Below, piece by piece: positions 1 to 64,000 of a stretch of DNA of 64,000 bases (position 1 is its first letter; each line of letters begins with the position of its first letter). Made by a program: the position numbers and the translations under genes. The stretch is from Kitasatospora albolonga (GTDB taxonomy: Bacteria > Actinomycetota > Actinomycetes > Streptomycetales > Streptomycetaceae): NCBI GenBank assembly GCA_002082585.1, contig CP020563.1, positions 2,598,001-2,662,000 on the forward strand. The letters run 5' to 3'. The notes below the pieces were generated by a model that was not told the origin of the DNA, ran no database searches, and saw only the letters and a program-made list of their open reading frames with translations.

Positions 1-316
1 ACCAGAGCTGGAGGTCGGCGGGGCGGTACAGGTCGACGGCGATGTCCCCCGTACGGATGCGCTCCATCAGCTCGTCCTCGAAGCCGCCGCCCATCATGGC
101 GCAGGCCATCAGCAGGGCCTGCCCGAGCCAGACGTACGTCAGCGCCTGGGAGGTGTCGTACCCGCCGAGCTGCGGGCGTTCGGCCCACAGGGCGGTGTAG
201 GTGTACGCCAGGATGAACCCGAAGACGGTGTTGGTGAACACCCCCGCGGCCGTCGCCGTCCGGTAGGTGGCGTAGCGCCGGAAACTGCCCGCCGCCACCA
301 CTGCGTACAGCCGCAT
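1..316 (-). CDS. ABC-2 type transporter permease, N-terminal part (truncated by window edge)
   Basis: The first 105 codons of a membrane protein whose 3' part lies beyond the window start. The product begins MRLYAVVAAGSFRRY and has two hydrophobic stretches (about residues 20-45 and 55-75) followed by the motif GGFEDELMERIRTGDIAVDLYRP. That pattern is typical of the ABC2_membrane_6 permease family, which pairs with an ATPase and a second permease to move drugs or lipids across the membrane. The ATG at 316 opens the frame and faces the divergent PBP gene at 538. Family assignment is from memory of the motif; the substrate is unknown. Confidence 0.75.
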   Translation of the reverse strand, partial: MRLYAVVAAGSFRRYATYRTATAAGVFTNTVFGFILAYTYTALWAERPQLGGYDTSQALTYVWLGQALLMACAMMGGGFEDELMERIRTGDIAVDLYRPADLQLW

Positions 317-537
317 GCCGTGCCCTCCCCCGCTCTCGACACCAAAGCGACCGACGCTAGTACAGCGGCGAGAACGGCCGCGACCGCTTTTCCGGAAGCG
401 GCGAAAGGGGGGAGCCGGAAGCGGCGAAGGGGGAGCGCGGAGACGGAGAACGGGGGAGATCGGAGGATGATACGAGGGTTTCCTGGCGAAACGGGCACTA
501 TGGGAGAACTGACCGCACCCGAGGAGCCCCCACCGAC

Positions 538-2919
538 ATGAGCGACGCGCCACAGAACTGGGCCCCCCGGGACCCCTCAGTCTCCGGAAGCTCAGGAGGC
601 CCGGGGAGCCCGGGAGGCCCGGGAAAGAAGAAGGGGCGCACGAAACGCCCCCGGAGGACCGGTTGGCGCCGCCTCTTCCCGACCTGGCGGATGGTCCTCG
701 GCACCGTCCTGGTGGTCGGGCTCCTGCTCACCGGCGGGTTCTTCGCCGGGTACCAGCTCGTCGGCATCCCGGCCGCCAACGCCGGTGCCGACGCCCAGTC
801 GAACGTCTACTTCTACAAGGACGGCACCGTCCTGGCCCGCGACGGCGAGGTGAACCGGGAGAAGGTCAGGCTCTCCCAGGTGCCCGACACCGTCCAGCAG
901 GCCGTACTCGCCGCCGAGGACCGCGACTTCTACACCCAGCCCGCCGTCGACGTACGGGCCATGTTCCGGGCCGGGTGGAACACGGTGACCGGCAAGGGCA
1001 AGCAGGGCGGCTCCACGATCACCCAGCAGTACGTCAAGAACTACTACCTCGGCCAGGAGCGGACCGTCGTCCGCAAGGCCAAGGAGTTCTTCATCGCGAT
1101 CAAGCTCAACCGCGAGCAGAGCAAGGACCAGATCTTCGAGGGCTACCTCAACACCAGCTACTTCGGGCGCAACGCCTACGGCATCCAGGCCGCCGCCCAG
1201 GCGTACTACGGCAAGAACGTCGAGGACCTCACCACCGCCGAGGGCGCGTACCTCGCCTCCCTCCTCAACGCCCCCAGCGCGTACGACGTCGTCGCCCGCC
1301 CCGGCAACAAGGCGGCCGCCCTCAGCCGCTGGAACTACGTTCTGGACGGCATGGTCAAGGAGGGCTGGCTCGACTCCGGCGAACGGTCCACGACCGAGTT
1401 CCCCGTCCCCGGCGAGGCCAAGCCGCCCAACGGACTCTCCGGCCAGCGCGGCTATCTGGTGGAGGCCGTCGAGGAGTACCTCACCGACAACGGGATCATC
1501 GACGCGGCGACCCTCGCCACCGGCGGCCACCGCATCACCACCACCCTCGACAAGAAGAAGCAGGACGCCCTGGTCGAAGCCGTGGAGCAGAACGTCATGA
1601 AGAAGCGGAGCGAGGACCGCGAGGCCGACCGGAACGTCCGCGTCGGCGGCGCCTCCATCGTCCCGGGCACCGGCGAGGTCGTCGCGATGTACGGCGGCAT
1701 CGACTACACCCGGCAGTACGTCAACAACGCCACCCGCCGCGACTACCAGGTCGGCTCCACCTTCAAGCCGTTCGTCTTCGCCTCCGCCGTCGCCAACGGC
1801 TCCGCCACCCAGGACGGCCGGCGCATCACCCCGGAGACGTACTACGACGGCACCAACAAGCGGACCGTCCAGAGCTCCCAGGGCTCCACCGGTTACGAGC
1901 CCGCCAACGAGGACGACGTCGACTACGGGCAGATCACCGTCCGCACCGCCACCGACAAGTCCGTCAACTCCGTCTACGCCCAGATGGCCCAGGACGTCGG
2001 CCCGGAGAAGGTGCGCGAGACCGCCGTCGCCCTCGGCATCCCGGCGAGGACCCCCGACCTGACCGCCTCCCCCTCCATCGCGCTCGGCCCCGCCACCGCC
2101 AGCGTCCTGGACCTCACCGAGGCGTACGCGACCCTCGCCGACCACGGCCGGCACGGCCCGTACACCCTCGTCGACAAGGTCAGCAAGGACGGCACGGAGA
2201 TCGAGCTGCCCGACCGGAAGACGGAGCAGACCGTCACCCGCGAGGCCGCCGACACCACCACCGCGCTGCTCCGCTCCGTCGTGGAGGGCGGCACCGGCTC
2301 CGCCGCCCAGGCCGCGGGCCGGCCCGCCGTGGGCAAGACCGGCACCGCGGAGGAGGACAAGGCCGCCTGGTTCGCCGGGTACACCCCCGACCTCGCGACC
2401 GTCGTCGCCGTGATGGGCCAGGACCCCGACTCCGGCGCCCAGACCCCGCTGTACGGAGCCCTCGGCCTGCCCCGCGTCAACGGCGGCGGCGTCCCGGCCG
2501 AGACCTGGGCCGCCTACACGGAAGCGGCCCTGCGCTCCTCCCCGGCCCAGGAGTTCGACCTCGAGACGGCCCCCGGCTCCGACGAACCGCAGGCCCCCTC
2601 CGGCGAGGAGACCGGAACCACCGGACCGGCCACCCCCGACCCGGACGGCTCCCCCTCCCGCACCTCCCCCAGCACCCCGGCCGACACCGCCCCGGCCACA
2701 CCGGCCACCCCCGCCCCGCCGAGCAGCGACAACGGAACCGGAAGCGGAAACGGAAACGAAACCGGAGGCACCACAGGCACCACGGACGGCGGCACAGGCA
2801 CCACCGGGAACAGCGACGAGAGCAACGGAGACAGAGACGGAGACGGAGACGGCGGTACGGGTGCCCTCGGCGGCGGCTTCATCGAAGGCATCCGCGGCGT
2901 CCGCCACGCGGACGGATAA
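538..2919 (+). CDS. Bifunctional class A penicillin-binding protein (glycosyltransferase/transpeptidase)
   Basis: A 793-residue membrane-anchored enzyme that polymerises and cross-links peptidoglycan. A Pro/Gly/Lys-rich cytoplasmic head is followed by one membrane segment (about residues 58-82), then the GT51 domain with catalytic E127 (AAEDRDFY) and the GGSTITQQ motif. The transpeptidase domain shows S407-TFK, S475-VN and K600-TG. The last ~120 residues are a disordered Pro/Thr then Gly/Asn/Asp tail encoded by short DNA repeats (about 2740-2870). Start ATG has GAGGAG 11 bases upstream. It converges with the small exporter gene at 2929, with only 9 bases between. Length and domain order are those of actinobacterial class A PBPs. 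Confidence 0.95.
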   Translation: MSDAPQNWAPRDPSVSGSSGGPGSPGGPGKKKGRTKRPRRTGWRRLFPTWRMVLGTVLVVGLLLTGGFFAGYQLVGIPAANAGADAQSNVYFYKDGTVLARDGEVNREKVRLSQVPDTVQQAVLAAEDRDFYTQPAVDVRAMFRAGWNTVTGKGKQGGSTITQQYVKNYYLGQERTVVRKAKEFFIAIKLNREQSKDQIFEGYLNTSYFGRNAYGIQAAAQAYYGKNVEDLTTAEGAYLASLLNAPSAYDVVARPGNKAAALSRWNYVLDGMVKEGWLDSGERSTTEFPVPGEAKPPNGLSGQRGYLVEAVEEYLTDNGIIDAATLATGGHRITTTLDKKKQDALVEAVEQNVMKKRSEDREADRNVRVGGASIVPGTGEVVAMYGGIDYTRQYVNNATRRDYQVGSTFKPFVFASAVANGSATQDGRRITPETYYDGTNKRTVQSSQGSTGYEPANEDDVDYGQITVRTATDKSVNSVYAQMAQDVGPEKVRETAVALGIPARTPDLTASPSIALGPATASVLDLTEAYATLADHGRHGPYTLVDKVSKDGTEIELPDRKTEQTVTREAADTTTALLRSVVEGGTGSAAQAAGRPAVGKTGTAEEDKAAWFAGYTPDLATVVAVMGQDPDSGAQTPLYGALGLPRVNGGGVPAETWAAYTEAALRSSPAQEFDLETAPGSDEPQAPSGEETGTTGPATPDPDGSPSRTSPSTPADTAPATPATPAPPSSDNGTGSGNGNETGGTTGTTDGGTGTTGNSDESNGDRDGDGDGGTGALGGGFIEGIRGVRHADG

Positions 2920-2928
2920 CCCGGCGGG

Positions 2929-3249
2929 TCAGTGCCCGGAAGTCGCCTTCAGCCCCACCACCGCGACCAGCAGCAGACAGACGAAGAAGATCCGGGCGGC
3001 GGTCACCGGCTCGTTCAGCACGACCATGCCGAGGATCGCCGCACCGGCCGCGCCGATGCCGACCCACACGCCGTACGCCGTACCGATCGGCAGCGTCTTC
3101 GCGGCATGCGACAGCAGCACCATGCTCGCCACGATCCCGAGGCCGGTGAACACGCTCGGCCAGAGCCGGGTGAACCCCTCGGTGTACTTCATCCCGATCG
3201 ACCAGCCCACTTCGAGCAGACCGGCGATGATCAGCAGAACCCAGGCCAT
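2929..3249 (-). CDS. gdx: Guanidinium exporter, small multidrug resistance family (Gdx/SugE type)
   Basis: A 106-residue, four-helix SMR protein. E13, the proton/substrate-coupling glutamate, sits in LEVGW and is followed by GMKYTEGFTRLWPS, the signature that separates Gdx/SugE guanidinium exporters from EmrE-like drug pumps. It would work as an antiparallel dimer in the cytoplasmic membrane exchanging protons for guanidinium. I chose the ATG at 3249 (MAWVLLII) over an upstream start because a GGAGG lies 8-12 bases before it. A guanidine-III riboswitch lies just upstream, which independently supports the substrate. Annotated elsewhere as QacE/SugE; the riboswitch makes Gdx the better name. 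Confidence 0.93.
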   Translation of the reverse strand: MAWVLLIIAGLLEVGWSIGMKYTEGFTRLWPSVFTGLGIVASMVLLSHAAKTLPIGTAYGVWVGIGAAGAAILGMVVLNEPVTAARIFFVCLLLVAVVGLKATSGH

Positions 3250-3256
3250 GACAGAA

Positions 3257-3270
3257 CCTCCGACGACGAG
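3257..3270 (-). promoter_or_regulatory. Shine-Dalgarno of the exporter with adjoining anti-aptamer strand
   Basis: Minus-strand sequence CTCGTCGTCGGAGG ends in the GGAGG ribosome site. CGTCGTC is the exact complement of GACGACG in the 3' strand of the riboswitch (3293-3299), and CTCGTC complements GACGAG in its 5' strand. A free aptamer could therefore pair here and hide the ribosome site; guanidinium binding would lock those strands in the aptamer and free it. The pairing is seen in sequence; the switching model is inference. Confidence 0.55.
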
Positions 3271-3287
3271 CACACGGACAACTTCAC

Positions 3288-3332
3288 GGGTGCGTCGTCT
3301 TTGCCTGCCCGGTACGGCGCGTCTCGTCGGGG
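3288..3332 (-). ncRNA. Guanidine-III (ykkC-III) riboswitch aptamer
   Basis: On the minus strand this stretch reads CCCGACGAG-ACGCGCCGTACC-GGGCAGG-CAAAGACGACGC. Apart from a few covarying changes it matches the guanidine-III aptamer known from Thermobifida fusca (remembered as CCGGACGAGGTGCGCCGTAC, then CCGGTCAGGACAAGACGGCGC). It lies 39 bases before the start codon of an SMR guanidinium exporter, the classic target. Seen: sequence and position. Known: the class binds guanidinium. Inferred: translational control, see the adjacent SD region. Confidence 0.85.
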
Positions 3333-3353
3333 TGGTTCCACCGTAGCAAGGAA

Positions 3354-3397
3354 AGGCGGGTGGGGTTGGTGACCATGGTCACCAACCCCACCCGCCT
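3354..3397. terminator. Perfect 44-bp palindrome, probable terminator of the Cpn10 gene
   Basis: The two 22-base arms (left 3354-3375, right 3376-3397) are exact reverse complements with no spacer, centred on CCATGG. It starts 8 bases past the stop of the minus-strand Cpn10 gene, so termination is the obvious role. A loopless palindrome could also form a cruciform. There is no T tract, which is normal for Streptomyces terminators. Confidence 0.7.
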
Positions 3398-3405
3398 CCT
3401 ACGGC

Positions 3406-3762
3406 TTACAAATACAGCCCGGTGGAGTCCACCGACCCCTCGAACCGGTCCGCCGCCACCGCGTGCAGATCGCGCTCCCGCATGAGTACGTACGCCACGC
3501 CCCGCACCTCGACCTCGGCGCGGTCCTCGGGGTCGTACAGCACCCGGTCGCCGGGCTCCACCGTCCGCACGTTCTGACCGACCGCGACGACCACGGCCCA
3601 GGCGAGCCGTCGCCCCACCGCGGCCGTCGCCGGGATCAGGATGCCGCCGCCGGAACGCCGCTCGCCCTCGGCGGTGTCGTTCCGCACGAGGACACGGTCG
3701 TGCAGCATGCGGATGGGCAGCTTGTCATCGTCGTGGGTGTTGCCCCGGGTCTCGTCGCTCAC
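3406..3762 (-). CDS. GroES-like co-chaperone (Cpn10 domain), no groEL nearby
   Basis: 118 residues: a ~20-residue acidic/polar head, then a Cpn10 fold starting LPIRMLHDRVLV, a Gly-rich mobile-loop equivalent (RRSGGGILIPATAA, residues ~36-49) and the barrel strand PGDRVLYDP. The loop carries the GGI(L/I)(I/L)P motif that contacts GroEL in true GroES. No chaperonin gene is in the window, so this is a stand-alone paralogue; its partner cannot be inferred from context. The C-terminal ~20 residues extend beyond the usual GroES end. ATG start at 3762. Confidence 0.85.
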   Translation of the reverse strand: MSDETRGNTHDDDKLPIRMLHDRVLVRNDTAEGERRSGGGILIPATAAVGRRLAWAVVVAVGQNVRTVEPGDRVLYDPEDRAEVEVRGVAYVLMRERDLHAVAADRFEGSVDSTGLYL

Positions 3763-3885
3763 GCCCGCAACTTACCGTCACCGCCCCGCCGCGCACGCCC
3801 GAGGGGGCCTGTACGCGCCCCGGTGGCCCCGGGTCGGCGGACCGGTACGGGTGAGGGCCCGACCGGCCGGATGCGAGCGGACCGG

Positions 3886-4203
3886 TCAGGTGCGGCGGCG
3901 CTTCGAGACCGTGATCAGCCCCACCACGCCCACCACCAGCAGCGCGGCGGGGATCACCCGCTCCAGCCGGGGCGAGCCGTCCGCCGCGACGAACTGGGCC
4001 TTCACATCCGACACCGAGCGATTCACCGCCACGAACGCCCGGCCGGCCGTCCGGTCCACGTTCGCGGCCACCCTCGCCTTCGCGTCGCCGATGATCGTCT
4101 TCGGGTGTACCCGCACCCCGATCTCGTCGAGCACCACAGCGAGCTGCTCGCGCCTGCTGATGATGTCCGCCTCGATCTGCGCAGGGGTCCTGGCATCCGA
4201 CAC
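3886..4203 (-). CDS. DUF3618 small membrane protein
   Basis: 105 residues beginning with GTG at 4203, chosen because GGAGG lies 8 bases upstream and because the product then opens SDARTPAQIEADI, the conserved DUF3618 start. The family is a short helical N-terminal region followed by one C-terminal membrane segment (here residues ~82-100, then KRRRT). Function is not known. It is divergent from bcp at 4347, with 143 bases between for two promoters. Confidence 0.85.
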   Translation of the reverse strand: MSDARTPAQIEADIISRREQLAVVLDEIGVRVHPKTIIGDAKARVAANVDRTAGRAFVAVNRSVSDVKAQFVAADGSPRLERVIPAALLVVGVVGLITVSKRRRT

Positions 4204-4346
4204 TGCGCCGCCTCCGTGGTCGTCTCTCCGGTGAACCTTCATGTGAGCCTTCGCCCACAGTCTGTCAGCTCGAACCTCCGCGCACCCGGCGGCACCCCTA
4301 TTACGCTCGGTCCCGTCCGACCAGCGCACCACCCGAGGAGAACCAC

Positions 4347-4814
4347 ATGAGCGAGCGACTCAAGCCCGGCGACCCCGCTCCCGCCTTCACCCTTCCCGAC
4401 GCCGACGGCAACGAGGTCTCGCTCGCGGACCACAAGGGCCGCAAGGTCATCGTCTACTTCTACCCGGCGGCTCTTACCCCCGGTTGCACCAAGCAGGCAT
4501 GCGACTTCACCGACAACCTCGACCTGCTCACGGGCGCCGGGTACGACGTCATCGGGATCTCCCCCGACAAGCCGGAGAAGCTCGCGAAGTTCCGCGAGAA
4601 GGAGAACCTCAAGGTCACGCTGGTCGGCGACCCGTCCAAGGAGACCCTGGAGGCGTACGGCGCCTTCGGCGAGAAGAAGCTGTACGGCAAGGTCGTCACG
4701 GGCGTCATCCGGTCCACCGTCGTCGTGGACGAGGACGGCAAGGTGGAGCACGCCTTCTACAACGTCAAGGCGACCGGCCACGTGGCGAAGATCATCAGGG
4801 ACCTGGGCATCTGA
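4347..4814 (+). CDS. bcp: Thioredoxin-dependent thiol peroxidase, Bcp/PrxQ peroxiredoxin
   Basis: 155 residues with the thioredoxin-like peroxiredoxin fold. The peroxidatic Cys is C47 in TPGCTKQAC and the resolving Cys is C52, five residues on, the atypical two-Cys spacing of the PrxQ group. It reduces hydrogen peroxide and organic peroxides in the cytoplasm using thioredoxin. GAGGAG lies 9 bases before the ATG. A hairpin follows the stop. Length and motif match the family closely. Confidence 0.95.
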   Translation: MSERLKPGDPAPAFTLPDADGNEVSLADHKGRKVIVYFYPAALTPGCTKQACDFTDNLDLLTGAGYDVIGISPDKPEKLAKFREKENLKVTLVGDPSKETLEAYGAFGEKKLYGKVVTGVIRSTVVVDEDGKVEHAFYNVKATGHVAKIIRDLGI

Positions 4815-4820
4815 CCCGCG

Positions 4821-4854
4821 CGGCAGCCCCCGGATGGGCCACCGGGGGCTGCCG
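4821..4854 (+). terminator. Terminator after bcp
   Basis: Inverted repeat with 13-base arms, CGGCAGCCCCCGG at 4821-4833 and its complement at 4842-4854, loop of 8, seven bases after the bcp stop. Confidence 0.75.
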
Positions 4855-5038
4855 GAACCGGACGCTCCCGGGCGGCCCCGTCCGGGGCCGCCCGCCCCCA
4901 CCGCACCCCTCCTCCCCCGACCGGAACGATGTCGGGATCATGTGAGGGACATCGCATCGGCCCGTGAAGTCGGTTTGCGACCGCCACCACCGCGCAGAAG
5001 CCTTTCCTGGAACACCCTTCCGAGGAAAGGACCCGGCC

Positions 5039-6535
5039 ATGGCGGCCCCCGACCCCACCCAGGCGGCCGACCCCGAAGCGGTCAAACGCCACCCCACGCT
5101 CTTCCGGGCCGCCCGGAAGCGCAAGAACCCGCGGCTGCGCCGGACGGACATCACCGTCACGGACGACGCCGCGGTGAAGCGTGCGGTGAAAGCGGCGTCG
5201 CTGGGCAACGCCATGGAGTGGTTCGACTTCGGTATCTACTCCTACCTGGCCGTCACGATCGGCCATGTGTTCTTCCCGTCCGGGAACGACACCACCCAGC
5301 TTCTCTCCTCCTTCGCGACCTTTGCCGTGGCCTTCCTCGTACGGCCGCTCGGCGGCATGTTCTTCGGCCCGATGGGTGACAAGATCGGCCGCAAGAAGGT
5401 GCTCGCGCTGACGATGATCCTGATGGCGGTCAGCACGTTCGCCATCGGCCTCATCCCCTCGCACGAGACGATCGGCGTCGGGGCGGCGGCCCTGCTGATC
5501 TTCTTCCGGATGCTCCAGGGCTTCTCGACGGGCGGTGAGTACGGGGGCGCGTCCACGTTCATCGCCGAGTACGCCCCCGACAAGCGGCGCGGCTTCTTCG
5601 GCAGCTTCCTGGAGTTCGGAACCCTGGCGGGATACGTCTGCGCGGCCGGCCTCGTCACAGCCCTCTACGCCCTCCTGGACACCCCGCAGATGGAGTCCTG
5701 GGGCTGGCGCATCCCGTTCCTCGTCGCGGGCCCGCTGGGCCTGGTCGGCCTCTACCTGCGACTGAAGCTCGACGAGACCCCCGCCTTCCAGAAGCTGGAG
5801 GGCGGCACGGCCCACGCGACCGAGGCGGCGGACGGCGTGGAGACGACGGCCAAGGGGGACCTGGCCAAGATCTTCCGGCAGTACTGGCCGACGCTGATCC
5901 TCTGCATCTGCCTGGTGGGCGCGTACAACATCACGGACTACATGCTGCTGTCGTACATGCCGACGTACCTCTCCGACGAGCTCGGCTACAGCGAGACGCA
6001 CGGGCTGCTGATCCTGCTCGCGGTGATGCTCTTCCTGATGACGATCATCAGCCAGGTCGGCAAGCTCTCCGACCGCTTCGGCCGCAAACCGCTGCTGATG
6101 ACGGGCATGCTGGGCTTCCTCTTCCTCTCCCTGCCCGCGTTCCTCCTCATCCGGATCGACGGCATCCTCCCGATCACGGTCGGCATGCTGATGCTGGGCC
6201 TCTCCCTGGTCTGCATGCTCGGCACGATGTCCGCGGCCCTGCCCGCCCTGTTCCCGACGCACGTCCGCTACGGCTCCCTGTCGGTGGGCTACAACCTCTC
6301 CGCGTCGATCTTCGGCGGTACGACCCCGCTGGTGATCACGGCCCTGATCAGCTGGACCGGCTCCAACCTGATGCCCGCGTACTACGCGATGGCGGCGGCC
6401 CTGGTGGGCGTGATCGCGGTCGCCTGCATGAAGGAGACCGCCCAACAGCCCCTGATCGGCTCCCCGCCCTCGGTCGAGACGGACGAGGAGGCGGCGGAAC
6501 TGGTCCAGGCCCAGGCGCCGGAGCCGAAGTTCTGA
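5039..6535 (+). CDS. MFS proton symporter, ProP-like (proline/betaine/metabolite)
   Basis: 498 residues from the ATG at 5039, which follows an AGGAAAGGA ribosome site. A basic ~45-residue cytoplasmic head precedes twelve membrane segments. MEWFDFGIYSYLA at the first segment and the DKIGRKKVL loop between segments 2 and 3 are signatures of the metabolite:H+ symporter branch (ProP, KgtP, ShiA). ProP proper carries a C-terminal coiled coil; here the tail is only a short acidic stretch (VETDEEAAELVQAQ), so osmosensing of the E. coli type is not evident. Substrate not determinable from sequence. Confidence 0.88.
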   Translation: MAAPDPTQAADPEAVKRHPTLFRAARKRKNPRLRRTDITVTDDAAVKRAVKAASLGNAMEWFDFGIYSYLAVTIGHVFFPSGNDTTQLLSSFATFAVAFLVRPLGGMFFGPMGDKIGRKKVLALTMILMAVSTFAIGLIPSHETIGVGAAALLIFFRMLQGFSTGGEYGGASTFIAEYAPDKRRGFFGSFLEFGTLAGYVCAAGLVTALYALLDTPQMESWGWRIPFLVAGPLGLVGLYLRLKLDETPAFQKLEGGTAHATEAADGVETTAKGDLAKIFRQYWPTLILCICLVGAYNITDYMLLSYMPTYLSDELGYSETHGLLILLAVMLFLMTIISQVGKLSDRFGRKPLLMTGMLGFLFLSLPAFLLIRIDGILPITVGMLMLGLSLVCMLGTMSAALPALFPTHVRYGSLSVGYNLSASIFGGTTPLVITALISWTGSNLMPAYYAMAAALVGVIAVACMKETAQQPLIGSPPSVETDEEAAELVQAQAPEPKF

Positions 6536-6591
6536 CCTCTACGGCCTGAGCCTCGCCGCCGCCACTCGCCCGGTACGATGACATGCGTCTG

Positions 6592-6676
6592 GCGGCGGTG
6601 GTGCAACTGGCGACACAGCAGACTTAGGATCTGTGGCCCGTGAAACGGCTTGAGGGTTCGAATCCCTTCCGCCGCA
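6592..6676 (+). tRNA. tRNA-Leu (anticodon UAG)
   Basis: 85 nt type II tRNA. Acceptor GCGGCGG pairs with CCGCCGC at 6669-6675, discriminator A. Anticodon loop CTTAGGA gives TAG between CAGA and TCTG, and the T arm contains GGTTCGAATCC. A long variable arm is present as expected for Leu. CCA is not encoded. It reads CUA and probably other CUN codons; it is not bldA, which has UAA. Confidence 0.93.
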
Positions 6677-6682
6677 CGGATG

Positions 6683-6718
6683 ACGGCCTGCGAATCGAAG
6701 GAATGATTCGCAGGCCGT
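6683..6718. terminator. Bidirectional terminator between tRNA-Leu and rdgB
   Basis: 14-base perfect arms, ACGGCCTGCGAATC at 6683-6696 and its complement at 6705-6718, loop of 8. It lies between the plus-strand tRNA and the end of the minus-strand rdgB gene, so it can serve both. Confidence 0.8.
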
Positions 6719-6738
6719 TCTCGTCCGGTACGCCCCGT

Positions 6739-7341
6739 CTACCCCACCAACTCCCGCACCACCGGCACCAGCGCCCGGAATGCCTTCCCCCGGTGGCTGA
6801 TCGCGTTCTTCTCGGCCGGGGTCAGCTCCGCGCAGGTCCGGGTCTCGCCCTCCGGCTGGAGGATCGGGTCGTAGCCGAAGCCGTTCGTGCCGGACGGGGT
6901 GGGGCGCAGGGTGCCCAGGAGGCGGCCCTCGACGACGCGTTCGGTTCCGTCGGGGAGGGCCAGCGCGGCGGCGCAGGCGAAGTGGGCGGCGCGGTGGGGG
7001 GCGGCGATGTCGCCGAGCTGGGCCAGGAGCAGGGTGAGGTTGGCCTTGTCGTCGCCGTGGGTGCCGGACCAGCGGGCCGAGAAGATGCCGGGGGCGCCGC
7101 CGAGGACGTCCACGCAGAGGCCCGAGTCGTCGGCGATGGCCGGGAGGCCGGTGGCCCGCGCGAGGGCGTGGGCCTTGAGGAGCGCGTTCTCGGCGAAGGT
7201 GACGCCGGTCTCCTTGACGTCGGGGATGTCCGGGTACGCGTCCGCGCCGACGAGGTCGTGGTCGAGTCCCGCGTCGGCGAGGATGGCGTGCAGTTCGGTG
7301 AGCTTCCCGGCGTTGCGGGTGGCGAGGATCAGGCGCGTCAT
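6739..7341 (-). CDS. rdgB: XTP/dITP pyrophosphatase (Ham1/RdgB family)
   Basis: 200 residues. The N-terminal LATRNAGK nucleotide-binding motif and DDSGLCVDVLGGAPGIFSAR active-site region are diagnostic. The enzyme hydrolyses ITP, dITP and XTP to monophosphates, clearing deaminated purines from the nucleotide pool. Downstream of rph in the same direction with a small lipoprotein gene between, the usual rph-rdgB neighbourhood in actinomycetes. ATG at 7341. Confidence 0.95.
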   Translation of the reverse strand: MTRLILATRNAGKLTELHAILADAGLDHDLVGADAYPDIPDVKETGVTFAENALLKAHALARATGLPAIADDSGLCVDVLGGAPGIFSARWSGTHGDDKANLTLLLAQLGDIAAPHRAAHFACAAALALPDGTERVVEGRLLGTLRPTPSGTNGFGYDPILQPEGETRTCAELTPAEKNAISHRGKAFRALVPVVRELVG

Positions 7342-7374
7342 GCACCGATTATCGCCGTGCCGGGAGGGTGGGCC

Positions 7375-7764
7375 CTACGGTGTGCAGACCTTGCCGATCT
7401 CCGTCGCCGCGTCCGTCACCGGAGTGATGTCGGGGGTGGCGTCGCCCTTCTCGATGGACTCGCGCACGTTGGTGACGCCGTCCTTGAGGTCGTCGACCGC
7501 CTTGGAGAGGTCGGCGTCGTCCGTGGTGTCGCCGAGGTTCTTGAGCTCGCGGTCGATCTCGTCCAGGGCTTCGGATGCCTGGGTGATGTCCTCGGAAGCG
7601 CTGGAGACGGCCCGCTGGAGGTTGCCGACGCTGGTGGCGATGGCGTCGGCGGTGCGGACGCAGTCGAGCGCCTTGTCGAGTCCGGCGCAGCCCACGGCCG
7701 TGGTCAGCGTCAGCAGGGTGGCAGCGGTGGCGAGTGCGAGGCGTTGGTGGCGGCGCGAAGCCAT
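7375..7764 (-). CDS. Small lipoprotein with helical core, function unknown
   Basis: 129 residues. Signal peptide with lipobox TAVGCAG (Cys26) predicts a lipid-anchored exported protein. The mature part is almost wholly helical with many charged residues and heptad-like spacing (ASEALDEIDRELKNL), suggesting a coiled coil, and a second Cys near the C-terminus. I do not recognise a named family. It sits between rph and rdgB on the same strand, 33 bases before rdgB, so co-transcription with rdgB is likely. Confidence 0.8.
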   Translation of the reverse strand: MASRRHQRLALATAATLLTLTTAVGCAGLDKALDCVRTADAIATSVGNLQRAVSSASEDITQASEALDEIDRELKNLGDTTDDADLSKAVDDLKDGVTNVRESIEKGDATPDITPVTDAATEIGKVCTP

Positions 7765-7797
7765 GGTGCGGGTCCCTCCCCGGGGATCGGTACGCGG

Positions 7798-7827
7798 ACG
7801 GGCGTACGGTTCGACCCGTACGCCCGT
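7798..7827 (-). terminator. Terminator after rph
   Basis: 12-base arms ACGGGCGTACGG (7798-7809) and complement (7816-7827), between the rph stop and the lipoprotein start. Confidence 0.7.
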
Positions 7828-7888
7828 GCTCGTAACGACGCTGTGTCGTGCTTATTTGGTTGCTTCTTTACCCGGGGAAGGCGCGCCG

Positions 7889-8626
7889 CTACGCGTTCTG
7901 CGTGGTTGCGAGTGCGTCACGCTGGAGCGTGGCGAGGTCGACGCAGCCCGCGGTGGCCAGGTCCAGGAGCGAGCCCAGCTCCTTGCGGTCGAACGGGGCG
8001 CCCTCGGCGGTGCCCTGGACCTCGACGAAGCGGCCGTCCCCGGTGCAGACGACGTTCATGTCGGTCTCGGCCCGGACGTCCTCCTCGTAGCAGAGGTCGA
8101 GCAGCGGGGTGCCGTCGACGATGCCGACGCTGATGGCGGCGACGGTGTCAGTGAGCGGCTTGCGGCCGGCCTTGACGATCTTCTTGCCCTGGGCCCAGGC
8201 GACGGCGTCGGCGAGGGCGACGTACGCGCCGGTGATGGCGGCCGTACGGGTGCCTCCGTCGGCCTGGAGGACGTCGCAGTCCAGGACGATGGTGTTCTCG
8301 CCGAGGGCCTTGTAGTCGATGACCGCGCGGAGCGAACGGCCGATCAGGCGGCTGATCTCGTGGGTGCGTCCGCCGATCTTGCCGCGTACGGCTTCGCGGT
8401 CGCCGCGGGTGTTGGTGGAGCGGGGCAGCATGGAGTACTCGGCGGTGACCCAGCCCTCGCCGCTGCCCTTGCGCCAGCGCGGGACGCCTTCGGTGACGGA
8501 GGCGGTGCAGAAGACTCTGGTGTCGCCGAAGGAGATGAGGACTGAGCCCTCGGCGTGCTTGCTCCAGCCGCGTTCGATGGTGACGGGGCGGAGCTGTTCG
8601 GGGGTGCGGCCGTCGATGCGAGACAT
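7889..8626 (-). CDS. rph: Ribonuclease PH
   Basis: 245 residues from the ATG at 8626 ([15 protein letters not shown]), the conserved RNase PH start; the frame runs open further upstream but that part looks non-coding. Motifs [16 protein letters not shown], the Arg-rich [17 protein letters not shown] and [16 protein letters not shown] match the phosphorolytic 3'-to-5' exoribonuclease that trims tRNA precursors, working as a hexamer in the cytoplasm. Confidence 0.96.
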
Positions 8627-8768
8627 GGGGCCGACTTTATCCGTTGGCGGGGGTGGCTCCGTTCGGGTGTGTACGGGGGTGGCGCGGGAGGCCGTACGGA
8701 GCGGTTCGGGTGGCCCTGAAGGCTGTTCGGAGTGGTTCTGAAAGCAGCCCGGTGCGGGGCGGTACGGC

Positions 8769-8802
8769 GCAGGCCCCGTCACCCGGGGGGTGCGGGGCCT
8801 GC
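8769..8802 (-). terminator. Terminator after nagF
   Basis: Arms GCAGGCCCCG (8769-8778) and complement (8793-8802) enclose an inner CACCC/GGGTG pairing; it lies 49 bases downstream of the minus-strand EIIB stop. Confidence 0.7.
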
Positions 8803-8850
8803 GGGGGCGGGCCCCAGGGGGCCTGCGGTGTCCGGCGAGGTGTCAGCCGG

Positions 8851-9084
8851 TCACATCATGTCTTCGATGTCGGCGGCGATGGGGTCCGCGTCGGTGCCGA
8901 TGACGACCTGGATCGCGGTGCCCATCTTGACGACGCCGTGGGCGCCGGCGGCCTTCAGGGCGGCCTCGTCGACCTTGCTGGCGTCGTGGACCTCGGTGCG
9001 GAGGCGGGTGATGCAGCCTTCGATCTCGTCGATGTTCTCGATGCCGCCGAGCCCGGCGACGATCTTCTCAGCCTTGGTGGCCAT
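8851..9084 (-). CDS. nagF: PTS system N-acetylglucosamine EIIB component
   Basis: 77-residue stand-alone EIIB domain. The phosphorylated Cys is C24 in IEGCITRLR, the classic glucose-family EIIB motif. It passes phosphate from EIIA(Crr) to GlcNAc bound by an EIIC partner, here NagE1 or NagE2 encoded just across the divergent promoter. Start ATG at 9084 has GGGAGAAGGA upstream. In S. coelicolor the equivalent set is nagF/nagE1/nagE2, controlled by DasR; a dre sits in the shared intergenic region. Confidence 0.93.
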   Translation of the reverse strand: MATKAEKIVAGLGGIENIDEIEGCITRLRTEVHDASKVDEAALKAAGAHGVVKMGTAIQVVIGTDADPIAADIEDMM

Positions 9085-9248
9085 GTCCTTCTCCCTGGTG
9101 TTCGCGTGCAGACGGGCCGCCCGCTGCGGGTCCGTTTCGTCACGGTAACGCACGGTTGGCCCAACTTCGCGGGCGGGTAACCGGACTATCACCAAAGATA
9201 ACGATCACCGGTGCCCTGACTTCGGGGCGGGCCCCGGACCGTGACGCA

Positions 9249-9264
9249 ACTGGTCTACACCAGT
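9249..9264. promoter_or_regulatory. DasR operator (dre) between nagF and nagE1
   Basis: ACTGGTCTACACCAGT is the canonical 16-bp dre. It is 44 bases upstream of the nagE1 start and 165 upstream of nagF, so it probably governs nagE1 most directly. DasR is a GntR-family repressor released by glucosamine-6-phosphate. Confidence 0.93.
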
Positions 9265-9307
9265 TTCCAACGACCGCCAAACGAGGCGTGTTCCGGGAAG
9301 GATGCCG

Positions 9308-10567
9308 ATGAGTTCGAGCGCCGCTGCGGCACCGCAGCCAAAATGGTGGAACGGACCGGTCCAGGGCCTGCAGAAGGTCGGCCGCAGCCTCCAGCTCCCG
9401 GTGGCCGTCCTCCCGGCGGCGGGCCTGCTCGTCAGCCTCGGGAACCTCTTCTCCTCCTATCTGCACGGCGCCTTCTGGGAGAAGACCTCCAGCGTGCTGC
9501 TGAACGGCGGCGGGGCGATCCTCGACGGCAAGACGGGGCTGCCGCTGCTGTTCTGCATCGGCGTGGCCATCGGCTTCGCCAAGAAGGCCGACGGCTCCAC
9601 CGCGCTGGCGGCCGTCGTCGGCTTCCTGGTCTACCGGGGCGTGCTCGGCGCGTTCCCGATGGACGGCACCGTGACGGACGAGCTGCCCCAGGGCGAGCCG
9701 CAGAACCCCGGCGTGCTCGGCGGCATCCTGATCGGCCTGCTGACCGCGGTCGTCTGGCAGCGCTACCACCGCACCAAGCTGGTCGACTGGCTCGGCTTCT
9801 TCAACGGCCGGCGCCTGGTGCCGATCCTGATGGCGTTCCTCTGCGTGATCCTCGGCGTGCTCTTCGGGCTGCTGTGGCAGCCGGTGGGCGACGGGCTGAC
9901 CTGGTTCTCCAAGCAGCTGATCGACCTCGGCTCCTGGGGCGCGGCCATCTTCGGCTTCGCGAACCGCCTGCTGATCCCGATCGGCATGCACCAGTTCCTG
10001 AACACGTTCTTCTGGTTCCAGGCGGGCGAGTTCACCGGGGCGGACGGCCAGACCGTCCAGGGCGACATCTCCCGGTTCTTCGCCCAGGACCCGTCGGCCG
10101 GCCAGTTCACCTCGGGCTTCTTCCCGATCATGATGTTCGGCCTGCCCGCCGCCGCGCTGGCGATCACCCACTGCGCGCGGCCCGAGCGCCGCAAGGAGGT
10201 CGGCGGGCTGATGGTGTCGGTGGCGCTGACCTCGTTCGTCACCGGCGTGACCGAGCCGATCGAGTTCTCGTTCATGTTCGTCGCACCGCTGCTGTACGGC
10301 GTGCACGCCGTACTGACGGGGGCCTCGATGGGCATCACCTGGCTCCTGGGAGTGCACGCCGGGTTCAGCTTCTCGGCCGGGTTGATCGACTACGTCGTCA
10401 ACTGGCATCTGGATACGAAACCGTGGCTGATCATCCCGATCGGCGCGTGCTTCGCGGTGATCTACTACGTGGTCTTCCGCTTCGCGATCACCAAGTTCGA
10501 CCTCAAGACCCCCGGCCGCGAGCCGGAGGAGGTCGAGCGGGAGATCGAGAAGGATCTCACGAAGTAG
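9308..10567 (+). CDS. nagE1: PTS N-acetylglucosamine EIIC permease NagE1
   Basis: 419 residues, EIIC only: about ten membrane segments, GRSLQLPVAVLPAAGLL at the start and the sugar-site signature GVTEPIEFSFMFVAP in the C-terminal half. I chose ATG 9308 over 9302 because GGGAAGG abuts 9302. It imports and phosphorylates GlcNAc together with NagF and the general PTS proteins. Ends with a charged tail (EEVEREIEKDLTK) and a strong hairpin. About 60% of the sequence visibly repeats in nagE2, so the two are tandem duplicates. Confidence 0.93.
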   Translation: MSSSAAAAPQPKWWNGPVQGLQKVGRSLQLPVAVLPAAGLLVSLGNLFSSYLHGAFWEKTSSVLLNGGGAILDGKTGLPLLFCIGVAIGFAKKADGSTALAAVVGFLVYRGVLGAFPMDGTVTDELPQGEPQNPGVLGGILIGLLTAVVWQRYHRTKLVDWLGFFNGRRLVPILMAFLCVILGVLFGLLWQPVGDGLTWFSKQLIDLGSWGAAIFGFANRLLIPIGMHQFLNTFFWFQAGEFTGADGQTVQGDISRFFAQDPSAGQFTSGFFPIMMFGLPAAALAITHCARPERRKEVGGLMVSVALTSFVTGVTEPIEFSFMFVAPLLYGVHAVLTGASMGITWLLGVHAGFSFSAGLIDYVVNWHLDTKPWLIIPIGACFAVIYYVVFRFAITKFDLKTPGREPEEVEREIEKDLTK

Positions 10568-10597
10568 CAGCTCGGAAGGGGTTTCCCCACCCCGCGC

Positions 10598-10629
10598 AAG
10601 GCCCTCGGACCACCCGGTCCGGGGGCCTT
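10598..10629 (+). terminator. Terminator after nagE1
   Basis: 14 paired bases (one G-T) between 10598-10611 and 10616-10629 with a 4-base loop, 31 bases past the stop. Confidence 0.85.
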
Positions 10630-10713
10630 CGCCATGTCACCGAACGTACCGGCTCTGCTACCGCGAATGAGAAGGGAATTGAAGGTTCCTTATCTAACCC
10701 TCACCGTGCTACA

Positions 10714-10729
10714 ACTGGTCTACACCACT
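10714..10729. promoter_or_regulatory. DasR operator (dre), first of a tandem pair upstream of nagE2
   Basis: ACTGGTCTACACCACT differs from the ideal dre in one arm base only. It lies 97 bases before the nagE2 start. Confidence 0.9.
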
Positions 10730-10730
10730 G

Positions 10731-10746
10731 AGTGGTCCAGACCACG
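10731..10746. promoter_or_regulatory. Second dre-like site next to the first
   Basis: AGTGGTCCAGACCACG keeps the TGGTC...GACCA core of a dre and starts 17 bases after the first site, one base apart. Binding by DasR is inferred from the match. Confidence 0.65.
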
Positions 10747-10825
10747 GCTGTCTGCCGCCGTCTGTCGAGTCGCCGCCTCCCCTCATCGATCGTCCGGGCG
10801 GCACCGTGTCCCATGGAGGAAGTTG

Positions 10826-12091
<1,266 letters not shown>

Positions 12092-12113
12092 CCTCCGCCC
12101 CACCCCCGTACAC

Positions 12114-12158
12114 ACGGAACCCCCGCCTCCCTCTCCGTGAGGAAGGCGGGGGTTCCGT
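12114..12158. terminator. Terminator after nagE2
   Basis: Arms ACGGAACCCCCGCCT (12114-12128) and complement (12144-12158); placed between nagE2 and the convergent MBL gene and usable by both. Confidence 0.9.
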
Positions 12159-12189
12159 CGTATTCGGGAGCCGTACTCGGGAGCCGTAC

Positions 12190-12942
12190 TCAGAACTCGT
12201 ACACCGCTCCCGGCACCGCCAGTTCCACCGGCCCCGGGTAGGCCGCCCGGGCGTCCGCGAGGTTGCGGTTCTCGTCCGTCCACGGCGGGATGTGGGTCAG
12301 GACGAGCCGGCGGGCGCCCGCGCGGGCGGCGGCCTCACCGGCCTCCCGGCCGTTGAGGTGCAGGTCGGGGATGTCCTCCTTGCCGTCCACGAACGACGCC
12401 TCGCAGAGGAACAGGTCCGCGTCCCGGGCCAGCTCCTCCAGGGCGTCGCAGGTCCCCGTGTCGCCGGAGTAGGCGAGGGTGGAGCCGCCGTGCTCGATCC
12501 GGATGCCGAAGGTGTCGACGGGGTGGCGGAGCTTCTCCGTCACGACCGAGAAGGGGCCGATCTCGAAGGCGTCCGACTTCAGCGTGTGGAAGTCGAAGAC
12601 CTCGCTCATCGCCCGGTCGGAGGGGGTGTCGCCGTGGGCGGCGGTCAGCCGCTGCTCGGTGCCCTCGGGGCCGTAGACCGGAAGGGGGACGGGGCGGGCG
12701 CCGTCGTGGCGGTAGTAGCGCACGACGAAGTACGCGCACATGTCGATGTAGTGATCGGCGTGCAGATGGCTGAGGAAGATCGCGTCGAGGTCGTAGAGAC
12801 CGACGTGGCGCTGCAGCTCGCCGAGGGCTCCGTTGCCCATGTCGAGGAGCAGCCGGAAGCCGTCGGCCTCTACGAGGTAGCTCGAGCATGCCGACCCCGG
12901 GGAGGGGAACGAGCCGGAGCAGCCGACGACGGTGAGCTTCAT
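12190..12942 (-). CDS. Metallo-beta-lactamase fold hydrolase (RNase Z/phosphodiesterase-like)
   Basis: 250 residues. The zinc motif is H59-L-H61-A-D63-H64, with AYSGDTGTCDALEELA carrying the bridging Asp and LTHIPPW a later His. The compact form, starting MKLTVVGCSGSFPSPGSACSSYLV, belongs to the RNase Z/PhnP/cyclic phosphodiesterase side of the MBL superfamily rather than to beta-lactamases. Actual substrate unknown. ATG at 12942 with GGAGG upstream; divergent from the MazF-domain gene. Confidence 0.88.
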   Translation of the reverse strand: MKLTVVGCSGSFPSPGSACSSYLVEADGFRLLLDMGNGALGELQRHVGLYDLDAIFLSHLHADHYIDMCAYFVVRYYRHDGARPVPLPVYGPEGTEQRLTAAHGDTPSDRAMSEVFDFHTLKSDAFEIGPFSVVTEKLRHPVDTFGIRIEHGGSTLAYSGDTGTCDALEELARDADLFLCEASFVDGKEDIPDLHLNGREAGEAAARAGARRLVLTHIPPWTDENRNLADARAAYPGPVELAVPGAVYEF

Positions 12943-13190
12943 GGAGCGTGAACCTCCGGAACATGGGAACGGGGAGGGTTCGTGCGGGAGAGGTCGTGCC
13001 GTTCCTGCCGGAACGTTTTGCGGTTCGTCGAGCGTAAGGCGCGAAACTCCGCGTCGCTCCTCTGCCGCCTGCCGTTGTGGGGCAACTCACCTGCTCTGTC
13101 ACCGGTTCGATGGAAGCGCGTCCACGGCGGGCCCGGGCGCGGCGGCCGGGCGGGGCGGGGCCGTTCCCGGCGCGCCGGTACGGTCGGGGC

Positions 13191-13709
13191 ATGGACACGT
13201 TCTGGTGGGTGGCGCTGGTCGCCGTGGTTCTGCTGGCCCTCGTCGCCGCGGTGGTGGACGGGCGGGGACGGTCGGGGCGGGGGCCGGGATCGCGGGGGCC
13301 CGGGTCGCGGCGGCCGGGGCGGCCAGGTGGATCGGTCCGGCCCCCGTCGCGGCCCTCCGGTCCGGCGGGACGCGGTGACGGGCGTACGCCGCGGGCGGGC
13401 GAGGTGTGGTGGGCCGATGTGCCGTACGAGGACGGGCCCGGGTCCAAGGACCGGCCGTGCCTGGTCCTCTCCGTACGGGGACGGGGGCGGGGCGCCACGG
13501 CGCTCGTCGCCAAGATCACCAGCAAGGACCACGGGGAGCGGCCCGGGGTGATCGCGCTGCCCGCCGGGACGGTGGGCGACCAGCGGGGGCGGCAGAGCTT
13601 CCTGGAGACGGACGAGCTGCGGGAGGTCCGGATCGCCGGGTTCCGGCGGAGGGCGGGGACCGTGGACGCGGAGCTGTGGGAACGGGTGCGGGGGCTGGGG
13701 GCGGGGTGA
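13191..13709 (+). CDS. Membrane-anchored PemK/MazF-domain protein, no antitoxin gene beside it
   Basis: 172 residues from ATG 13191 (MDTFWWVAL). One N-terminal membrane helix (residues ~4-23), an Arg/Gly/Pro-rich linker to ~residue 68, then a MazF fold: RAGEVWWADVPYEDGPGSKDRPCLVLS, AKITSKDH and a C-terminal ELWERVRGL. MazF proteins are sequence-specific endoribonucleases, normally soluble and paired with an antitoxin; none is encoded adjacent. Whether this one still cuts RNA is unknown. Conserved in Streptomyces as far as I recall. The frame is open further 5', but the membrane-helix start is the natural one. Confidence 0.82.
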   Translation: MDTFWWVALVAVVLLALVAAVVDGRGRSGRGPGSRGPGSRRPGRPGGSVRPPSRPSGPAGRGDGRTPRAGEVWWADVPYEDGPGSKDRPCLVLSVRGRGRGATALVAKITSKDHGERPGVIALPAGTVGDQRGRQSFLETDELREVRIAGFRRRAGTVDAELWERVRGLGAG

Positions 13710-13732
13710 GGAAGCGGGGCCCCGGGCGGGCC

Positions 13733-13790
13733 TTTCGGGGCGCTGCCCCGGACCCCGCTCCTCAAGCGCCGGGGGGGCTGGTTTTCCCCC
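13733..13790. repeat. Dispersed Streptomyces intergenic repeat (REP-like)
   Basis: The stretch containing GCTGCCCCGGACCCCGCTCC and CTCAAGCGCCGGGGGGGCTG resembles a GC-rich element that recurs between convergent genes in many Streptomyces genomes (recognised from memory). It lies between the convergent MazF-domain and cysM genes and probably acts as a terminator. Confidence 0.55.
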
Positions 13791-13835
13791 GGACTGGCTG
13801 GGATTGCCCCACCGGCCGGAGGCAAGGCTCGGGGC

Positions 13836-15064
<1,229 letters not shown>

Positions 15065-15190
15065 GGCGTGGGCTCCTGTCGAAAGCGGGAGGTGGCGTGG
15101 GGCGCGCGTTTCTTCCCCCGCGCGGGGGGTGGGGCGTGGTGCGTGGGGCTCGCGGTGGGCCCGGCCCCCGTCAGGCCGTGCGGCTCGCGG

Positions 15191-15301
15191 TCAGGCTGCG
15201 GGCGGGGGACAGATCGCGCTCTTGAGCCTGCACAGGTCGACGTGCAGCCGCGCGACGAGCAGCGTGCCCGGCGTCCTGTTGCTCACGTCATGGGGAACCA
15301 T
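15191..15301 (-). CDS. Leader peptide upstream of cysO-cysM, leaderless start
   Basis: A 36-codon frame, MVPHDVSNRTPGTLL followed by VARLHVDLCRLKSAICPPP, ending 126 bases before cysO. The pattern RLHVDLCR...SAIC is one I recall from short 'putative leader peptides' ahead of sulfur-metabolism genes in Streptomyces. It has two Cys codons in its last third. TACGAT at 15308-15313 fits a -10 box exactly six bases before the ATG, so the transcript would begin at the start codon. Role as a cysteine-sensing attenuator is inferred by analogy with Cys-rich mycobacterial uORFs. Confidence 0.72.
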   Translation of the reverse strand: MVPHDVSNRTPGTLLVARLHVDLCRLKSAICPPPAA

Positions 15302-15307
15302 GCGGGC

Positions 15308-15336
15308 ATCGTATCGATTCCCGGCCGGGAAACCCG
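15308..15336 (-). promoter_or_regulatory. Promoter of the leader-cysO-cysM unit with an operator-like palindrome
   Basis: Minus-strand TACGAT (15308-15313) as -10; the perfect palindrome TTCCCGGCCGGGAA (15318-15331) fills the spacer where RNA polymerase would sit. No good -35 is visible (CGGGTT at 17-base spacing), suggesting regulator dependence. Regulator unknown. Confidence 0.5.
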
Positions 15337-15370
15337 AGTGTGATCCCACATGGTGGATGGTTCGCGACCA

Positions 15371-16168
15371 TTATGCGGACAGAGCGGGGCGGCCGGGTCC
15401 CTCCGGGAGGTAGACGACGGTGGGGGCGCCGGTCTTCGGGTGGGCGCTGACCTCGGCGGCGACGCCGTACACCTCGCTCAGCAGCTCCGCCGTGAGGACC
15501 TCCTCCGGGGTGCCGGAGGCGACGACCCGGCCGTCCTTGAGGACGTAGACGCGGTCGCAGTAGTAAGCGGCGAGGTTGAGGTCGTGCAGGGCGAGCAGGT
15601 TGGTGGTGCCGAGGCCCCGGACCAGGGAGAGGGTCTCCAGCTGGTAGCGGATGTCCAGGTGGTTGGTCGGCTCGTCCAGGACGACGAGCGCGGGCTGCTG
15701 GACCAGGGCGCGGGCGACCAGGGCCCGTTGGCGTTCGCCGCCGGAGAGGGAGGCGAACGTACGGGGTTCGAGTGCGGCGATCCCGACCCGCTTCAGGGCG
15801 TCGGCGACGAGCGCGGTGTCGGCGGCGCTGTCCGCCTCCCAGAACCGCTTGTGCGGGGCGCGGCCCATCGCGACGACCTGGCCGACGGTCAGCTCGAACC
15901 CGGCGTGGCCGTCCTGCGGGACGGTGGCGATGCGCTGGGCGCGGGCCTTCACGGGGAGGGTGGCGAGGTCGTCGCCGTCCAGGAGGACCCGGCCGTGGGT
16001 GGGGCGCAGGGTGCCGTAGACGCAGCGCAGGAGCGTGGTCTTGCCGCTGCCGTTGGGTCCGACCAGGCCGACGGTCTCGCCGTCGGCGGCGGTGAGGTCG
16101 ACGGCGTCGACGAGGTGGCGGCCCCCGCCGGTCCCGTACGAGAGGCTTTCGGTGCGCAGGGTGGTCAC
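15371..16168 (-). CDS. btuD: ABC transporter ATPase, cobalamin/iron-chelate type
   Basis: 265 residues: Walker A GPNGSGKTT, signature LSGGERQRALVARAL, Walker B LVVLDEPTNHLD. The FecE/BtuD subfamily is clear. Third gene of an operon with a FecCD-type permease and a binding lipoprotein, transcribed from behind a cobalamin riboswitch; 64 bases separate it from the permease. It powers uptake of the ligand captured by the binding protein. Symbol given by analogy; see the binding protein for alternatives. Confidence 0.88.
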   Translation of the reverse strand: MTTLRTESLSYGTGGGRHLVDAVDLTAADGETVGLVGPNGSGKTTLLRCVYGTLRPTHGRVLLDGDDLATLPVKARAQRIATVPQDGHAGFELTVGQVVAMGRAPHKRFWEADSAADTALVADALKRVGIAALEPRTFASLSGGERQRALVARALVQQPALVVLDEPTNHLDIRYQLETLSLVRGLGTTNLLALHDLNLAAYYCDRVYVLKDGRVVASGTPEEVLTAELLSEVYGVAAEVSAHPKTGAPTVVYLPEGPGRPALSA

Positions 16169-16232
16169 GGGCGGGCTCCTTCGGGCGGTGCGGTCACACG
16201 GGCGCTCCCCTGCCGGTGGCGTACGGGTCGTC

Positions 16233-17273
16233 TCACGCGGGCGCCCCTTCCGGCCTGCGCCGCAGCATCCACAGGAAGAACGGTCCGCCGGTCAGGGCCG
16301 TGAGCACGCCGACCGGGATGTCCTGCGGGGCGGCCAGCGTCCGGGCGGCCAGGTCCGCGAGGACCAGGAACACCGCCCCGCCGAGCGCGACCACCGGCAG
16401 CAGCGCGCGGTGCGAGGCGCCGACCGCCATCCGGGCCATGTGCGGGACCATCAGCCCGACGAAGCCGATCGCCCCGCTGTACGCGACGAGCGCCCCGGTC
16501 ATCAGGGAGGCGAGGACGAAGACGGCGGCCCGGAAGCGGGCGGTGTCCAGCCCGAGGACGGTCGCGCCCTCCTCCCCCACCAGGAGCAGGTCGAGCGGGC
16601 GGGCCAGGGTGAGGAGCACGGCCGTACCGGCGATCAGGGTGACCGTGGGGAGCGCGAGCATGTCCCAGCGGGCCGCGCCGAGGCCGCCGAGGGTCCAGTA
16701 GAGGACTTCCTGGAGGTGGTCGGCGCGGGCGGAGGTGACCAGGATCAGGCTGGTGAGGGCGGAGAGGATGTAGGAGACGGCGACCCCGGCAAGGACGAGC
16801 CGGTTGGTGGTGAGGCCTCCCCCGCCGCGCGCCAGGGTGTAGACGAGCAGCAGCGAGAGCAGGGCCCCGGCGAAGGCGGCGGCGGGGATCGTGACGGTGG
16901 TGGCGAGGGACGCGCCGATGCCGAGGACGATGACGACGACCGCGCCGGTGGAGGCGCCGGAGGAGACGCCGAGGAGGAACGGGTCGGCGAGCTGGTTCCG
17001 TACGAGGGCCTGGAGGACCGTGCCGATGACGGCGAGTCCGGCGCCGACGACGATGCCGAGCAGGACCCGGGGCAGCCGCACGTCCAGGACGATCGTGCGG
17101 AACGGGCTCGCCTCCGCCCGCCCGGTCAGGATGTCGATGACCTGGCCGGGCGGAATGCGGACGGAGCCGAGGGCGAGGGCGGCGACCACGGCGGCTGCGA
17201 GGAGTACGGCGAGGACGCCGACGACCAGGGTGTAGCGCAGCAGCCGCCGGGGTGCGGGGGCGCGGCAGGTCAC
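16233..17273 (-). CDS. btuC: ABC transporter permease, FecCD/BtuC family
   Basis: 346 residues with about ten membrane helices. GTG start at 17273 overlaps the stop of the binding-protein gene (GTGA). Family landmarks: RLPRVLLGIVVGAGLAVIG, NQLADPFLLGVSSGAS and GFVGLMVPHMAR. Forms the transmembrane dimer of a vitamin B12/siderophore type importer. Confidence 0.9.
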   Translation of the reverse strand: MTCRAPAPRRLLRYTLVVGVLAVLLAAAVVAALALGSVRIPPGQVIDILTGRAEASPFRTIVLDVRLPRVLLGIVVGAGLAVIGTVLQALVRNQLADPFLLGVSSGASTGAVVVIVLGIGASLATTVTIPAAAFAGALLSLLLVYTLARGGGGLTTNRLVLAGVAVSYILSALTSLILVTSARADHLQEVLYWTLGGLGAARWDMLALPTVTLIAGTAVLLTLARPLDLLLVGEEGATVLGLDTARFRAAVFVLASLMTGALVAYSGAIGFVGLMVPHMARMAVGASHRALLPVVALGGAVFLVLADLAARTLAAPQDIPVGVLTALTGGPFFLWMLRRRPEGAPA

Positions 17274-18271
17274 GGGGTGGTGGCCGCCGGGTGGAGCTGG
17301 GCCGCGAGCTTGTCGACGGCGGCGGGGACGCGGACGCCGAGGACCACGTCCGAGAGGGGCATGACCGCGAAGCGCTTGTTCTTGATGGCGGGGACGTCGG
17401 CGAGGGCCGGGTCGGTGAGGAGGCGCTTCTTCTTCTGTTCGACGGTGGTGGCGCCGTAGTCGTAGATCACGATCGCCTCGGGCTTGCGGGCGACGACGTT
17501 CTCCCAGGAGGCGTCCCCGAAGGACTTGTCGAGGTCGGCGAAGATGTTGGTGCCGCCGGCGCGCTTGATCAGCTCGTTGCCGATGCCCTTGCCGCCCGCG
17601 GTGAACGCGGTCTTGTCGCCGCTGTCGTAGACGAAGACGGGGAGGGCCTTGAGGTCCTTGAGCTTCTCGGCGGTCGCCGCGTTGTCGGCCTTGGCCTGCT
17701 TGATCCACGCCTCGGCGCGGTCGGCGACGCCGAAGGTGCGGCCGACCTCGCGGACCTCCTCGTAGAGGGTCTCCATCGGGGTGTCGGCCTTGGCGCAGCT
17801 CTCGGTGTTGAGGCGGCTCTCGATGCCGGACTTCTTGAACGCCTCGCGGCTGCGGCCGTCGCCCGCCGCGAACGCGCTGGCGTAGCCGCCGTAGACGAAG
17901 TCGGGGTTGGAAGCGAGGACCTGCTCGTAGGAGGGGTACTCCTTGGCGATCACCGGGACGGAGGCGTAGTCCTTGGCGTACTTCGGCAGGACCTTGTCGT
18001 CGAGGTAGGCGGTGCCGACGAGGGACTTGGCCAGGCCCAGCTCCAGCATGATCTCGGTGACGTGCTGGTTCATGGTGACCACGCGCTTCGGCGGGGCCTT
18101 GAAGGTGCTGGTGACACCGCAGTTCTTCACGGTGTACGGGAAGCCGTCGCTCTTCTCCGAAGCCTCGGGCCTGCCCTGGGCGTCGGTGGAGGTCTCCGAG
18201 GTGGAGCAGGCGGTGAGGGCGAGCGGGAGCAGCACGGCGGCGGCTATGAGCGCGGGGGTGCGCCGGGACAT
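17270..18271 (-). CDS. btuF: ABC transporter substrate-binding lipoprotein (BtuF-like, under cobalamin riboswitch)
   Basis: 333 residues with lipobox LTACSTS (Cys22), then the two-lobed metal-chelate binding fold joined by a long helix. RVVTMNQHVTEIMLELGL and VGTAYLDD are typical of a corrinoid/siderophore subclass. The riboswitch upstream argues for cobalamin or a precursor. Some relatives are labelled F420-0 or siderophore transporters, so ligand identity is inference. ATG at 18271 preceded by GGAGAGG. Confidence 0.85.
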   Translation of the reverse strand: MSRRTPALIAAAVLLPLALTACSTSETSTDAQGRPEASEKSDGFPYTVKNCGVTSTFKAPPKRVVTMNQHVTEIMLELGLAKSLVGTAYLDDKVLPKYAKDYASVPVIAKEYPSYEQVLASNPDFVYGGYASAFAAGDGRSREAFKKSGIESRLNTESCAKADTPMETLYEEVREVGRTFGVADRAEAWIKQAKADNAATAEKLKDLKALPVFVYDSGDKTAFTAGGKGIGNELIKRAGGTNIFADLDKSFGDASWENVVARKPEAIVIYDYGATTVEQKKKRLLTDPALADVPAIKNKRFAVMPLSDVVLGVRVPAAVDKLAAQLHPAATTP

Positions 18272-18284
18272 GGCGGGGCCTCTC

Positions 18285-18465
18285 CGGGGGATTTCCGCGT
18301 CCCCTGGTCGATGCGGAAAGGCGGCGGGCCAGTTCCTGGCTTCCGGGCCCTCTCCGGTACGGAGTCCGTACGGGAGAGGGCCCGGTCACAGTGGCGGGAC
18401 CGTGCCGGAATCGCACCGGCTTCCTGGTTCCCGCTGCCTTGTGTTCGGGTCTGGGGTGCAGTGTG
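18285..18465 (-). ncRNA. Cobalamin (B12) riboswitch
   Basis: Minus strand shows the class core: AAGCCGGTGCGATTCCGGCA (from 18422 down), GGTCCCGCCACTGTGA (B12 box, to 18386), a long variable stem (about 18345-18383) and GCCAGGAACTGGC at 18328-18340, then GACCAGGGGACGCGG. It ends just before the ribosome site of the binding-protein gene, so control is probably by hiding that site. Confidence 0.93.
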
Positions 18466-18516
18466 CCAGACCGATCCGGAGGGTCGGCGGGGCCCCCGGG
18501 CGACAAACGTTGCGGC

Positions 18517-18939
18517 TCAGTACGCCTCGACGACCTGCACCTCTTCCTCGGTGATCACGCCGTCCACGATGCGGTACGAGCGGAACTGGAAGGGGCCCGC
18601 GCCGTCGGTGTCGGCGGTGGAGACCAGGACGTAGTGGGCGCCGGGCTCGTTGGCGTACGTCACGTCGGTGCGGGAGGGGTACGCCTCGGTCGCGGTGTGG
18701 GAGTGGTAGATGACCACGGGCTCCTCGTCGCGGTCGTCCATCTCGCGGTACAGCTTGAGGAGGTCGCCGGAGTCGAACTCGTAGAACGTGGGCGAGCGGG
18801 CGGCGTTGAGCATCGGGATGAAGCGCTCGGGGCGCCCGGTCCCGGCCGGTCCCGCCACCACACCGCACGCCTCGTCGGGGTGGTCGGCGCGGGCGTGGGC
18901 GACGATCTGGTCGTGGAGCGCCTGGGTGATGGTCAGCAT
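18517..18939 (-). CDS. mec: JAMM/MPN+ metalloprotease (Mec+ type, M67 family)
   Basis: 140 residues from ATG 18939. Zinc motif: E23 in DEACG, then HSHT...PSRTD (H-x-H, Ser, Asp), the intact JAMM signature. In M. tuberculosis Mec+ frees cysteine from CysO-Cys, and in other actinomycetes such proteases trim residues after the Gly-Gly of carrier proteins (established). Here the matching carrier has two extra residues, giving it a clear substrate. Its partners cysO/cysM lie 3.4 kb downstream, separated by the cobalamin transporter. The frame is open further 5', without a ribosome site. Confidence 0.88.
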   Translation of the reverse strand: MLTITQALHDQIVAHARADHPDEACGVVAGPAGTGRPERFIPMLNAARSPTFYEFDSGDLLKLYREMDDRDEEPVVIYHSHTATEAYPSRTDVTYANEPGAHYVLVSTADTDGAGPFQFRSYRIVDGVITEEEVQVVEAY

Positions 18940-18953
18940 GGCAAGAGGATAGG

Positions 18954-19000
18954 CATGCGGGCCCTCGCGTACCGGTGGGTGGTACGGGAGGGCCCGCATG
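18954..19000 (-). terminator. Hairpin between the amino-acid permease and mec
   Basis: Arms CATGCGGGCCCTC (18954-18966) and complement (18988-19000) with an inner GTACC/GGTAC. It is downstream of the permease gene and 15 bases upstream of mec, so it ends the former transcript or folds in the mec leader. Confidence 0.65.
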
Positions 19001-19137
19001 GTGGACGCCGGGGCCGTGGGGGGAGGGGGAGCGGCCGGGGCGCCCGGGAGGAGGGCCGGTCGTGGGCCCGTGGTGTCGGGCCCGCCCTCGGGGTCGGTGC
19101 TCGGCGCGAGCGGGTGGGGTGCTCGGCGGAGCCTGGG

Positions 19138-20583
19138 TCAGCGCTTGGCGAAGGCGGTGTTCTCCGGGTCGCGCGACCTGAGCATCAGGTAGGAGACGCC
19201 GAGGAGGAGTGCCCAGAGCGGGGCGCAGTAGAGCGAGATCCTGGCCTCCTCGTCGATCGCCATCATCACGATGACCAGGCCGATGAAGCCGAGCGCGAAC
19301 CAGCTGGTGTACGGGGCGCCCGGGGCCTTGAACGAGGAGTGCGGGAGCATGCCCGCGTCGGCGAGGCGGCGGTAGCGGATCTGGCTGATCAGGATCATGA
19401 TCCAGGCCCACATGCCGGAGATCGTCGCGAAGGAGACGACGTAGTGGAACGCCTCGCCCGGCCACTGGTAGTTGATCCAGACGCCGACCAGCATCAGGGC
19501 GGCGGAGAAGGTCGTGCCGACGAGCGGCAGGCCGTTCTTCGTCAGCTTGGTGAAGGCGCGCGGGCCCTGTCCGTTCATGGCCAGGTCGCGGAGCATCCGG
19601 CCGGTGGAGTACATGCCGGAGTTGCAGGAGGAGAGCGCGGCGGTCAGGACGACGAAGTTGACGATGGCGGCGCCGACGCCGAGCCCCATCTCCTCGAACG
19701 CCTTCACGAACGGCGAGACGCCCGGCTTGAAGGTGGACCACGGCACGACCGACAGGATCATGATCAGCGCGCCGACGTAGAAGACGGCGATGCGCCACGG
19801 CACGGTGTTGATGGCCTTGGGCAGCACGGTCTTGGGGTCCTTGGACTCCCCGGCGGTGACGCCGACGAGTTCCACGGCGAGGAAGGCGAACATGACGATC
19901 TGGAGCGTCATCAGCATGCCGCCGATGCCGTTCGGGAAGAACCCGCCGTCGTTCCAGAGGTTGGAGACGGTCGCGGTGTCGCCCGCGTCGGAGAAGCCGA
20001 TGGTCAGGACTCCGGCGCAGATGAGGATCATGCCGACGATCGCGGTGACTTTGACCATGGAGAACCAGAACTCCAGCTCACCGAAGAGCTTCACGGAGAT
20101 CAGGTTGGCGCCGTACAGAATGATGGTGAAGACGAGGGCGGACAGCCACTGCGGAATGTTCCACCAGTACGTCATATAGGTGGCGGCGGCGGTGACTTCG
20201 GTGATTCCGGTGACGACCCAGAACAGCCAGTAGGTCCAGCCGGTCACGAATCCGAAGAAGGGCCCGATGAATTCGCGGGCGTACTCCGAGAAGGAGCCGG
20301 AGACCGGGCGGTACATGAGGAGTTCGCCCAGGGCCCGCATGATGAAGAAGATGACCAGGCCCGCGAGGCAGTAGGCCAGGATGAGGCTCGGTCCGGCCCG
20401 GTCGATCGCTTTGCCCGCGCCGAGGAAGAGCCCGGTGCCGATGGCTCCGCCGATGGCGATCATCTGGATCTGACGGGCTCCCAGACCGCGCTGGTACCCC
20501 TCGCCACTGGTCACGGCCTCCCCGGCGTCCGCGCCGGGCTTTCCGTTGTCGGCCTGTCCCTCGTCGACCTGTGCCGATGTCAT
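19138..20583 (-). CDS. Amino acid permease, APC superfamily (AAT family)
   Basis: 481 residues. A polar ~35-residue head is followed by RGLGARQIQMIAIGGAIGTGLFLG, the first helix of AAT-family permeases (CycA, GabP, AnsP), and twelve membrane segments in all. Proton symport of a neutral or amide amino acid is expected; the substrate cannot be told. Start ATG 20583 has GGAGAAAGG upstream. Monocistronic by appearance. Confidence 0.9.
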   Translation of the reverse strand: MTSAQVDEGQADNGKPGADAGEAVTSGEGYQRGLGARQIQMIAIGGAIGTGLFLGAGKAIDRAGPSLILAYCLAGLVIFFIMRALGELLMYRPVSGSFSEYAREFIGPFFGFVTGWTYWLFWVVTGITEVTAAATYMTYWWNIPQWLSALVFTIILYGANLISVKLFGELEFWFSMVKVTAIVGMILICAGVLTIGFSDAGDTATVSNLWNDGGFFPNGIGGMLMTLQIVMFAFLAVELVGVTAGESKDPKTVLPKAINTVPWRIAVFYVGALIMILSVVPWSTFKPGVSPFVKAFEEMGLGVGAAIVNFVVLTAALSSCNSGMYSTGRMLRDLAMNGQGPRAFTKLTKNGLPLVGTTFSAALMLVGVWINYQWPGEAFHYVVSFATISGMWAWIMILISQIRYRRLADAGMLPHSSFKAPGAPYTSWFALGFIGLVIVMMAIDEEARISLYCAPLWALLLGVSYLMLRSRDPENTAFAKR

Positions 20584-20906
20584 GTGTGGTGCGCCTTTCT
20601 CCACGCCGATCCGCGCCGTGCAGGCTGCGGATCAGGTCCTGATCCCCCCGGATATGGATGGAGTGCCGCCGGCGTTCGGCCGGCTTGTGGCGACCCCGGG
20701 AACAGGGGTGGCGTCCCCGGGCGATCGTGAAGATTTATCACGGCCGTCACAGGACACCATGGGACATTCTGTGGCGCATCCCACAGATAAAAGCGGACAA
20801 GAAGCTCCATCCGCCAGGAAAGGCGCTTATGTCTTGGCGGGATCATTACCCGGATCTGAGCGTCCGTTGAGCGAACACGGACGCCCCGCCGCCCGGGGCC
20901 GGAGGA
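20584..20906. other. Intergenic stretch: permease promoter region and end of DUF2017
   Basis: No gene seen. It holds two operator-like palindromes: GGATCAG-GT-CCTGATCC around 20630-20646, inside the permease leader, and CTGTGG-CGCATC-CCACAG at 20769-20786, with an A/T-rich patch (GATTTATCACG near 20731; AGATAAAAGCGG near 20784) unlike the flanking DNA. The regulator is unknown. Confidence 0.45.
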
Positions 20907-21518
20907 TTACGGCATCAGTGTCTCGACGAGCGTTTCCTGGAGCGCGCCGAGCCAGAGGTAGGCCATCACCATCGGCTTGCGCGGGTCGCTGTCGGGGAGC
21001 CGGTAGAGGGAACCGTCCTCGCCCTCGTCCTCGTCGGAGACCTCCAGCCGGGTGCCGATGGTGAGCCGCAGGTCGTTGAGCGAGCCCAGCCAGGCGCGGC
21101 ACTCGACGGCGGTGAGGGTGAGCACGCCTCCGCCGTCCCCGGCGGAGGCGAGGGAGTCGAGGGTCCGTACGACGGTGAGGGCGTCCTCGCGCTTGCGGGA
21201 GCGCAGGTCGTTCTCGGTGAACCGGCGGAACTCGGCGGACAGCTCACGCAGCTCCTCCTCGGAGGTGCCCCGGGGCGCGGCCCCGTCGGGCCCCCCGTAG
21301 GCGTCCGGGAAGAGCCGGGCCAGGGCCGGGTCGGAGGGCGGCTTGCTGGGGCCCTCGGCGAAGAGCGCGGCGAGCGGGTCCTCGCCCTCGGCGGGCGTGT
21401 CGCCCGGGCCGATCAGTTCGAGCAGCTGCACGGCGAGGGAGCGCAGGATCGAGATCTCGACCTCGTCGAGCGCGACGGCCGCGCCGCCGCCCGGGGTGGC
21501 CTCGAAATGGCCGGCCAT
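20907..21518 (-). CDS. DUF2017 family protein, next to clpS
   Basis: 203 residues, soluble, acidic and largely helical. ATG at 21518 (MAGHFEATPGGGAAVALDEVE) with GGAGAA upstream. DUF2017 is an actinobacterial family of unknown function nearly always encoded directly after clpS, as here (61 bases apart, same strand). That constant partnership hints at a link with Clp proteolysis, but no mechanism can be read from the sequence. Confidence 0.85.
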   Translation of the reverse strand: MAGHFEATPGGGAAVALDEVEISILRSLAVQLLELIGPGDTPAEGEDPLAALFAEGPSKPPSDPALARLFPDAYGGPDGAAPRGTSEEELRELSAEFRRFTENDLRSRKREDALTVVRTLDSLASAGDGGGVLTLTAVECRAWLGSLNDLRLTIGTRLEVSDEDEGEDGSLYRLPDSDPRKPMVMAYLWLGALQETLVETLMP

Positions 21519-21579
21519 GGATTCTCCGATGGTGGAACGGACGGGGCGGGACAGCGGTCGGGGCGAGGGGCGCCAGGGG

Positions 21580-21897
21580 CTAGTTGCGGTCCTGGGTGAG
21601 GGTGGCCCACAGCCCGTAGCCGTGCATGGCCTGGACGTCGCGCTCCATCTCCTCACGGCTCCCGCTGGAGACGACGGCACGGCCCTTCTGGTGCACGTCG
21701 AGCATGAGCTTGTGGGCCTTGTCCTTCGAGTAGCCGAAGTACGCCTGGAAAACGTAGGTCACATAGCTCATGAGGTTGACCGGGTCGTTGTGGACGAGCG
21801 TCACCCACGGGACGTCCGGCTCGGGGACCGCGAAGGTCTCCTCGGCCGAATCAGGACGTTCGATCTCTACGGGGGTAGCAACGCTCACCTGTCCCAT
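21580..21897 (-). CDS. clpS: ClpS, N-end rule adaptor of the Clp protease
   Basis: 105 residues from ATG 21897. After a ~28-residue flexible head comes [21 protein letters not shown], carrying the N-degron-binding Asn-Asp, then the ClpC/A-binding region ([18 protein letters not shown]). It delivers proteins with destabilising N-termini to ClpCP. Divergent from pncB with 79 bases between. Confidence 0.95.
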
Positions 21898-21976
21898 GCT
21901 GCCACCCGGGCGGCCCGGACGCACAAACGGACCCCACATCTCGTCACTCTGACGAATAGGGGGTAGCATCCCAGCC

Positions 21977-23305
21977 ATGAACTCAGCGGACCTCGGGCGA
22001 CGGGTCGGCGTTCCGTCGACCGCGCTCTTCACCGACCAGTACGAACTGACCATGGTGCAGGCGGCACTCAAGGCGGGCACCGCCTCCCGCCGCTCCGTCT
22101 TCGAGGCGTTCACCCGACGGCTGCCCGAGGGGCGGCGGTACGGGGTCGTCGCGGGCACCGGGCGGGTGCTGGACGCGGTGGAGAACTTCCACTTCGACGA
22201 CGAGATGATCGGCTTCCTGCGCCAGCAGGAGATCGTGGACGAGCCGACCCTGCAATGGCTGGCGGACTACCGCTTCAGCGGCGACATCTGGGGCTACCCG
22301 GAGGGCGAGGTGTACTTTCCGGGCTCGCCGGTCCTGCGGGTGGAGGGCTCCTTCGCCGAGTGCGTGCTGCTGGAGACGGTGATCCTCTCCATCCTCAACC
22401 ACGACTCCGCCATCGCGGCCGCCGCCTCGCGGATGTCGGCCGCCGCCGGGGGCCGCCGCCTGATCGAGATGGGCGCGCGGCGCACCCACGAGCTGTCGGC
22501 GGTGGCCTCGGCGCGGGCGGCGTACGTCGGCGGGTTCGACGCCACCTCCGACCTGGCGGCCGGTTTCCGCTACGGCATCCCGACCGTGGGCACCAGCGCG
22601 CACGCCTTCACCCTGCTCCACGACACCGAGCGCGACGCGTTCCGGGCCCAGGTGGACTCGCTGGGCCGGGGCACCACGCTGCTGGTCGACACGTACGACG
22701 TGACCGAGGCGGTGCGGGCGGCGGTGGAGATCGCGGGGCCCGGGCTCGGGGCCGTACGGATCGACTCGGGCGATCTGCTGCTGGTCGCGCACCGGGTGCG
22801 GCAGCAGCTGGACGAGCTGGGGGCCACCGGCACGAGGATCGTGGTGACCTCGGACCTGGACGAGTACGCCATCGCCTCGCTGGCCGCCGCCCCGGTGGAC
22901 GCGTACGGGGTCGGCACCCAGCTGGTCACCGGGAGCGGGCACCCCACGTGCTCGATGGTCTACAAGCTGGTGGCCCGCGCCGGGTCGGCGGAGCCGGACG
23001 CTCCGCTGGTGCCGGTGGCGAAGAAGTCGCTGGGCGCGAAGGCGTCGAAGGGCGGCCGCAAGTGGGCCGCGCGCCGGGCCGACGAGCACGGCGTGGCCGA
23101 GGCCGAGGTGATCGGCACCGGGGCGGTGCCGCGGGAGCTGGCGGGCCGGGAACTGCTGGTGGAGCTGGTGCGGGGCGGCGAGGTGGTCGCGCGGGAACCG
23201 CTGGAGGCGGCCCGGGAGCGGCATGTGGCGGCCCGGGCCGGTCTGCCGATGTCGGCGATGCAGCTGTCGCGGGGCGAGCCGGTGATCGTCACGGAGTACG
23301 CGTGA
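21977..23305 (+). CDS. pncB: Nicotinate phosphoribosyltransferase
   Basis: 442 residues. [17 protein letters not shown], the substrate loop [19 protein letters not shown], and EMGARRTHE (with the His that is phosphorylated by ATP in this family) identify the enzyme that joins nicotinate to PRPP in NAD salvage. VRIDSGDL and GVGTQLVTG complete the PRPP-binding barrel. TAGCAT seven bases before the ATG (21964-21969) could be a -10 of a leaderless transcript. The nicotinamidase downstream supplies its substrate. Confidence 0.95.
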
Positions 23306-23517
23306 GGCCGCGGCCCGGCCCAGAAGGCGCGGGGTCCCCACCGCCGGGGTTCCGCCCCCGGACGCCGGACGGGCCGGGGTGGGCGCCCCGGGCCCGAGTG
23401 GGTAGGGGTTGATTGTCAGGCCCCAGTCCCTACGCTCAATGCCATCCCCGTGAACCATCAGTCATGGACACCGCAACACCACCGCTCACCTCCCCCACCC
23501 ACCTAAGGACACCCGTC

Positions 23518-24114
23518 ATGCACCGCGCATTGATCGTCGTGGACGTTCAGAACGACTTCTGCGAGGGCGGCAGCCTCGCGGTGGCGGGTGGTGCCGATGC
23601 CGCCGCCGCCATCACCGACCTCATCGGGGCGGCCCAGCCCGGCTACCGGCACGTGGTCGCCACCCGGGACCACCACGTCGACCCCGGTGACCACTTCTCC
23701 GAGACCCCGGACTTCGTGGACTCCTGGCCGGTGCACTGCGTCGCCGGTACCGAGGGGGTGGGCTTCCACCCGAACTTCGCGCCCGCCGTCGCCTCCGGGG
23801 CCATCGAGGCCGTCTTCGACAAGGGCGCGTACTCGGCCGCGTACAGCGGTTTCGAGGGCGCCGACGAGAACGGCACCGGCCTCGCCCAGTGGCTGCGCGA
23901 GAGGTCCGTCACCGAGGTCGACGTGGTCGGCATCGCCACCGACCACTGCGTACGGGCCACCGCCCTGGACGCGGCCCGTGAGGGCTTCGTCACCCACGTG
24001 CTGCTCGACCTGACCGCCGGGGTCGCCCCAGCGACCACCGAGAAGGCCCTGGACGAGCTGCGGGCGGCGGGCGTGAAGCTCTCCGGGAAGCCCGTCGTGG
24101 CCGAGGCCCTGTAG
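23518..24114 (+). CDS. pncA: Nicotinamidase (isochorismatase superfamily)
   Basis: 198 residues from ATG 23518, with AAGGA upstream. Catalytic triad visible as D9 (VVDVQNDF), K102 (DKGAYS) and C144 (ATDHCVRAT); the metal-site motif is DHHVDPGDHF (residues 51-60). It hydrolyses nicotinamide to nicotinate, which PncB, encoded 212 bases upstream, then uses. The cis-peptide GIATDHC motif is standard for nicotinamidases. A start 54 bases further up exists but has no ribosome site. Confidence 0.94.
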   Translation: MHRALIVVDVQNDFCEGGSLAVAGGADAAAAITDLIGAAQPGYRHVVATRDHHVDPGDHFSETPDFVDSWPVHCVAGTEGVGFHPNFAPAVASGAIEAVFDKGAYSAAYSGFEGADENGTGLAQWLRERSVTEVDVVGIATDHCVRATALDAAREGFVTHVLLDLTAGVAPATTEKALDELRAAGVKLSGKPVVAEAL

Positions 24115-24142
24115 GGCCCGCGGCAGCCGCGTACGGCCCGCC

Positions 24143-24538
24143 CTACGCCGCCGGGCGGGCCGGTCCGGCGTATCCCGCCGGGCCCAGCAGCGCCCGGATC
24201 GGGTGCCACAGCTCCTGGGCCGACTGGAGCGACAGCTGCGCCTGCGGCGACTGGCCGGGCACCTCCGGCGCCGCCGCCCGCCACAGCAGGCCGTCCGGGT
24301 GGTGCAGCACCGCCGTGACCTCGTCCGGGGTGGGCGGCCGGTCGTTGCCGCGCAGGTACACCGCCCGCAGCCCCAGGTTGCGCAGCCTGGTCAGGGCGCG
24401 CGCCCGGTTCGCCGCGTGGACCAGCACCCGTACCGGGGCCCCGGGCCCCGTCCCCGTACCGCCGGACGGTGGTCCGGTGAGGGTCAGCGCCACCACCACC
24501 GTGCCGTTCGGCAACCTGCAGAAACCTCCGCCTGCCAT
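24143..24538 (-). CDS. Conserved hypothetical protein
   Basis: 131 residues from ATG 24538 (MAGGGFCRLPNGTVVV), with GGGGGAG upstream. Soluble alpha/beta pattern: a first part rich in small residues, then VRVLVHAANRARALTRLRNLGLRAVYLRG and a Trp-containing C-terminal half. No motif I can name. Converges with the nicotinamidase gene (28 bases between stops). Confidence 0.65.
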   Translation of the reverse strand: MAGGGFCRLPNGTVVVALTLTGPPSGGTGTGPGAPVRVLVHAANRARALTRLRNLGLRAVYLRGNDRPPTPDEVTAVLHHPDGLLWRAAAPEVPGQSPQAQLSLQSAQELWHPIRALLGPAGYAGPARPAA

Positions 24539-24600
24539 GCTCCGCACTCCCCCGTGAGACGTCGTGTCAATAAGGATGTGAACAAGACGCACCTAAACAC

Positions 24601-24636
24601 GATCGGCCGCCGCCCGCTAGAGGGCGACGGCCGATC
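24601..24636 (-). terminator. Terminator after the M6 protease gene
   Basis: Arms of 15 bases with one mismatch (24601-24615 and 24622-24636), loop CTAGA-like; 27 bases beyond the protease stop. Confidence 0.75.
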
Positions 24637-24662
24637 ATGCTCTGACCTGCGGTGTTACGGAA

Positions 24663-27074
24663 TTATCGGCCCGAGGGGCTGACCAGCACGGTCATCGTGG
24701 AGCCGTTCAGCGGCTCGTGCACGATGGAGATGCGGGTGTTGGTGTCAGAAACCTTGACGCTGCCCGTCGGGTTCTCCTTGTACCAGTAGGTGCCCCTGCG
24801 GTCGTCGAAGACCGGGTTGCCCAGGGAGGGCTGGATCTTCAGCGGCACGTCCTTGTTGTGGAGCGTGAAGCCCTTGTTCGGGTACCAGCTGAACGGGGCG
24901 TCGAACGGCTGGATCTTGTTGCGCACGATCGAGCCGTCCTTCCACTTCAGCGGCTTCGCGTGCGAGTCGACCGGCAGGATCAGGCCCTCGCCCGGGTGGA
25001 CGGAGGTGTTGTTGTCCTTCTGGGAGGTGTCCCAGAGCCACACGAGCAGACCCGTCTGGTACGCGTAGTGCTCGACCCAGTTGGGGCGGGTGGTGGCGAA
25101 GCCGAAGTTGTACGGGCCGACCTTGAGGGTCTCGTCGTACGACACGTACTGGCGGTTCTCCGCGATGTAGTACTGCGGGTAGTCCTGCGTGAACGACTCG
25201 CCGATCCGCGAGAAGCCCTTCGAGGTCCAGCCGTTGTCACCGTCCTCGGCGTTGTCCGCGAAGAGGGTGGCGCCGTCGGCCGTGACGGTGATCTCGTCGG
25301 CCGCGAAGCCGTTGCCGCCCGCGCCGCCGTCCGTCTGGTAGCGGAAGCGGAGGTCGATCTTCTTGCCCGCGTAGGCGTCGAGGGAGTAGGAGAGCTTCTT
25401 GTACGCGCCCGAGACGTCGGTCAGCGCGGGCTTGTCGCTGGCGTCGCGCGGGATCGGCTTGCCGTCGGCGGTGCCGTCGAGCGCGGTCCAGCTGGTGCCG
25501 CCGTTGTCGGACACCTCGGTGTAGAGGTAGTCGTAGTCGGCCTCGATGTCGTACCAGCCCGAAAGGTCCAGCTTCGCGGCGGACTTGCCGGTCAGGTCGA
25601 CCGAACGGGTCAGCGTGTTCGAGAGGTTGTCGCCCCGGTCGCTCCACCACTGCTTCACGCCCTCGGCGGGCTTGACGACCGTGGTGGTGACGGACTTGGC
25701 CGGGAGCTCGACGACGAGCGCCTGCGGGTTCTTGGTGTTGTACGCCGAGACGCCCAGCTTGTGCAGCGAGGTCTTGCCCGCCTTGGCCGTCTCGTAGTCG
25801 AGCCAGCCCAGCTGGAGCTTGTCCCACGAGGTCATGTCGCCCGGCAGGTCGCCGATCTGGCCCTTGCCGGTGCCGAGCCAGGAGCCCGCCGACATCAGGG
25901 ACCAGTAGCCGACCGAGTTCTCGCCGCCGCCTGAGGTGTCGTACAGGTCCGGCAGGCCGAGGTCGTGGGCGTACTCGTGGGCGAAGACGCCCAGGCCGCC
26001 GTTCTCGGGCTGGACGGTGTAGTCACCGACCCAGATGCCCGTGTCACCGATCTGCGCGCCACCGGCCTTGTTGTACTCCGGGCCGGTCGCACCCGCGTTG
26101 GTGCCGTACGCGTACCAGCGGTGCGCCCAGATGGCGTCGCCGCCCTGCGCGCCGCCGCCCGCCGACTCGTCCTCACCGGCGTGGACGAGCTGGAAGTGGT
26201 CGATGTAGCCGTCCGGCTCGTTGAAGTTGCCGTCGCCGTCGTGGTCGTAGCGGTCCCACTGGTCGTACTCGGCCAGGTCCGCCTTGATCTGCGCGTCGGT
26301 GCGGCCCTTGGCCTTCTGGTCGGCGACCCAGGCGTTGACGCCGTCGCGGACGGCGTCCCAGACGTTGGCGCAGTTGGACTGGCCGCAGTAGTTGGAGCCG
26401 TAACGGGCCTCGTTGTACTCGACCTTCACCCAGTCGGAGACCGTGCCCTCGACCGAGTAACGGCCCGAGGAGGTCTTCTCGTAGTAGGTCTTGAGCGAGT
26501 GGACGCCCTTGCCCTCGCCGAAGTACAGCTTCTCGAAGTGCGCCCGGTTGTAATCGGCCTTCCAGGCGGTGCTGTTGTCCTTCTTCGGGTCCGGCTTCGC
26601 GATCTCGTTGTGCGCCGGGCCGGGCGTGCCGCCGTACTTCTTGACCGGCGGCTTGGGGCCGTCGCCGTCCGGGTCGAACATGGTCGTGTCGTCGACCTTG
26701 TCGCCGAACTCCAGCAGGATGGTGAAGATCTTGTCGGTCTTCTCCCGGCCGAGCTCCACGTACTTCTTGTCGCCGAGCTTGACGACCTTGGAGCCGCTCC
26801 GGTTCGTCACCTTCTTGTCCCCGGCGAGCACCTGCTCCAGCGCTGCCTCCCGCTGCGCTGCCTGCTGCTCGCTGAAGGGACCTTCGAGGTTGTGCTCCAC
26901 GTGTCCCTTGCCGGGCGCCGGGTCATGGCGGTCGACGGTGGGAGCCGCGGAAGCGGCGGGAGCTGACGAGGTGTCATGCGCCTGGGCGGTGGCGAAGGTC
27001 GACGCCGTCGCTGCGGTGGCGGCCATGGCCACGACAACAGCGGCGGTGCGAAGCGCCCGTCTCTGATTGGTCAC
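24663..27074 (-). CDS. Secreted immune inhibitor A-type metalloprotease (M6 family)
   Basis: 803 residues starting at GTG 27074, which has GGGGAGGA nine bases upstream; the frame extends further but that start gives a clean signal peptide (RRALRTAAVVVAMAATAATA...AQA). Zinc motif HEYAHDLGLPDLYD with an Asp/Gly-rich region before it. After the catalytic domain comes a jelly-roll-like segment (WTALDGTADG..., DLRFRYQTDGG) and a C-terminal domain. Related InhA enzymes degrade host antimicrobial peptides in Bacillus; in Streptomyces it is an extracellular protease of development or nutrition. Confidence 0.92.
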   Translation of the reverse strand: MTNQRRALRTAAVVVAMAATAATASTFATAQAHDTSSAPAASAAPTVDRHDPAPGKGHVEHNLEGPFSEQQAAQREAALEQVLAGDKKVTNRSGSKVVKLGDKKYVELGREKTDKIFTILLEFGDKVDDTTMFDPDGDGPKPPVKKYGGTPGPAHNEIAKPDPKKDNSTAWKADYNRAHFEKLYFGEGKGVHSLKTYYEKTSSGRYSVEGTVSDWVKVEYNEARYGSNYCGQSNCANVWDAVRDGVNAWVADQKAKGRTDAQIKADLAEYDQWDRYDHDGDGNFNEPDGYIDHFQLVHAGEDESAGGGAQGGDAIWAHRWYAYGTNAGATGPEYNKAGGAQIGDTGIWVGDYTVQPENGGLGVFAHEYAHDLGLPDLYDTSGGGENSVGYWSLMSAGSWLGTGKGQIGDLPGDMTSWDKLQLGWLDYETAKAGKTSLHKLGVSAYNTKNPQALVVELPAKSVTTTVVKPAEGVKQWWSDRGDNLSNTLTRSVDLTGKSAAKLDLSGWYDIEADYDYLYTEVSDNGGTSWTALDGTADGKPIPRDASDKPALTDVSGAYKKLSYSLDAYAGKKIDLRFRYQTDGGAGGNGFAADEITVTADGATLFADNAEDGDNGWTSKGFSRIGESFTQDYPQYYIAENRQYVSYDETLKVGPYNFGFATTRPNWVEHYAYQTGLLVWLWDTSQKDNNTSVHPGEGLILPVDSHAKPLKWKDGSIVRNKIQPFDAPFSWYPNKGFTLHNKDVPLKIQPSLGNPVFDDRRGTYWYKENPTGSVKVSDTNTRISIVHEPLNGSTMTVLVSPSGR

Positions 27075-27445
27075 TTGATTGCAGTCCTCCCCGGGCGTCC
27101 GCGCAGCGGCCAGGGGGGTATGGAGAGGGCCGCGCGCGCAACGCGTCACAAGTGACGACATTCGATCGGAGTTGCGAGAGAAAAGACAGACCTTGACTTG
27201 AACAGACCAAGTGCACTATGCAGGAGCGCCCTTCCGGTATCCGGACAGGATCGCTCCCAACAGGCGCGCCGCACCGTCCGGTTGGTGAGAGACGTGACTC
27301 CGTGCGCCCCCTGTGCACCGGTACCGTGGGTTAGGTCACGCTTACTACCCGTCCGGGTCGGGCATCCACCGTCGTAGGGTCGGAACGCACCTGTGCACGC
27401 GTGCCGACCGCCCGACCATCCGACGTCCCGAGGACGGAAACCGCC
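27075..27445. other. Divergent intergenic region between the M6 protease and a small membrane protein
   Basis: No gene seen in 371 bases. Features: a 14-bp palindrome CGTCACAAGTGACG (27144-27157) in the protease leader, an A/T-richer patch with direct repeats of CTTG (about 27192-27212) where the protease promoter should lie, and GTCGTAGGGT near 27371, whose TAGGGT fits a -10 for the plus-strand gene. Confidence 0.4.
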
Positions 27446-27781
27446 ATGCCGCGTCCGACTGCCGCACAGCTCGTCTACGGTTCGGCCACCGTCGTCTGTA
27501 CGACCCTCGCCCTGCTGCTGCTCTCCGGTACGGAATCGGGGCTCGGCGTGGCCCTCGCCGGTGCCACCGGGCTCGCGCTCGGCCTGCTCGTGGCCGTACG
27601 CCTGCCCCAGCCGCAGCCCCAGCCCCGTCCCGGGCAGAGCGCGCGGCTCCACGCGGCGCACCCGGGAGCGGCCGTCGCGCACCGCGCGGTGGACGGGACC
27701 GGGGCCCGGCACCGGGTCCCGGCCGCCCGGCCCTCCCAGCGGGCGGACCAGCGGGCGGGTGAGCACTCACTGCGCCGCTGA
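27446..27781 (+). CDS. Small membrane protein, function unknown
   Basis: 111 residues from ATG 27446 (MPRPTAAQLVYG). Two adjacent hydrophobic helices (residues ~9-26 and ~31-52) form a hairpin, followed by a Pro/Gln/Arg-rich cytoplasmic-type tail beginning PQPQPQPRPGQ. No family recognised. It faces the M6 protease across a shared regulatory region. Confidence 0.6.
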   Translation: MPRPTAAQLVYGSATVVCTTLALLLLSGTESGLGVALAGATGLALGLLVAVRLPQPQPQPRPGQSARLHAAHPGAAVAHRAVDGTGARHRVPAARPSQRADQRAGEHSLRR

Positions 27782-27796
27782 GCGACCGGACGCCCC

Positions 27797-27835
27797 GGGC
27801 GGCCGGGCCGGCGGACGCGCCCGGCCCGACCGCCC
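27797..27835. terminator. Bidirectional terminator
   Basis: 15-base arms with one mismatch (27797-27811, 27821-27835) between two convergent genes. Confidence 0.65.
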
Positions 27836-27845
27836 TTCGGCCTGC

Positions 27846-28529
27846 CTAACGGGCCACGACCACCACGGTCTTGGCCGCCTTGTCCTGGAGCCCCTGCCGG
27901 TAGGGCTTGTCGGTGAACATCAGCACGATGTTGATCAGCCACCACAGGCACGGGCAGCACAGCAGCGCCGGGGCCCAGAGGACGGCGGCCCGCGTCAGCG
28001 CCGCGCTCGTGTCGGGCACCCGCCCGTCGTTGAGCATCGCCACCCGCAGCTTCAGCAGCCGCTTGCCGAGCGTGCGGCCGTCCTTGTGCGTGAAGTACGT
28101 GTCGTACGCGATGTAGACGGCCAGGCCGATCAGCGACCACACGAACTGGTTGCCGGTGTAGGAGTTGCTGATCGCGTCGCCGAACCCGTCGCCGTCGTCG
28201 GTGGTGACGTCGACCGCGCCGCCCCACGGCAGCGAGATCAGGTACAGCGGGATCGAGATGATGAGGAAGTCGATCAGCCGCGCCAGAATCCGCTTGCCCG
28301 GCTCGGCGAGCGGCGGCATCCCGGCCAGCGGATCGGGCGCCCCGAAGCCACCGCCGCTGCCGTACGGGTCGTTCGGCGGCGGGGGCGGCGGAGGGGGCGG
28401 CGCGCTCCCGTACGGCGGCTGACCGTACGGCGGCTGACCGTCTGACGGCGGCGGGGGCTCCTGCGGCTTCTTGAGGAACGGATCGTCGTCCTCGGGCGGC
28501 TGGCCGGGCGTCGGCTGGTCGTTGCTCAT
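27846..28529 (-). CDS. RDD family membrane protein
   Basis: 227 residues. The first ~75 are a disordered Pro/Gly/Tyr-rich head with a run of nine prolines, followed by RILARLIDFLII, the Arg...Arg..Asp signature that names the RDD family, and three to four membrane segments with DGRTLGKRLLKLRV between them. RDD proteins are small membrane proteins; some act in ion exchange but the role here is unknown. A second RDD protein is encoded just upstream on the same strand. Confidence 0.88.
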   Translation of the reverse strand: MSNDQPTPGQPPEDDDPFLKKPQEPPPPSDGQPPYGQPPYGSAPPPPPPPPPNDPYGSGGGFGAPDPLAGMPPLAEPGKRILARLIDFLIISIPLYLISLPWGGAVDVTTDDGDGFGDAISNSYTGNQFVWSLIGLAVYIAYDTYFTHKDGRTLGKRLLKLRVAMLNDGRVPDTSAALTRAAVLWAPALLCCPCLWWLINIVLMFTDKPYRQGLQDKAAKTVVVVAR

Positions 28530-28640
28530 GGGGGCAGTGCACCCCGTGCCACCGGGGCCCGCAACGGCTCAGGTGCGTTCGGGGGACGCGGGGCGGCATA
28601 CGAGTCTACGGCGGGCCTCCGGAGGCCGCCCGCGCAGCCG

Positions 28641-28680
28641 CCCGGCCGATGCCCAGCCGCCCCGGCCGATGCCCAGCCGC
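28641..28680. repeat. Exact tandem duplication of a 20-bp unit
   Basis: CCCGGCCGATGCCCAGCCGC occurs twice head to tail (28641-28660, 28661-28680), between two RDD genes. Likely slippage product. Confidence 0.85.
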
Positions 28681-28709
28681 CGTCGGAAGCCCCGCCCGCC
28701 CGGCCGCCC

Positions 28710-30344
28710 TCAGCCCGCTACGAAGGTGCGGGCCGCCTTGTCGTGCCAGCACTGGCGCCAGGGGCGGTCGACCAGGCACCAGAACACGTTGACCACGCCG
28801 ATGACGAGGAGCCCCAGCACCCCGTAGACGAGCCAGCGGCGCAGGGCCGCGCCCAGCGTGGGCGTCTCGTGGGACTCGATGTCCCGTACGTCGAGCCCGA
28901 GGAGCTTCTTGCCGAGCGTCCGGCCCCACTTGGCGGTGGGCAGCGCCTCCAGGAGGAAGCCGAGGAGGAGGAAGGCCGCGAGCAGGGCCCCCAGCAGCGC
29001 CCCGGTGGTGGAGTCCAGCAGCCAGACGGTGACGGTCTCGCCGGTCTGCTTGGCCGCGGTGATCTTCCGGTCGATGTGGTCCAGCGCCCGGGTGGCCAGG
29101 GGGACGGCCACCGCGCCCACGACCGCGCCGAGCACCAGGGTGTCGACCAGCCGGGCGGCGAACCGCTTGCCGAGTCCGGCGGGCCTGGCCGAGGTCTGGG
29201 AGCGGACCAGCTGCTGGAAGGGGTCGTCGGCCGCCGGGGGCTTCCAGGGCACGACGGGCTGGTCCGCCGCCGCCGTCCCGGACTGCGCGAAGGGGGGCTG
29301 CTGTTGCTGGGACGGAAGGGGGTGAGGGTGGGGCACCGGCTGCTGCTGGTGCTGCTGCTGAGGGGCTTGGTGCTGCTGGGGTGTCTGGTGCTGGGGTTGC
29401 TGCTGGAGCGCCTGTTGCTGGTGGGGCTGGTGGGGCTGCTGCTGCTGCGCTTCGGGCTGGGCCAGTTGGTGGACCTGCTGCGCCCAGGAGGCGGACCCGC
29501 CGCCGGGGCCCGGGGTGAGCGGGGTGTGCAGGGCCGCCGGAGGTACGGGGGTGGGCGCGGCGGGGGTCTCGGGGGCCCGGACCGGCCCCTGCCGCGCCTC
29601 CTGGGGAGCGGGGGCCGTCTGTTGGGCCCGGGCCGGGAGAGGGCGGGGCTCCGGAGCCGGTGCCAGGACCGGCCGCTGCGCCGCGCTCACGTTCTGCGGC
29701 CCCTGCGGCGTACCGGCGTTCGGCTGTACGGCGTTCAGCTGTGCCGCGTCGGGCCGTACGGGATTCGGCTGTACGGCTCCGGGCTGCGGGGCGCTCCCCC
29801 GTGCGTCCGCCCGTGGGCCCACCGCGCGGATCGTGACCGTCCCCTCGGTCGGCGGGCGCGCCCCCGCCTCCTCCGGCGTCCGGCCGCCGCCACCGCCGTC
29901 CCGCATCCCCGGCAGCGCGCCGCCGGTCGGGTCCTGGGCGAGGGGCGGCCGGGCCCCGGGGGAGGCGGGCTCCGGGGCCGGGCCGCCGCCCCAGGAGACC
30001 CGGCGGTCACGCTCGCCGCCGAAGCCGGTCTGGCGCGCGGAGTCGGCCTGCCAGACGGACCCGGCGGCGGGTTCACCGGAGCCGCCCGGACCCTCCGCCG
30101 GACCGGCCTCCTCCTCGTCGAAGAAGATCGGCCCGGTCTCCTCCACCGGCCCGGCCTGCGCACCGGCGGCCTGCGGGGCAGGGGCCGCGGAGGGCGCCGG
30201 AGCGGGCTGCTGGGGCGCGGGCCTGCTCGTACCGGGGACCCAGGACGCGCCGTTCCAGTACCGGACGTAACCGGGGATGGAGGGGTCGGGGTAGTAGCCC
30301 TCGCGGGGGCTCTCGTCACCGGGTGCCGGAGTTGGCGCGCTCAT
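28710..30344 (-). CDS. RDD family protein with DUF2510 head and Gln/Pro-rich middle
   Basis: 544 residues. Residues ~15-40 (GYYPDPSIPGYVRYWNGASW) are a DUF2510 motif, a Trp-containing mini-domain found at the front of actinobacterial membrane proteins. About 330 disordered residues follow, ending in a Gln/His-rich stretch (QQQPQHQTPQQHQAPQQQ). The RDD domain begins near residue 395 (GLGKRFAARLVDTLVLG) and ends ...WHDKAARTFVAG. Paralogue of the downstream RDD gene in the last ~150 residues. Function unknown. Confidence 0.85.
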   Translation of the reverse strand: MSAPTPAPGDESPREGYYPDPSIPGYVRYWNGASWVPGTSRPAPQQPAPAPSAAPAPQAAGAQAGPVEETGPIFFDEEEAGPAEGPGGSGEPAAGSVWQADSARQTGFGGERDRRVSWGGGPAPEPASPGARPPLAQDPTGGALPGMRDGGGGGRTPEEAGARPPTEGTVTIRAVGPRADARGSAPQPGAVQPNPVRPDAAQLNAVQPNAGTPQGPQNVSAAQRPVLAPAPEPRPLPARAQQTAPAPQEARQGPVRAPETPAAPTPVPPAALHTPLTPGPGGGSASWAQQVHQLAQPEAQQQQPHQPHQQQALQQQPQHQTPQQHQAPQQQHQQQPVPHPHPLPSQQQQPPFAQSGTAAADQPVVPWKPPAADDPFQQLVRSQTSARPAGLGKRFAARLVDTLVLGAVVGAVAVPLATRALDHIDRKITAAKQTGETVTVWLLDSTTGALLGALLAAFLLLGFLLEALPTAKWGRTLGKKLLGLDVRDIESHETPTLGAALRRWLVYGVLGLLVIGVVNVFWCLVDRPWRQCWHDKAARTFVAG

Positions 30345-30591
30345 CAGCGGGTCCCGTATCTCTTCGCGGCCTCAGGCCGTCCCCGGAGTGCGGGCGGACG
30401 GCCTCAATACAAGGGTCCACATCTATCAGACCGCCACGTGCCCCCGGGCCGGTCCGACTGTTTGGGACCACTTTCGCGACGGATCGAAGTTTTTTTGAGA
30501 AGTCGCGTAATAGGTGGCGGGGAGGGCGCTCTCTCCTTGTGCGGGACGGTCACGGGACCGGCCCATGAGCACCGGAAGGTCGTGCATTCTC

Positions 30592-31074
30592 ATGATGAAC
30601 ATCGTGGAACGTGAGCTGGAGCTGAAGCTCGTCCTGTCCCCCGAGCGGTCCATCCCGGTCCCCGCCCGGCTGACGTACCGCACGGACGACCCGTACGCCG
30701 TGCACATCGCCTTCCACATCGGCTCCGAGTCGCCCGTGCACTGGACGTTCGCCCGGGAGCTGCTGGTGGAAGGGGTGTTCCGGCCGTGCGGGCACGGGGA
30801 CGTGCGGATCTGGCCGACGAAGGTCGACCGGCGCAGCGTGGTCTGCGTGGCCCTCACCTCCCCCGACGGCAACGCCCTGCTGGAGGTGCCCTCGGCCGCC
30901 GTCTCCGCCTGGGTGGAGCGGACCCTGCGCATCGTGCCGCCGGGCACCGAGGCCGACCGGCTCGGGATCGACGAGGCGCTGGCGGAGCTGCTGGCCCCGC
31001 TGCCGGCGGACGACCTGTGGCTGAGCGACCCGTGGTCGGCGGACGAGTCGCCGTCCCAGGACGGTGAGGCGTGA
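30592..31074 (+). CDS. ssgG: SsgA-like sporulation/cell division protein (SsgG type)
   Basis: 160 residues. ERELELKLVLSPERSIPVPARL, DDPYAVHIAFH, and VHWTFARELLVEGVFRP match the SALP family, which occurs only in morphologically complex actinomycetes. SALPs guide septum placement and wall remodelling during sporulation. Position by a GlcD-like oxidase and TPR gene agrees with S. coelicolor ssgG, so that member is the best guess; sequence alone does not separate the SALPs. Two adjacent ATG codons (30592, 30595); an ATG at 30565 is also possible. Upstream DNA (30470-30540) is A/T-richer. Confidence 0.87.
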   Translation: MMNIVERELELKLVLSPERSIPVPARLTYRTDDPYAVHIAFHIGSESPVHWTFARELLVEGVFRPCGHGDVRIWPTKVDRRSVVCVALTSPDGNALLEVPSAAVSAWVERTLRIVPPGTEADRLGIDEALAELLAPLPADDLWLSDPWSADESPSQDGEA

Positions 31075-31118
31075 GGGCGGCTCACCAGGGCGTGCGGGGC
31101 CCCGCAGGAGGCGGGTGT

Positions 31119-32486
31119 TCAGAAGAGCTTGCCGGGGTTGAGGAGACCGAGCGGGTCGAAGGCGGCCTTGATGGAGCGCTGCAACGCGATGCCGGTCTCG
31201 CCCAGTTCGCGGGCGAGCCACTCCTTCTTGAGGACGCCGACGCCGTGCTCGCCCGTGATGGTCCCGCCCAGCTCCAGGCCGAGCGCCATGATCGCGTCGA
31301 AGGACTCGCGGGCCCGGCGGGACTCGTCGGGGTCGGTGTGGTCGAAGCAGACGACGGGGTGGGTGTTGCCGTCGCCCGCGTGGGAGCAGACGCCGATGGT
31401 GAGTCCGTACTCCTCCGCGATGGCGGCGGTCCCCTCCAGCATCGCGCCGAGCCGCGAACGCGGGACGCAGACGTCGTCGATCATCGTGGCGGACGTGACG
31501 GCCTCCAGCGCGGTGAGCGACATCCGGCGGGCCTGGAGGAGGAGTTCGGACTCGGCCGGGTCGTCGGCGGGGACCACTTCGGTGGCCCCCGCCGCCGTGC
31601 AGAGGGCTCCGACGGCGGCGAGGTCGGCCGCCGGGTCCGGGGTGTCGAAGGCGCAGAGGAGGAGCGCCTCGGTGGTCTCGGGCAGTCCCATGGAGGCCAG
31701 TTCGTTGACGGCACGCACGGTCGTCCGGTCCATCAGTTCGAGGAGTGACGGCGTGTGACCGCGCTCCATGATCCGGCACACAGCGTCACAGGCGGTGGCT
31801 GCCGAGGGGAACTCGGCGGCGAGGACAAGCTGCTGCGGCGGCTGCGGCTTCAGCGCGAGGACGGCTTTCACGATGATCCCGAGGCTGCCCTCGGAGCCGA
31901 CGAGGAGACGGGTGAGGTCGTAGCCCGCGACGCCCTTGGCCGTGCGGCGGCCGGTGGTCAGGAGCCGCCCGTCGGCGAGGACGACGTCGAGGCCGAGGAC
32001 GTACTCGGCGGTGACCCCGTACTTCACGCAGCACAGGCCGCCGGAGGCCGTGCCGATGTTGCCGCCGATGGTGCAGGTCTCCCAGCTGGAGGGGTCCGGC
32101 GGGTAGTACAGGCCGTGTGCGTTCACCGCGCGTGACAGCACCGCGTTGACGACGCCCGGCTCGACGACGGCGATCCGGTCGACCGGGCTGATCTCCAGGA
32201 TGCGGTCCATCTTCACCAGGGAGAGCACGATGCAGCCGTCCGAGGCGTTGGCCGCGCCGGACAGGCCGGTACGGGCGCCCTGCGGGACCACCGGGACGCG
32301 CAGCGCGGTGGCGGTGCGCATGACGTGCTGGACCTGCTCGACCGTGCGCGGGAGCACGACGACGGCCGGGGTTCCGGCCGCGCAGAAGCTCGCCATGTCG
32401 TGGGCGTAGGACGCGGTGACGTCCGGATCGGTGATCAGGGCCTCGGCGGGGAGCTCCGTGCGCAGGCGTTCGAGAAGATCGCTCAT
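31119..32486 (-). CDS. FAD-linked oxidase, glycolate/D-lactate dehydrogenase type (GlcD-like)
   Basis: 455 residues from ATG 32486. N-terminal PCMH-type FAD domain (VVVLPRTVEQVQHVM, PVVPQGARTGLSGAAN, GGNIGTASGGLCCVKYG) and a C-terminal FAD-oxidase domain with the metal-site HAGDGNTHPVV and GTITGEHGVG. These enzymes oxidise D-2-hydroxy acids such as glycolate or D-lactate and feed electrons to the respiratory chain. Substrate not decidable here. No partner iron-sulfur subunit is encoded nearby. Confidence 0.9.
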   Translation of the reverse strand: MSDLLERLRTELPAEALITDPDVTASYAHDMASFCAAGTPAVVVLPRTVEQVQHVMRTATALRVPVVPQGARTGLSGAANASDGCIVLSLVKMDRILEISPVDRIAVVEPGVVNAVLSRAVNAHGLYYPPDPSSWETCTIGGNIGTASGGLCCVKYGVTAEYVLGLDVVLADGRLLTTGRRTAKGVAGYDLTRLLVGSEGSLGIIVKAVLALKPQPPQQLVLAAEFPSAATACDAVCRIMERGHTPSLLELMDRTTVRAVNELASMGLPETTEALLLCAFDTPDPAADLAAVGALCTAAGATEVVPADDPAESELLLQARRMSLTALEAVTSATMIDDVCVPRSRLGAMLEGTAAIAEEYGLTIGVCSHAGDGNTHPVVCFDHTDPDESRRARESFDAIMALGLELGGTITGEHGVGVLKKEWLARELGETGIALQRSIKAAFDPLGLLNPGKLF

Positions 32487-32578
32487 GGTTCCAGCGTGGC
32501 ACTCGGGGGCCAAAGGTGTGAACCCGTCGGCGGCAGCGATCCCAAGGCGCGGTGTGCTCGTATGACTGACGCACAGTG

Positions 32579-34111
32579 ATGGCCATGGATGTCATGCCCC
32601 AGCAGGAGCCCGAGTCCCGCCGCCGGCCGACGGAGCCGTCCCCGCACGGTGCCGGGGCCCCCGATGCGATGTCCGGCGAAGAGCCCTCCGCGCCGCCCGC
32701 CGAAGGCGCCACCGCCGTACCGCCGCCTCCTCCCACCCTGCGGACGACCCTGCGCCGGGCCGCGTTCGGGGCGGTGGCGGCGGGGGTGCTGCTGGCCGGG
32801 GCGCTGGTGGCCGTACCGGACCGGGGGCGGGACGCGCCGAAGGAGCCGGGGCCGGTGGAGCGGGCCGAGGCGGCGGCGACCGCGGGCTCCCCCGCCTCCC
32901 TCTCGGACCTGACCGCGCTGATCGGGGACCGGCAGCAGTGGGTGGAGGCCCACCCGAAGGACGCGCCCTCGTGGGCGACGCTCGGTTCGGCGTACGTGGA
33001 GTGGGGGCGGCGCTCGGCGGACGCGGCGTACTACGGGCGCGCCGAGGAGGCGCTGAAGCGGTCGCTGGAGGCGCGGCCGGGTGAGCGGGGCAACGGCGAG
33101 GCGTGGGTGGGGATGGCGGCCCTGGCCAACGCGCGGCAGGACTTCCTGGCGGCGAAGCGGTGGGGCGAGACGGTACGGAAGCAGGAGCCGGACAGCTGGC
33201 GGGTGTACCCGGTCCTCATCGACGCGTACACCGGCCTCGGGGACCGGAAGGCGGCGACCGAGGCGACGGAGAGGTTCGGCGAGCTGCGCAAGGGCGTCCC
33301 GGCGCTGGCCCGGACCGCCGAGCTCTACCGCGGCCAGGGCTGGCGCGAGGACGCGCTGGCCACCGCCCGCGAGGCCGCCGACCGGGCGGGGACGCCCGCC
33401 GAGAAGGCCGAGGCGCTGCACCGGCTCGGCGAGCTGGCCTGGGAGCGGGGCGAGCCGGAGGAGGCCCTCGCGCAGTTCGACGCGGCGCTGCGCACGGAGT
33501 CCGGCCACCACACGTCCCTGGCGGGCAGGGCCCGGGCGCTGGCCGCGCTGGACCGCACGGACGAGGCGCTGGCCGCGTACCAGAGCGTGCTCACCGAGCT
33601 GCCGCGCCCGCTGTACGCCCTCGAACTAGGGGAGCTGTACGCGTCCCTGGGGCTCGACGGGGACGCCCGGAGCCAGTACGCCGAGCTGGAGAAGCTGCTC
33701 GCGCGGTCGAAGGCGGCCGGGGTGGACGAGTCGGTGCTCCGGGCCCGGTACGAGAGCGATCACGGGGACCCGGCGGTGGCGGTGGAGCTGCTGCGCGCCC
33801 AGTGGAAGAAGCAGCACCGCAGTGCGGCGGTGGCGGACGCGCTGGGCTGGGCGCTGCACCGGGCGGGGCAGCCGGAGGAGGGGCTGAAGTACGCGCGGCA
33901 GGCGGTGGACACGGGGGTGCGGAACGCCTCGTACGCGTACCACCTGGGCGTGATCGAACGGCAGCTGGGCGAGCACGGTGCGGCCCGCCGCCATCTGGCG
34001 GAGGCGCTCCGGACCAACCCGGCGTTCTCACCGCTGGACGCGCCGAAGGCCCGGGAGGCCCTGGAGGCGCTGGGCGATCCGCCGCCGGGCGGTCCCGGGG
34101 CCACGGGCTGA
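32579..34111 (+). CDS. Membrane-anchored tetratricopeptide repeat protein
   Basis: 510 residues. Pro/Glu-rich cytoplasmic head, one membrane helix (about residues 57-77), then TPR-type helical repeats to the end (e.g. AWATLGSAYVEWGRR, EKAEALHRLGELAWERGEPEEALAQF, LGVIERQLGEHGAARRHLAEAL). TPR arrays scaffold protein complexes; the exposed side would be outside the membrane. Start uncertain: ATG 32579 lacks a ribosome site, ATG 32594 is an alternative. Divergent from the oxidase with 92 bases between. Confidence 0.85.
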   Translation: MAMDVMPQQEPESRRRPTEPSPHGAGAPDAMSGEEPSAPPAEGATAVPPPPPTLRTTLRRAAFGAVAAGVLLAGALVAVPDRGRDAPKEPGPVERAEAAATAGSPASLSDLTALIGDRQQWVEAHPKDAPSWATLGSAYVEWGRRSADAAYYGRAEEALKRSLEARPGERGNGEAWVGMAALANARQDFLAAKRWGETVRKQEPDSWRVYPVLIDAYTGLGDRKAATEATERFGELRKGVPALARTAELYRGQGWREDALATAREAADRAGTPAEKAEALHRLGELAWERGEPEEALAQFDAALRTESGHHTSLAGRARALAALDRTDEALAAYQSVLTELPRPLYALELGELYASLGLDGDARSQYAELEKLLARSKAAGVDESVLRARYESDHGDPAVAVELLRAQWKKQHRSAAVADALGWALHRAGQPEEGLKYARQAVDTGVRNASYAYHLGVIERQLGEHGAARRHLAEALRTNPAFSPLDAPKAREALEALGDPPPGGPGATG

Positions 34112-34129
34112 ACGAACGGTCCCTGTACG

Positions 34130-34170
34130 CACGACCGCGGTCCGGGGTGCTGCCCCGGACCGCGGTCGTG
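34130..34170. terminator. Strong bidirectional terminator between TPR gene and hpd
   Basis: 18-base perfect arms (34130-34147 and 34153-34170) around a 5-base loop, between two convergent genes. Confidence 0.9.
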
Positions 34171-34206
34171 TGAGGGATACGTACGGCTGTGAGGGATACG
34201 GACGGC

Positions 34207-35474
<1,268 letters not shown>

Positions 35475-35948
35475 ATGGCGATCGATCATCTGGACGGCCG
35501 GCTCATCGTGCTGCTCGCGCGTGAACCGCGTATCGGCGTCCTCGAAGCATCCCGGCGGCTCGGCGTGGCGCGCGGGACCGTGCAGGCGCGGCTGGACCGC
35601 CTTCAGTCGAATGGCGTCATCCGGGGGTTCGGCCCGGACGTCGATCCGGCGGCGCTCGGCTATCCGGTCACCGCGTTCGCGACGCTGGAGATCAAGCAGG
35701 GCCAAGGCGCCGACGTACGGGCCCATTTGGGCGGCGTACCGGAGGTGCTGGAGCTGCACACCACCACCGGGCACGGGGACATGTTCTGCCGGCTGGTGGC
35801 CCGTTCCAACGCCGATCTTCAGCGGGTGATCGACCGGGTTGTCGGATTTGATGGCATTGTCCGGGCCTCCACGGCGATCGTCATGGAGAACCCGGTTCCG
35901 CTGCGGATCATCCCGCTGGTGGAACAGGCGGCCCAGGACACCGACTGA
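35475..35948 (+). CDS. Lrp/AsnC family transcriptional regulator
   Basis: 157 residues from ATG 35475, with GGAGGGA upstream. N-terminal winged helix-turn-helix (IDHLDGRLIVLLAREPRIGVLEASRRLGVARGTVQARLDRL) and C-terminal RAM ligand-binding domain (AFATLEI..., TTGHGDMFCRLVARSN). Divergent from hpd, so control of tyrosine catabolism by an aromatic amino acid is plausible. Confidence 0.92.
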   Translation: MAIDHLDGRLIVLLAREPRIGVLEASRRLGVARGTVQARLDRLQSNGVIRGFGPDVDPAALGYPVTAFATLEIKQGQGADVRAHLGGVPEVLELHTTTGHGDMFCRLVARSNADLQRVIDRVVGFDGIVRASTAIVMENPVPLRIIPLVEQAAQDTD

Positions 35949-36014
35949 CCCGAGGGCCGGGGCCGCCGTCCGGGCGCCGGGCCGAGGAGACGGGCCGAGC
36001 CGAGGGAGTGCCGT

Positions 36015-36662
36015 GTGAGCTTCTGGGAGTATCTGATCACCCGCCACCAGCAGCTCCTCACGGATGCGTTCCAGCACGTCAGCGCGGTCTTCCAGTGCAT
36101 GGTCATCGCCACCCTGCTGGGCGTGCTGATCGGGGTGGTGAGCTACCGCAGCGGCTGGGGCGGCTCGCTGGCCATCACCTCCACGGCGACGATCCTCACC
36201 ATCCCCTCGCTGGCCGCGATCGGTCTGCTGATCCCGCTGGTGGGGCTGGGGGTGGCGCCGACGGTGATCACCCTGACGCTGTACGGGCTGCTGCCCGTCG
36301 TCCGGAACTCCATCGTGGGGCTGCGGGGCGTCGATCCGGCGCTGGTGGACGCGGCGACGGGCATCGGGATGTCCCGGTTGGCGCGGCTCTGCCGGGTGGA
36401 GCTGCCGCTCGCCTGGCCGCCGATCCTGACCGGTATCCGGGTCTCCACCCAGATGCTGATGGGCATCGCCGCCATCGCCGCGTACGCCTCCGGGCCCGGC
36501 CTCGGCAACGAGATCTTCCGGGGCATCGCCTCGCTGGGCAGCGCCAATGCCATCAACCAGGTCCTCGCGGGCACGCTCGGCATCGTCGTGCTCGCCCTGC
36601 TCTTCGACGCCGCGTACGTCCTGCTGGGACGGCTGACCATCCCGAGGGGGATTCGTGCCTGA
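36015..36662 (+). CDS. Quaternary amine ABC transporter permease (OpuCB/ProW type)
   Basis: 215 residues, GTG start with GAGGGAG upstream. Six membrane segments and the EAA loop GVDPALVDAATGIGMSRLARLCRVELPLAWP. First gene of a four-gene operon for uptake of glycine betaine, carnitine, choline or related osmolytes. Its stop overlaps the GTG of the ATPase gene by eight bases. Follows the AsnC gene by 66 bases. Confidence 0.92.
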   Translation: MSFWEYLITRHQQLLTDAFQHVSAVFQCMVIATLLGVLIGVVSYRSGWGGSLAITSTATILTIPSLAAIGLLIPLVGLGVAPTVITLTLYGLLPVVRNSIVGLRGVDPALVDAATGIGMSRLARLCRVELPLAWPPILTGIRVSTQMLMGIAAIAAYASGPGLGNEIFRGIASLGSANAINQVLAGTLGIVVLALLFDAAYVLLGRLTIPRGIRA

Positions 36663-37923
36663 GACCGAGACCGGCGCCGTCGCCGTGGACGAGGGGACCC
36701 CGGCCGCCTCCGGGGCCACCATCCAGCTGGAGAACCTGACCAAGAAGTACCCGGGCAACCCGAACCCGGCCGTCGACAACGTCTCGATGGAGATCAAGGC
36801 CGGGGAGACCGTGATCTTCGTCGGCCCGTCCGGCTGCGGGAAGTCCACCACGCTGAAGATGATCAACCGGCTGATCGAGCCGTCCTCGGGCCGGATCAGG
36901 ATCGGCGACGAGGACGTCACCGACATCGACCCGGTGAAGCTGCGCCGCAAGATCGGGTACGCGATCCAGTCCTCCGGGCTCTTCCCGCACATGACGGTCG
37001 CGGAGAACATCGCCCTGGTCCCGAAGATGGTCGGCTGGTCGAAGTCCCGGGTGAAGGACCGGGTGGAGGAGATGCTCGACCTGGTGGGCCTGGACCCGCG
37101 CGAGTTCCACGGCCGCTATCCGCGCCAGCTCTCCGGCGGGCAGCAGCAGCGGGTGGGTGTGGCGCGGGCGCTCGCCGCCGACCCGCCCGTCCTGCTGATG
37201 GACGAGCCGTTCGGGGCGGTCGACCCGATCACCCGCGACCACCTCCAGGACGAGCTGATCCGGCTCCAGCACGAGCTGCACAAGACGATCGTGTTCGTCA
37301 CCCACGACTTCGACGAGGCGATCAAGCTGGGCGACCGGATCGCGGTGCTGCGGGAGCGGTCGCACATCGCGCAGTTCGACACCCCCGAGGCGATCCTGAC
37401 CAACCCGACGGACGACTTCGTCTCCGGTTTCGTCGGCGCGGGCGCGGCCCTGAAGCGGCTGAACCTCACCCGCGTACGGGATGTGGGCATCGCGGACTTC
37501 CCGACGGTGACGGTCGAGGACCCGCTCCAGACGATCTTCAACAAGCTGCGCAACGGCCCGCACAACGAGCTGCTGATGCTGGACCGCAGGAACCGCCCGT
37601 ACAAGTGGCTGCGGCGCGGCGACCTGATGCGGGCGCGCGGTTCGCTGGCGCGGGCCGGGCAGCTGGTGCACGACACGGTGACCCGGGACGCCACGCTGCA
37701 CGACGCGCTGGAGGCGGTGCTGACCGACAGCGGGGGGCGGGTCGCGGTGACCGGGCGGCGCGGCGAGTTCATCGGGGTCGTCGACATGAAGACGCTGATG
37801 GACAACGTGCAGGAGCTGCTGGAGGCCGACCGGCTGACCGCGATGGAGCACCAGCACGAGCTGGAGGAGCTGCGCGTCCACCGGACGGAGCAGGAGCTGG
37901 AGGGGGGTGGCGGCGGAGTATGA
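36655..37923 (+). CDS. Quaternary amine ABC transporter ATPase with CBS domains (OpuCA/ProV type)
   Basis: 422 residues, GTG start. Walker A GPSGCGKST, signature LSGGQQQRVGVARAL, Walker B LLMDEPFGA. The C-terminal ~130 residues resemble a tandem CBS module (TVTVEDPLQTIFNKL..., DATLHDALEAVLTDSGGRVAVTG), which in OpuA senses ionic strength. Ends with a Glu-rich helix. ATGA overlap with the next permease gene. Confidence 0.93.
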   Translation: MPETETGAVAVDEGTPAASGATIQLENLTKKYPGNPNPAVDNVSMEIKAGETVIFVGPSGCGKSTTLKMINRLIEPSSGRIRIGDEDVTDIDPVKLRRKIGYAIQSSGLFPHMTVAENIALVPKMVGWSKSRVKDRVEEMLDLVGLDPREFHGRYPRQLSGGQQQRVGVARALAADPPVLLMDEPFGAVDPITRDHLQDELIRLQHELHKTIVFVTHDFDEAIKLGDRIAVLRERSHIAQFDTPEAILTNPTDDFVSGFVGAGAALKRLNLTRVRDVGIADFPTVTVEDPLQTIFNKLRNGPHNELLMLDRRNRPYKWLRRGDLMRARGSLARAGQLVHDTVTRDATLHDALEAVLTDSGGRVAVTGRRGEFIGVVDMKTLMDNVQELLEADRLTAMEHQHELEELRVHRTEQELEGGGGGV

Positions 37924-38831
37924 GCCCCAGCCACCCGTCCGGCCCCGGCTCCGGTCCCGCCTCGGGCCCCGGCTCCGGTCCCGGTTCCGGCAAGGGCCCG
38001 GCTGCTCCCACCCGGCCGCCGGGCGAGCACGACGTCAAGGGCCACGCGTTCCACGACGAGGAGAGCGACCCCTCCCCCGCCCCGGCCGCCCCGGCGCGCC
38101 GGATCACCTGGCGCAAACTGGTCGTCCTGCCGCTGGTGCTGGCGGTCATCCTGGTGATCACGTACATCTGGATCACCACCATCCACCTGGACTCGATCGC
38201 GGAGAACTCGCTCTCCGGCGGCAATGTGCAGCTGCGCTGGTGGCAGCATGTGCGGCTGACGGCGATCTCCACCTTCTGGGTGCTGATCATCGCGATCCCG
38301 CTGGGCATCGCGCTGACCCGGCGGCGGCTGCGGAAGGCGGCCCCCGCGTTCACGGCGCTGGCCAATATCGGCCAGGCGACCCCGGCGATCGGTCTGCTGG
38401 CGCTGCTGGTGATCTGGCTGGGCATCGGGCCCCGGACCGCGATCATCGGCATCGTGATCTACGCGGTGCTGCCGGTGCTCTCCAACACGGTGGCGGGTCT
38501 GCGGGCGATCGAGCCGAACATGATCGAGGCGGCACGCGGGATGGGGATGTCCGGGCGGGGCGTCCTGTTCAAGGTGGAGCTGCCGCTCGCGGTGCCGCTG
38601 ATCCTGGCCGGAGTACGTACGGCACTCGTCCTGAACGTCGGTACGGCGACGCTGGCCACGTTCGGCGGGGGCGGCGGGCTGGGCGACCTGATCACCTCGG
38701 GCATCCAGACGCAGCGGATGCCGGTGCTGGTCATCGGCTCGGTGCTGACGGTGGTGCTGGCGCTGCTGGTGGACTGGCTGGCCTCGCTGGCCGAACTGGC
38801 GCTGACCCCGCGCGGGCTGGAGGAGCGGTGA
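37920..38831 (+). CDS. Quaternary amine ABC transporter permease, second subunit
   Basis: 303 residues from ATG 37920. An unusual ~60-residue N-terminal Pro/Gly/Ser head with GSGPASGPGSGPGSG-type repeats precedes the membrane domain (helices from WRKLVVLPLVLAVILVI on). EAA loop AIEPNMIEAARGMGMSGRGVLFKVELPLAVP. Pairs with the first permease. GTGA overlap with the binding-protein gene. Confidence 0.92.
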   Translation: MSPSHPSGPGSGPASGPGSGPGSGKGPAAPTRPPGEHDVKGHAFHDEESDPSPAPAAPARRITWRKLVVLPLVLAVILVITYIWITTIHLDSIAENSLSGGNVQLRWWQHVRLTAISTFWVLIIAIPLGIALTRRRLRKAAPAFTALANIGQATPAIGLLALLVIWLGIGPRTAIIGIVIYAVLPVLSNTVAGLRAIEPNMIEAARGMGMSGRGVLFKVELPLAVPLILAGVRTALVLNVGTATLATFGGGGGLGDLITSGIQTQRMPVLVIGSVLTVVLALLVDWLASLAELALTPRGLEER

Positions 38832-39805
38832 GGACGACGACGTACGGTTTCCGGGTCCTGGCGGCCGCGTCCTTGCTGCTGGTGGGCGGCTGCGGGCTCA
38901 AGAGCGGTTCCCCGATGGTGGACGAGGTGTCGCCGGGCTCGGTCGGCCGGGGCGAGCCGCTGAAGGGCGCCACGCTGACGGTGACCTCGAAGAACTTCAG
39001 CGAGAACATCATCCTCGGCCAGATGACCGGCCTGGTCTTCAAGGCGGCCGGGGCGGAGGTCATCGACCGCACGAACCTGCCGGGCTCGATCAGCGCCCGC
39101 GAGGCCATCATCAACGGCGACGCGGACGCCCAGTGGGACTACACCGGCACCGGCTGGATCACCTTCCTCGGCCACGCGGACCCGATCGTGGACCCGAAGA
39201 AGCAGTACGAGGCGGTACGGGACGAGGACCGCGGCAACGGGGTGGTCTGGCTGCCTCCGGCCCCGCTCGACAACACGTACGCGCTGGCCATCAGCAAGAA
39301 GAACAACGCCAAGTACCGGCTGAAGACCCTGTCGGACGTGGCGGCGCTGGCAAAGAGGGACCCGGGCGCGGTGACGATCTGCGTGGAGAACGAGTTCGCC
39401 TCGCGGGACGACGGGCTGCCCGGCATGGAGAAGAAGTACGGGATGAAGATCCCGGCGGGCAACATCCAGAAGATGGACGCCGGGATCATCTACACCCAGG
39501 TCTCGGAGTCCGACTCCTGCCTGCTGGGCGAGGTGTTCACCACCGACGGCCGGATCGAGGCGATGGACCTGGACGTGCTGGAGGACGACAAGGACTTCTT
39601 CCCCAACTACAACGCCTCCCCGGTCATCCATCTGGCGACCTTCGAGAAGTACCCGGTGATCGCCGAACTGCTGGACCCGCTCGCGAAGAAGCTGACGACC
39701 GAGGTGGCACGGACGCTGAACGCCAAGGTGGATGTGGAGGGCGAGGACCCGCACGAGGTGGCGAAGGAGTGGCTGGTGGCGGAGGGGTTCATCGAGGAGG
39801 GGTGA
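38828..39805 (+). CDS. Quaternary amine ABC transporter substrate-binding lipoprotein (OsmF/OpuCC type)
   Basis: 325 residues from GTG 38828. Lipobox LVGGCGL gives Cys20 as the lipid anchor. The OpuAC-type fold starts GATLTVTSKNFSENIILGQM and includes YTGTGWITFLG. Captures the osmolyte for the permease-ATPase complex encoded just upstream. Four overlapping genes imply one transcript. Confidence 0.92.
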   Translation: MRTTTYGFRVLAAASLLLVGGCGLKSGSPMVDEVSPGSVGRGEPLKGATLTVTSKNFSENIILGQMTGLVFKAAGAEVIDRTNLPGSISAREAIINGDADAQWDYTGTGWITFLGHADPIVDPKKQYEAVRDEDRGNGVVWLPPAPLDNTYALAISKKNNAKYRLKTLSDVAALAKRDPGAVTICVENEFASRDDGLPGMEKKYGMKIPAGNIQKMDAGIIYTQVSESDSCLLGEVFTTDGRIEAMDLDVLEDDKDFFPNYNASPVIHLATFEKYPVIAELLDPLAKKLTTEVARTLNAKVDVEGEDPHEVAKEWLVAEGFIEEG

Positions 39806-39823
39806 GGGAGCCCGGGGAGGGAG

Positions 39824-39914
39824 TTGCCAAGGGTTCGCTGCAAAGAAACTGCTGCAAAGCTTGTGTTGCAAAGGTCGAGTTGCAAAAAACCACTTGCAAA
39901 GCACTCTTTGCAAC
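39824..39914. repeat. Seven phased TTGCAA(AG) repeats with exact 14-bp pitch
   Basis: TGCAAAG-like cores begin at 39825, 39839, 39853, 39867, 39881, 39895 and 39909, each 14 bases after the last. The first (TGCCAAG) and last (TGCAACT) are degenerate. The core TTGCAA is itself a palindrome. The array ends 15 bases before the ArsR-type regulator gene and its sixth copy coincides with the -35 box, so it is almost certainly an operator array. Confidence 0.9.
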
Positions 39915-39922
39915 TCTACGGT
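39894..39922 (+). promoter_or_regulatory. Leaderless promoter of the ArsR-type regulator inside the repeat array
   Basis: TTGCAA (39894-39899) as -35, 17-base spacer, TACGGT (39917-39922, TANNNT) as -10, then six bases to the ATG. Transcription would start at the A of the start codon, which fits the absence of a ribosome site. Confidence 0.65.
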
Positions 39923-39928
39923 TGGCGC

Positions 39929-40549
39929 ATGGCAGAGAACGAGCAGGGCGACCGCCCCCACCCCCACGCCGACCGCACCGACCGCAAGATCCACCACGTC
40001 GACGCCCGCGCCTTGCGCGCCATCGCGCATCCGCTGCGGCTCCGACTACTCGACACACTCCGGGAGTTCGGCCCCGCCACCGCCTCCAAGCTCGGCGATC
40101 GGCTCGGCGAGTCCAGCGGCTCGACCAGCTACCACCTGCGCCAGCTCGCGGAGAGCGGGCTGGTGGAGGACGCCCCGGAGCTGGGCAAGGGCCGCGAGCG
40201 CTGGTGGCGGTCGGTGCACCAGGGCTCGACGGTCGAGAGCGCGGACTTCATGACGCACGCCGATCCGGAAGTGCGCGGAGCCATCGAGTTCCTCCTGCAC
40301 GAGACGGCCACCACTCACGCCCGGGACCTCAACACCTGGCTGGGCACGTCGGGCGACTGGCCGGAGGAGTGGCAGCGGAGCTGGGACCTGAGCGACTTCA
40401 AGATCCGCCTCACGCCGGAACTCTCGCTGGAGCTGTCCCACAAGGTCCATGAACTCGTGGAGAGCTACCGGGGCCGGGTCCCGGAGGACACCGAGGGATC
40501 GGCGATGGTCCAGACCCACCTGCACGTCTTCCCGCGCCCTTCCGAATGA
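39929..40549 (+). CDS. ArsR-type winged-helix transcriptional regulator
   Basis: 206 residues. The DNA-binding domain (residues ~25-95) reads ALRAIAHPLRLRLLDTLREFG, TASKLGDRLGESSGSTSYHLRQL and GLVEDAPELGKGRERWW, the HTH_20/ArsR pattern. The C-terminal ~110 residues are a Trp- and Glu-rich helical domain of unknown ligand. No metal-binding Cys set is visible. Followed by a small ORF and an MFS exporter, so it probably controls drug or metabolite efflux and itself through the upstream array. Confidence 0.9.
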   Translation: MAENEQGDRPHPHADRTDRKIHHVDARALRAIAHPLRLRLLDTLREFGPATASKLGDRLGESSGSTSYHLRQLAESGLVEDAPELGKGRERWWRSVHQGSTVESADFMTHADPEVRGAIEFLLHETATTHARDLNTWLGTSGDWPEEWQRSWDLSDFKIRLTPELSLELSHKVHELVESYRGRVPEDTEGSAMVQTHLHVFPRPSE

Positions 40550-40604
40550 GCGTCCCCGTATGAGCACCGATCCCCAACAGCCGATGAACCGGAGGGAATT
40601 ACCC

Positions 40605-40793
40605 ATGAACGCCGACATCCACATGCTCCTGCACGCCGACCGTTCCGCCGAACTGCGCCGCGAGGCACGGTCGTTCACCCCGCCCCGGACCGCCCTGCGG
40701 ACCCGCGTCGGCTGGACGATGGTCGAGCTCGGCCTCCGGCTGGCCCGGAGCGGACCGGCGGCGGCCGGTGCCCACACGTTCCGTACCGCCTAG
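40605..40793 (+). CDS. Small basic protein of unknown function between regulator and exporter
   Basis: 62 residues from ATG 40605, with GGAGGGA ten bases upstream. Arg-rich with His-containing start (MNADIHMLLHADRSAELRR); ends with GPAAAGAHTFRTA. No membrane helix. Lies 55 bases after the regulator and 47 before the MFS gene on the same strand, so it belongs to their transcript. No family recognised. Confidence 0.65.
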   Translation: MNADIHMLLHADRSAELRREARSFTPPRTALRTRVGWTMVELGLRLARSGPAAAGAHTFRTA

Positions 40794-40840
40794 GGCTTCC
40801 GCACAGGCCCTGGCCAGTCGCCTTCGGGGGAAGCACGGCC

Positions 40841-42223
40841 ATGCACCACCACCACCGCCACCGCCATCGCCTGCCGCTCGCCGCCACGCTCGCGGCCAAC
40901 TCCATTTCCACCGCCGGGACTTCACTCACCCTGATCGGCGTGCCCTGGTTCGTCCTGGAGACCACCGGCAGCGCGGGCCGGGCGGGCGTCGTCGCCTTCT
41001 GCGCCACCCTGCCGATCGTCGTCGCCGCGCTGATCGGCGGACCGTTCATCGACCGGATCGGCCGCCGCAGGACCGCCGTCGTCTCCGACACGGTCTGCGG
41101 CCTCGCCATCGCCGCGATCCCGCTGCTCCACCGGGCGGGCGCCCTGGAGTTCTGGATGCTCTGCGCGCTGATGGCCCTGAACGGCTTCGCCCACACCCCG
41201 GGCAACACCGCCCGGTACGTCCTCATCCCCGATCTCGCGGAGCACGCGGGCACCACGCTCCCCCGGGCCGCCAGCCTCTTCGACGCGGTCTCGCGCGGGG
41301 CCCGGATGGTCGGCGCGGCGCTGGCCGGCATCCTGATCGCCTTCGCCGGGTCGGAGACCGTACTCCTCCTGGACGCGGCCACGTTCGGCCTCTCCGCACT
41401 GCTGGTCGCCGTCGGCGTACGGGGCGTGGGCGCGGCCGAACCGCGCAAGGGCGGGGCACCCGTCTCGCTGCGCACGTACGGCACCGAACTCCGCGAGGGA
41501 TACGCCCACTTGCTGGGCAACCGGCTGCTGCTGGCGATCGTCCTCATGGTGATGCTCATGAACGGCACCGACCAGGGCTGGTACGCCGTCCTGCTCCCGG
41601 TGCACGCCGAGGCCGAGTTGGGCGGAGCGCGGGACATCGGGCTGCTCACCGCGCTGTTCGGGGCGGGCGGACTGGCGGGGGCGCTGCTGTACGGGGCGGT
41701 GGGTCACCGCTTCCCCCGGCGGGCGGTGTTCACGGTGTGCGTGATCCTGTGCGGGGCGCCGCGCTTCCTGGTGGCGGCGGTGACGGGGACGACGCTGCCG
41801 CTCGCGGTGACCATGCTGCTGGGCGGAATCGCGGGCGGGGTGCTGAACCCGATCCTGACGACGGTCATCTACGAGCGCGTACCGGACCGGCTCCGCAGCC
41901 GGGTCTCGGGGGCGCTGACCGCCGGCTGCGAGTTCGCGATGCCGCTGGGCGGACTGGCGGCCGGGCTGCTGGTGGAGGGGACGGGCTCGACGGGGGCGCT
42001 GCTGGCGATGGGCGGGGTGTACTTCCTGGCGACGCTGAGCCCGCTGGTGTTCCCGTCGTGGCGGACGATGGAGGGAGCGGCGGCCTCGGCGGAAGAAGCG
42101 GCGGGCGAGGCGGCGGGCCGGGAAGAGGCAGCGGGCGAGGCGGCGGGCCGGGAACCCGCCGTACCGCCCCCGCCGAAGGGGATCAGCAGCTCGGCACCTT
42201 CCCGCCGCTCTCCAGCGCCTTGA
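40841..42223 (+). CDS. MFS exporter with natural His-rich N-terminus
   Basis: 460 residues, twelve membrane segments; starts MHHHHRHRHRLPL. Motif A is DRIGRRRTAVVSD. The relatives are enterobactin-exporter/macrolide-efflux type MFS proteins. The C-terminal tail is a repeated Ala/Glu/Gly/Arg stretch (EEAAGEAAGR twice) that runs past the stop of the convergent Lon-like gene: the two genes overlap tail to tail by 41 bases. Controlled, by position, by the ArsR-type regulator. Substrate unknown. Confidence 0.88.
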   Translation: MHHHHRHRHRLPLAATLAANSISTAGTSLTLIGVPWFVLETTGSAGRAGVVAFCATLPIVVAALIGGPFIDRIGRRRTAVVSDTVCGLAIAAIPLLHRAGALEFWMLCALMALNGFAHTPGNTARYVLIPDLAEHAGTTLPRAASLFDAVSRGARMVGAALAGILIAFAGSETVLLLDAATFGLSALLVAVGVRGVGAAEPRKGGAPVSLRTYGTELREGYAHLLGNRLLLAIVLMVMLMNGTDQGWYAVLLPVHAEAELGGARDIGLLTALFGAGGLAGALLYGAVGHRFPRRAVFTVCVILCGAPRFLVAAVTGTTLPLAVTMLLGGIAGGVLNPILTTVIYERVPDRLRSRVSGALTAGCEFAMPLGGLAAGLLVEGTGSTGALLAMGGVYFLATLSPLVFPSWRTMEGAAASAEEAAGEAAGREEAAGEAAGREPAVPPPPKGISSSAPSRRSPAP

Positions 42224-42971
42224 GCGCGCCCACCGCGCCGTCCAGGGTCGTGACGGGGATCAGCCGCAGCCCCTCGGGCCGCTCCGCCTCCGCCTCGCGG
42301 CACTCGGCCTTCGGGACGAGGAAGACGGTGGCCCCGTCGCGGTGGGCGGCCTGGGTCTTCATGGAGACCCCGCCGACCGCGCCGACCTTGCCGTCCGCGG
42401 TGATCGTCCCCGTACCGGCGATGGTGCGGCCCCCGGTGAGGTCGCCGCCCTTCCCGTCGCCGTCGAGCATGTCGATGATGCCGAGGGAGAGGAAGAGCCC
42501 GGCGCTGGGCCCGCCGATGTCCCCGAGGTCCACGCTCACCCGCATCGAGCCGGGCTCGCGGTCCAGGTGGTTCAGGGCGGCGTCGACGGCGACGTTCTGG
42601 GAGTCCTTCATGTCGTTCAGGTTGTGCTGCTCGATCTCCTTCTCGGAGCCGCCGGTCGGGTAGACGGAGTCCCGGGGCATGACCGCCCGGTCCGTACGGA
42701 ACCAGCCGTCCAGCACGTTGCCGATCCGGACGTCCGCCTTGGGCCCGGTGGCGACGATCGTCGTCATCCGCAGCTGCCCCTCGGTGGGCCGGGTCTCGGC
42801 GCCGGTGATGGTGATCACCGGCTTGCCCCGGTCCTCGCCGAGCACGTCGGCGGTCACCCCGGGCTGCGCCAGGGTGAACGGGAGCGGCGCGAGGGCCGCC
42901 GTACCGAACAGGGCGAGGACGGGCAGCGCGCAGAGGGCGAGCGCGCGGGGGCGCGAGAGACGAGTGAGCAC
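42183..42971 (-). CDS. Membrane-anchored Lon-like serine protease (S16 domain)
   Basis: 262 residues. N-terminal membrane helix (residues ~9-28), then an S16 proteolytic domain: catalytic S156 in GGPSAGLFLSLG and K205 in GGVSMKTQAA, the Lon Ser-Lys pair. It lacks the ATPase of Lon and also seems to lack the PDZ domain of YlbL-type relatives (those are ~340 residues). Faces outside the membrane. Substrates unknown. Overlaps the MFS gene at its 3' end. Confidence 0.9.
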   Translation of the reverse strand: MLTRLSRPRALALCALPVLALFGTAALAPLPFTLAQPGVTADVLGEDRGKPVITITGAETRPTEGQLRMTTIVATGPKADVRIGNVLDGWFRTDRAVMPRDSVYPTGGSEKEIEQHNLNDMKDSQNVAVDAALNHLDREPGSMRVSVDLGDIGGPSAGLFLSLGIIDMLDGDGKGGDLTGGRTIAGTGTITADGKVGAVGGVSMKTQAAHRDGATVFLVPKAECREAEAERPEGLRLIPVTTLDGAVGALKALESGGKVPSC

Positions 42972-43098
42972 CCGTCCAATCTAACCGCCGGGCGGGACCG
43001 GGAACGCGCCAGGCGTACGCCCCCGCCGCGCCTCCTCCCCGTACGCCGGTCCCGTACATACGGGAACACGTCCAACCGCGCCCCCGTACGTACGGAAC

Positions 43099-43163
43099 GG
43101 ACGCCCTGCGGCAGGGGGCCGCCCGTACGTACGGAACGGGGGCGCCCCTACCGCAGGGCGTCC
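43099..43163. terminator. Hairpin spanning the end of the IclR gene
   Basis: GGACGCCCTGCGG (43099-43111) is complementary to 43151-43163 inside the last codons of the IclR gene. Between and just outside lie two copies of CCCGTACGTACGGAACGG (about 43083 and 43122). Confidence 0.6.
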
Positions 43164-43792
43164 GCCACTTCCCGGGCGGCGTCGAGCACGCGGGGCCCGA
43201 CCCGTTCCGGTACGGCGTCGGCGAGCATGACCACGCCCACGCTCCCCTCCACCCCCGAGACCCCGACCAGCGGCGCCGCCGCCCCGCTGGCTCCGGCTTC
43301 GAGCTCGCCGTGGGTGAGGGTGTAGCCGGGGTGGCCGGCCGCCGTCTGCTGGCGGGCGGAGAGGATGGCGCGCCCCGCGGCCCCCCGGTCCAGCGGGTGG
43401 CGGAAGCCCGCCCGGTAGGCCACGTGGTAGTCGGTCCAGGTGGGCTCGACGACGGCGACCGCGAGGGCGTCGCTGCCGTCGACGAGCGTGAGGTGGGCGG
43501 TGGCCCCTATGTCCTCGGCCAGGGAGCGCAGCGCGGGCAGCGCGGCCTCCCGGACGAGGGGGTGCACCTGTCGGCCCAGGCGCAGCACACCGAGCCCGAC
43601 CCGGGCGCGGCCGCCCAGATCGCGGCGGACCAGGGCGTGCTGCTCCAGGGTGGCGAGCAGCCGGTAGACGACGGTCCGGTTGACGCCGAGTTTGTTGGAC
43701 AACTCGGTGACGGTCAGACCGTGATCGGTATCGGCGAGCAGTTTGAGGACCCGCAGTCCTCGGTCGAGCGTCTGGGAAGTCTCCGCTGTCAC
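43148..43792 (-). CDS. IclR family transcriptional regulator
   Basis: 214 residues from GTG 43792, with GAGGAGAGG upstream. HTH domain SQTLDRGLRVLKLLADTDHGLTVTELSNKLGVNRTVVYRLLATLEQH and a C-terminal IclR effector domain (GATAHLTLVDGSDALAVAVVEP, HPLDRGAAGRAILS). Shorter than typical 250-residue members. No adjacent catabolic operon, so its target is unclear. Confidence 0.88.
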   Translation of the reverse strand: MTAETSQTLDRGLRVLKLLADTDHGLTVTELSNKLGVNRTVVYRLLATLEQHALVRRDLGGRARVGLGVLRLGRQVHPLVREAALPALRSLAEDIGATAHLTLVDGSDALAVAVVEPTWTDYHVAYRAGFRHPLDRGAAGRAILSARQQTAAGHPGYTLTHGELEAGASGAAAPLVGVSGVEGSVGVVMLADAVPERVGPRVLDAAREVADALR

Positions 43793-44323
43793 GACGCCCT
43801 CTCCTCTTCGGGTGAGCGACGGCGGCCCTGTTCCGGGGGTTGCGACACCGGTCCCAGCGGCGACGCACGGAGAGGCCGCCGGTCTGGCCATAGGCACCGG
43901 CTGCGCTCCGCGGCGGCTCTGCCACGGGGCGTTCATATGGCCGGGACAGTAGCGAGCCAGTCCGCTCAGCGGAAGCCCTCGTCCAGAATCCGGGCGCCTC
44001 TCGGGGCGGGGTCCTGACCGTACGGCATAACCGCCGGTCAGCGCGGTGGTGTCCGAAACGCGAACGTCTACGCGCGTCCTGGTCGACAGACGTGATGGTG
44101 ACCCTTCGTACACCTCATGTGAACTGTCGTTAACTCACCGTGAATTGAAGCGCGCATATTTTTCCGGCTGGGCGTGCCGGGAAGCGCCAGGTGGCCGAAA
44201 ACGGGTGTACGGCCCACCCCGGAACCGGACGTGCGGCCACCCCGGAACCCGACGTGCGGCCCGCCCCGGACAGGACCGGAGCGGGCCGCACGGCAGGAGG
44301 GCGGGGCGGGCGGGGCGGCCCCG
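43793..44323. other. 531-base intergenic region upstream of IclR and downstream of the helicase
   Basis: No convincing gene. It holds the IclR promoter side; an A/T-leaning patch with TGTCGTTAACTCACCGTGAATTG (about 44125-44147, split here: TGTCGTTAACTCACC then GTGAATTG), whose CTCACC/GTGA parts are dyadic; and, from 44217, two 22-23-base tandem copies of a CCCCGGAAC..GACGTGCGGCC unit leading into the helicase terminator. Confidence 0.4.
44254..44291 (-). terminator. Terminator after the helicase gene
   Basis: Arms GTGCGGCCCGC (44254-44264) and complement (44281-44291), 32 bases beyond the helicase stop. Confidence 0.75.
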
Positions 44324-46150
44324 TCACGTCATCCGGGTCGCCCACTCCTGGACCTTGGCGATACGCGTCTGGATCTGGTGGGCCGTGGCCTCGGCGCTCG
44401 GGGGGCCGCCGCAGACGCGGCGCAGCTCGTTGTGGATCACACCGTGGGGCTTGCCGCTCTGGTGGGTGTAGGCGGAGACCATCGTGTTGAGCTGCTTGCG
44501 CAGGCTGAGGAGCTGCTTGTGGGTGACGACGGGCCGGGCCTCGGCGGGCTTCTCCAGGAGGTCGGCCTCCTCGGCCGGCTTCTGGCGGCTGTGCGCGATC
44601 TGCCGGCTCTGGCGCTTCTGGAGGAGAAGCTGCACCTGGTCGGGTTCGAGGAGGCCGGGGATACCGAGGTAGTCCTGCTCCTCCTCACTGCCCGGGTGGG
44701 CCTGCATGCCGAACTCGGCGCCGTCGTACAGCACTCGGTCGAAGACGGCGTCGGACTCCAGTGCCTCCCAGGGCAGTTGGTCCTCGGTCTCCTCGTCCTC
44801 CAGCTTCTCGGCGTCGGCGAGGAGCTGGTCCTCCTCCGCGAACGGGTTCTCCTCGTCGCCGCCCTTCTTGGGCTTGTCGAGCACGTGGTCGCGCTCGACC
44901 TCCATCTCGTTGGCGAAGTCGAGGAGCATCGGGATCGTCGGCAGAAAGACGGAGGCGGTCTCACCGCGCCTGCGGGAGCGCACGAAGCGGCCGACGGCCT
45001 GGGCGAAGAAGAGGGGCGTGGAGATGGTGGTGGCGTACACGCCGACGGCGAGGCGCGGCACGTCCACGCCCTCGGACACCATCCGTACCGCGACCATCCA
45101 GCGCGACTCGTCCGCGCTGAACTTGTCGATCTTCTTCGAGGCGGCCTTCTCGTCGGAGAGGACGACGGTCGGCGTCTCCCCGGTGACCTTCTTCAGGATC
45201 TTGGCGTACGCGCGTGCCGAGTCCTGGTCCGTCGCGATGACGAGCCCGCCCGCGTCCGGGATGCCCTTGCGGACCTCGGTCAGCCGCTTGTCGGCGGCGG
45301 CCAGCACGTTGGGAATCCAGTCGCCGGTGGGCGAGAGCGCGGTGCGCCACGCCTGCCCGATGGCGTCCTTGGTCATCGGCTCGCCGAGCCGGGCCGCGAT
45401 CTCGTCACCGGCCTTGGTGCGCCAGCGCATGTTGCCGCTGTAGCTGAGGAAGATCACGGGGCGGACGACGCCGTCGGCGAGCGCGTTGCCGTAGCCGTAG
45501 GTGTAGTCGGCGGAGGAGCGGCGGATGCCGTCGTTCCCCTCCTCGTACGCGACGAAGGGGATCGGGTTGGTATCCGACCGGAACGGCGTACCGGTCAGCG
45601 CGAGCCGCCGGGTCGCCGGGTCGAACGCCTCCTGGCACGCCTCGCCCCAGGACTTGGAGTCCCCGGCGTGGTGGATCTCGTCGAGGATGACCAGGGTCTT
45701 GCGCTGCTCGCACCGGTTGCGGTGCAGCATCGGGCGGACGCCGACACCGGCGTACGTCACGGCGACACCGTGGTACTCCTTGCTCAGCGGACCGGCGCTG
45801 TACTCCGGGTCGAGCTTGATCCCTATCCGGGCGGCCGCCTCCGCCCACTGCTTCTTGAGGTGCTCGGTCGGGGCGACCACGGTGACCTGCTGGACGACAT
45901 GGTGGTGCAGCAGCCACGACGCGAGGGTCAGCGCGAAGGTGGTCTTGCCCGCGCCGGGCGTGGCGACGGCGAGGAAGTCGCGCGGCTGCTCCTGGACGTA
46001 CCTCTCCATGGCCCCCTGCTGCCAGGCTCGCAGCTTGTTGGCGGTGCCCCAGGGGGCACGGCCGGGAAAGGCGGGAGAGAGGTGGTGGGAGGCGGTGGTA
46101 GTAGTCACGGTCTCCGGTTCGGGGCGCTCGGGTACGTGGGTCGCTGCCAC
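44324..46150 (-). CDS. DEAH-box superfamily 2 helicase
   Basis: 608 residues. Walker A ATPGAGKTTFAL, DEAH-equivalent LDEIHHAGDS, motif III ALTGTPFRSD, and motif VI QAVGRFVRSRR: an intact SF2 helicase of the type III restriction/RAD3-like group. The C-terminal ~200 residues are a charged, Glu/Gln-rich helical region with no nuclease motif that I can see. Widespread in actinomycetes as a stand-alone protein; DNA repair is a guess. ATG at 46150; a nearby upstream start cannot be excluded. Confidence 0.88.
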   Translation of the reverse strand: MAATHVPERPEPETVTTTTASHHLSPAFPGRAPWGTANKLRAWQQGAMERYVQEQPRDFLAVATPGAGKTTFALTLASWLLHHHVVQQVTVVAPTEHLKKQWAEAAARIGIKLDPEYSAGPLSKEYHGVAVTYAGVGVRPMLHRNRCEQRKTLVILDEIHHAGDSKSWGEACQEAFDPATRRLALTGTPFRSDTNPIPFVAYEEGNDGIRRSSADYTYGYGNALADGVVRPVIFLSYSGNMRWRTKAGDEIAARLGEPMTKDAIGQAWRTALSPTGDWIPNVLAAADKRLTEVRKGIPDAGGLVIATDQDSARAYAKILKKVTGETPTVVLSDEKAASKKIDKFSADESRWMVAVRMVSEGVDVPRLAVGVYATTISTPLFFAQAVGRFVRSRRRGETASVFLPTIPMLLDFANEMEVERDHVLDKPKKGGDEENPFAEEDQLLADAEKLEDEETEDQLPWEALESDAVFDRVLYDGAEFGMQAHPGSEEEQDYLGIPGLLEPDQVQLLLQKRQSRQIAHSRQKPAEEADLLEKPAEARPVVTHKQLLSLRKQLNTMVSAYTHQSGKPHGVIHNELRRVCGGPPSAEATAHQIQTRIAKVQEWATRMT

Positions 46151-46264
46151 TACCGCACCCGGCCCGAAGGACCCGGCCCGCGATACGACAACCGGGCCAC
46201 CCTACCGGGGGCCCGGTTGAAACCAGGTACGAACAAGCCGCGCCGGTGCCGGACGAGACGGTGC

Positions 46265-46654
46265 TCACATCGCGTCGACGACCAGGTCCCGCAACCCCTG
46301 GGAGATCACCTTGATCTCGTCTGTCTCTCCTGTGGCGACATCGATGACCAGCCGCTCCGCCGCGTCGATGTCCGGGCGCAGGTCGACGCCGTTCATGGCG
46401 AGGAACGTGACGCAGGAGAGCCAGGCAGTGCGCTTGTTGCCGTCGAACAGAGGGCGGTTGACCGCCAGGGACTGGAGAAGTGCCGCCGCCTTGTCGATCA
46501 GGTCAGGGTAAGCCTCCTCACCGAACATGGCCGCCGAGGGGCGGTGGGCCGCCGACTCCAGCAGACCGGCGTCCCGGACGACGATCTGCATGTCGTCGCA
46601 CGCGTGCTCGGCGATCACGAGGGCGTCCTCGGAGCTCAGGTAGACACAGCTCAT
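46265..46654 (-). CDS. Doc/Fic-family death-on-curing toxin, active-site His replaced
   Basis: 129 residues from ATG 46654, which overlaps the antitoxin stop (ATGA). The Fic core should read NHxLxDGNKR; here it is N66-R67-P-L-F-D71-G-N73-K-R75, with Arg in place of the catalytic His. Doc normally phosphorylates EF-Tu and needs that His. The rest of the loop, including D71, N73 and R75, is intact. It may be inactive, weakened or have another activity. Forms a type II toxin-antitoxin pair with the gene upstream. Confidence 0.85.
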   Translation of the reverse strand: MSCVYLSSEDALVIAEHACDDMQIVVRDAGLLESAAHRPSAAMFGEEAYPDLIDKAAALLQSLAVNRPLFDGNKRTAWLSCVTFLAMNGVDLRPDIDAAERLVIDVATGETDEIKVISQGLRDLVVDAM

Positions 46655-46851
46655 TTCAGCCGATCCATCAGCTCGCTCCACTTGGCCGCCTGCTCCTTCG
46701 CCGTCTCGCGGACGATGGCCTGCTGCGCCGTTCTGGCGAGATAGTCGTCCACGGCCCGGAGCACGATGGCGTGCATGCTGATGCCCTCCTGTTCGGCACG
46801 CCGCTTGAGGGCTTCCGTCTGGTCGTCACGGAGACGCAGGTTCATCGCCAT
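46651..46851 (-). CDS. Ribbon-helix-helix antitoxin
   Basis: 66 residues: MNLRLRDDQTEALKRRAEQEGISMHAI is split here as MNLRLRDDQTEALKRRAE and QEGISMHAIVLRAV, a CopG/Arc-type ribbon-helix-helix that binds DNA as a dimer. The C-terminal helix (TAKEQAAKWSELMDRLK) would wrap the toxin. Translationally coupled to the Doc-type gene. ATG 46851 or 46845. Confidence 0.85.
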   Translation of the reverse strand: MAMNLRLRDDQTEALKRRAEQEGISMHAIVLRAVDDYLARTAQQAIVRETAKEQAAKWSELMDRLK

Positions 46852-46858
46852 ACCAGAA

Positions 46859-46890
46859 CGGTACCACCGGGTGGGGTCAGAGTGGTACCG
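46859..46890. promoter_or_regulatory. Probable operator of the toxin-antitoxin pair
   Basis: A 9-bp perfect inverted repeat, CGGTACCAC at 46859-46867 and GTGGTACCG at 46882-46890, fills the 40 bases between the upstream MFS stop and the antitoxin start. Position and symmetry fit autoregulation by the ribbon-helix-helix protein. Confidence 0.6.
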
Positions 46891-46891
46891 C

Positions 46892-48577
46892 TCACTTCTC
46901 CCGCACGACCACCCGCGTAGCCACCCACGCCCCCACCGCGGCCACCACCGCCATCGGCAGGAACACCGCCGCGAAGGCCATCGGGTGCGAGCCCGTGGCG
47001 CCGGTCGCCGCCGTGCCGTGTGCCGCCGCGCCCAGGGCCTTGCCGCCGAGGGCCGCGAAGGCTGCGCCGCCCATGGCCAGCAGCAGCACGTTGGAGAGGC
47101 CGTCGGAGATCTGGAGGGCGGCGGAGTTGGAGCCCGCCTCCTCGGGGGCCGAGAGCTTCAGGAGCAGGACGCTGGTGGAGGCGATCACCATGCCCATGCC
47201 GAAGCAGCCGAAGGCCCAGGCCACGGCGACGATCCAGACCGGGACGGCCGGGATCAGTACGGTCGGGGCGAGCGCGATGGACGCGGCCACGAGCACCATC
47301 CCGCTCACCATCAGCCGCCCCCGGTACGGCTCCAGACGCGGCCGGGACTGGACGAACGAGCCCAGCGCCCAGGTCGCGCCGCCCACCGCCAGGGAGAGTC
47401 CCGCCATGGTCGGGGTCAGGCCGCGCTGGGTGACCAGCATCAGGGGGACGAAGGACTCGGCGGCGATGAACGAACCGGCCGCCACCCCGCGCAGCAGGAT
47501 CACCGACGGCAGCCCGCGCGCCGCCCGTACGGTCCCGGTGGGCAGCAGCCCCCGTACAGCGGGCACCAGCAGGGCGACGCCCGCGGCGGCGGGGAGCACG
47601 GCGAGCCAGTTCAGCTCCTGGCCCGCGTACTGGAGCAGCCCGGCCCCCGCCGAGATCCCCAGCGCGAGCCGGATGCGACGGCGGTCGTACGGCTGCGCCG
47701 ACGCCTCCGGGTCCGCCGGGCCCGAGGCCATCCGGCGGATCTGCGGAAGGGCCAGGGCGAGCGGGATGACGATGAGGGCGGGGATACCGACGAAGACCCA
47801 GCGCCAGCCCAGCTGCTCGGTCACCGTCCCTGCGGCCAGCGGCCCGACCACGGACGGGATCACCCAGCTCGCGGCGAAGGCGGCCATGATGGCGGGCCGG
47901 ATGCGTTCGGGGTAGGCGCGCCCGATGACCACGTACAGGGCGACGATCACCAGCCCGCCGCCGAGCCCCTGGACCGCCCGGCCCGCGATGAACACCCACA
48001 TCGAGCCCGCCGCCCCGGAGAGCAGCAGCCCCACGCCGAAGGCGGTGATCCCGGTGGCGAGCGGTTGCAGCGGCCCGCGCCGGTCGGCCCACTGCCCGGA
48101 GAGCACCATGGCGAAGAGGCTGGTGGTGAAGTACGCGGAGAAGGCGAACGCGTAGAGCGGGATGCCGTGCAGTTCCCGTGCGGCGACCGGCATCGCCGTA
48201 CCGACCGCCGTCGCCTCGAATGCGATGAGGAAGACCACGGAGACGATGCCGATGCTGAGCGCCCGGTAGGTCCGCCCGAGCACCCCTTCGGCGGCCGCCC
48301 CCGCGACCTCCGAGGTCAGATCACCGGGCAGGGCGTCCGGCATACCGGGCCGTACGTCGCCGGGTATGCCGGTCTTCAGGTCCGCGGGGAGGCCGACGGG
48401 CAGCCCGGTGGCCGGGTCGGTGGGCAGCCCGGTGGCCGGGGTGGTGGGCCCGCCCTGGTCGCGGTCGTACAGCCGGCGGTCGGCCGGGTGGCGGTCGGCC
48501 GGGTGGTGGTCGTGCGGCGGATCGGTCGATACGAGGTGCGCGGGGCCGGTGCCGTCGCGCTGTTCGGGGGCGGTCAT
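46892..48577 (-). CDS. MFS drug/metabolite transporter with repetitive disordered head
   Basis: 561 residues. The first ~100 are disordered with repeats (HHPADRHPADRR; TPATGLPTDPATGLP) before the first membrane helix (SIGIVSVVFLIAFEATAVGTAMP). The membrane part has 12-14 segments with GQWADRRGP as motif A, resembling DHA-type antiporters. Substrate unknown. The toxin-antitoxin operator directly follows its stop. Confidence 0.86.
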   Translation of the reverse strand: MTAPEQRDGTGPAHLVSTDPPHDHHPADRHPADRRLYDRDQGGPTTPATGLPTDPATGLPVGLPADLKTGIPGDVRPGMPDALPGDLTSEVAGAAAEGVLGRTYRALSIGIVSVVFLIAFEATAVGTAMPVAARELHGIPLYAFAFSAYFTTSLFAMVLSGQWADRRGPLQPLATGITAFGVGLLLSGAAGSMWVFIAGRAVQGLGGGLVIVALYVVIGRAYPERIRPAIMAAFAASWVIPSVVGPLAAGTVTEQLGWRWVFVGIPALIVIPLALALPQIRRMASGPADPEASAQPYDRRRIRLALGISAGAGLLQYAGQELNWLAVLPAAAGVALLVPAVRGLLPTGTVRAARGLPSVILLRGVAAGSFIAAESFVPLMLVTQRGLTPTMAGLSLAVGGATWALGSFVQSRPRLEPYRGRLMVSGMVLVAASIALAPTVLIPAVPVWIVAVAWAFGCFGMGMVIASTSVLLLKLSAPEEAGSNSAALQISDGLSNVLLLAMGGAAFAALGGKALGAAAHGTAATGATGSHPMAFAAVFLPMAVVAAVGAWVATRVVVREK

Positions 48578-48762
48578 TTCCCCAGAGTAAGAGGCATGGA
48601 GCGGTTTGAACCCTGTCGCTGTACCTGTCCGGACCCGTCCCTTGGTCGTAGGACGGAAGCCCCGGGCGTGAACGGCGTATGGCAGTCGTGTTGCGGACCG
48701 CCCGCTTCCCTTGTGGCCCGCTCCCCGCGCCGCCTAACGTCGGGGACAGCACAGCACAGCTT

Positions 48763-48837
48763 GGCCGTGTGCCCGAGAGGCTCAGGGGCTCGACTGCAAC
48801 TCGAGTTACACCGGTTCGATTCCGGTCACGGCCTCCA
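48763..48837 (+). tRNA. tRNA-Cys (anticodon GCA) with encoded CCA
   Basis: Acceptor GGCCGTG pairs with CACGGCC (48827-48833), discriminator T. Anticodon arm CTCGA-CTGCAAC-TCGAG gives GCA. T arm ACCGG-TTCGATT-CCGGT. CCA is encoded at 48835-48837. Confidence 0.93.
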
Positions 48838-48848
48838 GCGAAGAGACC

Positions 48849-48885
48849 CGACGGCCCGCCTCCATCTCCTGGAGGCGGGCCGTCG
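48849..48885. terminator. Terminator after tRNA-Cys
   Basis: 15-base perfect arms (48849-48863, 48871-48885) with a 7-base loop; also lies past the end of the convergent lipoprotein gene. Confidence 0.85.
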
Positions 48886-48908
48886 GCGTGTACCGGGGGC
48901 GGGCGGGC

Positions 48909-49613
48909 TTACGCAGGGTCCAGTGACGGCCGGGCCGCCAGCCCTCCGTCGTTCTCGCACCCCAGTTCCTTCGCCATGGCCAGGGAGAAGGAGTGGGCCA
49001 CGGTCGCGTGGGCGTTCTCCAGGATCTTGGGGTCGGCCCTGAACCTCTTGGGGAAGGCCCAGTTCTCCACACCGATCTGGATATGGAGGACAGAGGGAGA
49101 ATCGGCGATTCCTTCACTTCGGCAGGCGAACTGAAGGAACGCGGCATCCCGCGCGGTCAGCGCCCGCTCCCCCATCGCGAGCTCCGTGAACTTCGGGTCC
49201 GGTTCGCCCGTCGGGGCACCCTCGACCAGCTCCCAGGTGACCCTGAAGTGGCTGTCCGGCATATCACCCAGGGGGAAGAACCGGCAGACATCCCCGTCAC
49301 CGACGACGGCGAACGTGAGCCGCTTCCGGAGCTCCTGTGCGCCATGCGCAACGGTCGGGTAGTCGCTCCACCCCTCGAACCTGGTCGTCCCGGTGATCAC
49401 CTTCAGGGCTTCGCCCGCCTCGGCCGACACCGCCTCTCCCCCACAGAGCTCGGTGGGGGCCACGGACCGGTCCTCGGGCTCCTTGGCGCGCCCTGTCCCG
49501 TCCCTCTCATCAGCACAACCGACCGCCCCGGCCAGCAGGGACGCCACGACGACCGCGCCGACGAGCCCACCGGGCCCACGCTTTCCGGTCCCCCGCCTCT
49601 TCCGCGGAAGCAT
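48909..49613 (-). CDS. Lipoprotein of an accessory cassette, paralogue A
   Basis: 234 residues from ATG 49613, which has GAGGAGGA eight bases upstream (an earlier ATG at 49637 has none). Lipobox AGAVGCADE. The mature part has four Cys and ends ATVAHSFSLAMAKELGCEN, a motif shared with the next lipoprotein (AASLAVAKELECEG), so the two are diverged paralogues. No known family. Last gene of the cassette that starts at 54024. A role such as immunity to the linked WXG-type protein is speculation. Confidence 0.75.
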   Translation of the reverse strand: MLPRKRRGTGKRGPGGLVGAVVVASLLAGAVGCADERDGTGRAKEPEDRSVAPTELCGGEAVSAEAGEALKVITGTTRFEGWSDYPTVAHGAQELRKRLTFAVVGDGDVCRFFPLGDMPDSHFRVTWELVEGAPTGEPDPKFTELAMGERALTARDAAFLQFACRSEGIADSPSVLHIQIGVENWAFPKRFRADPKILENAHATVAHSFSLAMAKELGCENDGGLAARPSLDPA

Positions 49614-49747
49614 CCGTGCGTCCTCCTCATCCGTCATCCTCAAGGCCCGGCCCCGCCGGGATCTGCACACCATCAGCCCGGTCCCGCAGACAGGCCGCCT
49701 CGCTGTGGCCGTCCGGCTCAGGCCGCTTCCCCCGTTTCCGCCACGGC

Positions 49748-50446
49748 CTACGACAACGGCTTCATCCCGGGGTCCAGTTTCTCGGGAAGGCCGGCGTTCC
49801 CCTCACACTCCAGCTCCTTCGCCACGGCGAGGGAGGCGGCGTGCAGGACAGTGAGGTTGGCGGTCAGGTTTTCCACTGCGTTACCTCGGATCTTAGCTTT
49901 CCCCAGCCCTCCACGAATACGCGCCGGGAAACGGTCCGATTTTTCGAGCTGCGGGCTGACACACTCGAAATAGAGACTTGCCCAGCGAGTATTAGCGACT
50001 GCCTCCCTGCCCAGCAAGAACCGACGAGCCCCCTCAGGTTTTCTGGGATCACCCACATCGCGAAGCGCGTATATGTTGAACGACAAAAAAGCCCTTTCAT
50101 CGGAAGGGACTCCCTTGACGGACATATTGCAGAGCTTCTGGCCTGTCGACCAGCTGCGGCCCGACGCGTGCCCCTTCTTGATCTCTTCGATCACCTTGCC
50201 CATACTGCCCGCCTCGCTCCGGTTGAAGACGGTTCCGCCGGTCACCTCCTGAACCGTTTTTTCCAGTCGACCGGCGAACACCCCTTCACACACCTCCGCC
50301 GCATTCACATAGGGCGACGGAGGCTCCGGGTCCGATCCGCACCCCGTGCCAACGGCACCAACAGTCACCACAAGGAAGGCCATCAGGGCCCTCCTGCACC
50401 GCTTCTCTCCCACAGCCACACCTTTCGCCGCCACTGGCGATATCAC
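49748..50446 (-). CDS. Lipoprotein of an accessory cassette, paralogue B, coupled to the WXG-like gene
   Basis: 232 residues from GTG 50446 overlapping the upstream stop (GTGA). Signal peptide with lipobox GAVGTGCGS. The mature region YVNAAEVCEGVFAGRLEKTVQEVTGG... and C-terminal SLAVAKELECEGNAGL match paralogue A in layout. Codon use is visibly A/T-richer than the rest of the window (for example around 49880-50100), suggesting recent acquisition. No family recognised. Confidence 0.75.
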   Translation of the reverse strand: MISPVAAKGVAVGEKRCRRALMAFLVVTVGAVGTGCGSDPEPPSPYVNAAEVCEGVFAGRLEKTVQEVTGGTVFNRSEAGSMGKVIEEIKKGHASGRSWSTGQKLCNMSVKGVPSDERAFLSFNIYALRDVGDPRKPEGARRFLLGREAVANTRWASLYFECVSPQLEKSDRFPARIRGGLGKAKIRGNAVENLTANLTVLHAASLAVAKELECEGNAGLPEKLDPGMKPLS

Positions 50447-52791
50447 CCCGTCTCCGGCCCCGGGCCCTGCTGCCTCACACGATCATTTCCAGTCGAATAG
50501 CCCATCCTCAGCGACATCTTCATGTCCTCGCGGAAATCCGCATCCCCTTCACCCGTATAAAGTGCGAGGAATTCATCCATCGGAGCCTCCGCTCTGGCTT
50601 CGCCGGAGCGGAAAATACTGCCCCAGTCATCCCCGATGAGATCCTCGGCCTTCTCTTTGCTCTCATCGATCGTTTTATCCGAAATATCCCCGACGATCTG
50701 GCCCATGACCTGCTCCGCTGCACCGCTGGCGGTATCGGTCGCCAAAGGGATGAGTACGGCGGCAGCACCCACCGCGGCCGTCGCCGGCAGAAAAGCGACA
50801 CCGGCCGCGATTCCTGCCGCAGCACCGAACTCCACCCAGCCCGCCCGCTGGGCGACGGCCTTCTCGTAGTCCTCGTGGGTCTTCATCCGCTCCGCCTCGA
50901 CCTGATCGGCGCGGGACTGGTCGAGCGTCCCGTGCACCTCGGCGCCGACGTGCACGGCCACCCGGGCCGAGCCTGAATCAATCTTCCCGTCGGCCCCGAC
51001 TTGGGCTTCGAGCACACTTCTCGTGTATGCCTGTTCCGCCGTGGCGAGGGTGGCATAGGCATCCGGATGCTGTCCGAGTGCCCCCAGGAAGCCGCGGACG
51101 ATGTCCCTCTCTTGTGCCCTCTGACTCACGTGATCGCTGAGGGGGAGGTGCCCCTCCAGATTGCTGGTGGGGGCGAAGGGGCTGTGGGGACCGCCCTTGT
51201 CCAGAGCCCAGTTGATGTCATCGATGTATCCCGCGCCCATGACTCCGAGGCTGTCGGCCATCCCTTCCTGCTGCTTGAGGAGCCCCGCGTCCGTGCCGTA
51301 CTTTTCCATGACCTTCCGCATGACGGCCGCGTTGTCGGCATCCCTTACCACGCCGACGTCCGGATGACCGGCCGGATATCCGAGTGTCGCCGCTTCCAAA
51401 GCACGCCCCAACGCGTCCGGCATGTACTGGAGGGAAGCTTCCCGTTTGTCCGGGTCGCTGGAGCTCATGTCCGGGAACGACTCCCACTTCTCATTGGCGA
51501 AGAAGTCGAGGTAGTCGGTGACCACCTCGCCGTCCTGCTTTCCCAGGTCGGCAGCCCCCTTCTTGACCGTGCCGTCCTCGTTGTAGGCCGTCGGCTCATC
51601 GGCGAAGAAGCGCTTTGCCGCCTCCGGGCTGTTCCCCAGCGCCTCCAGCATGGCCGGCATCGGGTCATAGCCGGAGCCGTTCCTGCCCGAGGGGTTGAAC
51701 GGGTTCTCCAGGAAGCCGTTGGGCTGTTTGTTGCCGGCGAATCTGTACGGGTCCTGCTGGTGGAGCTGCGCCACGTGTTCGGCGATCGGGGTGAGGAACT
51801 TCGCGTCGTAGTTCCCGTACCGCATGATGCCGCCGAGCAGTTGGTAGCCGTACGGGGCACCGCCGGTGTCGTACTTCGACAGCGGGATCTGCTGCGTGCC
51901 CAGCTTGCGCAGTTCCGGTCCCCACTCGGCCGTGAACGCCTTGTCGTGCGAGGCGGTGGCGAGGTTCAGGCCGAGGTTGCGCTGGAGGTCCTGGACCTGT
52001 GCCAAGCGGTCCTTGTCGACCCCGCTGTGGTCGAGGGTGTCCGTTGCCAGTTGCCCGAAGAAGGCGAGGGACTTCTCCGGGCCGAGCTTCTCGTAGAAGT
52101 ACGTCGCGAACTCCACTGACGTGCTGTTGCTCTTCAGCAGATCGTTGAACAACTGGAGTTCGGTGGTGGTGATGTCGCGGCCCTTGGCAGCCAACGCGAG
52201 GGCGCGGGCGGCCGGTTCCTGGTCCAGTTTCGTGAACTTGGGTGCGCTGAAGTCCTTGCGGTCGGTGACGTTGGCCTCGAGCGAGTTCTTGAAGTACTCA
52301 TCGGTGTCGTTGCACTGGTCGACGATGAGGTCGATCTTCTTCTGCCAGGAGTCGACGTCCTTCCTCTCCTGCTGGAGAAACCGGGTGTAGTCCGGATCGT
52401 GCCGGGCCGCGCTGTTCTCCGACAACGGGTTCCGCGCCGTGACCTTGCCCCTGCCGTCCACCACGACACCGGCCGCGGGCCCCTCGTGCTCCTGGATGCT
52501 GATCAGGTCGTCCCTGGCCTTCTTGATGGCCGCATAACCCTCTTCAAGGATCTGCTTCACGCCTTTGGCCTCGGCTGCGGCGTCCGAGAACTCCTTGGCC
52601 GTCTTACCGATGAACGCTTTGGTGACGCCCGCGTTGACCCCGTCCCAACGCGCTTTGTCCGCCCTGGCCTTCATTCCGTCGGCGGCCTCGGTCGCAAGCT
52701 TGTCCAGCTTGGCCGCCATCTCCGACCAGTCGTCGGCCGCGGCCTTCAGCTTCCCCAGCGGGGCGCCGACGATGTCCTCGTACCTCAGCAT
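50443..52791 (-). CDS. Large WXG/ESX-like protein with hydrophobic C-terminal segment (possible secreted effector)
   Basis: 782 residues, no signal peptide. Residues 1-100 form a helical hairpin (LKAAADDWSEMAAKLDKLATEAADGMKA), reminiscent of WXG100/LXG heads recognised by type VII secretion. The middle 500 residues resemble Streptomyces DUF6571-like proteins (from memory). Near residues 660-700 is a Gly/Ala hydrophobic stretch (AAAGIAAGVAFLPATAAVGAAAVLIPL), then a short acidic end. Preceded by a small helical partner gene and followed by a coupled lipoprotein. Function unknown; effector is inference. Confidence 0.75.
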   Translation of the reverse strand: MLRYEDIVGAPLGKLKAAADDWSEMAAKLDKLATEAADGMKARADKARWDGVNAGVTKAFIGKTAKEFSDAAAEAKGVKQILEEGYAAIKKARDDLISIQEHEGPAAGVVVDGRGKVTARNPLSENSAARHDPDYTRFLQQERKDVDSWQKKIDLIVDQCNDTDEYFKNSLEANVTDRKDFSAPKFTKLDQEPAARALALAAKGRDITTTELQLFNDLLKSNSTSVEFATYFYEKLGPEKSLAFFGQLATDTLDHSGVDKDRLAQVQDLQRNLGLNLATASHDKAFTAEWGPELRKLGTQQIPLSKYDTGGAPYGYQLLGGIMRYGNYDAKFLTPIAEHVAQLHQQDPYRFAGNKQPNGFLENPFNPSGRNGSGYDPMPAMLEALGNSPEAAKRFFADEPTAYNEDGTVKKGAADLGKQDGEVVTDYLDFFANEKWESFPDMSSSDPDKREASLQYMPDALGRALEAATLGYPAGHPDVGVVRDADNAAVMRKVMEKYGTDAGLLKQQEGMADSLGVMGAGYIDDINWALDKGGPHSPFAPTSNLEGHLPLSDHVSQRAQERDIVRGFLGALGQHPDAYATLATAEQAYTRSVLEAQVGADGKIDSGSARVAVHVGAEVHGTLDQSRADQVEAERMKTHEDYEKAVAQRAGWVEFGAAAGIAAGVAFLPATAAVGAAAVLIPLATDTASGAAEQVMGQIVGDISDKTIDESKEKAEDLIGDDWGSIFRSGEARAEAPMDEFLALYTGEGDADFREDMKMSLRMGYSTGNDRVRQQGPGPETG

Positions 52792-52812
52792 GTGCGCGCT
52801 CCCCCGCTCCCG

Positions 52813-53241
52813 CTACTTCATGTACTCCGTGAGCTTGGAGATCGAGGCCAGATCCCCCACGATCTTCACTTCGTCCCTGGCGTGCTGGGCCTTGGTGAAA
52901 TCGAGGTGGTTCGAGATGTGCGCGCAGGAATCCAGGAGTGTCTTCAGGTGGGTCCGCCAGCGGTCGTGCACCTTGAGCACCGCCGCGCCGCTCGTGAAGT
53001 TGCCGTTGGTGAGGGCGATCGCCGCGTCGAAGGTGGCGGGGCGGGCGTGGTCGCCGTCCTTCGCCAGTCGTGTCCGCAAGGCATAGGCGTCGTTCCCGAT
53101 GGCGCCCAGGTCGTCCCGGTTCACCACCAGATCGGCAGCGCCGCCACCGCCCCCGCCCTCGGCCTGAACTCCGTTGACGCGCATGGCGGTTCGTTCGGCC
53201 GCCGCGGAGCGTAACGCGGCCCACTCTTCTTCGAACGACAT
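52813..53241 (-). CDS. Small helical partner protein (ESX-like), unknown function
   Basis: 142 residues starting MSFEEEWAALRSAAAER. A Gly-rich turn divides two helical parts; the second (DDLGAIGNDAYALRTRL and onward) looks like the WXG-family helical hairpin. This pairing of a ~140-residue MSFE... protein with a large WXG-like protein recurs in Streptomyces as I recall. Stop lies 21 bases before the large gene, so co-expression and complex formation are likely. Confidence 0.72.
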   Translation of the reverse strand: MSFEEEWAALRSAAAERTAMRVNGVQAEGGGGGGAADLVVNRDDLGAIGNDAYALRTRLAKDGDHARPATFDAAIALTNGNFTSGAAVLKVHDRWRTHLKTLLDSCAHISNHLDFTKAQHARDEVKIVGDLASISKLTEYMK

Positions 53242-53280
53242 GAAACTCCCCCCTCGTTCCGTGTGTGCGTACGGTGGCCC

Positions 53281-54024
53281 TCAGGCCGTCTTCAACTGTT
53301 TCATGAGATCGCGCATATCACTGATCAGATCCGCGTGATACTCCTCCGCGCCCGGGAATTCGGGCGGGTCGGACGACGGCTCCCCGTCGTCGGAGCCCGC
53401 GTGGTTCATGTCCAGGGAGATGGCGAGCGTGATGACGGCACCGCCCTCCAGGACCCTCAGCTCCGCATCGCGTTCGTCCAGGACCAGCAGATACGCCCGG
53501 TCCCCGAGGCCGGGTACGGTCTCCGACCGCTCCGGTTCGTTGCCCAGCAGGCTCATCACACCCGCACGGGCCTCGAACGCGGGCCGGGGGTCGGTCTCCT
53601 TGTGCAGTTCCGCCGTCATCCAGACGGTGAGCCCGGAGCTCCATCCCGTGCTGGTGGTGGCGGCGGAGGAGAGCGACACCGAGCACGCGACGCTGTCGAG
53701 CGCCGGATGCGCGAGCGGCTGCGAGGAGAGCTCCGGGGGCTCGATCCGCTCGCCCACCGACGCGGTGAGCGCCTTCAGCCGGAGGGCGGAGCAGGAACGT
53801 TCCCCCAGCTGGTATCCGTGCGTCTCCGGCTTGCGGTCGATGCCGATGCCGTACACGAAAACCGCCGACGCCCACACGGCGGAGGCCAGCAGCGCCCCGG
53901 CCGCGCCCCACAGCAGACCGGAACCGCGTCGGCGCCCGGACGTGGGCTTCCGGTCGAACCCGCCCATTTCGTCGGCGGCCCGGTCCGGGCCCGACTCCCC
54001 CACCAGCTCCGGCTCGGTGATCAT
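53281..54024 (-). CDS. Single-pass membrane protein of the accessory cassette
   Basis: 247 residues. Cytoplasmic head of ~35 residues, one membrane helix (GSGLLWGAAGALLASAVWASAVFVYGI), and an external domain with two Cys (ERSCSALRL; DSVACSVSLS). No recognised family. First gene of the minus-strand cassette, 39 bases before the small helical gene. Confidence 0.72.
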   Translation of the reverse strand: MITEPELVGESGPDRAADEMGGFDRKPTSGRRRGSGLLWGAAGALLASAVWASAVFVYGIGIDRKPETHGYQLGERSCSALRLKALTASVGERIEPPELSSQPLAHPALDSVACSVSLSSAATTSTGWSSGLTVWMTAELHKETDPRPAFEARAGVMSLLGNEPERSETVPGLGDRAYLLVLDERDAELRVLEGGAVITLAISLDMNHAGSDDGEPSSDPPEFPGAEEYHADLISDMRDLMKQLKTA

Positions 54025-54078
54025 GCCGGGCCCCTCCCCCGTTCGACATCCCGTACGCCGGTCCGGCGTACGGGCCCC

Positions 54079-56430
54079 TCAGTTCTTGGCGTTCACCACC
54101 GCCGCCTGCGGGCGCACCGGCAGGCGGTTCACCGGGCGGCCGGTGGCCGAGCGGACCGCCGAGGCGACCGCCGCCGGGGCCGTCACGACGGGGACGGCCG
54201 AGGCGGGCTTGGCGCCGAAGGGGGCCACCACGTCCCGCTCCTCGACCAGTTTGACGATACGGATGTCCGGGGCGTCCAGCGAGGTCGGCAGCGCGTAACC
54301 GGTCAGGTCGGGGTGGCGGACGATGCCGCGCGCGGTGCGGAGGTTCTCCGTGAGGGCCGCGCCGATGCCCTGGGTGATGCCCGCCTCGATCCGGATCGCC
54401 AGCTGCTTCGGGTTGAGGACCCGGCCCACGTCCTGGGCGACCGCCATTTCGACCACCCGGATCGAGCCGAGCTCGATGTCGACGTCGACGACCGCCCGTA
54501 CCGCGCAGAACGCGAGGCCCACGAACGCGTCGCCCTGGCCGGAGTCGTCCAGCGGCTCGGTCGGGTGGGGGCGGCACTGGGCGGTGGCCCAGAGCTCCTT
54601 GCCGTCCATCGCCTCCATGACGGTGGTGGAGAGGACACCGTCGTACGAGGTGATCTTGCCGTCCGCGATCTGGAGCAGCTCCGTGGACATGCCGAACTTG
54701 TGGGCCAGCGGCTGGAGGAGCTGGGTGCGGACCATCTTCGCCGCCCGCTCCACCGCCCCGCCCGACACCCAGGTGTGGCGGCCGTGCGTGGCCGGGCCCG
54801 CCGGGGGCTGGTCGGTGTCGACGGCGGCCACATGGACCTCGTCCACGCCGAGGATCTCCTGGACGATCTGGCGGGCGAGGGTGGTGAAGCCCTGGCCCGT
54901 CTCGACCGCCGCGCAGATCACCGTGGCCACCCCGTCGTGGACCCGGACCGTGGCCGTGGAGACCTCGTCCGTGCCCTCGGCGCCGAGCATGTGGACCATG
55001 CCCACCCCGTACCCCACGCCCCGGCGCACCGCCCCGGGCTCGCCCGCGCCCTCGGGGCCGCCGGGCAGCAGCCAGTCGTCCTCCGGGGTGTCCTTGGGGA
55101 GGGCGGGAAGGGGGTGGTCGCGGACCGCGCGGAGCAGCTCGGCCACCGGGGCCGGGCAGGTCACCGTCTGGCCCGTGGGAAGGATGTCGCCGGTCGACAG
55201 GACGTTGCGGAGGCGGAGTTCGGCCGGGTCGATGCCGATCTTCGCGGCCAGCTTGTCCATCTGGCCCTCGTACGCCGCGCAGACCTGCATCGCGCCTTCG
55301 CCGCGTACGTGACCGGAGGGCGGGTTGTTCGTCCGGACCGCCCAGCCCTCGATGAAGGCGTGCGGCACGACGTACGGGCCGCAGGCGAACGCCACGGCCG
55401 CCGCCAGCGATTCCGAGGAGGCGTCGGCGTACGCCCCCGCGTCCAGCAGGATCTGGGCCTCCACCTTGACCAGCCGGCCGTCCGCGTCCGCGTGGTGGCG
55501 GTAGCGCAGGAGGGTCGGGTGGCGGTGGGCGTGGCCGAGGAAGGACTCCTCGCGGGTGGCGGCCAGCTTCACCGGGCAGCCGGTGCGCAGGGCGAGCAGG
55601 CCCAGCGGGATCTGGAAGCCGGGGTCCTCGCGGTCGCCGGTCGCGCCGGGGACACCGGTGACGACGACCTTGACCCGGTCCGGCTCCAGGCCGAAGCAGG
55701 CGGCGGCCAGATCGCGGTCGGTGTGCGGGTCGGTGGAGGCGGTGTAGAGCTCGACGCCGCCGTCCGGGCGGGGCACGGCGAGGGCCGCCTCCGCGCCGAT
55801 CGGGGCCGGGTCCTGGCGGCCGATGCGGTAGAGGCCCTCGACCACGACCTCGCCGGTCGCCTCGGCGTCGCCGTACCGGAGCGGGATGTGCCGGATCAGG
55901 TTGCCGTCGGGGTGCAGGGGCTCCGCCGCGAACGCCTTCTCCGGGTCCGTGACCGGCTCCAGCACCTCGTACTCGACGGCGATGGCGGCGGCGGCCAGCC
56001 GTGCGGTGTCCGGGTGGTCGGCGGCGACGGCGGCGATCGGCTCGCCGTGGTGGCGGACCAGCTCGGCGGCGAAGACCGGGCGGTCGACGACCCGGCGGCC
56101 GTAATTGCTGTCCCCGGGGACGTCCTCGTGCGTGACGACCGCGCGCACCCCGGGCATCGCGGCGGCGGCCGAGGTGTCGATCGACAGGATGCGGGCGTGC
56201 GGGTGCGGGGAGCGGAGCAGGGAGGCCCAGAGCAGCCCCTCGGCCCAGAGGTCGGCGGCGTACGGGAAGGTGCCCTCGGTCTTCGCGCGGGTGTCGGCGG
56301 GCGGCAGCGAGGCGCCCAGGCCCATCAGGGGCGGCTCCTGGCCGGGTCCGTCACCGGGACCGGCGGAGGCGTCGATCCTGGGCAGGCTGGTGCTGGTCGC
56401 GTTGGGCGCGGTGGCCGCGTCGCCGGTCAC
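54079..56430 (-). CDS. Molybdenum hydroxylase large subunit (xanthine dehydrogenase family), catalytic Glu motif absent
   Basis: 783 residues from GTG 56430 (AAGGAGG upstream). Aldehyde oxidase/XDH fold: AAADIRAK-type start replaced by ADTRAKTEGTFPYAADLW, then LWASLLRSPHPHARI, GGVELYTASTDPH, and the Moco region with THGRHTWVSGGAVERA. In active members the C-terminus has GAKGVGE(P/A) with the catalytic Glu; here it is FGAKPASAVPVVTAP (about residues 738-752), without that Glu. Expected to form a complex with the two downstream-listed subunits. Substrate unknown. Confidence 0.88.
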   Translation of the reverse strand: MTGDAATAPNATSTSLPRIDASAGPGDGPGQEPPLMGLGASLPPADTRAKTEGTFPYAADLWAEGLLWASLLRSPHPHARILSIDTSAAAAMPGVRAVVTHEDVPGDSNYGRRVVDRPVFAAELVRHHGEPIAAVAADHPDTARLAAAAIAVEYEVLEPVTDPEKAFAAEPLHPDGNLIRHIPLRYGDAEATGEVVVEGLYRIGRQDPAPIGAEAALAVPRPDGGVELYTASTDPHTDRDLAAACFGLEPDRVKVVVTGVPGATGDREDPGFQIPLGLLALRTGCPVKLAATREESFLGHAHRHPTLLRYRHHADADGRLVKVEAQILLDAGAYADASSESLAAAVAFACGPYVVPHAFIEGWAVRTNNPPSGHVRGEGAMQVCAAYEGQMDKLAAKIGIDPAELRLRNVLSTGDILPTGQTVTCPAPVAELLRAVRDHPLPALPKDTPEDDWLLPGGPEGAGEPGAVRRGVGYGVGMVHMLGAEGTDEVSTATVRVHDGVATVICAAVETGQGFTTLARQIVQEILGVDEVHVAAVDTDQPPAGPATHGRHTWVSGGAVERAAKMVRTQLLQPLAHKFGMSTELLQIADGKITSYDGVLSTTVMEAMDGKELWATAQCRPHPTEPLDDSGQGDAFVGLAFCAVRAVVDVDIELGSIRVVEMAVAQDVGRVLNPKQLAIRIEAGITQGIGAALTENLRTARGIVRHPDLTGYALPTSLDAPDIRIVKLVEERDVVAPFGAKPASAVPVVTAPAAVASAVRSATGRPVNRLPVRPQAAVVNAKN

Positions 56431-56527
56431 GCCGCCTCCTTGTCGTTCGCCCCGCCGCGACGGCGGCGGGAGGTGACCTGTGGTGTCGCGGGGTGCTGTC
56501 CTGGTGTCGCGGGTCTGCGCGCGTCGA

Positions 56528-58210
56528 TCACTGCGCGCCTCCCTCGTTCGGGTGGGGCCGCTGTACGCCACCGGCGCCGGGCTCGGCCTGGTGCGGGATG
56601 CGCGCCTCGTCCTGGGCGGCCGCCTCCGCGCTCGCCTCGCGGCCCGCCACGACGTCCGCGACGGCGTCGAGCACGCCCCGATAGCCGGAGCAGCGGCAGA
56701 GGTTGCCGCAGAGGGCCTGGCGGGTCTCCAGCTCGCTGGGGGCGTGGTTGCCCTCCAGCAGGTCGTGGACGGTCATCGCCATGCCGGGGATGCAGAAGCC
56801 GCACTGGACGGCCCCGCAGGCGGCGAGCGCGCGCTGGACGTCGGAGGGTTCGCCGTCGACGGCCAGCCCCTCGACCGTACGGACCTCGCTCCCGGCGGCG
56901 GTGGCGGCGGGCACCAGGCAGGAGGCGACCAGCCGGCCGTCCACCTGGACGTTGCACGCCCCGCACTCGCCCTGCGAGCAGCCGTCCTTGGCCCCGGCGA
57001 GGCCGAGGCGCTCGCGGAGCACGTAGAGCAGGGACTCGCCGATCCAGGCGTCGGAGACCGGGCGGTCCACCCCGTTCACGTGCAGGAGGTAGGAGGCGGC
57101 GGGGTGTTCGCTCGGTACGTCGACGGGGGCGGCGGCCGGGTCGTGCGCGGGGTCGTGCGCCGGGTCCGGTTCCGGTTCCGCTTCGGGGGCCGGGTCCGGT
57201 CCGGCCGCTGCCGCCTCTTCGGGGGTGGGCAGGATTGCGGAGTCGTTCGTGGGGCCTGACGGGACCGTGGGGTCGGGCGTGGGTACGGAGGTTGCTTCCG
57301 GCTCCGGTTCCGCTTCCGGGGTGGCGGGGGATTCCGCTTCCGGTTCCCCGCCCTCTGCGCCCTCTGCGGCTTCTGCGGCAGGGAGCGGGTGGGCGGCCTC
57401 GGGGGCGGTGCCGTCGGTCGCGTGCTCCTCGTCAGGTCCGGGGTGGGTCTCCTCGGGGTGCGGCTGGGTGGCCCACGGCGCGGGGGCACCGCCGGGGAGC
57501 GTCGCGGGGCGCGTGTCGTCCGCGTACCACTGCTGCGGGGGCGCGGCCGAGGCCGGGAACTCGCCCGACTCGTCCGGAAGATCCCCGTCCGCGACCGGGA
57601 TCGTCCACTGGCCGGTGTGACCGGCGTGGTCGGGGGGTCCGGTGGGGCTGGTGTGACCGGCAGGTTCTCCGTGACCGGTGTGGTCCGCGTGGCCGGTGTG
57701 ACCCGCGTAGTCACCGGGGCCCGTGTGATCACCAGGGCCCGTGTGGTCCGGGTAGTCCGCGGTGGGCACCGCCCCCGGCGCCGCCTGCTCGCCGATGGCC
57801 TCGGTGAAGTTCCACTGGGCCGTCGTGTGCGAGGTGTCCTGGTACGGCTGCCCGTACCCGCCCTGCTCGTTCGGGTCCGGCCAGTGCACCGCGCCCGGGG
57901 GCGCCTCCTGGGCGCGCCGCTCGGCCTGGGCCTGCTGCTGGCTCTGCGTCTGCACGACCCAGCTGCCCGTCGCGGCCGGGTCCAGACCGGCGGCCGGGGT
58001 CAGCGGCAGGATCATCGGCGGTACGTACCCCTGGCCCGGGGCGGCCAGCGGCGCGTTGTCGAGGTCCTCCGGGGGGAGCGTGACGAACGCGGTGGCGTCC
58101 GCGTCGTACTCACCGCTCTGCGGGGTCGGCTCCCAGCCCCCGTACCGGGGGTCGGGGCCGTCGGAGTGGCCGTGCCGCCCGTGCTGGTCGGGGCGTTCCT
58201 CATTGCTCAC
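56528..58210 (-). CDS. Molybdenum hydroxylase [2Fe-2S] subunit with a ~370-residue disordered extension
   Basis: 560 residues; the family norm is about 160-200. The C-terminal part is standard: CSQGECGACNVQVDGRLVASC for the first cluster, then CGFCIPGM and CGNLCRCSGY for the second. Before it lie ~370 disordered residues: an acidic Pro/Gln-rich zone, a His/Gly/Thr repeat zone (DHTGPGDHTGPGDYAGHTG, about residues 150-200) and a Glu/Pro zone. GTG start overlaps the FAD-subunit stop (GTGA). 97 bases separate it from the large subunit. Confidence 0.9.
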   Translation of the reverse strand: MSNEERPDQHGRHGHSDGPDPRYGGWEPTPQSGEYDADATAFVTLPPEDLDNAPLAAPGQGYVPPMILPLTPAAGLDPAATGSWVVQTQSQQQAQAERRAQEAPPGAVHWPDPNEQGGYGQPYQDTSHTTAQWNFTEAIGEQAAPGAVPTADYPDHTGPGDHTGPGDYAGHTGHADHTGHGEPAGHTSPTGPPDHAGHTGQWTIPVADGDLPDESGEFPASAAPPQQWYADDTRPATLPGGAPAPWATQPHPEETHPGPDEEHATDGTAPEAAHPLPAAEAAEGAEGGEPEAESPATPEAEPEPEATSVPTPDPTVPSGPTNDSAILPTPEEAAAAGPDPAPEAEPEPDPAHDPAHDPAAAPVDVPSEHPAASYLLHVNGVDRPVSDAWIGESLLYVLRERLGLAGAKDGCSQGECGACNVQVDGRLVASCLVPAATAAGSEVRTVEGLAVDGEPSDVQRALAACGAVQCGFCIPGMAMTVHDLLEGNHAPSELETRQALCGNLCRCSGYRGVLDAVADVVAGREASAEAAAQDEARIPHQAEPGAGGVQRPHPNEGGAQ

Positions 58211-59103
58211 GACAGTGCCCTCCCCAGTGCGCGTCGGGCGAGCGCGGCGACGGTGCGCCGCAGGTGGAGTACGGCCGGGGACAGCGGCGGGGCCTCTGAT
58301 CCGTCGGCCGGAGGTGCGTGGTCCGGGATGCAGGCGGCGGCGACGTACTCGCCGAAGGCGGCCAGCGCGTCGGGGGCCAGGCCCCGCTCGCCGTCCCAGT
58401 CGATCAGCGAGGCGATCCAGCGCTCCGCCTCCAGCGGGCGCAGCGGCATCGGGGCGATGGCGCCGACCGCGCAGCGCACCCCACGCCGGGCCGGGTCCAG
58501 CACGATGGCGACCGAGGCGGTGGCGCGGCCGGGGCCGGTGCGGCCGGTGGCCTTCAGGAACACCTGCGGGGCGTGCAGCAGCGGCACCCGGACGAAGCCG
58601 ATCAGCTCGGCCGGGCCCAGCATCTCGCGGCCGGCCAGCAGATGGGAGACGGGGATCTCGCGGCGGACGCCGCCGGGGCCCGCGACGACCAGCTCGGCCT
58701 CCAGCGCGGCCAGCACCGGCAGGGTGTCGCCGGTGGGCGCGGAGGAGGCGATGTTGCCGCCGAGGGTTCCGGCGTTACGGATCTGGGGCGGGCCCGCGGC
58801 GCGGGCGGAGGCGGCCAGGGCGGGGATCAGGGCGGCGAAGTCGGGCCGTCCCGTGCGGGCGTGGGTGAGGCCCGCGCCGAGCAGCGCGTGGCCGTCCTGG
58901 TAGTGCCAGCCGCGCAGCTCGCTGATCCGGCCGAGGCCGACCAGCGCCGAGGGGCGCAGGAGCCCCTTGTTCACGGCCGCCATCAGGTCCGTTCCCCCCG
59001 CCACGGGGACGGCGGCGGGCATGGCTTCCAGCGCCGCCACGGCCTCGTCGAGCGAGGCCGGCAGCGTCACCGACTGCATCGCCTGCGGTGCGTGCGTGGT
59101 CAA
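58207..59103 (-). CDS. Molybdenum hydroxylase FAD-binding subunit
   Basis: 298 residues. PVAGGTDLMAAVNKG and NAGTLGGNIASSAPTGDTLP are the FAD-binding motifs of the CoxM/XdhB family. I prefer the TTG start at 59103 because GAAGGGG lies upstream and relatives begin TTHAPQA; ATG 59079 is the alternative. First gene of a three-gene operon (FAD, 2Fe-2S, Mo subunits). Confidence 0.88.
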   Translation of the reverse strand: MTTHAPQAMQSVTLPASLDEAVAALEAMPAAVPVAGGTDLMAAVNKGLLRPSALVGLGRISELRGWHYQDGHALLGAGLTHARTGRPDFAALIPALAASARAAGPPQIRNAGTLGGNIASSAPTGDTLPVLAALEAELVVAGPGGVRREIPVSHLLAGREMLGPAELIGFVRVPLLHAPQVFLKATGRTGPGRATASVAIVLDPARRGVRCAVGAIAPMPLRPLEAERWIASLIDWDGERGLAPDALAAFGEYVAAACIPDHAPPADGSEAPPLSPAVLHLRRTVAALARRALGRALS

Positions 59104-59397
59104 CCCAGCTGCCCCTTCCCGGTCTCCCGGCTGGTCCGCCTGTTGCGCCGTACGGTACGTGTTCACAGGCCGGACGTGGCAACTCTGGCACATCTTCCGA
59201 TCGGACCGGCGCGAGGGTCCGCGAAGGGCGGTTCCGTCCCTGACCTGGGGGATGGCCCGTTTTCACACGTCTTCGGAGTGGCGGGTGAATTGCCACTCTT
59301 CAGCGATGCTTGTACGACTTATTCCGTTCGTGCCGGGGCGGGTTCGGCTCACCCCGGCGTACGCGGCGGGCGGGCGCCGCGTACGCCGGTTCCGGGG
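59104..59397. other. Intergenic region: molybdenum hydroxylase promoter side
   Basis: No gene. Besides the hexosaminidase terminator at its end it contains GTGGCAACTCTGGCAC (about 59177) and AATTGCCACTC (about 59288), partly complementary TGGCAA/TTGCCA elements that could be regulator sites for the operon. Confidence 0.35.
59354..59389 (-). terminator. Terminator after the hexosaminidase gene
   Basis: 15-base perfect arms CCGGCGTACGCGGCG (59354-59368) and complement (59375-59389), 9 bases past the stop. Confidence 0.85.
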
Positions 59398-61140
59398 TCA
59401 CACCGCCGGGGTCCACACCTCCGGCGGCGCCCCCTCGCGGGGGAAGCCGCGGACGCCGGGCCGCTTCTGCCACGGCAGCGGGCCGCCCGGCCCGCGGTAG
59501 TCGACGCCGAGGGCGTCGAGCCGGGCGTAATGGTCCGTCATGCGCTCCTCGAAGCCGGTGAAGTCCCGTTCGGCCGGGGCGGGCAGGGGTGTCCAGGCGA
59601 CCTCCGCGAAGGCGGCGAGGCGCGGGAAGACCTGGTAGTCGACACGCGACCTGTTCTGCATGACCTCGGTCCACACGTTGGCCTGGGTGCCGAGGATGTG
59701 CCGGACGGCCTCCTCGGAGAGGCCCGGTGGAACGGGTTCGAAGCGGTAGACGTCCTCCAGGGTGCGGACGTATCCGATGGGCATCGGCTCGTCCTCGTGG
59801 CCGTCCTGACGGTGGTCCAGGTACACCTGCTGCTCCGGGCACATCACCACGTCGTGCCCGGCCTCGGCGGCGGCGATGCCGCCCGCGTTGCCGCGCCAGG
59901 AGGAGACCGCGGCGCCTTCGGCGAGGCCGCCTTCGAGGATCTCGTCCCAGCCGATGAGGCGGCGGCCCCGCTCGGCGAGCCAGGTGTCGAAGTGGCGGAT
60001 GAACCAGGACTGGAGCTCGTCCTCGTCCTTCAGGCCGAGTTCGGCGATCCGGGCCTGGGCGAGCGGGGACTGCTTCCACTGGTCCTTGGGGCACTCGTCG
60101 CCGCCGATGTGGACGAACGGCGAGGTCGTGGCGGGGAAGAGGTCGAGGACCTCCTCGAGGACGCCTTCGTAGAAGCGCAGGGTGTTGTCAGTGGGGGCGA
60201 GTACGTTCGGATTGACGCCCCAGGTGTCCCAGACGGAGAGGGTGGTGGTGTCGATGACGTCGGTGTTGCCCAGCTCGGGGTATGCGGCGATGGCGGCCTG
60301 CGCGTGGCCCGGGATGTCGATCTCGGGGACGACGCGGATATGCCGCTCGGCGGCGTAGGCGACGATCTCGCGGATGTCGTCCTGGGTGTAGTACCCGCCG
60401 TGGGGGGTCTCGTCCCACAGATCGGATTGCCGGTGGCCGTACTTGCTGCGTGAGCGCCAGGCGCCGACCTCGGTCAGGCGGGGGTGGCGCTTGATCTCGA
60501 CGCGCCAGCCCTGGTCGTCGGTGAGGTGGAAGTGGAAGACGTTCAGCTTGTGGGCGGCGAGGAGGTCGAGGTAGCGCAGGACGTCCTCCTTGGGCAGGAA
60601 GTGCCGGCAGACGTCGAGCATGAGGCCGCGCCAGCCGAAGCGCGGTTCGTCCTCGATGGCCACCGCCGGGACCTCCCAGGCGCGCCCCGGCGCGAGGGGG
60701 GCGCGGCGGAAGGCGTCCGGGCCCAGGAGCTGACGGAAGGTCTGCGTCCCCCGGAACACTCCGGCGGCGCTGCCCGCGGTGATGCGTAGGGCGTCGGCGT
60801 CGGCGGTCAGGCGGTACGCCTCGGGTGCCAGCTCCGCGTCGAGTGCCAGCTCCACGCAGGGGCCTTCGGTGCCCGGGAGCAGGTCCAGACCGGTGGCGGC
60901 GCCCACGGTGGCGCGCAGCAGGCGGGCGACGCCCTCGGTGCCCGGTGCGGCGCTGAGGACGGTCTCCGCGTCCAGGACGAACGGCCGTCGGCCGGGCGGC
61001 CCCCAGGTCAGGGTGCGCGGGGCGGGGATGAGTCCGGGGGCCGCCGCGCCGCCGGGGGTGCCCGGGCCGGTGTCGGTGTCGGTGTCCCCGGATGCCGGAT
61101 CGGCGTCGTGGGGTGCGGGGTCGGCGTCGTGGGGTGTCAT
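59398..61140 (-). CDS. Beta-N-acetylhexosaminidase, GH20, apparently intracellular
   Basis: 580 residues. N-terminal GH20b-type domain (LIPAPRTLTW..., GVFRGTQTFRQLL), then the TIM barrel with GWRGLMLDVCRHF, HLTDDQGWRVEIK and the catalytic Asp-Glu in FVHIGGDECPKDQW (about residues 340-353). No signal peptide: the start is a repeated Asp/Pro/Thr stretch (MTPHDADPAPHDADPA). It would split chitobiose-type or other GlcNAc-containing oligomers brought in by the ABC importer encoded directly upstream (5 bases from the permease stop). Confidence 0.93.
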   Translation of the reverse strand: MTPHDADPAPHDADPASGDTDTDTGPGTPGGAAAPGLIPAPRTLTWGPPGRRPFVLDAETVLSAAPGTEGVARLLRATVGAATGLDLLPGTEGPCVELALDAELAPEAYRLTADADALRITAGSAAGVFRGTQTFRQLLGPDAFRRAPLAPGRAWEVPAVAIEDEPRFGWRGLMLDVCRHFLPKEDVLRYLDLLAAHKLNVFHFHLTDDQGWRVEIKRHPRLTEVGAWRSRSKYGHRQSDLWDETPHGGYYTQDDIREIVAYAAERHIRVVPEIDIPGHAQAAIAAYPELGNTDVIDTTTLSVWDTWGVNPNVLAPTDNTLRFYEGVLEEVLDLFPATTSPFVHIGGDECPKDQWKQSPLAQARIAELGLKDEDELQSWFIRHFDTWLAERGRRLIGWDEILEGGLAEGAAVSSWRGNAGGIAAAEAGHDVVMCPEQQVYLDHRQDGHEDEPMPIGYVRTLEDVYRFEPVPPGLSEEAVRHILGTQANVWTEVMQNRSRVDYQVFPRLAAFAEVAWTPLPAPAERDFTGFEERMTDHYARLDALGVDYRGPGGPLPWQKRPGVRGFPREGAPPEVWTPAV

Positions 61141-61144
61141 GACG

Positions 61145-62032
61145 TCAGTCCTTTACCGCTCCGCCCAGTCCGGAGACCAGGCGTCGCTGTACGAGTACGA
61201 AGAAGACGAGGACGGGAATGGTCATCACGGTCGAGGCCGCCATGATCCCGCCCCAGTCGTTCTCGTCCGGTTTGAAGAAGACCAGCAGCGCCATCGGGAG
61301 GGTCGACTGCGAGGTGTCGCTGATGATGAAGGACTTCGCGAACAGGAAGTCGTTCCAGGTGGTGATGAAGGAGAAGACGCTCGTCGCCACGAGCCCCGGG
61401 AAGACCAGCGGGAAGAGGATCTGCCACAGGAAGCGGGTGCGGCTGGCCCCGTCGATGTAGGCGGCCTCCTCCAGGGCTTCGGGGACCGCCCTGACGAAGC
61501 CGCGCAGCATCCAGATGGCGAAGGGCAGCGAGAAGGCGAGGTGCGGCAGGATCAGCGAACCGAGCGTGTTGAGCTGGCCGAAGTCCCGCATCAGGAAGAA
61601 CAGCGGGATGGTCAGCGCCTCCACCGGCACCATCTGCGCAACCAGGAACATGATCAGCAGGGTGGTGCGGAACTTGAAGCGGAAGCGGGTCACGGCGGTG
61701 GCGGCGAGAAAGGCGATCAGCGCCGAGAGGATGACGACCGTGCCCGCCACCAGCAGGCTGTTGAGGAAGTAGCGGCCGAAGTCCTGCTGTTCGAAGACCC
61801 GGCGGAACGAGTCGAGCGAGGGCGCGAGCGTCCAGGGCCGGGGGTCGGTGGACTGGATCTCCCCGGCCGGTTTGAACGCGGAGAGCACCATCCAGTAGAG
61901 GGGGAAGGCGACCGCCACGGCGATCAGCAGGGCGGCGGCCTCGGCGGCCAGCCGGCCGGGCCGCTTGACCCGGAGCAGCGTACGGATGCGGCGTGCGCCG
62001 CCTCGTACGGTGTGGTCGGTCGTCGCGCTCAC
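61145..62032 (-). CDS. Carbohydrate ABC transporter permease (MalG type)
   Basis: 295 residues from GTG 62032, overlapping the other permease stop (GTGA). Six membrane segments and the EAA loop VPEALEEAAYIDGASRTRFLWQILFPLVFP. Forms the channel with the adjacent MalF-type subunit. No ATPase gene is in the operon; Streptomyces CUT1 importers commonly share MsiK. Confidence 0.92.
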   Translation of the reverse strand: MSATTDHTVRGGARRIRTLLRVKRPGRLAAEAAALLIAVAVAFPLYWMVLSAFKPAGEIQSTDPRPWTLAPSLDSFRRVFEQQDFGRYFLNSLLVAGTVVILSALIAFLAATAVTRFRFKFRTTLLIMFLVAQMVPVEALTIPLFFLMRDFGQLNTLGSLILPHLAFSLPFAIWMLRGFVRAVPEALEEAAYIDGASRTRFLWQILFPLVFPGLVATSVFSFITTWNDFLFAKSFIISDTSQSTLPMALLVFFKPDENDWGGIMAASTVMTIPVLVFFVLVQRRLVSGLGGAVKD

Positions 62033-63015
62033 AGTTCCTCCCCCTGGCGCCGCACCAGGCGCAGATAGACCAGCGTGACGGCCAGCAGGATCACCAGCAT
62101 CACGACGCCGATCGCCGAGCCGAGGCTGTACTGCGAGGACGCGAACGCCTTCTGGTACGCGTACACGTTGAGCACCAGGTTCTGGCCGGCGATGCCGCCG
62201 CCGTTGGTCATGACGTAGATCTGGGTGAAGACCTTGAAGTCCCAGATGATCGACTGGATGGTGACGACGATCAGGATGGGCTTGAGCATCGGCGCCATGA
62301 TGGTCCGCCAGATCCGCCACTGGGACGCGCCGTCCAGCGAGGCGGCCTCCAGCACCTCGGTGGGGATGGCCCGGATGCCCGCGTACACGGTGACCATGAC
62401 GAACGGGAACGAGCACCACAGGACTTCGAGGAGTACGAGCGCGAAGGCGCTGTAGCGGCCGTACGTCCAGGAGAAGTCACCGAGGCCGAGCACCTTGTTC
62501 ACGGGTCCGAAGTCGGGGTCGAAGAGGAAGACCCAGACCGTCGAGCCGGTGATCGCGGGGGTGGCCCAGGCGCCGAGCGCGGCCATCATCAGCGCGAGCC
62601 GGGGCAGGGCGCGGATGCGGGTGAGCAGGACGGCCATGGCGCAGCCGACGACGAGCGTGGAGACCACGCAGGCGGCGGCGAAGAGGACGGTGGCGAGGAG
62701 GACCTGCCAGAACTGGCTGTCGTTGAAGAGGGTGGCGTAGTTGTCGAAGCCCTTGAAGGTGGTGGGTTCGCCGCCGCTGACCTGGGCCTGGGTGTACTCC
62801 AGGAACGAGATCAGGCCGAGCTGGTAGATCGGGTAGACGAGGAGCCCGGCCAGCAGGACGAGGGCGGGCAGCAGATAGAGCCAGGGGGTCCAGCCGGAGT
62901 GGTGCCGGGGCGAGGCGGACCGGCGGCGCCGGGGCGGGCGGCCGGCGGGGGTGCCGGTGCCCGCCCCGGCCGCCGCGGCGGCCGGGGCCTTGAGGGGCGG
63001 GGTGTGCGTGGTCAT
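62029..63015 (-). CDS. Carbohydrate ABC transporter permease (MalF type)
   Basis: 328 residues. Disordered Ala/Gly/Arg head (~40 residues), then membrane segments from WLYLLPALVLLAGLLVYPIYQL; EAA loop IPTEVLEAASLDGASQWRIWRTIMAPMLKP. Starts two bases after the binding-protein stop region, so the operon is tightly packed. Substrate probably a GlcNAc or other hexosamine oligomer, judged by the linked GH20 enzyme. Confidence 0.92.
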   Translation of the reverse strand: MTTHTPPLKAPAAAAAGAGTGTPAGRPPRRRRSASPRHHSGWTPWLYLLPALVLLAGLLVYPIYQLGLISFLEYTQAQVSGGEPTTFKGFDNYATLFNDSQFWQVLLATVLFAAACVVSTLVVGCAMAVLLTRIRALPRLALMMAALGAWATPAITGSTVWVFLFDPDFGPVNKVLGLGDFSWTYGRYSAFALVLLEVLWCSFPFVMVTVYAGIRAIPTEVLEAASLDGASQWRIWRTIMAPMLKPILIVVTIQSIIWDFKVFTQIYVMTNGGGIAGQNLVLNVYAYQKAFASSQYSLGSAIGVVMLVILLAVTLVYLRLVRRQGEEL

Positions 63016-63017
63016 GG

Positions 63018-64000
63018 TCAGCCCGCGTCGGTGAAGGCCGCGTCCATCTTCTTCGCCGCGTCGTCCGCGGCCTGCGCCACGTCCTTACGGCCCGAGACGA
63101 TCTCCTGGAACATGGTCGGCAGGACGAGGGAGGCGTCGATCTGGCCCCAGGCGGGCGAGGCGGGGACGAACTTGGCGCCCGCGCCGAGGGTCCGGACGAA
63201 CGGGGCGACGAAGGGCTGCTTCCTGGCGGCGTTGTCCAGGACGTCGGTGTAGGTGGGCAGGAAGCCCATCGCGTCGAACATCTCGGCCTGGGTCTTCTTG
63301 CTGGTCAGCGACTTCATCAGATCGACGGCGAGGGTGCGGTGCGAACTGCTCTTGAGGACGCCGATGTTGTTGCCGCCCGCGAAGGCGGGGGCGATGGAGT
63401 TCTCCGCGACGCCGGGCAGCGGGACGACGGCGTACTTGCCCTTGACCGAGCCCGCCTCGACGGCCGCGTGGCTGAAGTCGCCGCCGATCGCCATGGCGGC
63501 CTTGCCGGAGGCGAAGGCGGTGACGGTGGCGTTGCCGCCCATGGAGGCGCACTTGGCGGCCGGGCAGTTGTCGTCGCCGAAGAGCGAGGTGTACGCCTCG
63601 ATGCCCTTGCGGGCCTTCTCGCTGTTGATGCCGGACTTGTACGTACCACCGGTCTCGCCCGCGATCTCGCCGCCGTGGGACCAGATGAAGGGCATCGCGC
63701 CGTAGGTGTAGGCGCCGCCGACCGCGAGGCCGTAGAGGTCGGGCTTGGCCTTGCGGATCTTCTTGGCCGTGGAGATCAGCTCAGCCTGGGACTTGGGGGG
63801 ATCGATGCCGAGGTCCTTGAAGACGTCGGTGCGGTAGTAGAGGGCGCGTACGCCGACGAAGAAGGGCGCTCCGTAGACCTTGTCGCCGACGGTGACCGAC
63901 TGCTTGGCGATCGGGTCGGTGTCCCTGGCCTCGTCCCAGGCGTCGAACTCCGCGGTCACGTCCGCCAGTCCGCCGTCCTTGACGTATCCGGCGGTGTCGC
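63018..64000 (-). CDS. Sugar ABC transporter substrate-binding protein (5' end beyond window)
   Basis: The C-terminal 327 residues of an extracellular solute-binding protein family 1 (MalE-like): GVRALYYRTDVFKDLGIDPPKSQAELISTAKKI is seen as GVRALYYRTDVFKDLG and PPKSQAELISTAKKI; later IGGDFSHAAVEAG and SPAWGQIDASLVLPTMFQEIVSGRKD. The signal peptide and first part lie outside. First visible gene of the importer/GH20 operon; any dre or other operator would be upstream, out of view. Confidence 0.9.
   Translation of the reverse strand, partial: DTAGYVKDGGLADVTAEFDAWDEARDTDPIAKQSVTVGDKVYGAPFFVGVRALYYRTDVFKDLGIDPPKSQAELISTAKKIRKAKPDLYGLAVGGAYTYGAMPFIWSHGGEIAGETGGTYKSGINSEKARKGIEAYTSLFGDDNCPAAKCASMGGNATVTAFASGKAAMAIGGDFSHAAVEAGSVKGKYAVVPLPGVAENSIAPAFAGGNNIGVLKSSSHRTLAVDLMKSLTSKKTQAEMFDAMGFLPTYTDVLDNAARKQPFVAPFVRTLGAGAKFVPASPAWGQIDASLVLPTMFQEIVSGRKDVAQAADDAAKKMDAAFTDAG

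Follow-up and report, generated by a model that had tools for sequence, protein, structure and literature searches.

Which protein reads a row of seven TTGCAA-like boxes in front of a regulator gene, and in what unit does it read them? The window (the whole 64-kb stretch of DNA analysed) holds such a row, which begins 19 bp past the stop codon of the upstream gene (39805) and ends at the promoter of the regulator. We take the upstream gene to encode the substrate-binding component of an ABC transporter for compatible solutes. We consider it highly probable, judging from comparison of sequences, that the row is the operator ladder of the regulator encoded at 39929-40549, with six overlapping dyads through which the regulator would repress its own expression. 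The features are collected in Table 1.

Table 1. Features of the array, the putative promoter and the predicted operon; positions are those of the window.
Feature	Position	Strand	Sequence or score	Basis
TTGCAA-like array, seven boxes	39824..39913	none		sequence reading and dyad scoring
Box 1	start 39824		TTGCCAAG	read directly
Box 2	start 39838		CTGCAAAG	read directly
Box 3	start 39852		CTGCAAAG	read directly
Box 4	start 39866		TTGCAAAG	read directly
Box 5	start 39880		TTGCAAAA	read directly
Box 6	start 39894		TTGCAAAG	read directly
Box 7	start 39908		TTGCAACT	read directly
Dyad 1, predicted dimer site	39825..39842	none	12.7 bits
Dyad 2, predicted dimer site	39839..39856	none	17.4 bits
Dyad 3, predicted dimer site	39853..39870	none	16.4 bits
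Dyad 4, predicted dimer site	39867..39884	none	12.1 bits
Dyad 5, predicted dimer site	39881..39898	none	17.9 bits
Dyad 6, predicted dimer site	39895..39912	none	26.1 bits, strongest
Putative -35 box (box 6)	39894..39899	+	TTGCAA	sequence; in 172 start-anchored orthologues, 99% have T at -35 and 96% have A at -31
Putative -10 box	39917..39922	+	TACGGT	sequence; T at -12 in 60%, A at -11 in 60%, T at -7 in 87% of 172
ArsR-type (HTH_20/HTH_5) regulator, 206 aa, probably leaderless	39929..40549	+		ORF, domain and fold comparison
62-aa ORF between regulator and exporter	40605..40793	+		kept in Streptomyces orthologue loci, 41/47 and 66/80
MFS exporter	40841..42223	+		MFS_1 above cut-off

The Array in Its Genome

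On direct reading, all six box-to-box steps are exactly 14 bp, as the original prediction had it. That prediction also spoke of seven TTGCAA palindromes; there are seven TTGCAA-like boxes, but only four of them (39866, 39880, 39894 and 39908) are exact, and no other TTGCAA occurs anywhere in the window. The bare count is unremarkable (4 against 2.39 expected, with 4 reached in 17 of 100 shuffles). The remarkable feature of the array is its spacing, not the number of hexamers. Boxes 6 and 7 together make a perfect dyad, TTGCAAAG-CACT-CTTTGCAA, at 39894-39913. When a two-box pattern is searched through the 8.03-Mb genome with at most one mismatch, its seven matches all fall within the array, against three matches for a reversed control pattern. 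Separately, TTGCAAAG occurs 13 times in the 8.03-Mb genome and its reversed string 44 times, so the half-site looks depleted elsewhere in the genome.

Conservation Among Streptomyces Orthologues

An orthologue of the regulator was found at E <= 1e-44 in 212 of the 392 Streptomyces genomes searched. The upstream DNA was read at 107 of these 212 loci and at one partial, weaker relative, giving 108; L022 is counted in although its match is weaker than E <= 1e-44. A second set, partly overlapping the first, consists of 80 named Streptomyces loci, the best 80 of 420 from a single-protein scan and for that reason biased to close relatives; the closest among these best 80 of 420 are Streptomyces of the anulatus/griseus kind. 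The two sets, less L104 (short upstream) and nine duplicates, give 178 distinct upstreams.

The spacing is sustained throughout these sets. When boxes may differ from TTGCAA at one base and distances up to 60 bp are counted, the 108 upstreams show a series of 14 (266), 28 (150), 42 (58) and 56 bp (8), with a minor series at 12-13, 26-27 and 40-41 bp amounting to 77 and no more than 3 at any other distance. Under a half-site model that was derived from the first orthologue set on which it was counted, and is hence partly circular, at least two chained overlapping dyads are present in 176 of the 178 upstreams and at least three in 170. With the same dyad finder, two or more chained dyads appear in none of 890 dinucleotide shuffles of the 178 upstreams and in none of 119 flanks of 700 bp. 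When a single fixed step is imposed, three or more dyads are chained at 14 bp in 145 of the 178 upstreams, at 13 bp in 17, and at every other step from 10 to 20 bp in none. With ties shared out, a test that uses no core at all gives 14 as the best tandem-palindrome offset in ~57 of 107, 34 of 80 and 28 of 69 upstreams; the runner-up, 20 or 21, can be understood as a 13-14-bp step to which the palindrome of the box itself adds an offset of 7 bp. The array is neither chance nor local.

Two aspects vary. One is the pitch. The original prediction named a lack of conserved pitch in orthologous promoters as its refutation, and the opposite is seen, with 366 of their 410 dyad steps measuring 14 bp. 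The pitch is not fixed throughout, however: 41 steps measure 13 bp and 3 measure 12 bp. The other is length. The 178 arrays hold one dyad (2 upstreams), two (6), three (115), four (47), five (7) or six (1), and the single six is the window itself, the longest array scored where the usual number is three; the scored named and distant loci reach five at most.

The Probable Unit Read by One Dimer

The ends of the arrays indicate which stretch of DNA one dimer would read. In 107 loci, the sequence one pitch outward of the leftmost exact box is kept as CAAAGAA at positions 4-10 (68-86%), and at 33%, 74% and 42% at positions 1, 2 and 3. The right end roughly mirrors this, with T, T and G at 97, 78 and 91% and C, A and A at 54, 74 and 7%. 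Taken locus by locus over the 177 distinct loci with an exact box, the inner half of the left end box is better kept than the outer half in 136, tied in 30 and worse in 11, and the corresponding figures for the right end box are 167, 9 and 1. The right end overlaps the promoter, which by itself could cause erosion of the outer half there; the left end is free of the promoter. Since the end boxes keep their inward half, the dimer unit most likely lies between adjacent boxes, as an 18-bp dyad in which TnCAAAGAA is joined to TTCTTTGnA. The seven boxes would then most likely amount to six predicted dimer sites, each internal TTGCAA serving two neighbouring dimers. Each dyad begins 14 bp after the one before it and shares 4 bp (TGCA) with it, and the half-sites of neighbours abut. 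Dyad 6 is the core of the perfect inverted repeat at 39894-39913.

The original prediction instead centred one dimer on each TTGCAA, so that seven dimers would bind. The hexamer is indeed self-complementary and is the best conserved block inside the arrays. However, that placement does not account for end boxes that lose their outward half (136:11 on the left, 167:1 on the right) or for conservation that runs inward past the box through CAAAGAA, and the two helices of a dimer on a 6-bp palindrome would have to sit only ~4-5 bp apart. We regard it as improbable. Binding of monomers head to tail on direct repeats, in the manner of BldC, would make sense of the AAAG that points in one common direction in four of the seven window boxes, but box 7 and the right-hand boxes of the relatives carry the reverse, CTTTGCAA, and the protein is ArsR-type, not MerR-like. 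That arrangement is hardly credible.

Distant Relatives and Other Loci

In a set of 246 genomes from the class, a search with an alignment of relatives as the query found a family member at E <= 1e-25 in 109. The distant set that was read comprises 69 loci, 68 of them distinct, in 33 genera, and some are Streptomyces paralogues. L143 duplicates L023; both are within the counts of 69, and they enter once in the repeat-lag and helix-core counts. L026, at 45% identity and with no array seen, was kept out.

Even under the Streptomyces model, at least two dyads are found in 58 of the 69 distant loci, with steps of 14 bp (87), 13 bp (2) and 15 bp (1), and 32 of the 69 have just two dyads, 14 bp apart. 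The core-free three-unit repeat lag in the 68 distinct loci is 14 in ~39 and 13 in ~9. Among the 11 exceptions, L157, L160, L172, L194 and L199 have 13-bp lattices, while L029 and L188 have 14-bp lattices with other cores. No array was recognised before the regulator at L183, L186, L025 and L066 of the 69, nor at L026. A search at the level of the phylum, for which 17 of 24 rows were read (the other 7 being same-class or already seen loci), gave without a shuffle control a sole best lag of 14 bp in 7 loci and 13 bp in 4; 12 of the 17 come from outside the class, and 14 bp is found in 6 of those. As read from these sequences, the spacing recurs before related putative repressors in many actinobacteria, partly with other cores. 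Against plasmids, BLAST identified 36 matching records with identities of 60-80%; in each of them the match spans less than 80% of the query.

Some further loci deserve description in their own right. Boxes every 13 bp before the regulator are seen at L157, L160, L170, L172, L177, L194 and L199, mostly with GTGCA or TGCAGA cores. In the window's own genome, the stretch at L284 ~1501-1520 (G000:C1:4418491-4418510) holds a single perfect dyad, TTGCAAGC-N4-GCTTGCAA, which occurs once in that genome and, among the matches listed, in many of 101 Streptomyces genomes. Its box distance is that of the window, but it stands single, with no array, ~30 bp upstream of a helix-turn-helix gene that is presumably of XRE type. 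At L064 ~1000-1026 (G000:C1:4011599-4011625), a pair of CTTTGCAAAG boxes at a distance of 17 bp precedes another relative of the regulator, located at 4011688, and the 23-bp element there is also present in G036, G080 and G114, among the matches listed.

The Regulator and Its Recognition Helix

The regulator matches the HTH_5 and HTH_20 domains above the curated cut-off and has the ArsR fold with extra C-terminal helices. It scores 44.9 against the NCBIfam metalloregulator model NF033788, below the cut-off of 55, and the DtxR/MntR family is not listed for it in the Pfam scan. It has no cysteine, nor have 45 of 49 aligned proteins, several of which are partial.

Differences in the core go with differences in the recognition helix of the adjacent protein. 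Mostly CAGAG half-sites are found at 5 of 5 loci with SWHL-type helices, against 4 of 130 with SYHL-type helices. GTAS-type helices go with a C at position 1 of at least one half-site in 6 of 6 loci, against 11 of 117 for ATS-type helices, and with a G at position 4 of at least one half-site in 6 of 6, against 5 of 117. Fisher P values for these associations are 3e-6 or less with shared ancestry ignored, and the associations were first noticed and then counted on the same data. Excluded from the counts are 20 loci whose arrays are weak and 91 whose helix could not be read. Some CAAAG half-sites are present at the SWHL loci as well. A search of 197 genomes for more relatives of the SWHL type yielded two loci. 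At L025, an array with the matching SWHL-type core precedes the next gene, 637 bp after the regulator start. L157 is a counterexample: it has the common GATSYHLRQL helix, yet a TGCATAG core and a 13-bp lattice.

Since core changes go with recognition-helix changes, the adjacent ArsR-type regulator is pointed to as the binder. The array might alternatively serve some other protein or function, such as a global regulator or a nucleoprotein complex of the origin or partition type, and iterated arrays do occur at centromeres, according to the review PMC5016525. We hold this to be very improbable, given how the core tracks the helix of the adjacent protein. The pattern is also present only once in the genome, and a paralogue in the same genome (L065; G000:C1:6257786-6258340, minus strand) has a 14-bp array of its own with a different core, CGC(A/G)AAG, and an MFS gene downstream; it is possibly an insulated second system. 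An origin or nucleoprotein switch, of which the original prediction called iterated arrays more typical, is unneeded: in 176 of the 178 Streptomyces upstreams the array sits at the promoter of the regulator itself.

The Putative Promoter and the Predicted Operon

The original prediction placed the -35 box at box 6 and the ATG six bases after the -10 box, with the array overlapping a leaderless promoter. This agrees with our putative promoter, which has a 17-bp spacer and the ATG at the expected start site, and whose -35 and -10 positions are conserved in relatives (Table 1). In the 176 upstreams with at least two dyads, the start codon follows the last dyad by 16-17 bp in 121, by 2-3 bp in 50 and by 4 bp in 1, and it was not found in the searched range in 4. 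An automatic sigma-70 scan reported no promoter at its threshold, so the evidence for the putative promoter is its position and its conservation among relatives. The conserved positions are compatible with box 6 as the -35 box, a spacer of 17 bp and transcription beginning at the ATG, and the regulator transcript is probably leaderless. In the same stretch, a terminator-like hit on the minus strand at 39913-39894, the only such hit of the scan, consists of the operator dyad followed by a T-run; it was rejected as a terminator because the bases between the boxes differ freely among 23 near relatives.

Downstream of the regulator follow a 62-aa ORF, which matched no NCBIfam model, and an MFS exporter, for which the best NCBIfam rows, the H+ antiporter TIGR00900 and Tap, are below their cut-offs. 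Among loci of more than 2,500 bp, a same-strand downstream MFS gene similar to that of the window is present in 36 of 47, 56 of 80 and 20 of 29; in one more named locus the MFS gene lies upstream, on the opposite strand. The small ORF, present downstream at the Streptomyces loci as given in Table 1, is found at 0 of 29 distant loci of more than 2,500 bp. The most likely role of the array, as read from this arrangement, is autorepression of an operon in which regulator, small ORF and MFS exporter would be co-transcribed.

A Proposed Mechanism

In the mechanism that we propose, each repressor dimer would read one 18-bp dyad spanning two neighbouring TTGCAA boxes. Dyads 5 and 6 cover the -35 box and the spacer of the putative promoter; repressor bound there would exclude RNA polymerase, and would silence the small ORF and the MFS exporter downstream along with the regulator's own transcript. 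The upstream dyads would lend cooperative support to the promoter-proximal dimers, the degree of cooperativity depending on the number of dyads. A ligand would release the repressor; this ligand is probably not a cysteine-bound metal.

With 10.5 bp per turn, a 14-bp step amounts to 4/3 of a turn; as a matter of arithmetic only, neighbours would be rotated by ~120 degrees, and the same face would recur with every third dimer, at 42 bp. Simultaneous occupancy of adjacent dyads is possible, and so is a helical filament of dimers. Since 13-bp steps are tolerated, any dimer-dimer contact would not be rigid. The dyads might alternatively form a multi-register operator, only every other one being filled at a time and the alternative registers serving to raise the local concentration of repressor. 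Such an arrangement would suit the 4-bp overlap of the dyads, the abutting half-sites of neighbours and the tolerance of 13-bp steps (41 of 410), which goes against a rigid contact between dimers. Nevertheless, the 32 of 69 distant loci that have just two dyads 14 bp apart would make little sense if only one of the two were usable, and IdeR is described in PMC8464063 as placing two dimers on one overlapping site. We consider the multi-register arrangement unlikely, though it keeps an appreciable share of our expectation.

The reading in which adjacent dyads are occupied together can be extended to the whole family. It would hold that dimers of ArsR-type exporter repressors, in a subfamily widespread among actinobacteria, assemble into cooperative spirals on lattices of overlapping dyads at a fixed 14-bp (~120 degrees) step, with two to six rungs acting as an evolvable dial for the strength of repression and the switching threshold, and that the window holds the longest spiral scored. 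We put this forward tentatively, as a proposition that may well be wrong.

Relation to Known Systems

Metalloregulators of the ArsR/SmtB family generally have operators of one or two separate palindromes. The regulator of the window shares with CzrA, CadC and SmtB the fold of the DNA-binding domain and the predicted role of repressing a resistance or efflux operon (PMC4486848). It differs in being a protein of 206 aa without cysteine, with extra C-terminal helices and a lattice of overlapping dyads.

MntR binds at Bacillus subtilis mneP to a row of 18-bp sites, each made of two 9-bp inverted repeats; there are four sites over 84 bp, with cooperative dimer-dimer contacts, and the result is activation (PMC11275975). 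The likeness would be in several winged-helix dimers on a row of sites before an exporter gene, with one site over the -35 box. The differences are that MntR activates, that its spacing is wider than 14 bp and that it belongs to another protein family; cooperativity in the window is predicted. IdeR/DtxR binds a 19-bp site of interleaved repeats, with dimers on repeats 1+3 and 2+4, is activated by iron and normally places two dimers (PMC8464063). There, two winged-helix dimers share an overlapping site from different faces of the helix, as we would predict from sequence for the window, whereas the window dyads are in line and number up to six and are not interleaved.

BldC of Streptomyces is MerR-like and binds head to tail on 9-bp direct repeats (PMC5859096). 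Its sites resemble the present arrays as those of a Streptomyces regulator whose length varies with the number of repeats, but the window has two-fold dyads at a 14-bp step and an ArsR-type protein, and relatives have opposed half-sites at both ends of the array. TubR, a small winged-helix dimer, binds the iterated repeats of tubC upstream of its own operon, forms a helical filament and is also a repressor (PMC5016525). The winged-helix dimer on iterated repeats before its own operon would be common to both systems; tubC, however, is a plasmid centromere working with TubZ, whereas the window has an exporter operon (small ORF and MFS gene) and the filament there is hypothetical. Our search of the literature, which covered few subscription journals, recognised no description of this lattice operator and found no study of a large set of exporter regulators with such operators.

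The arrays follow a conserved operator grammar of 9-bp half-sites, dyads overlapping by 4 bp, a 14-bp period, mostly two to six rungs and fixed promoter phasing, so targets and binding specificities should be predictable from sequence. The natural length variants would be a ready series on how operator copy number tunes cooperativity, and the window array and that of the paralogue L065, with its different core, would be a natural pair for testing specificity.
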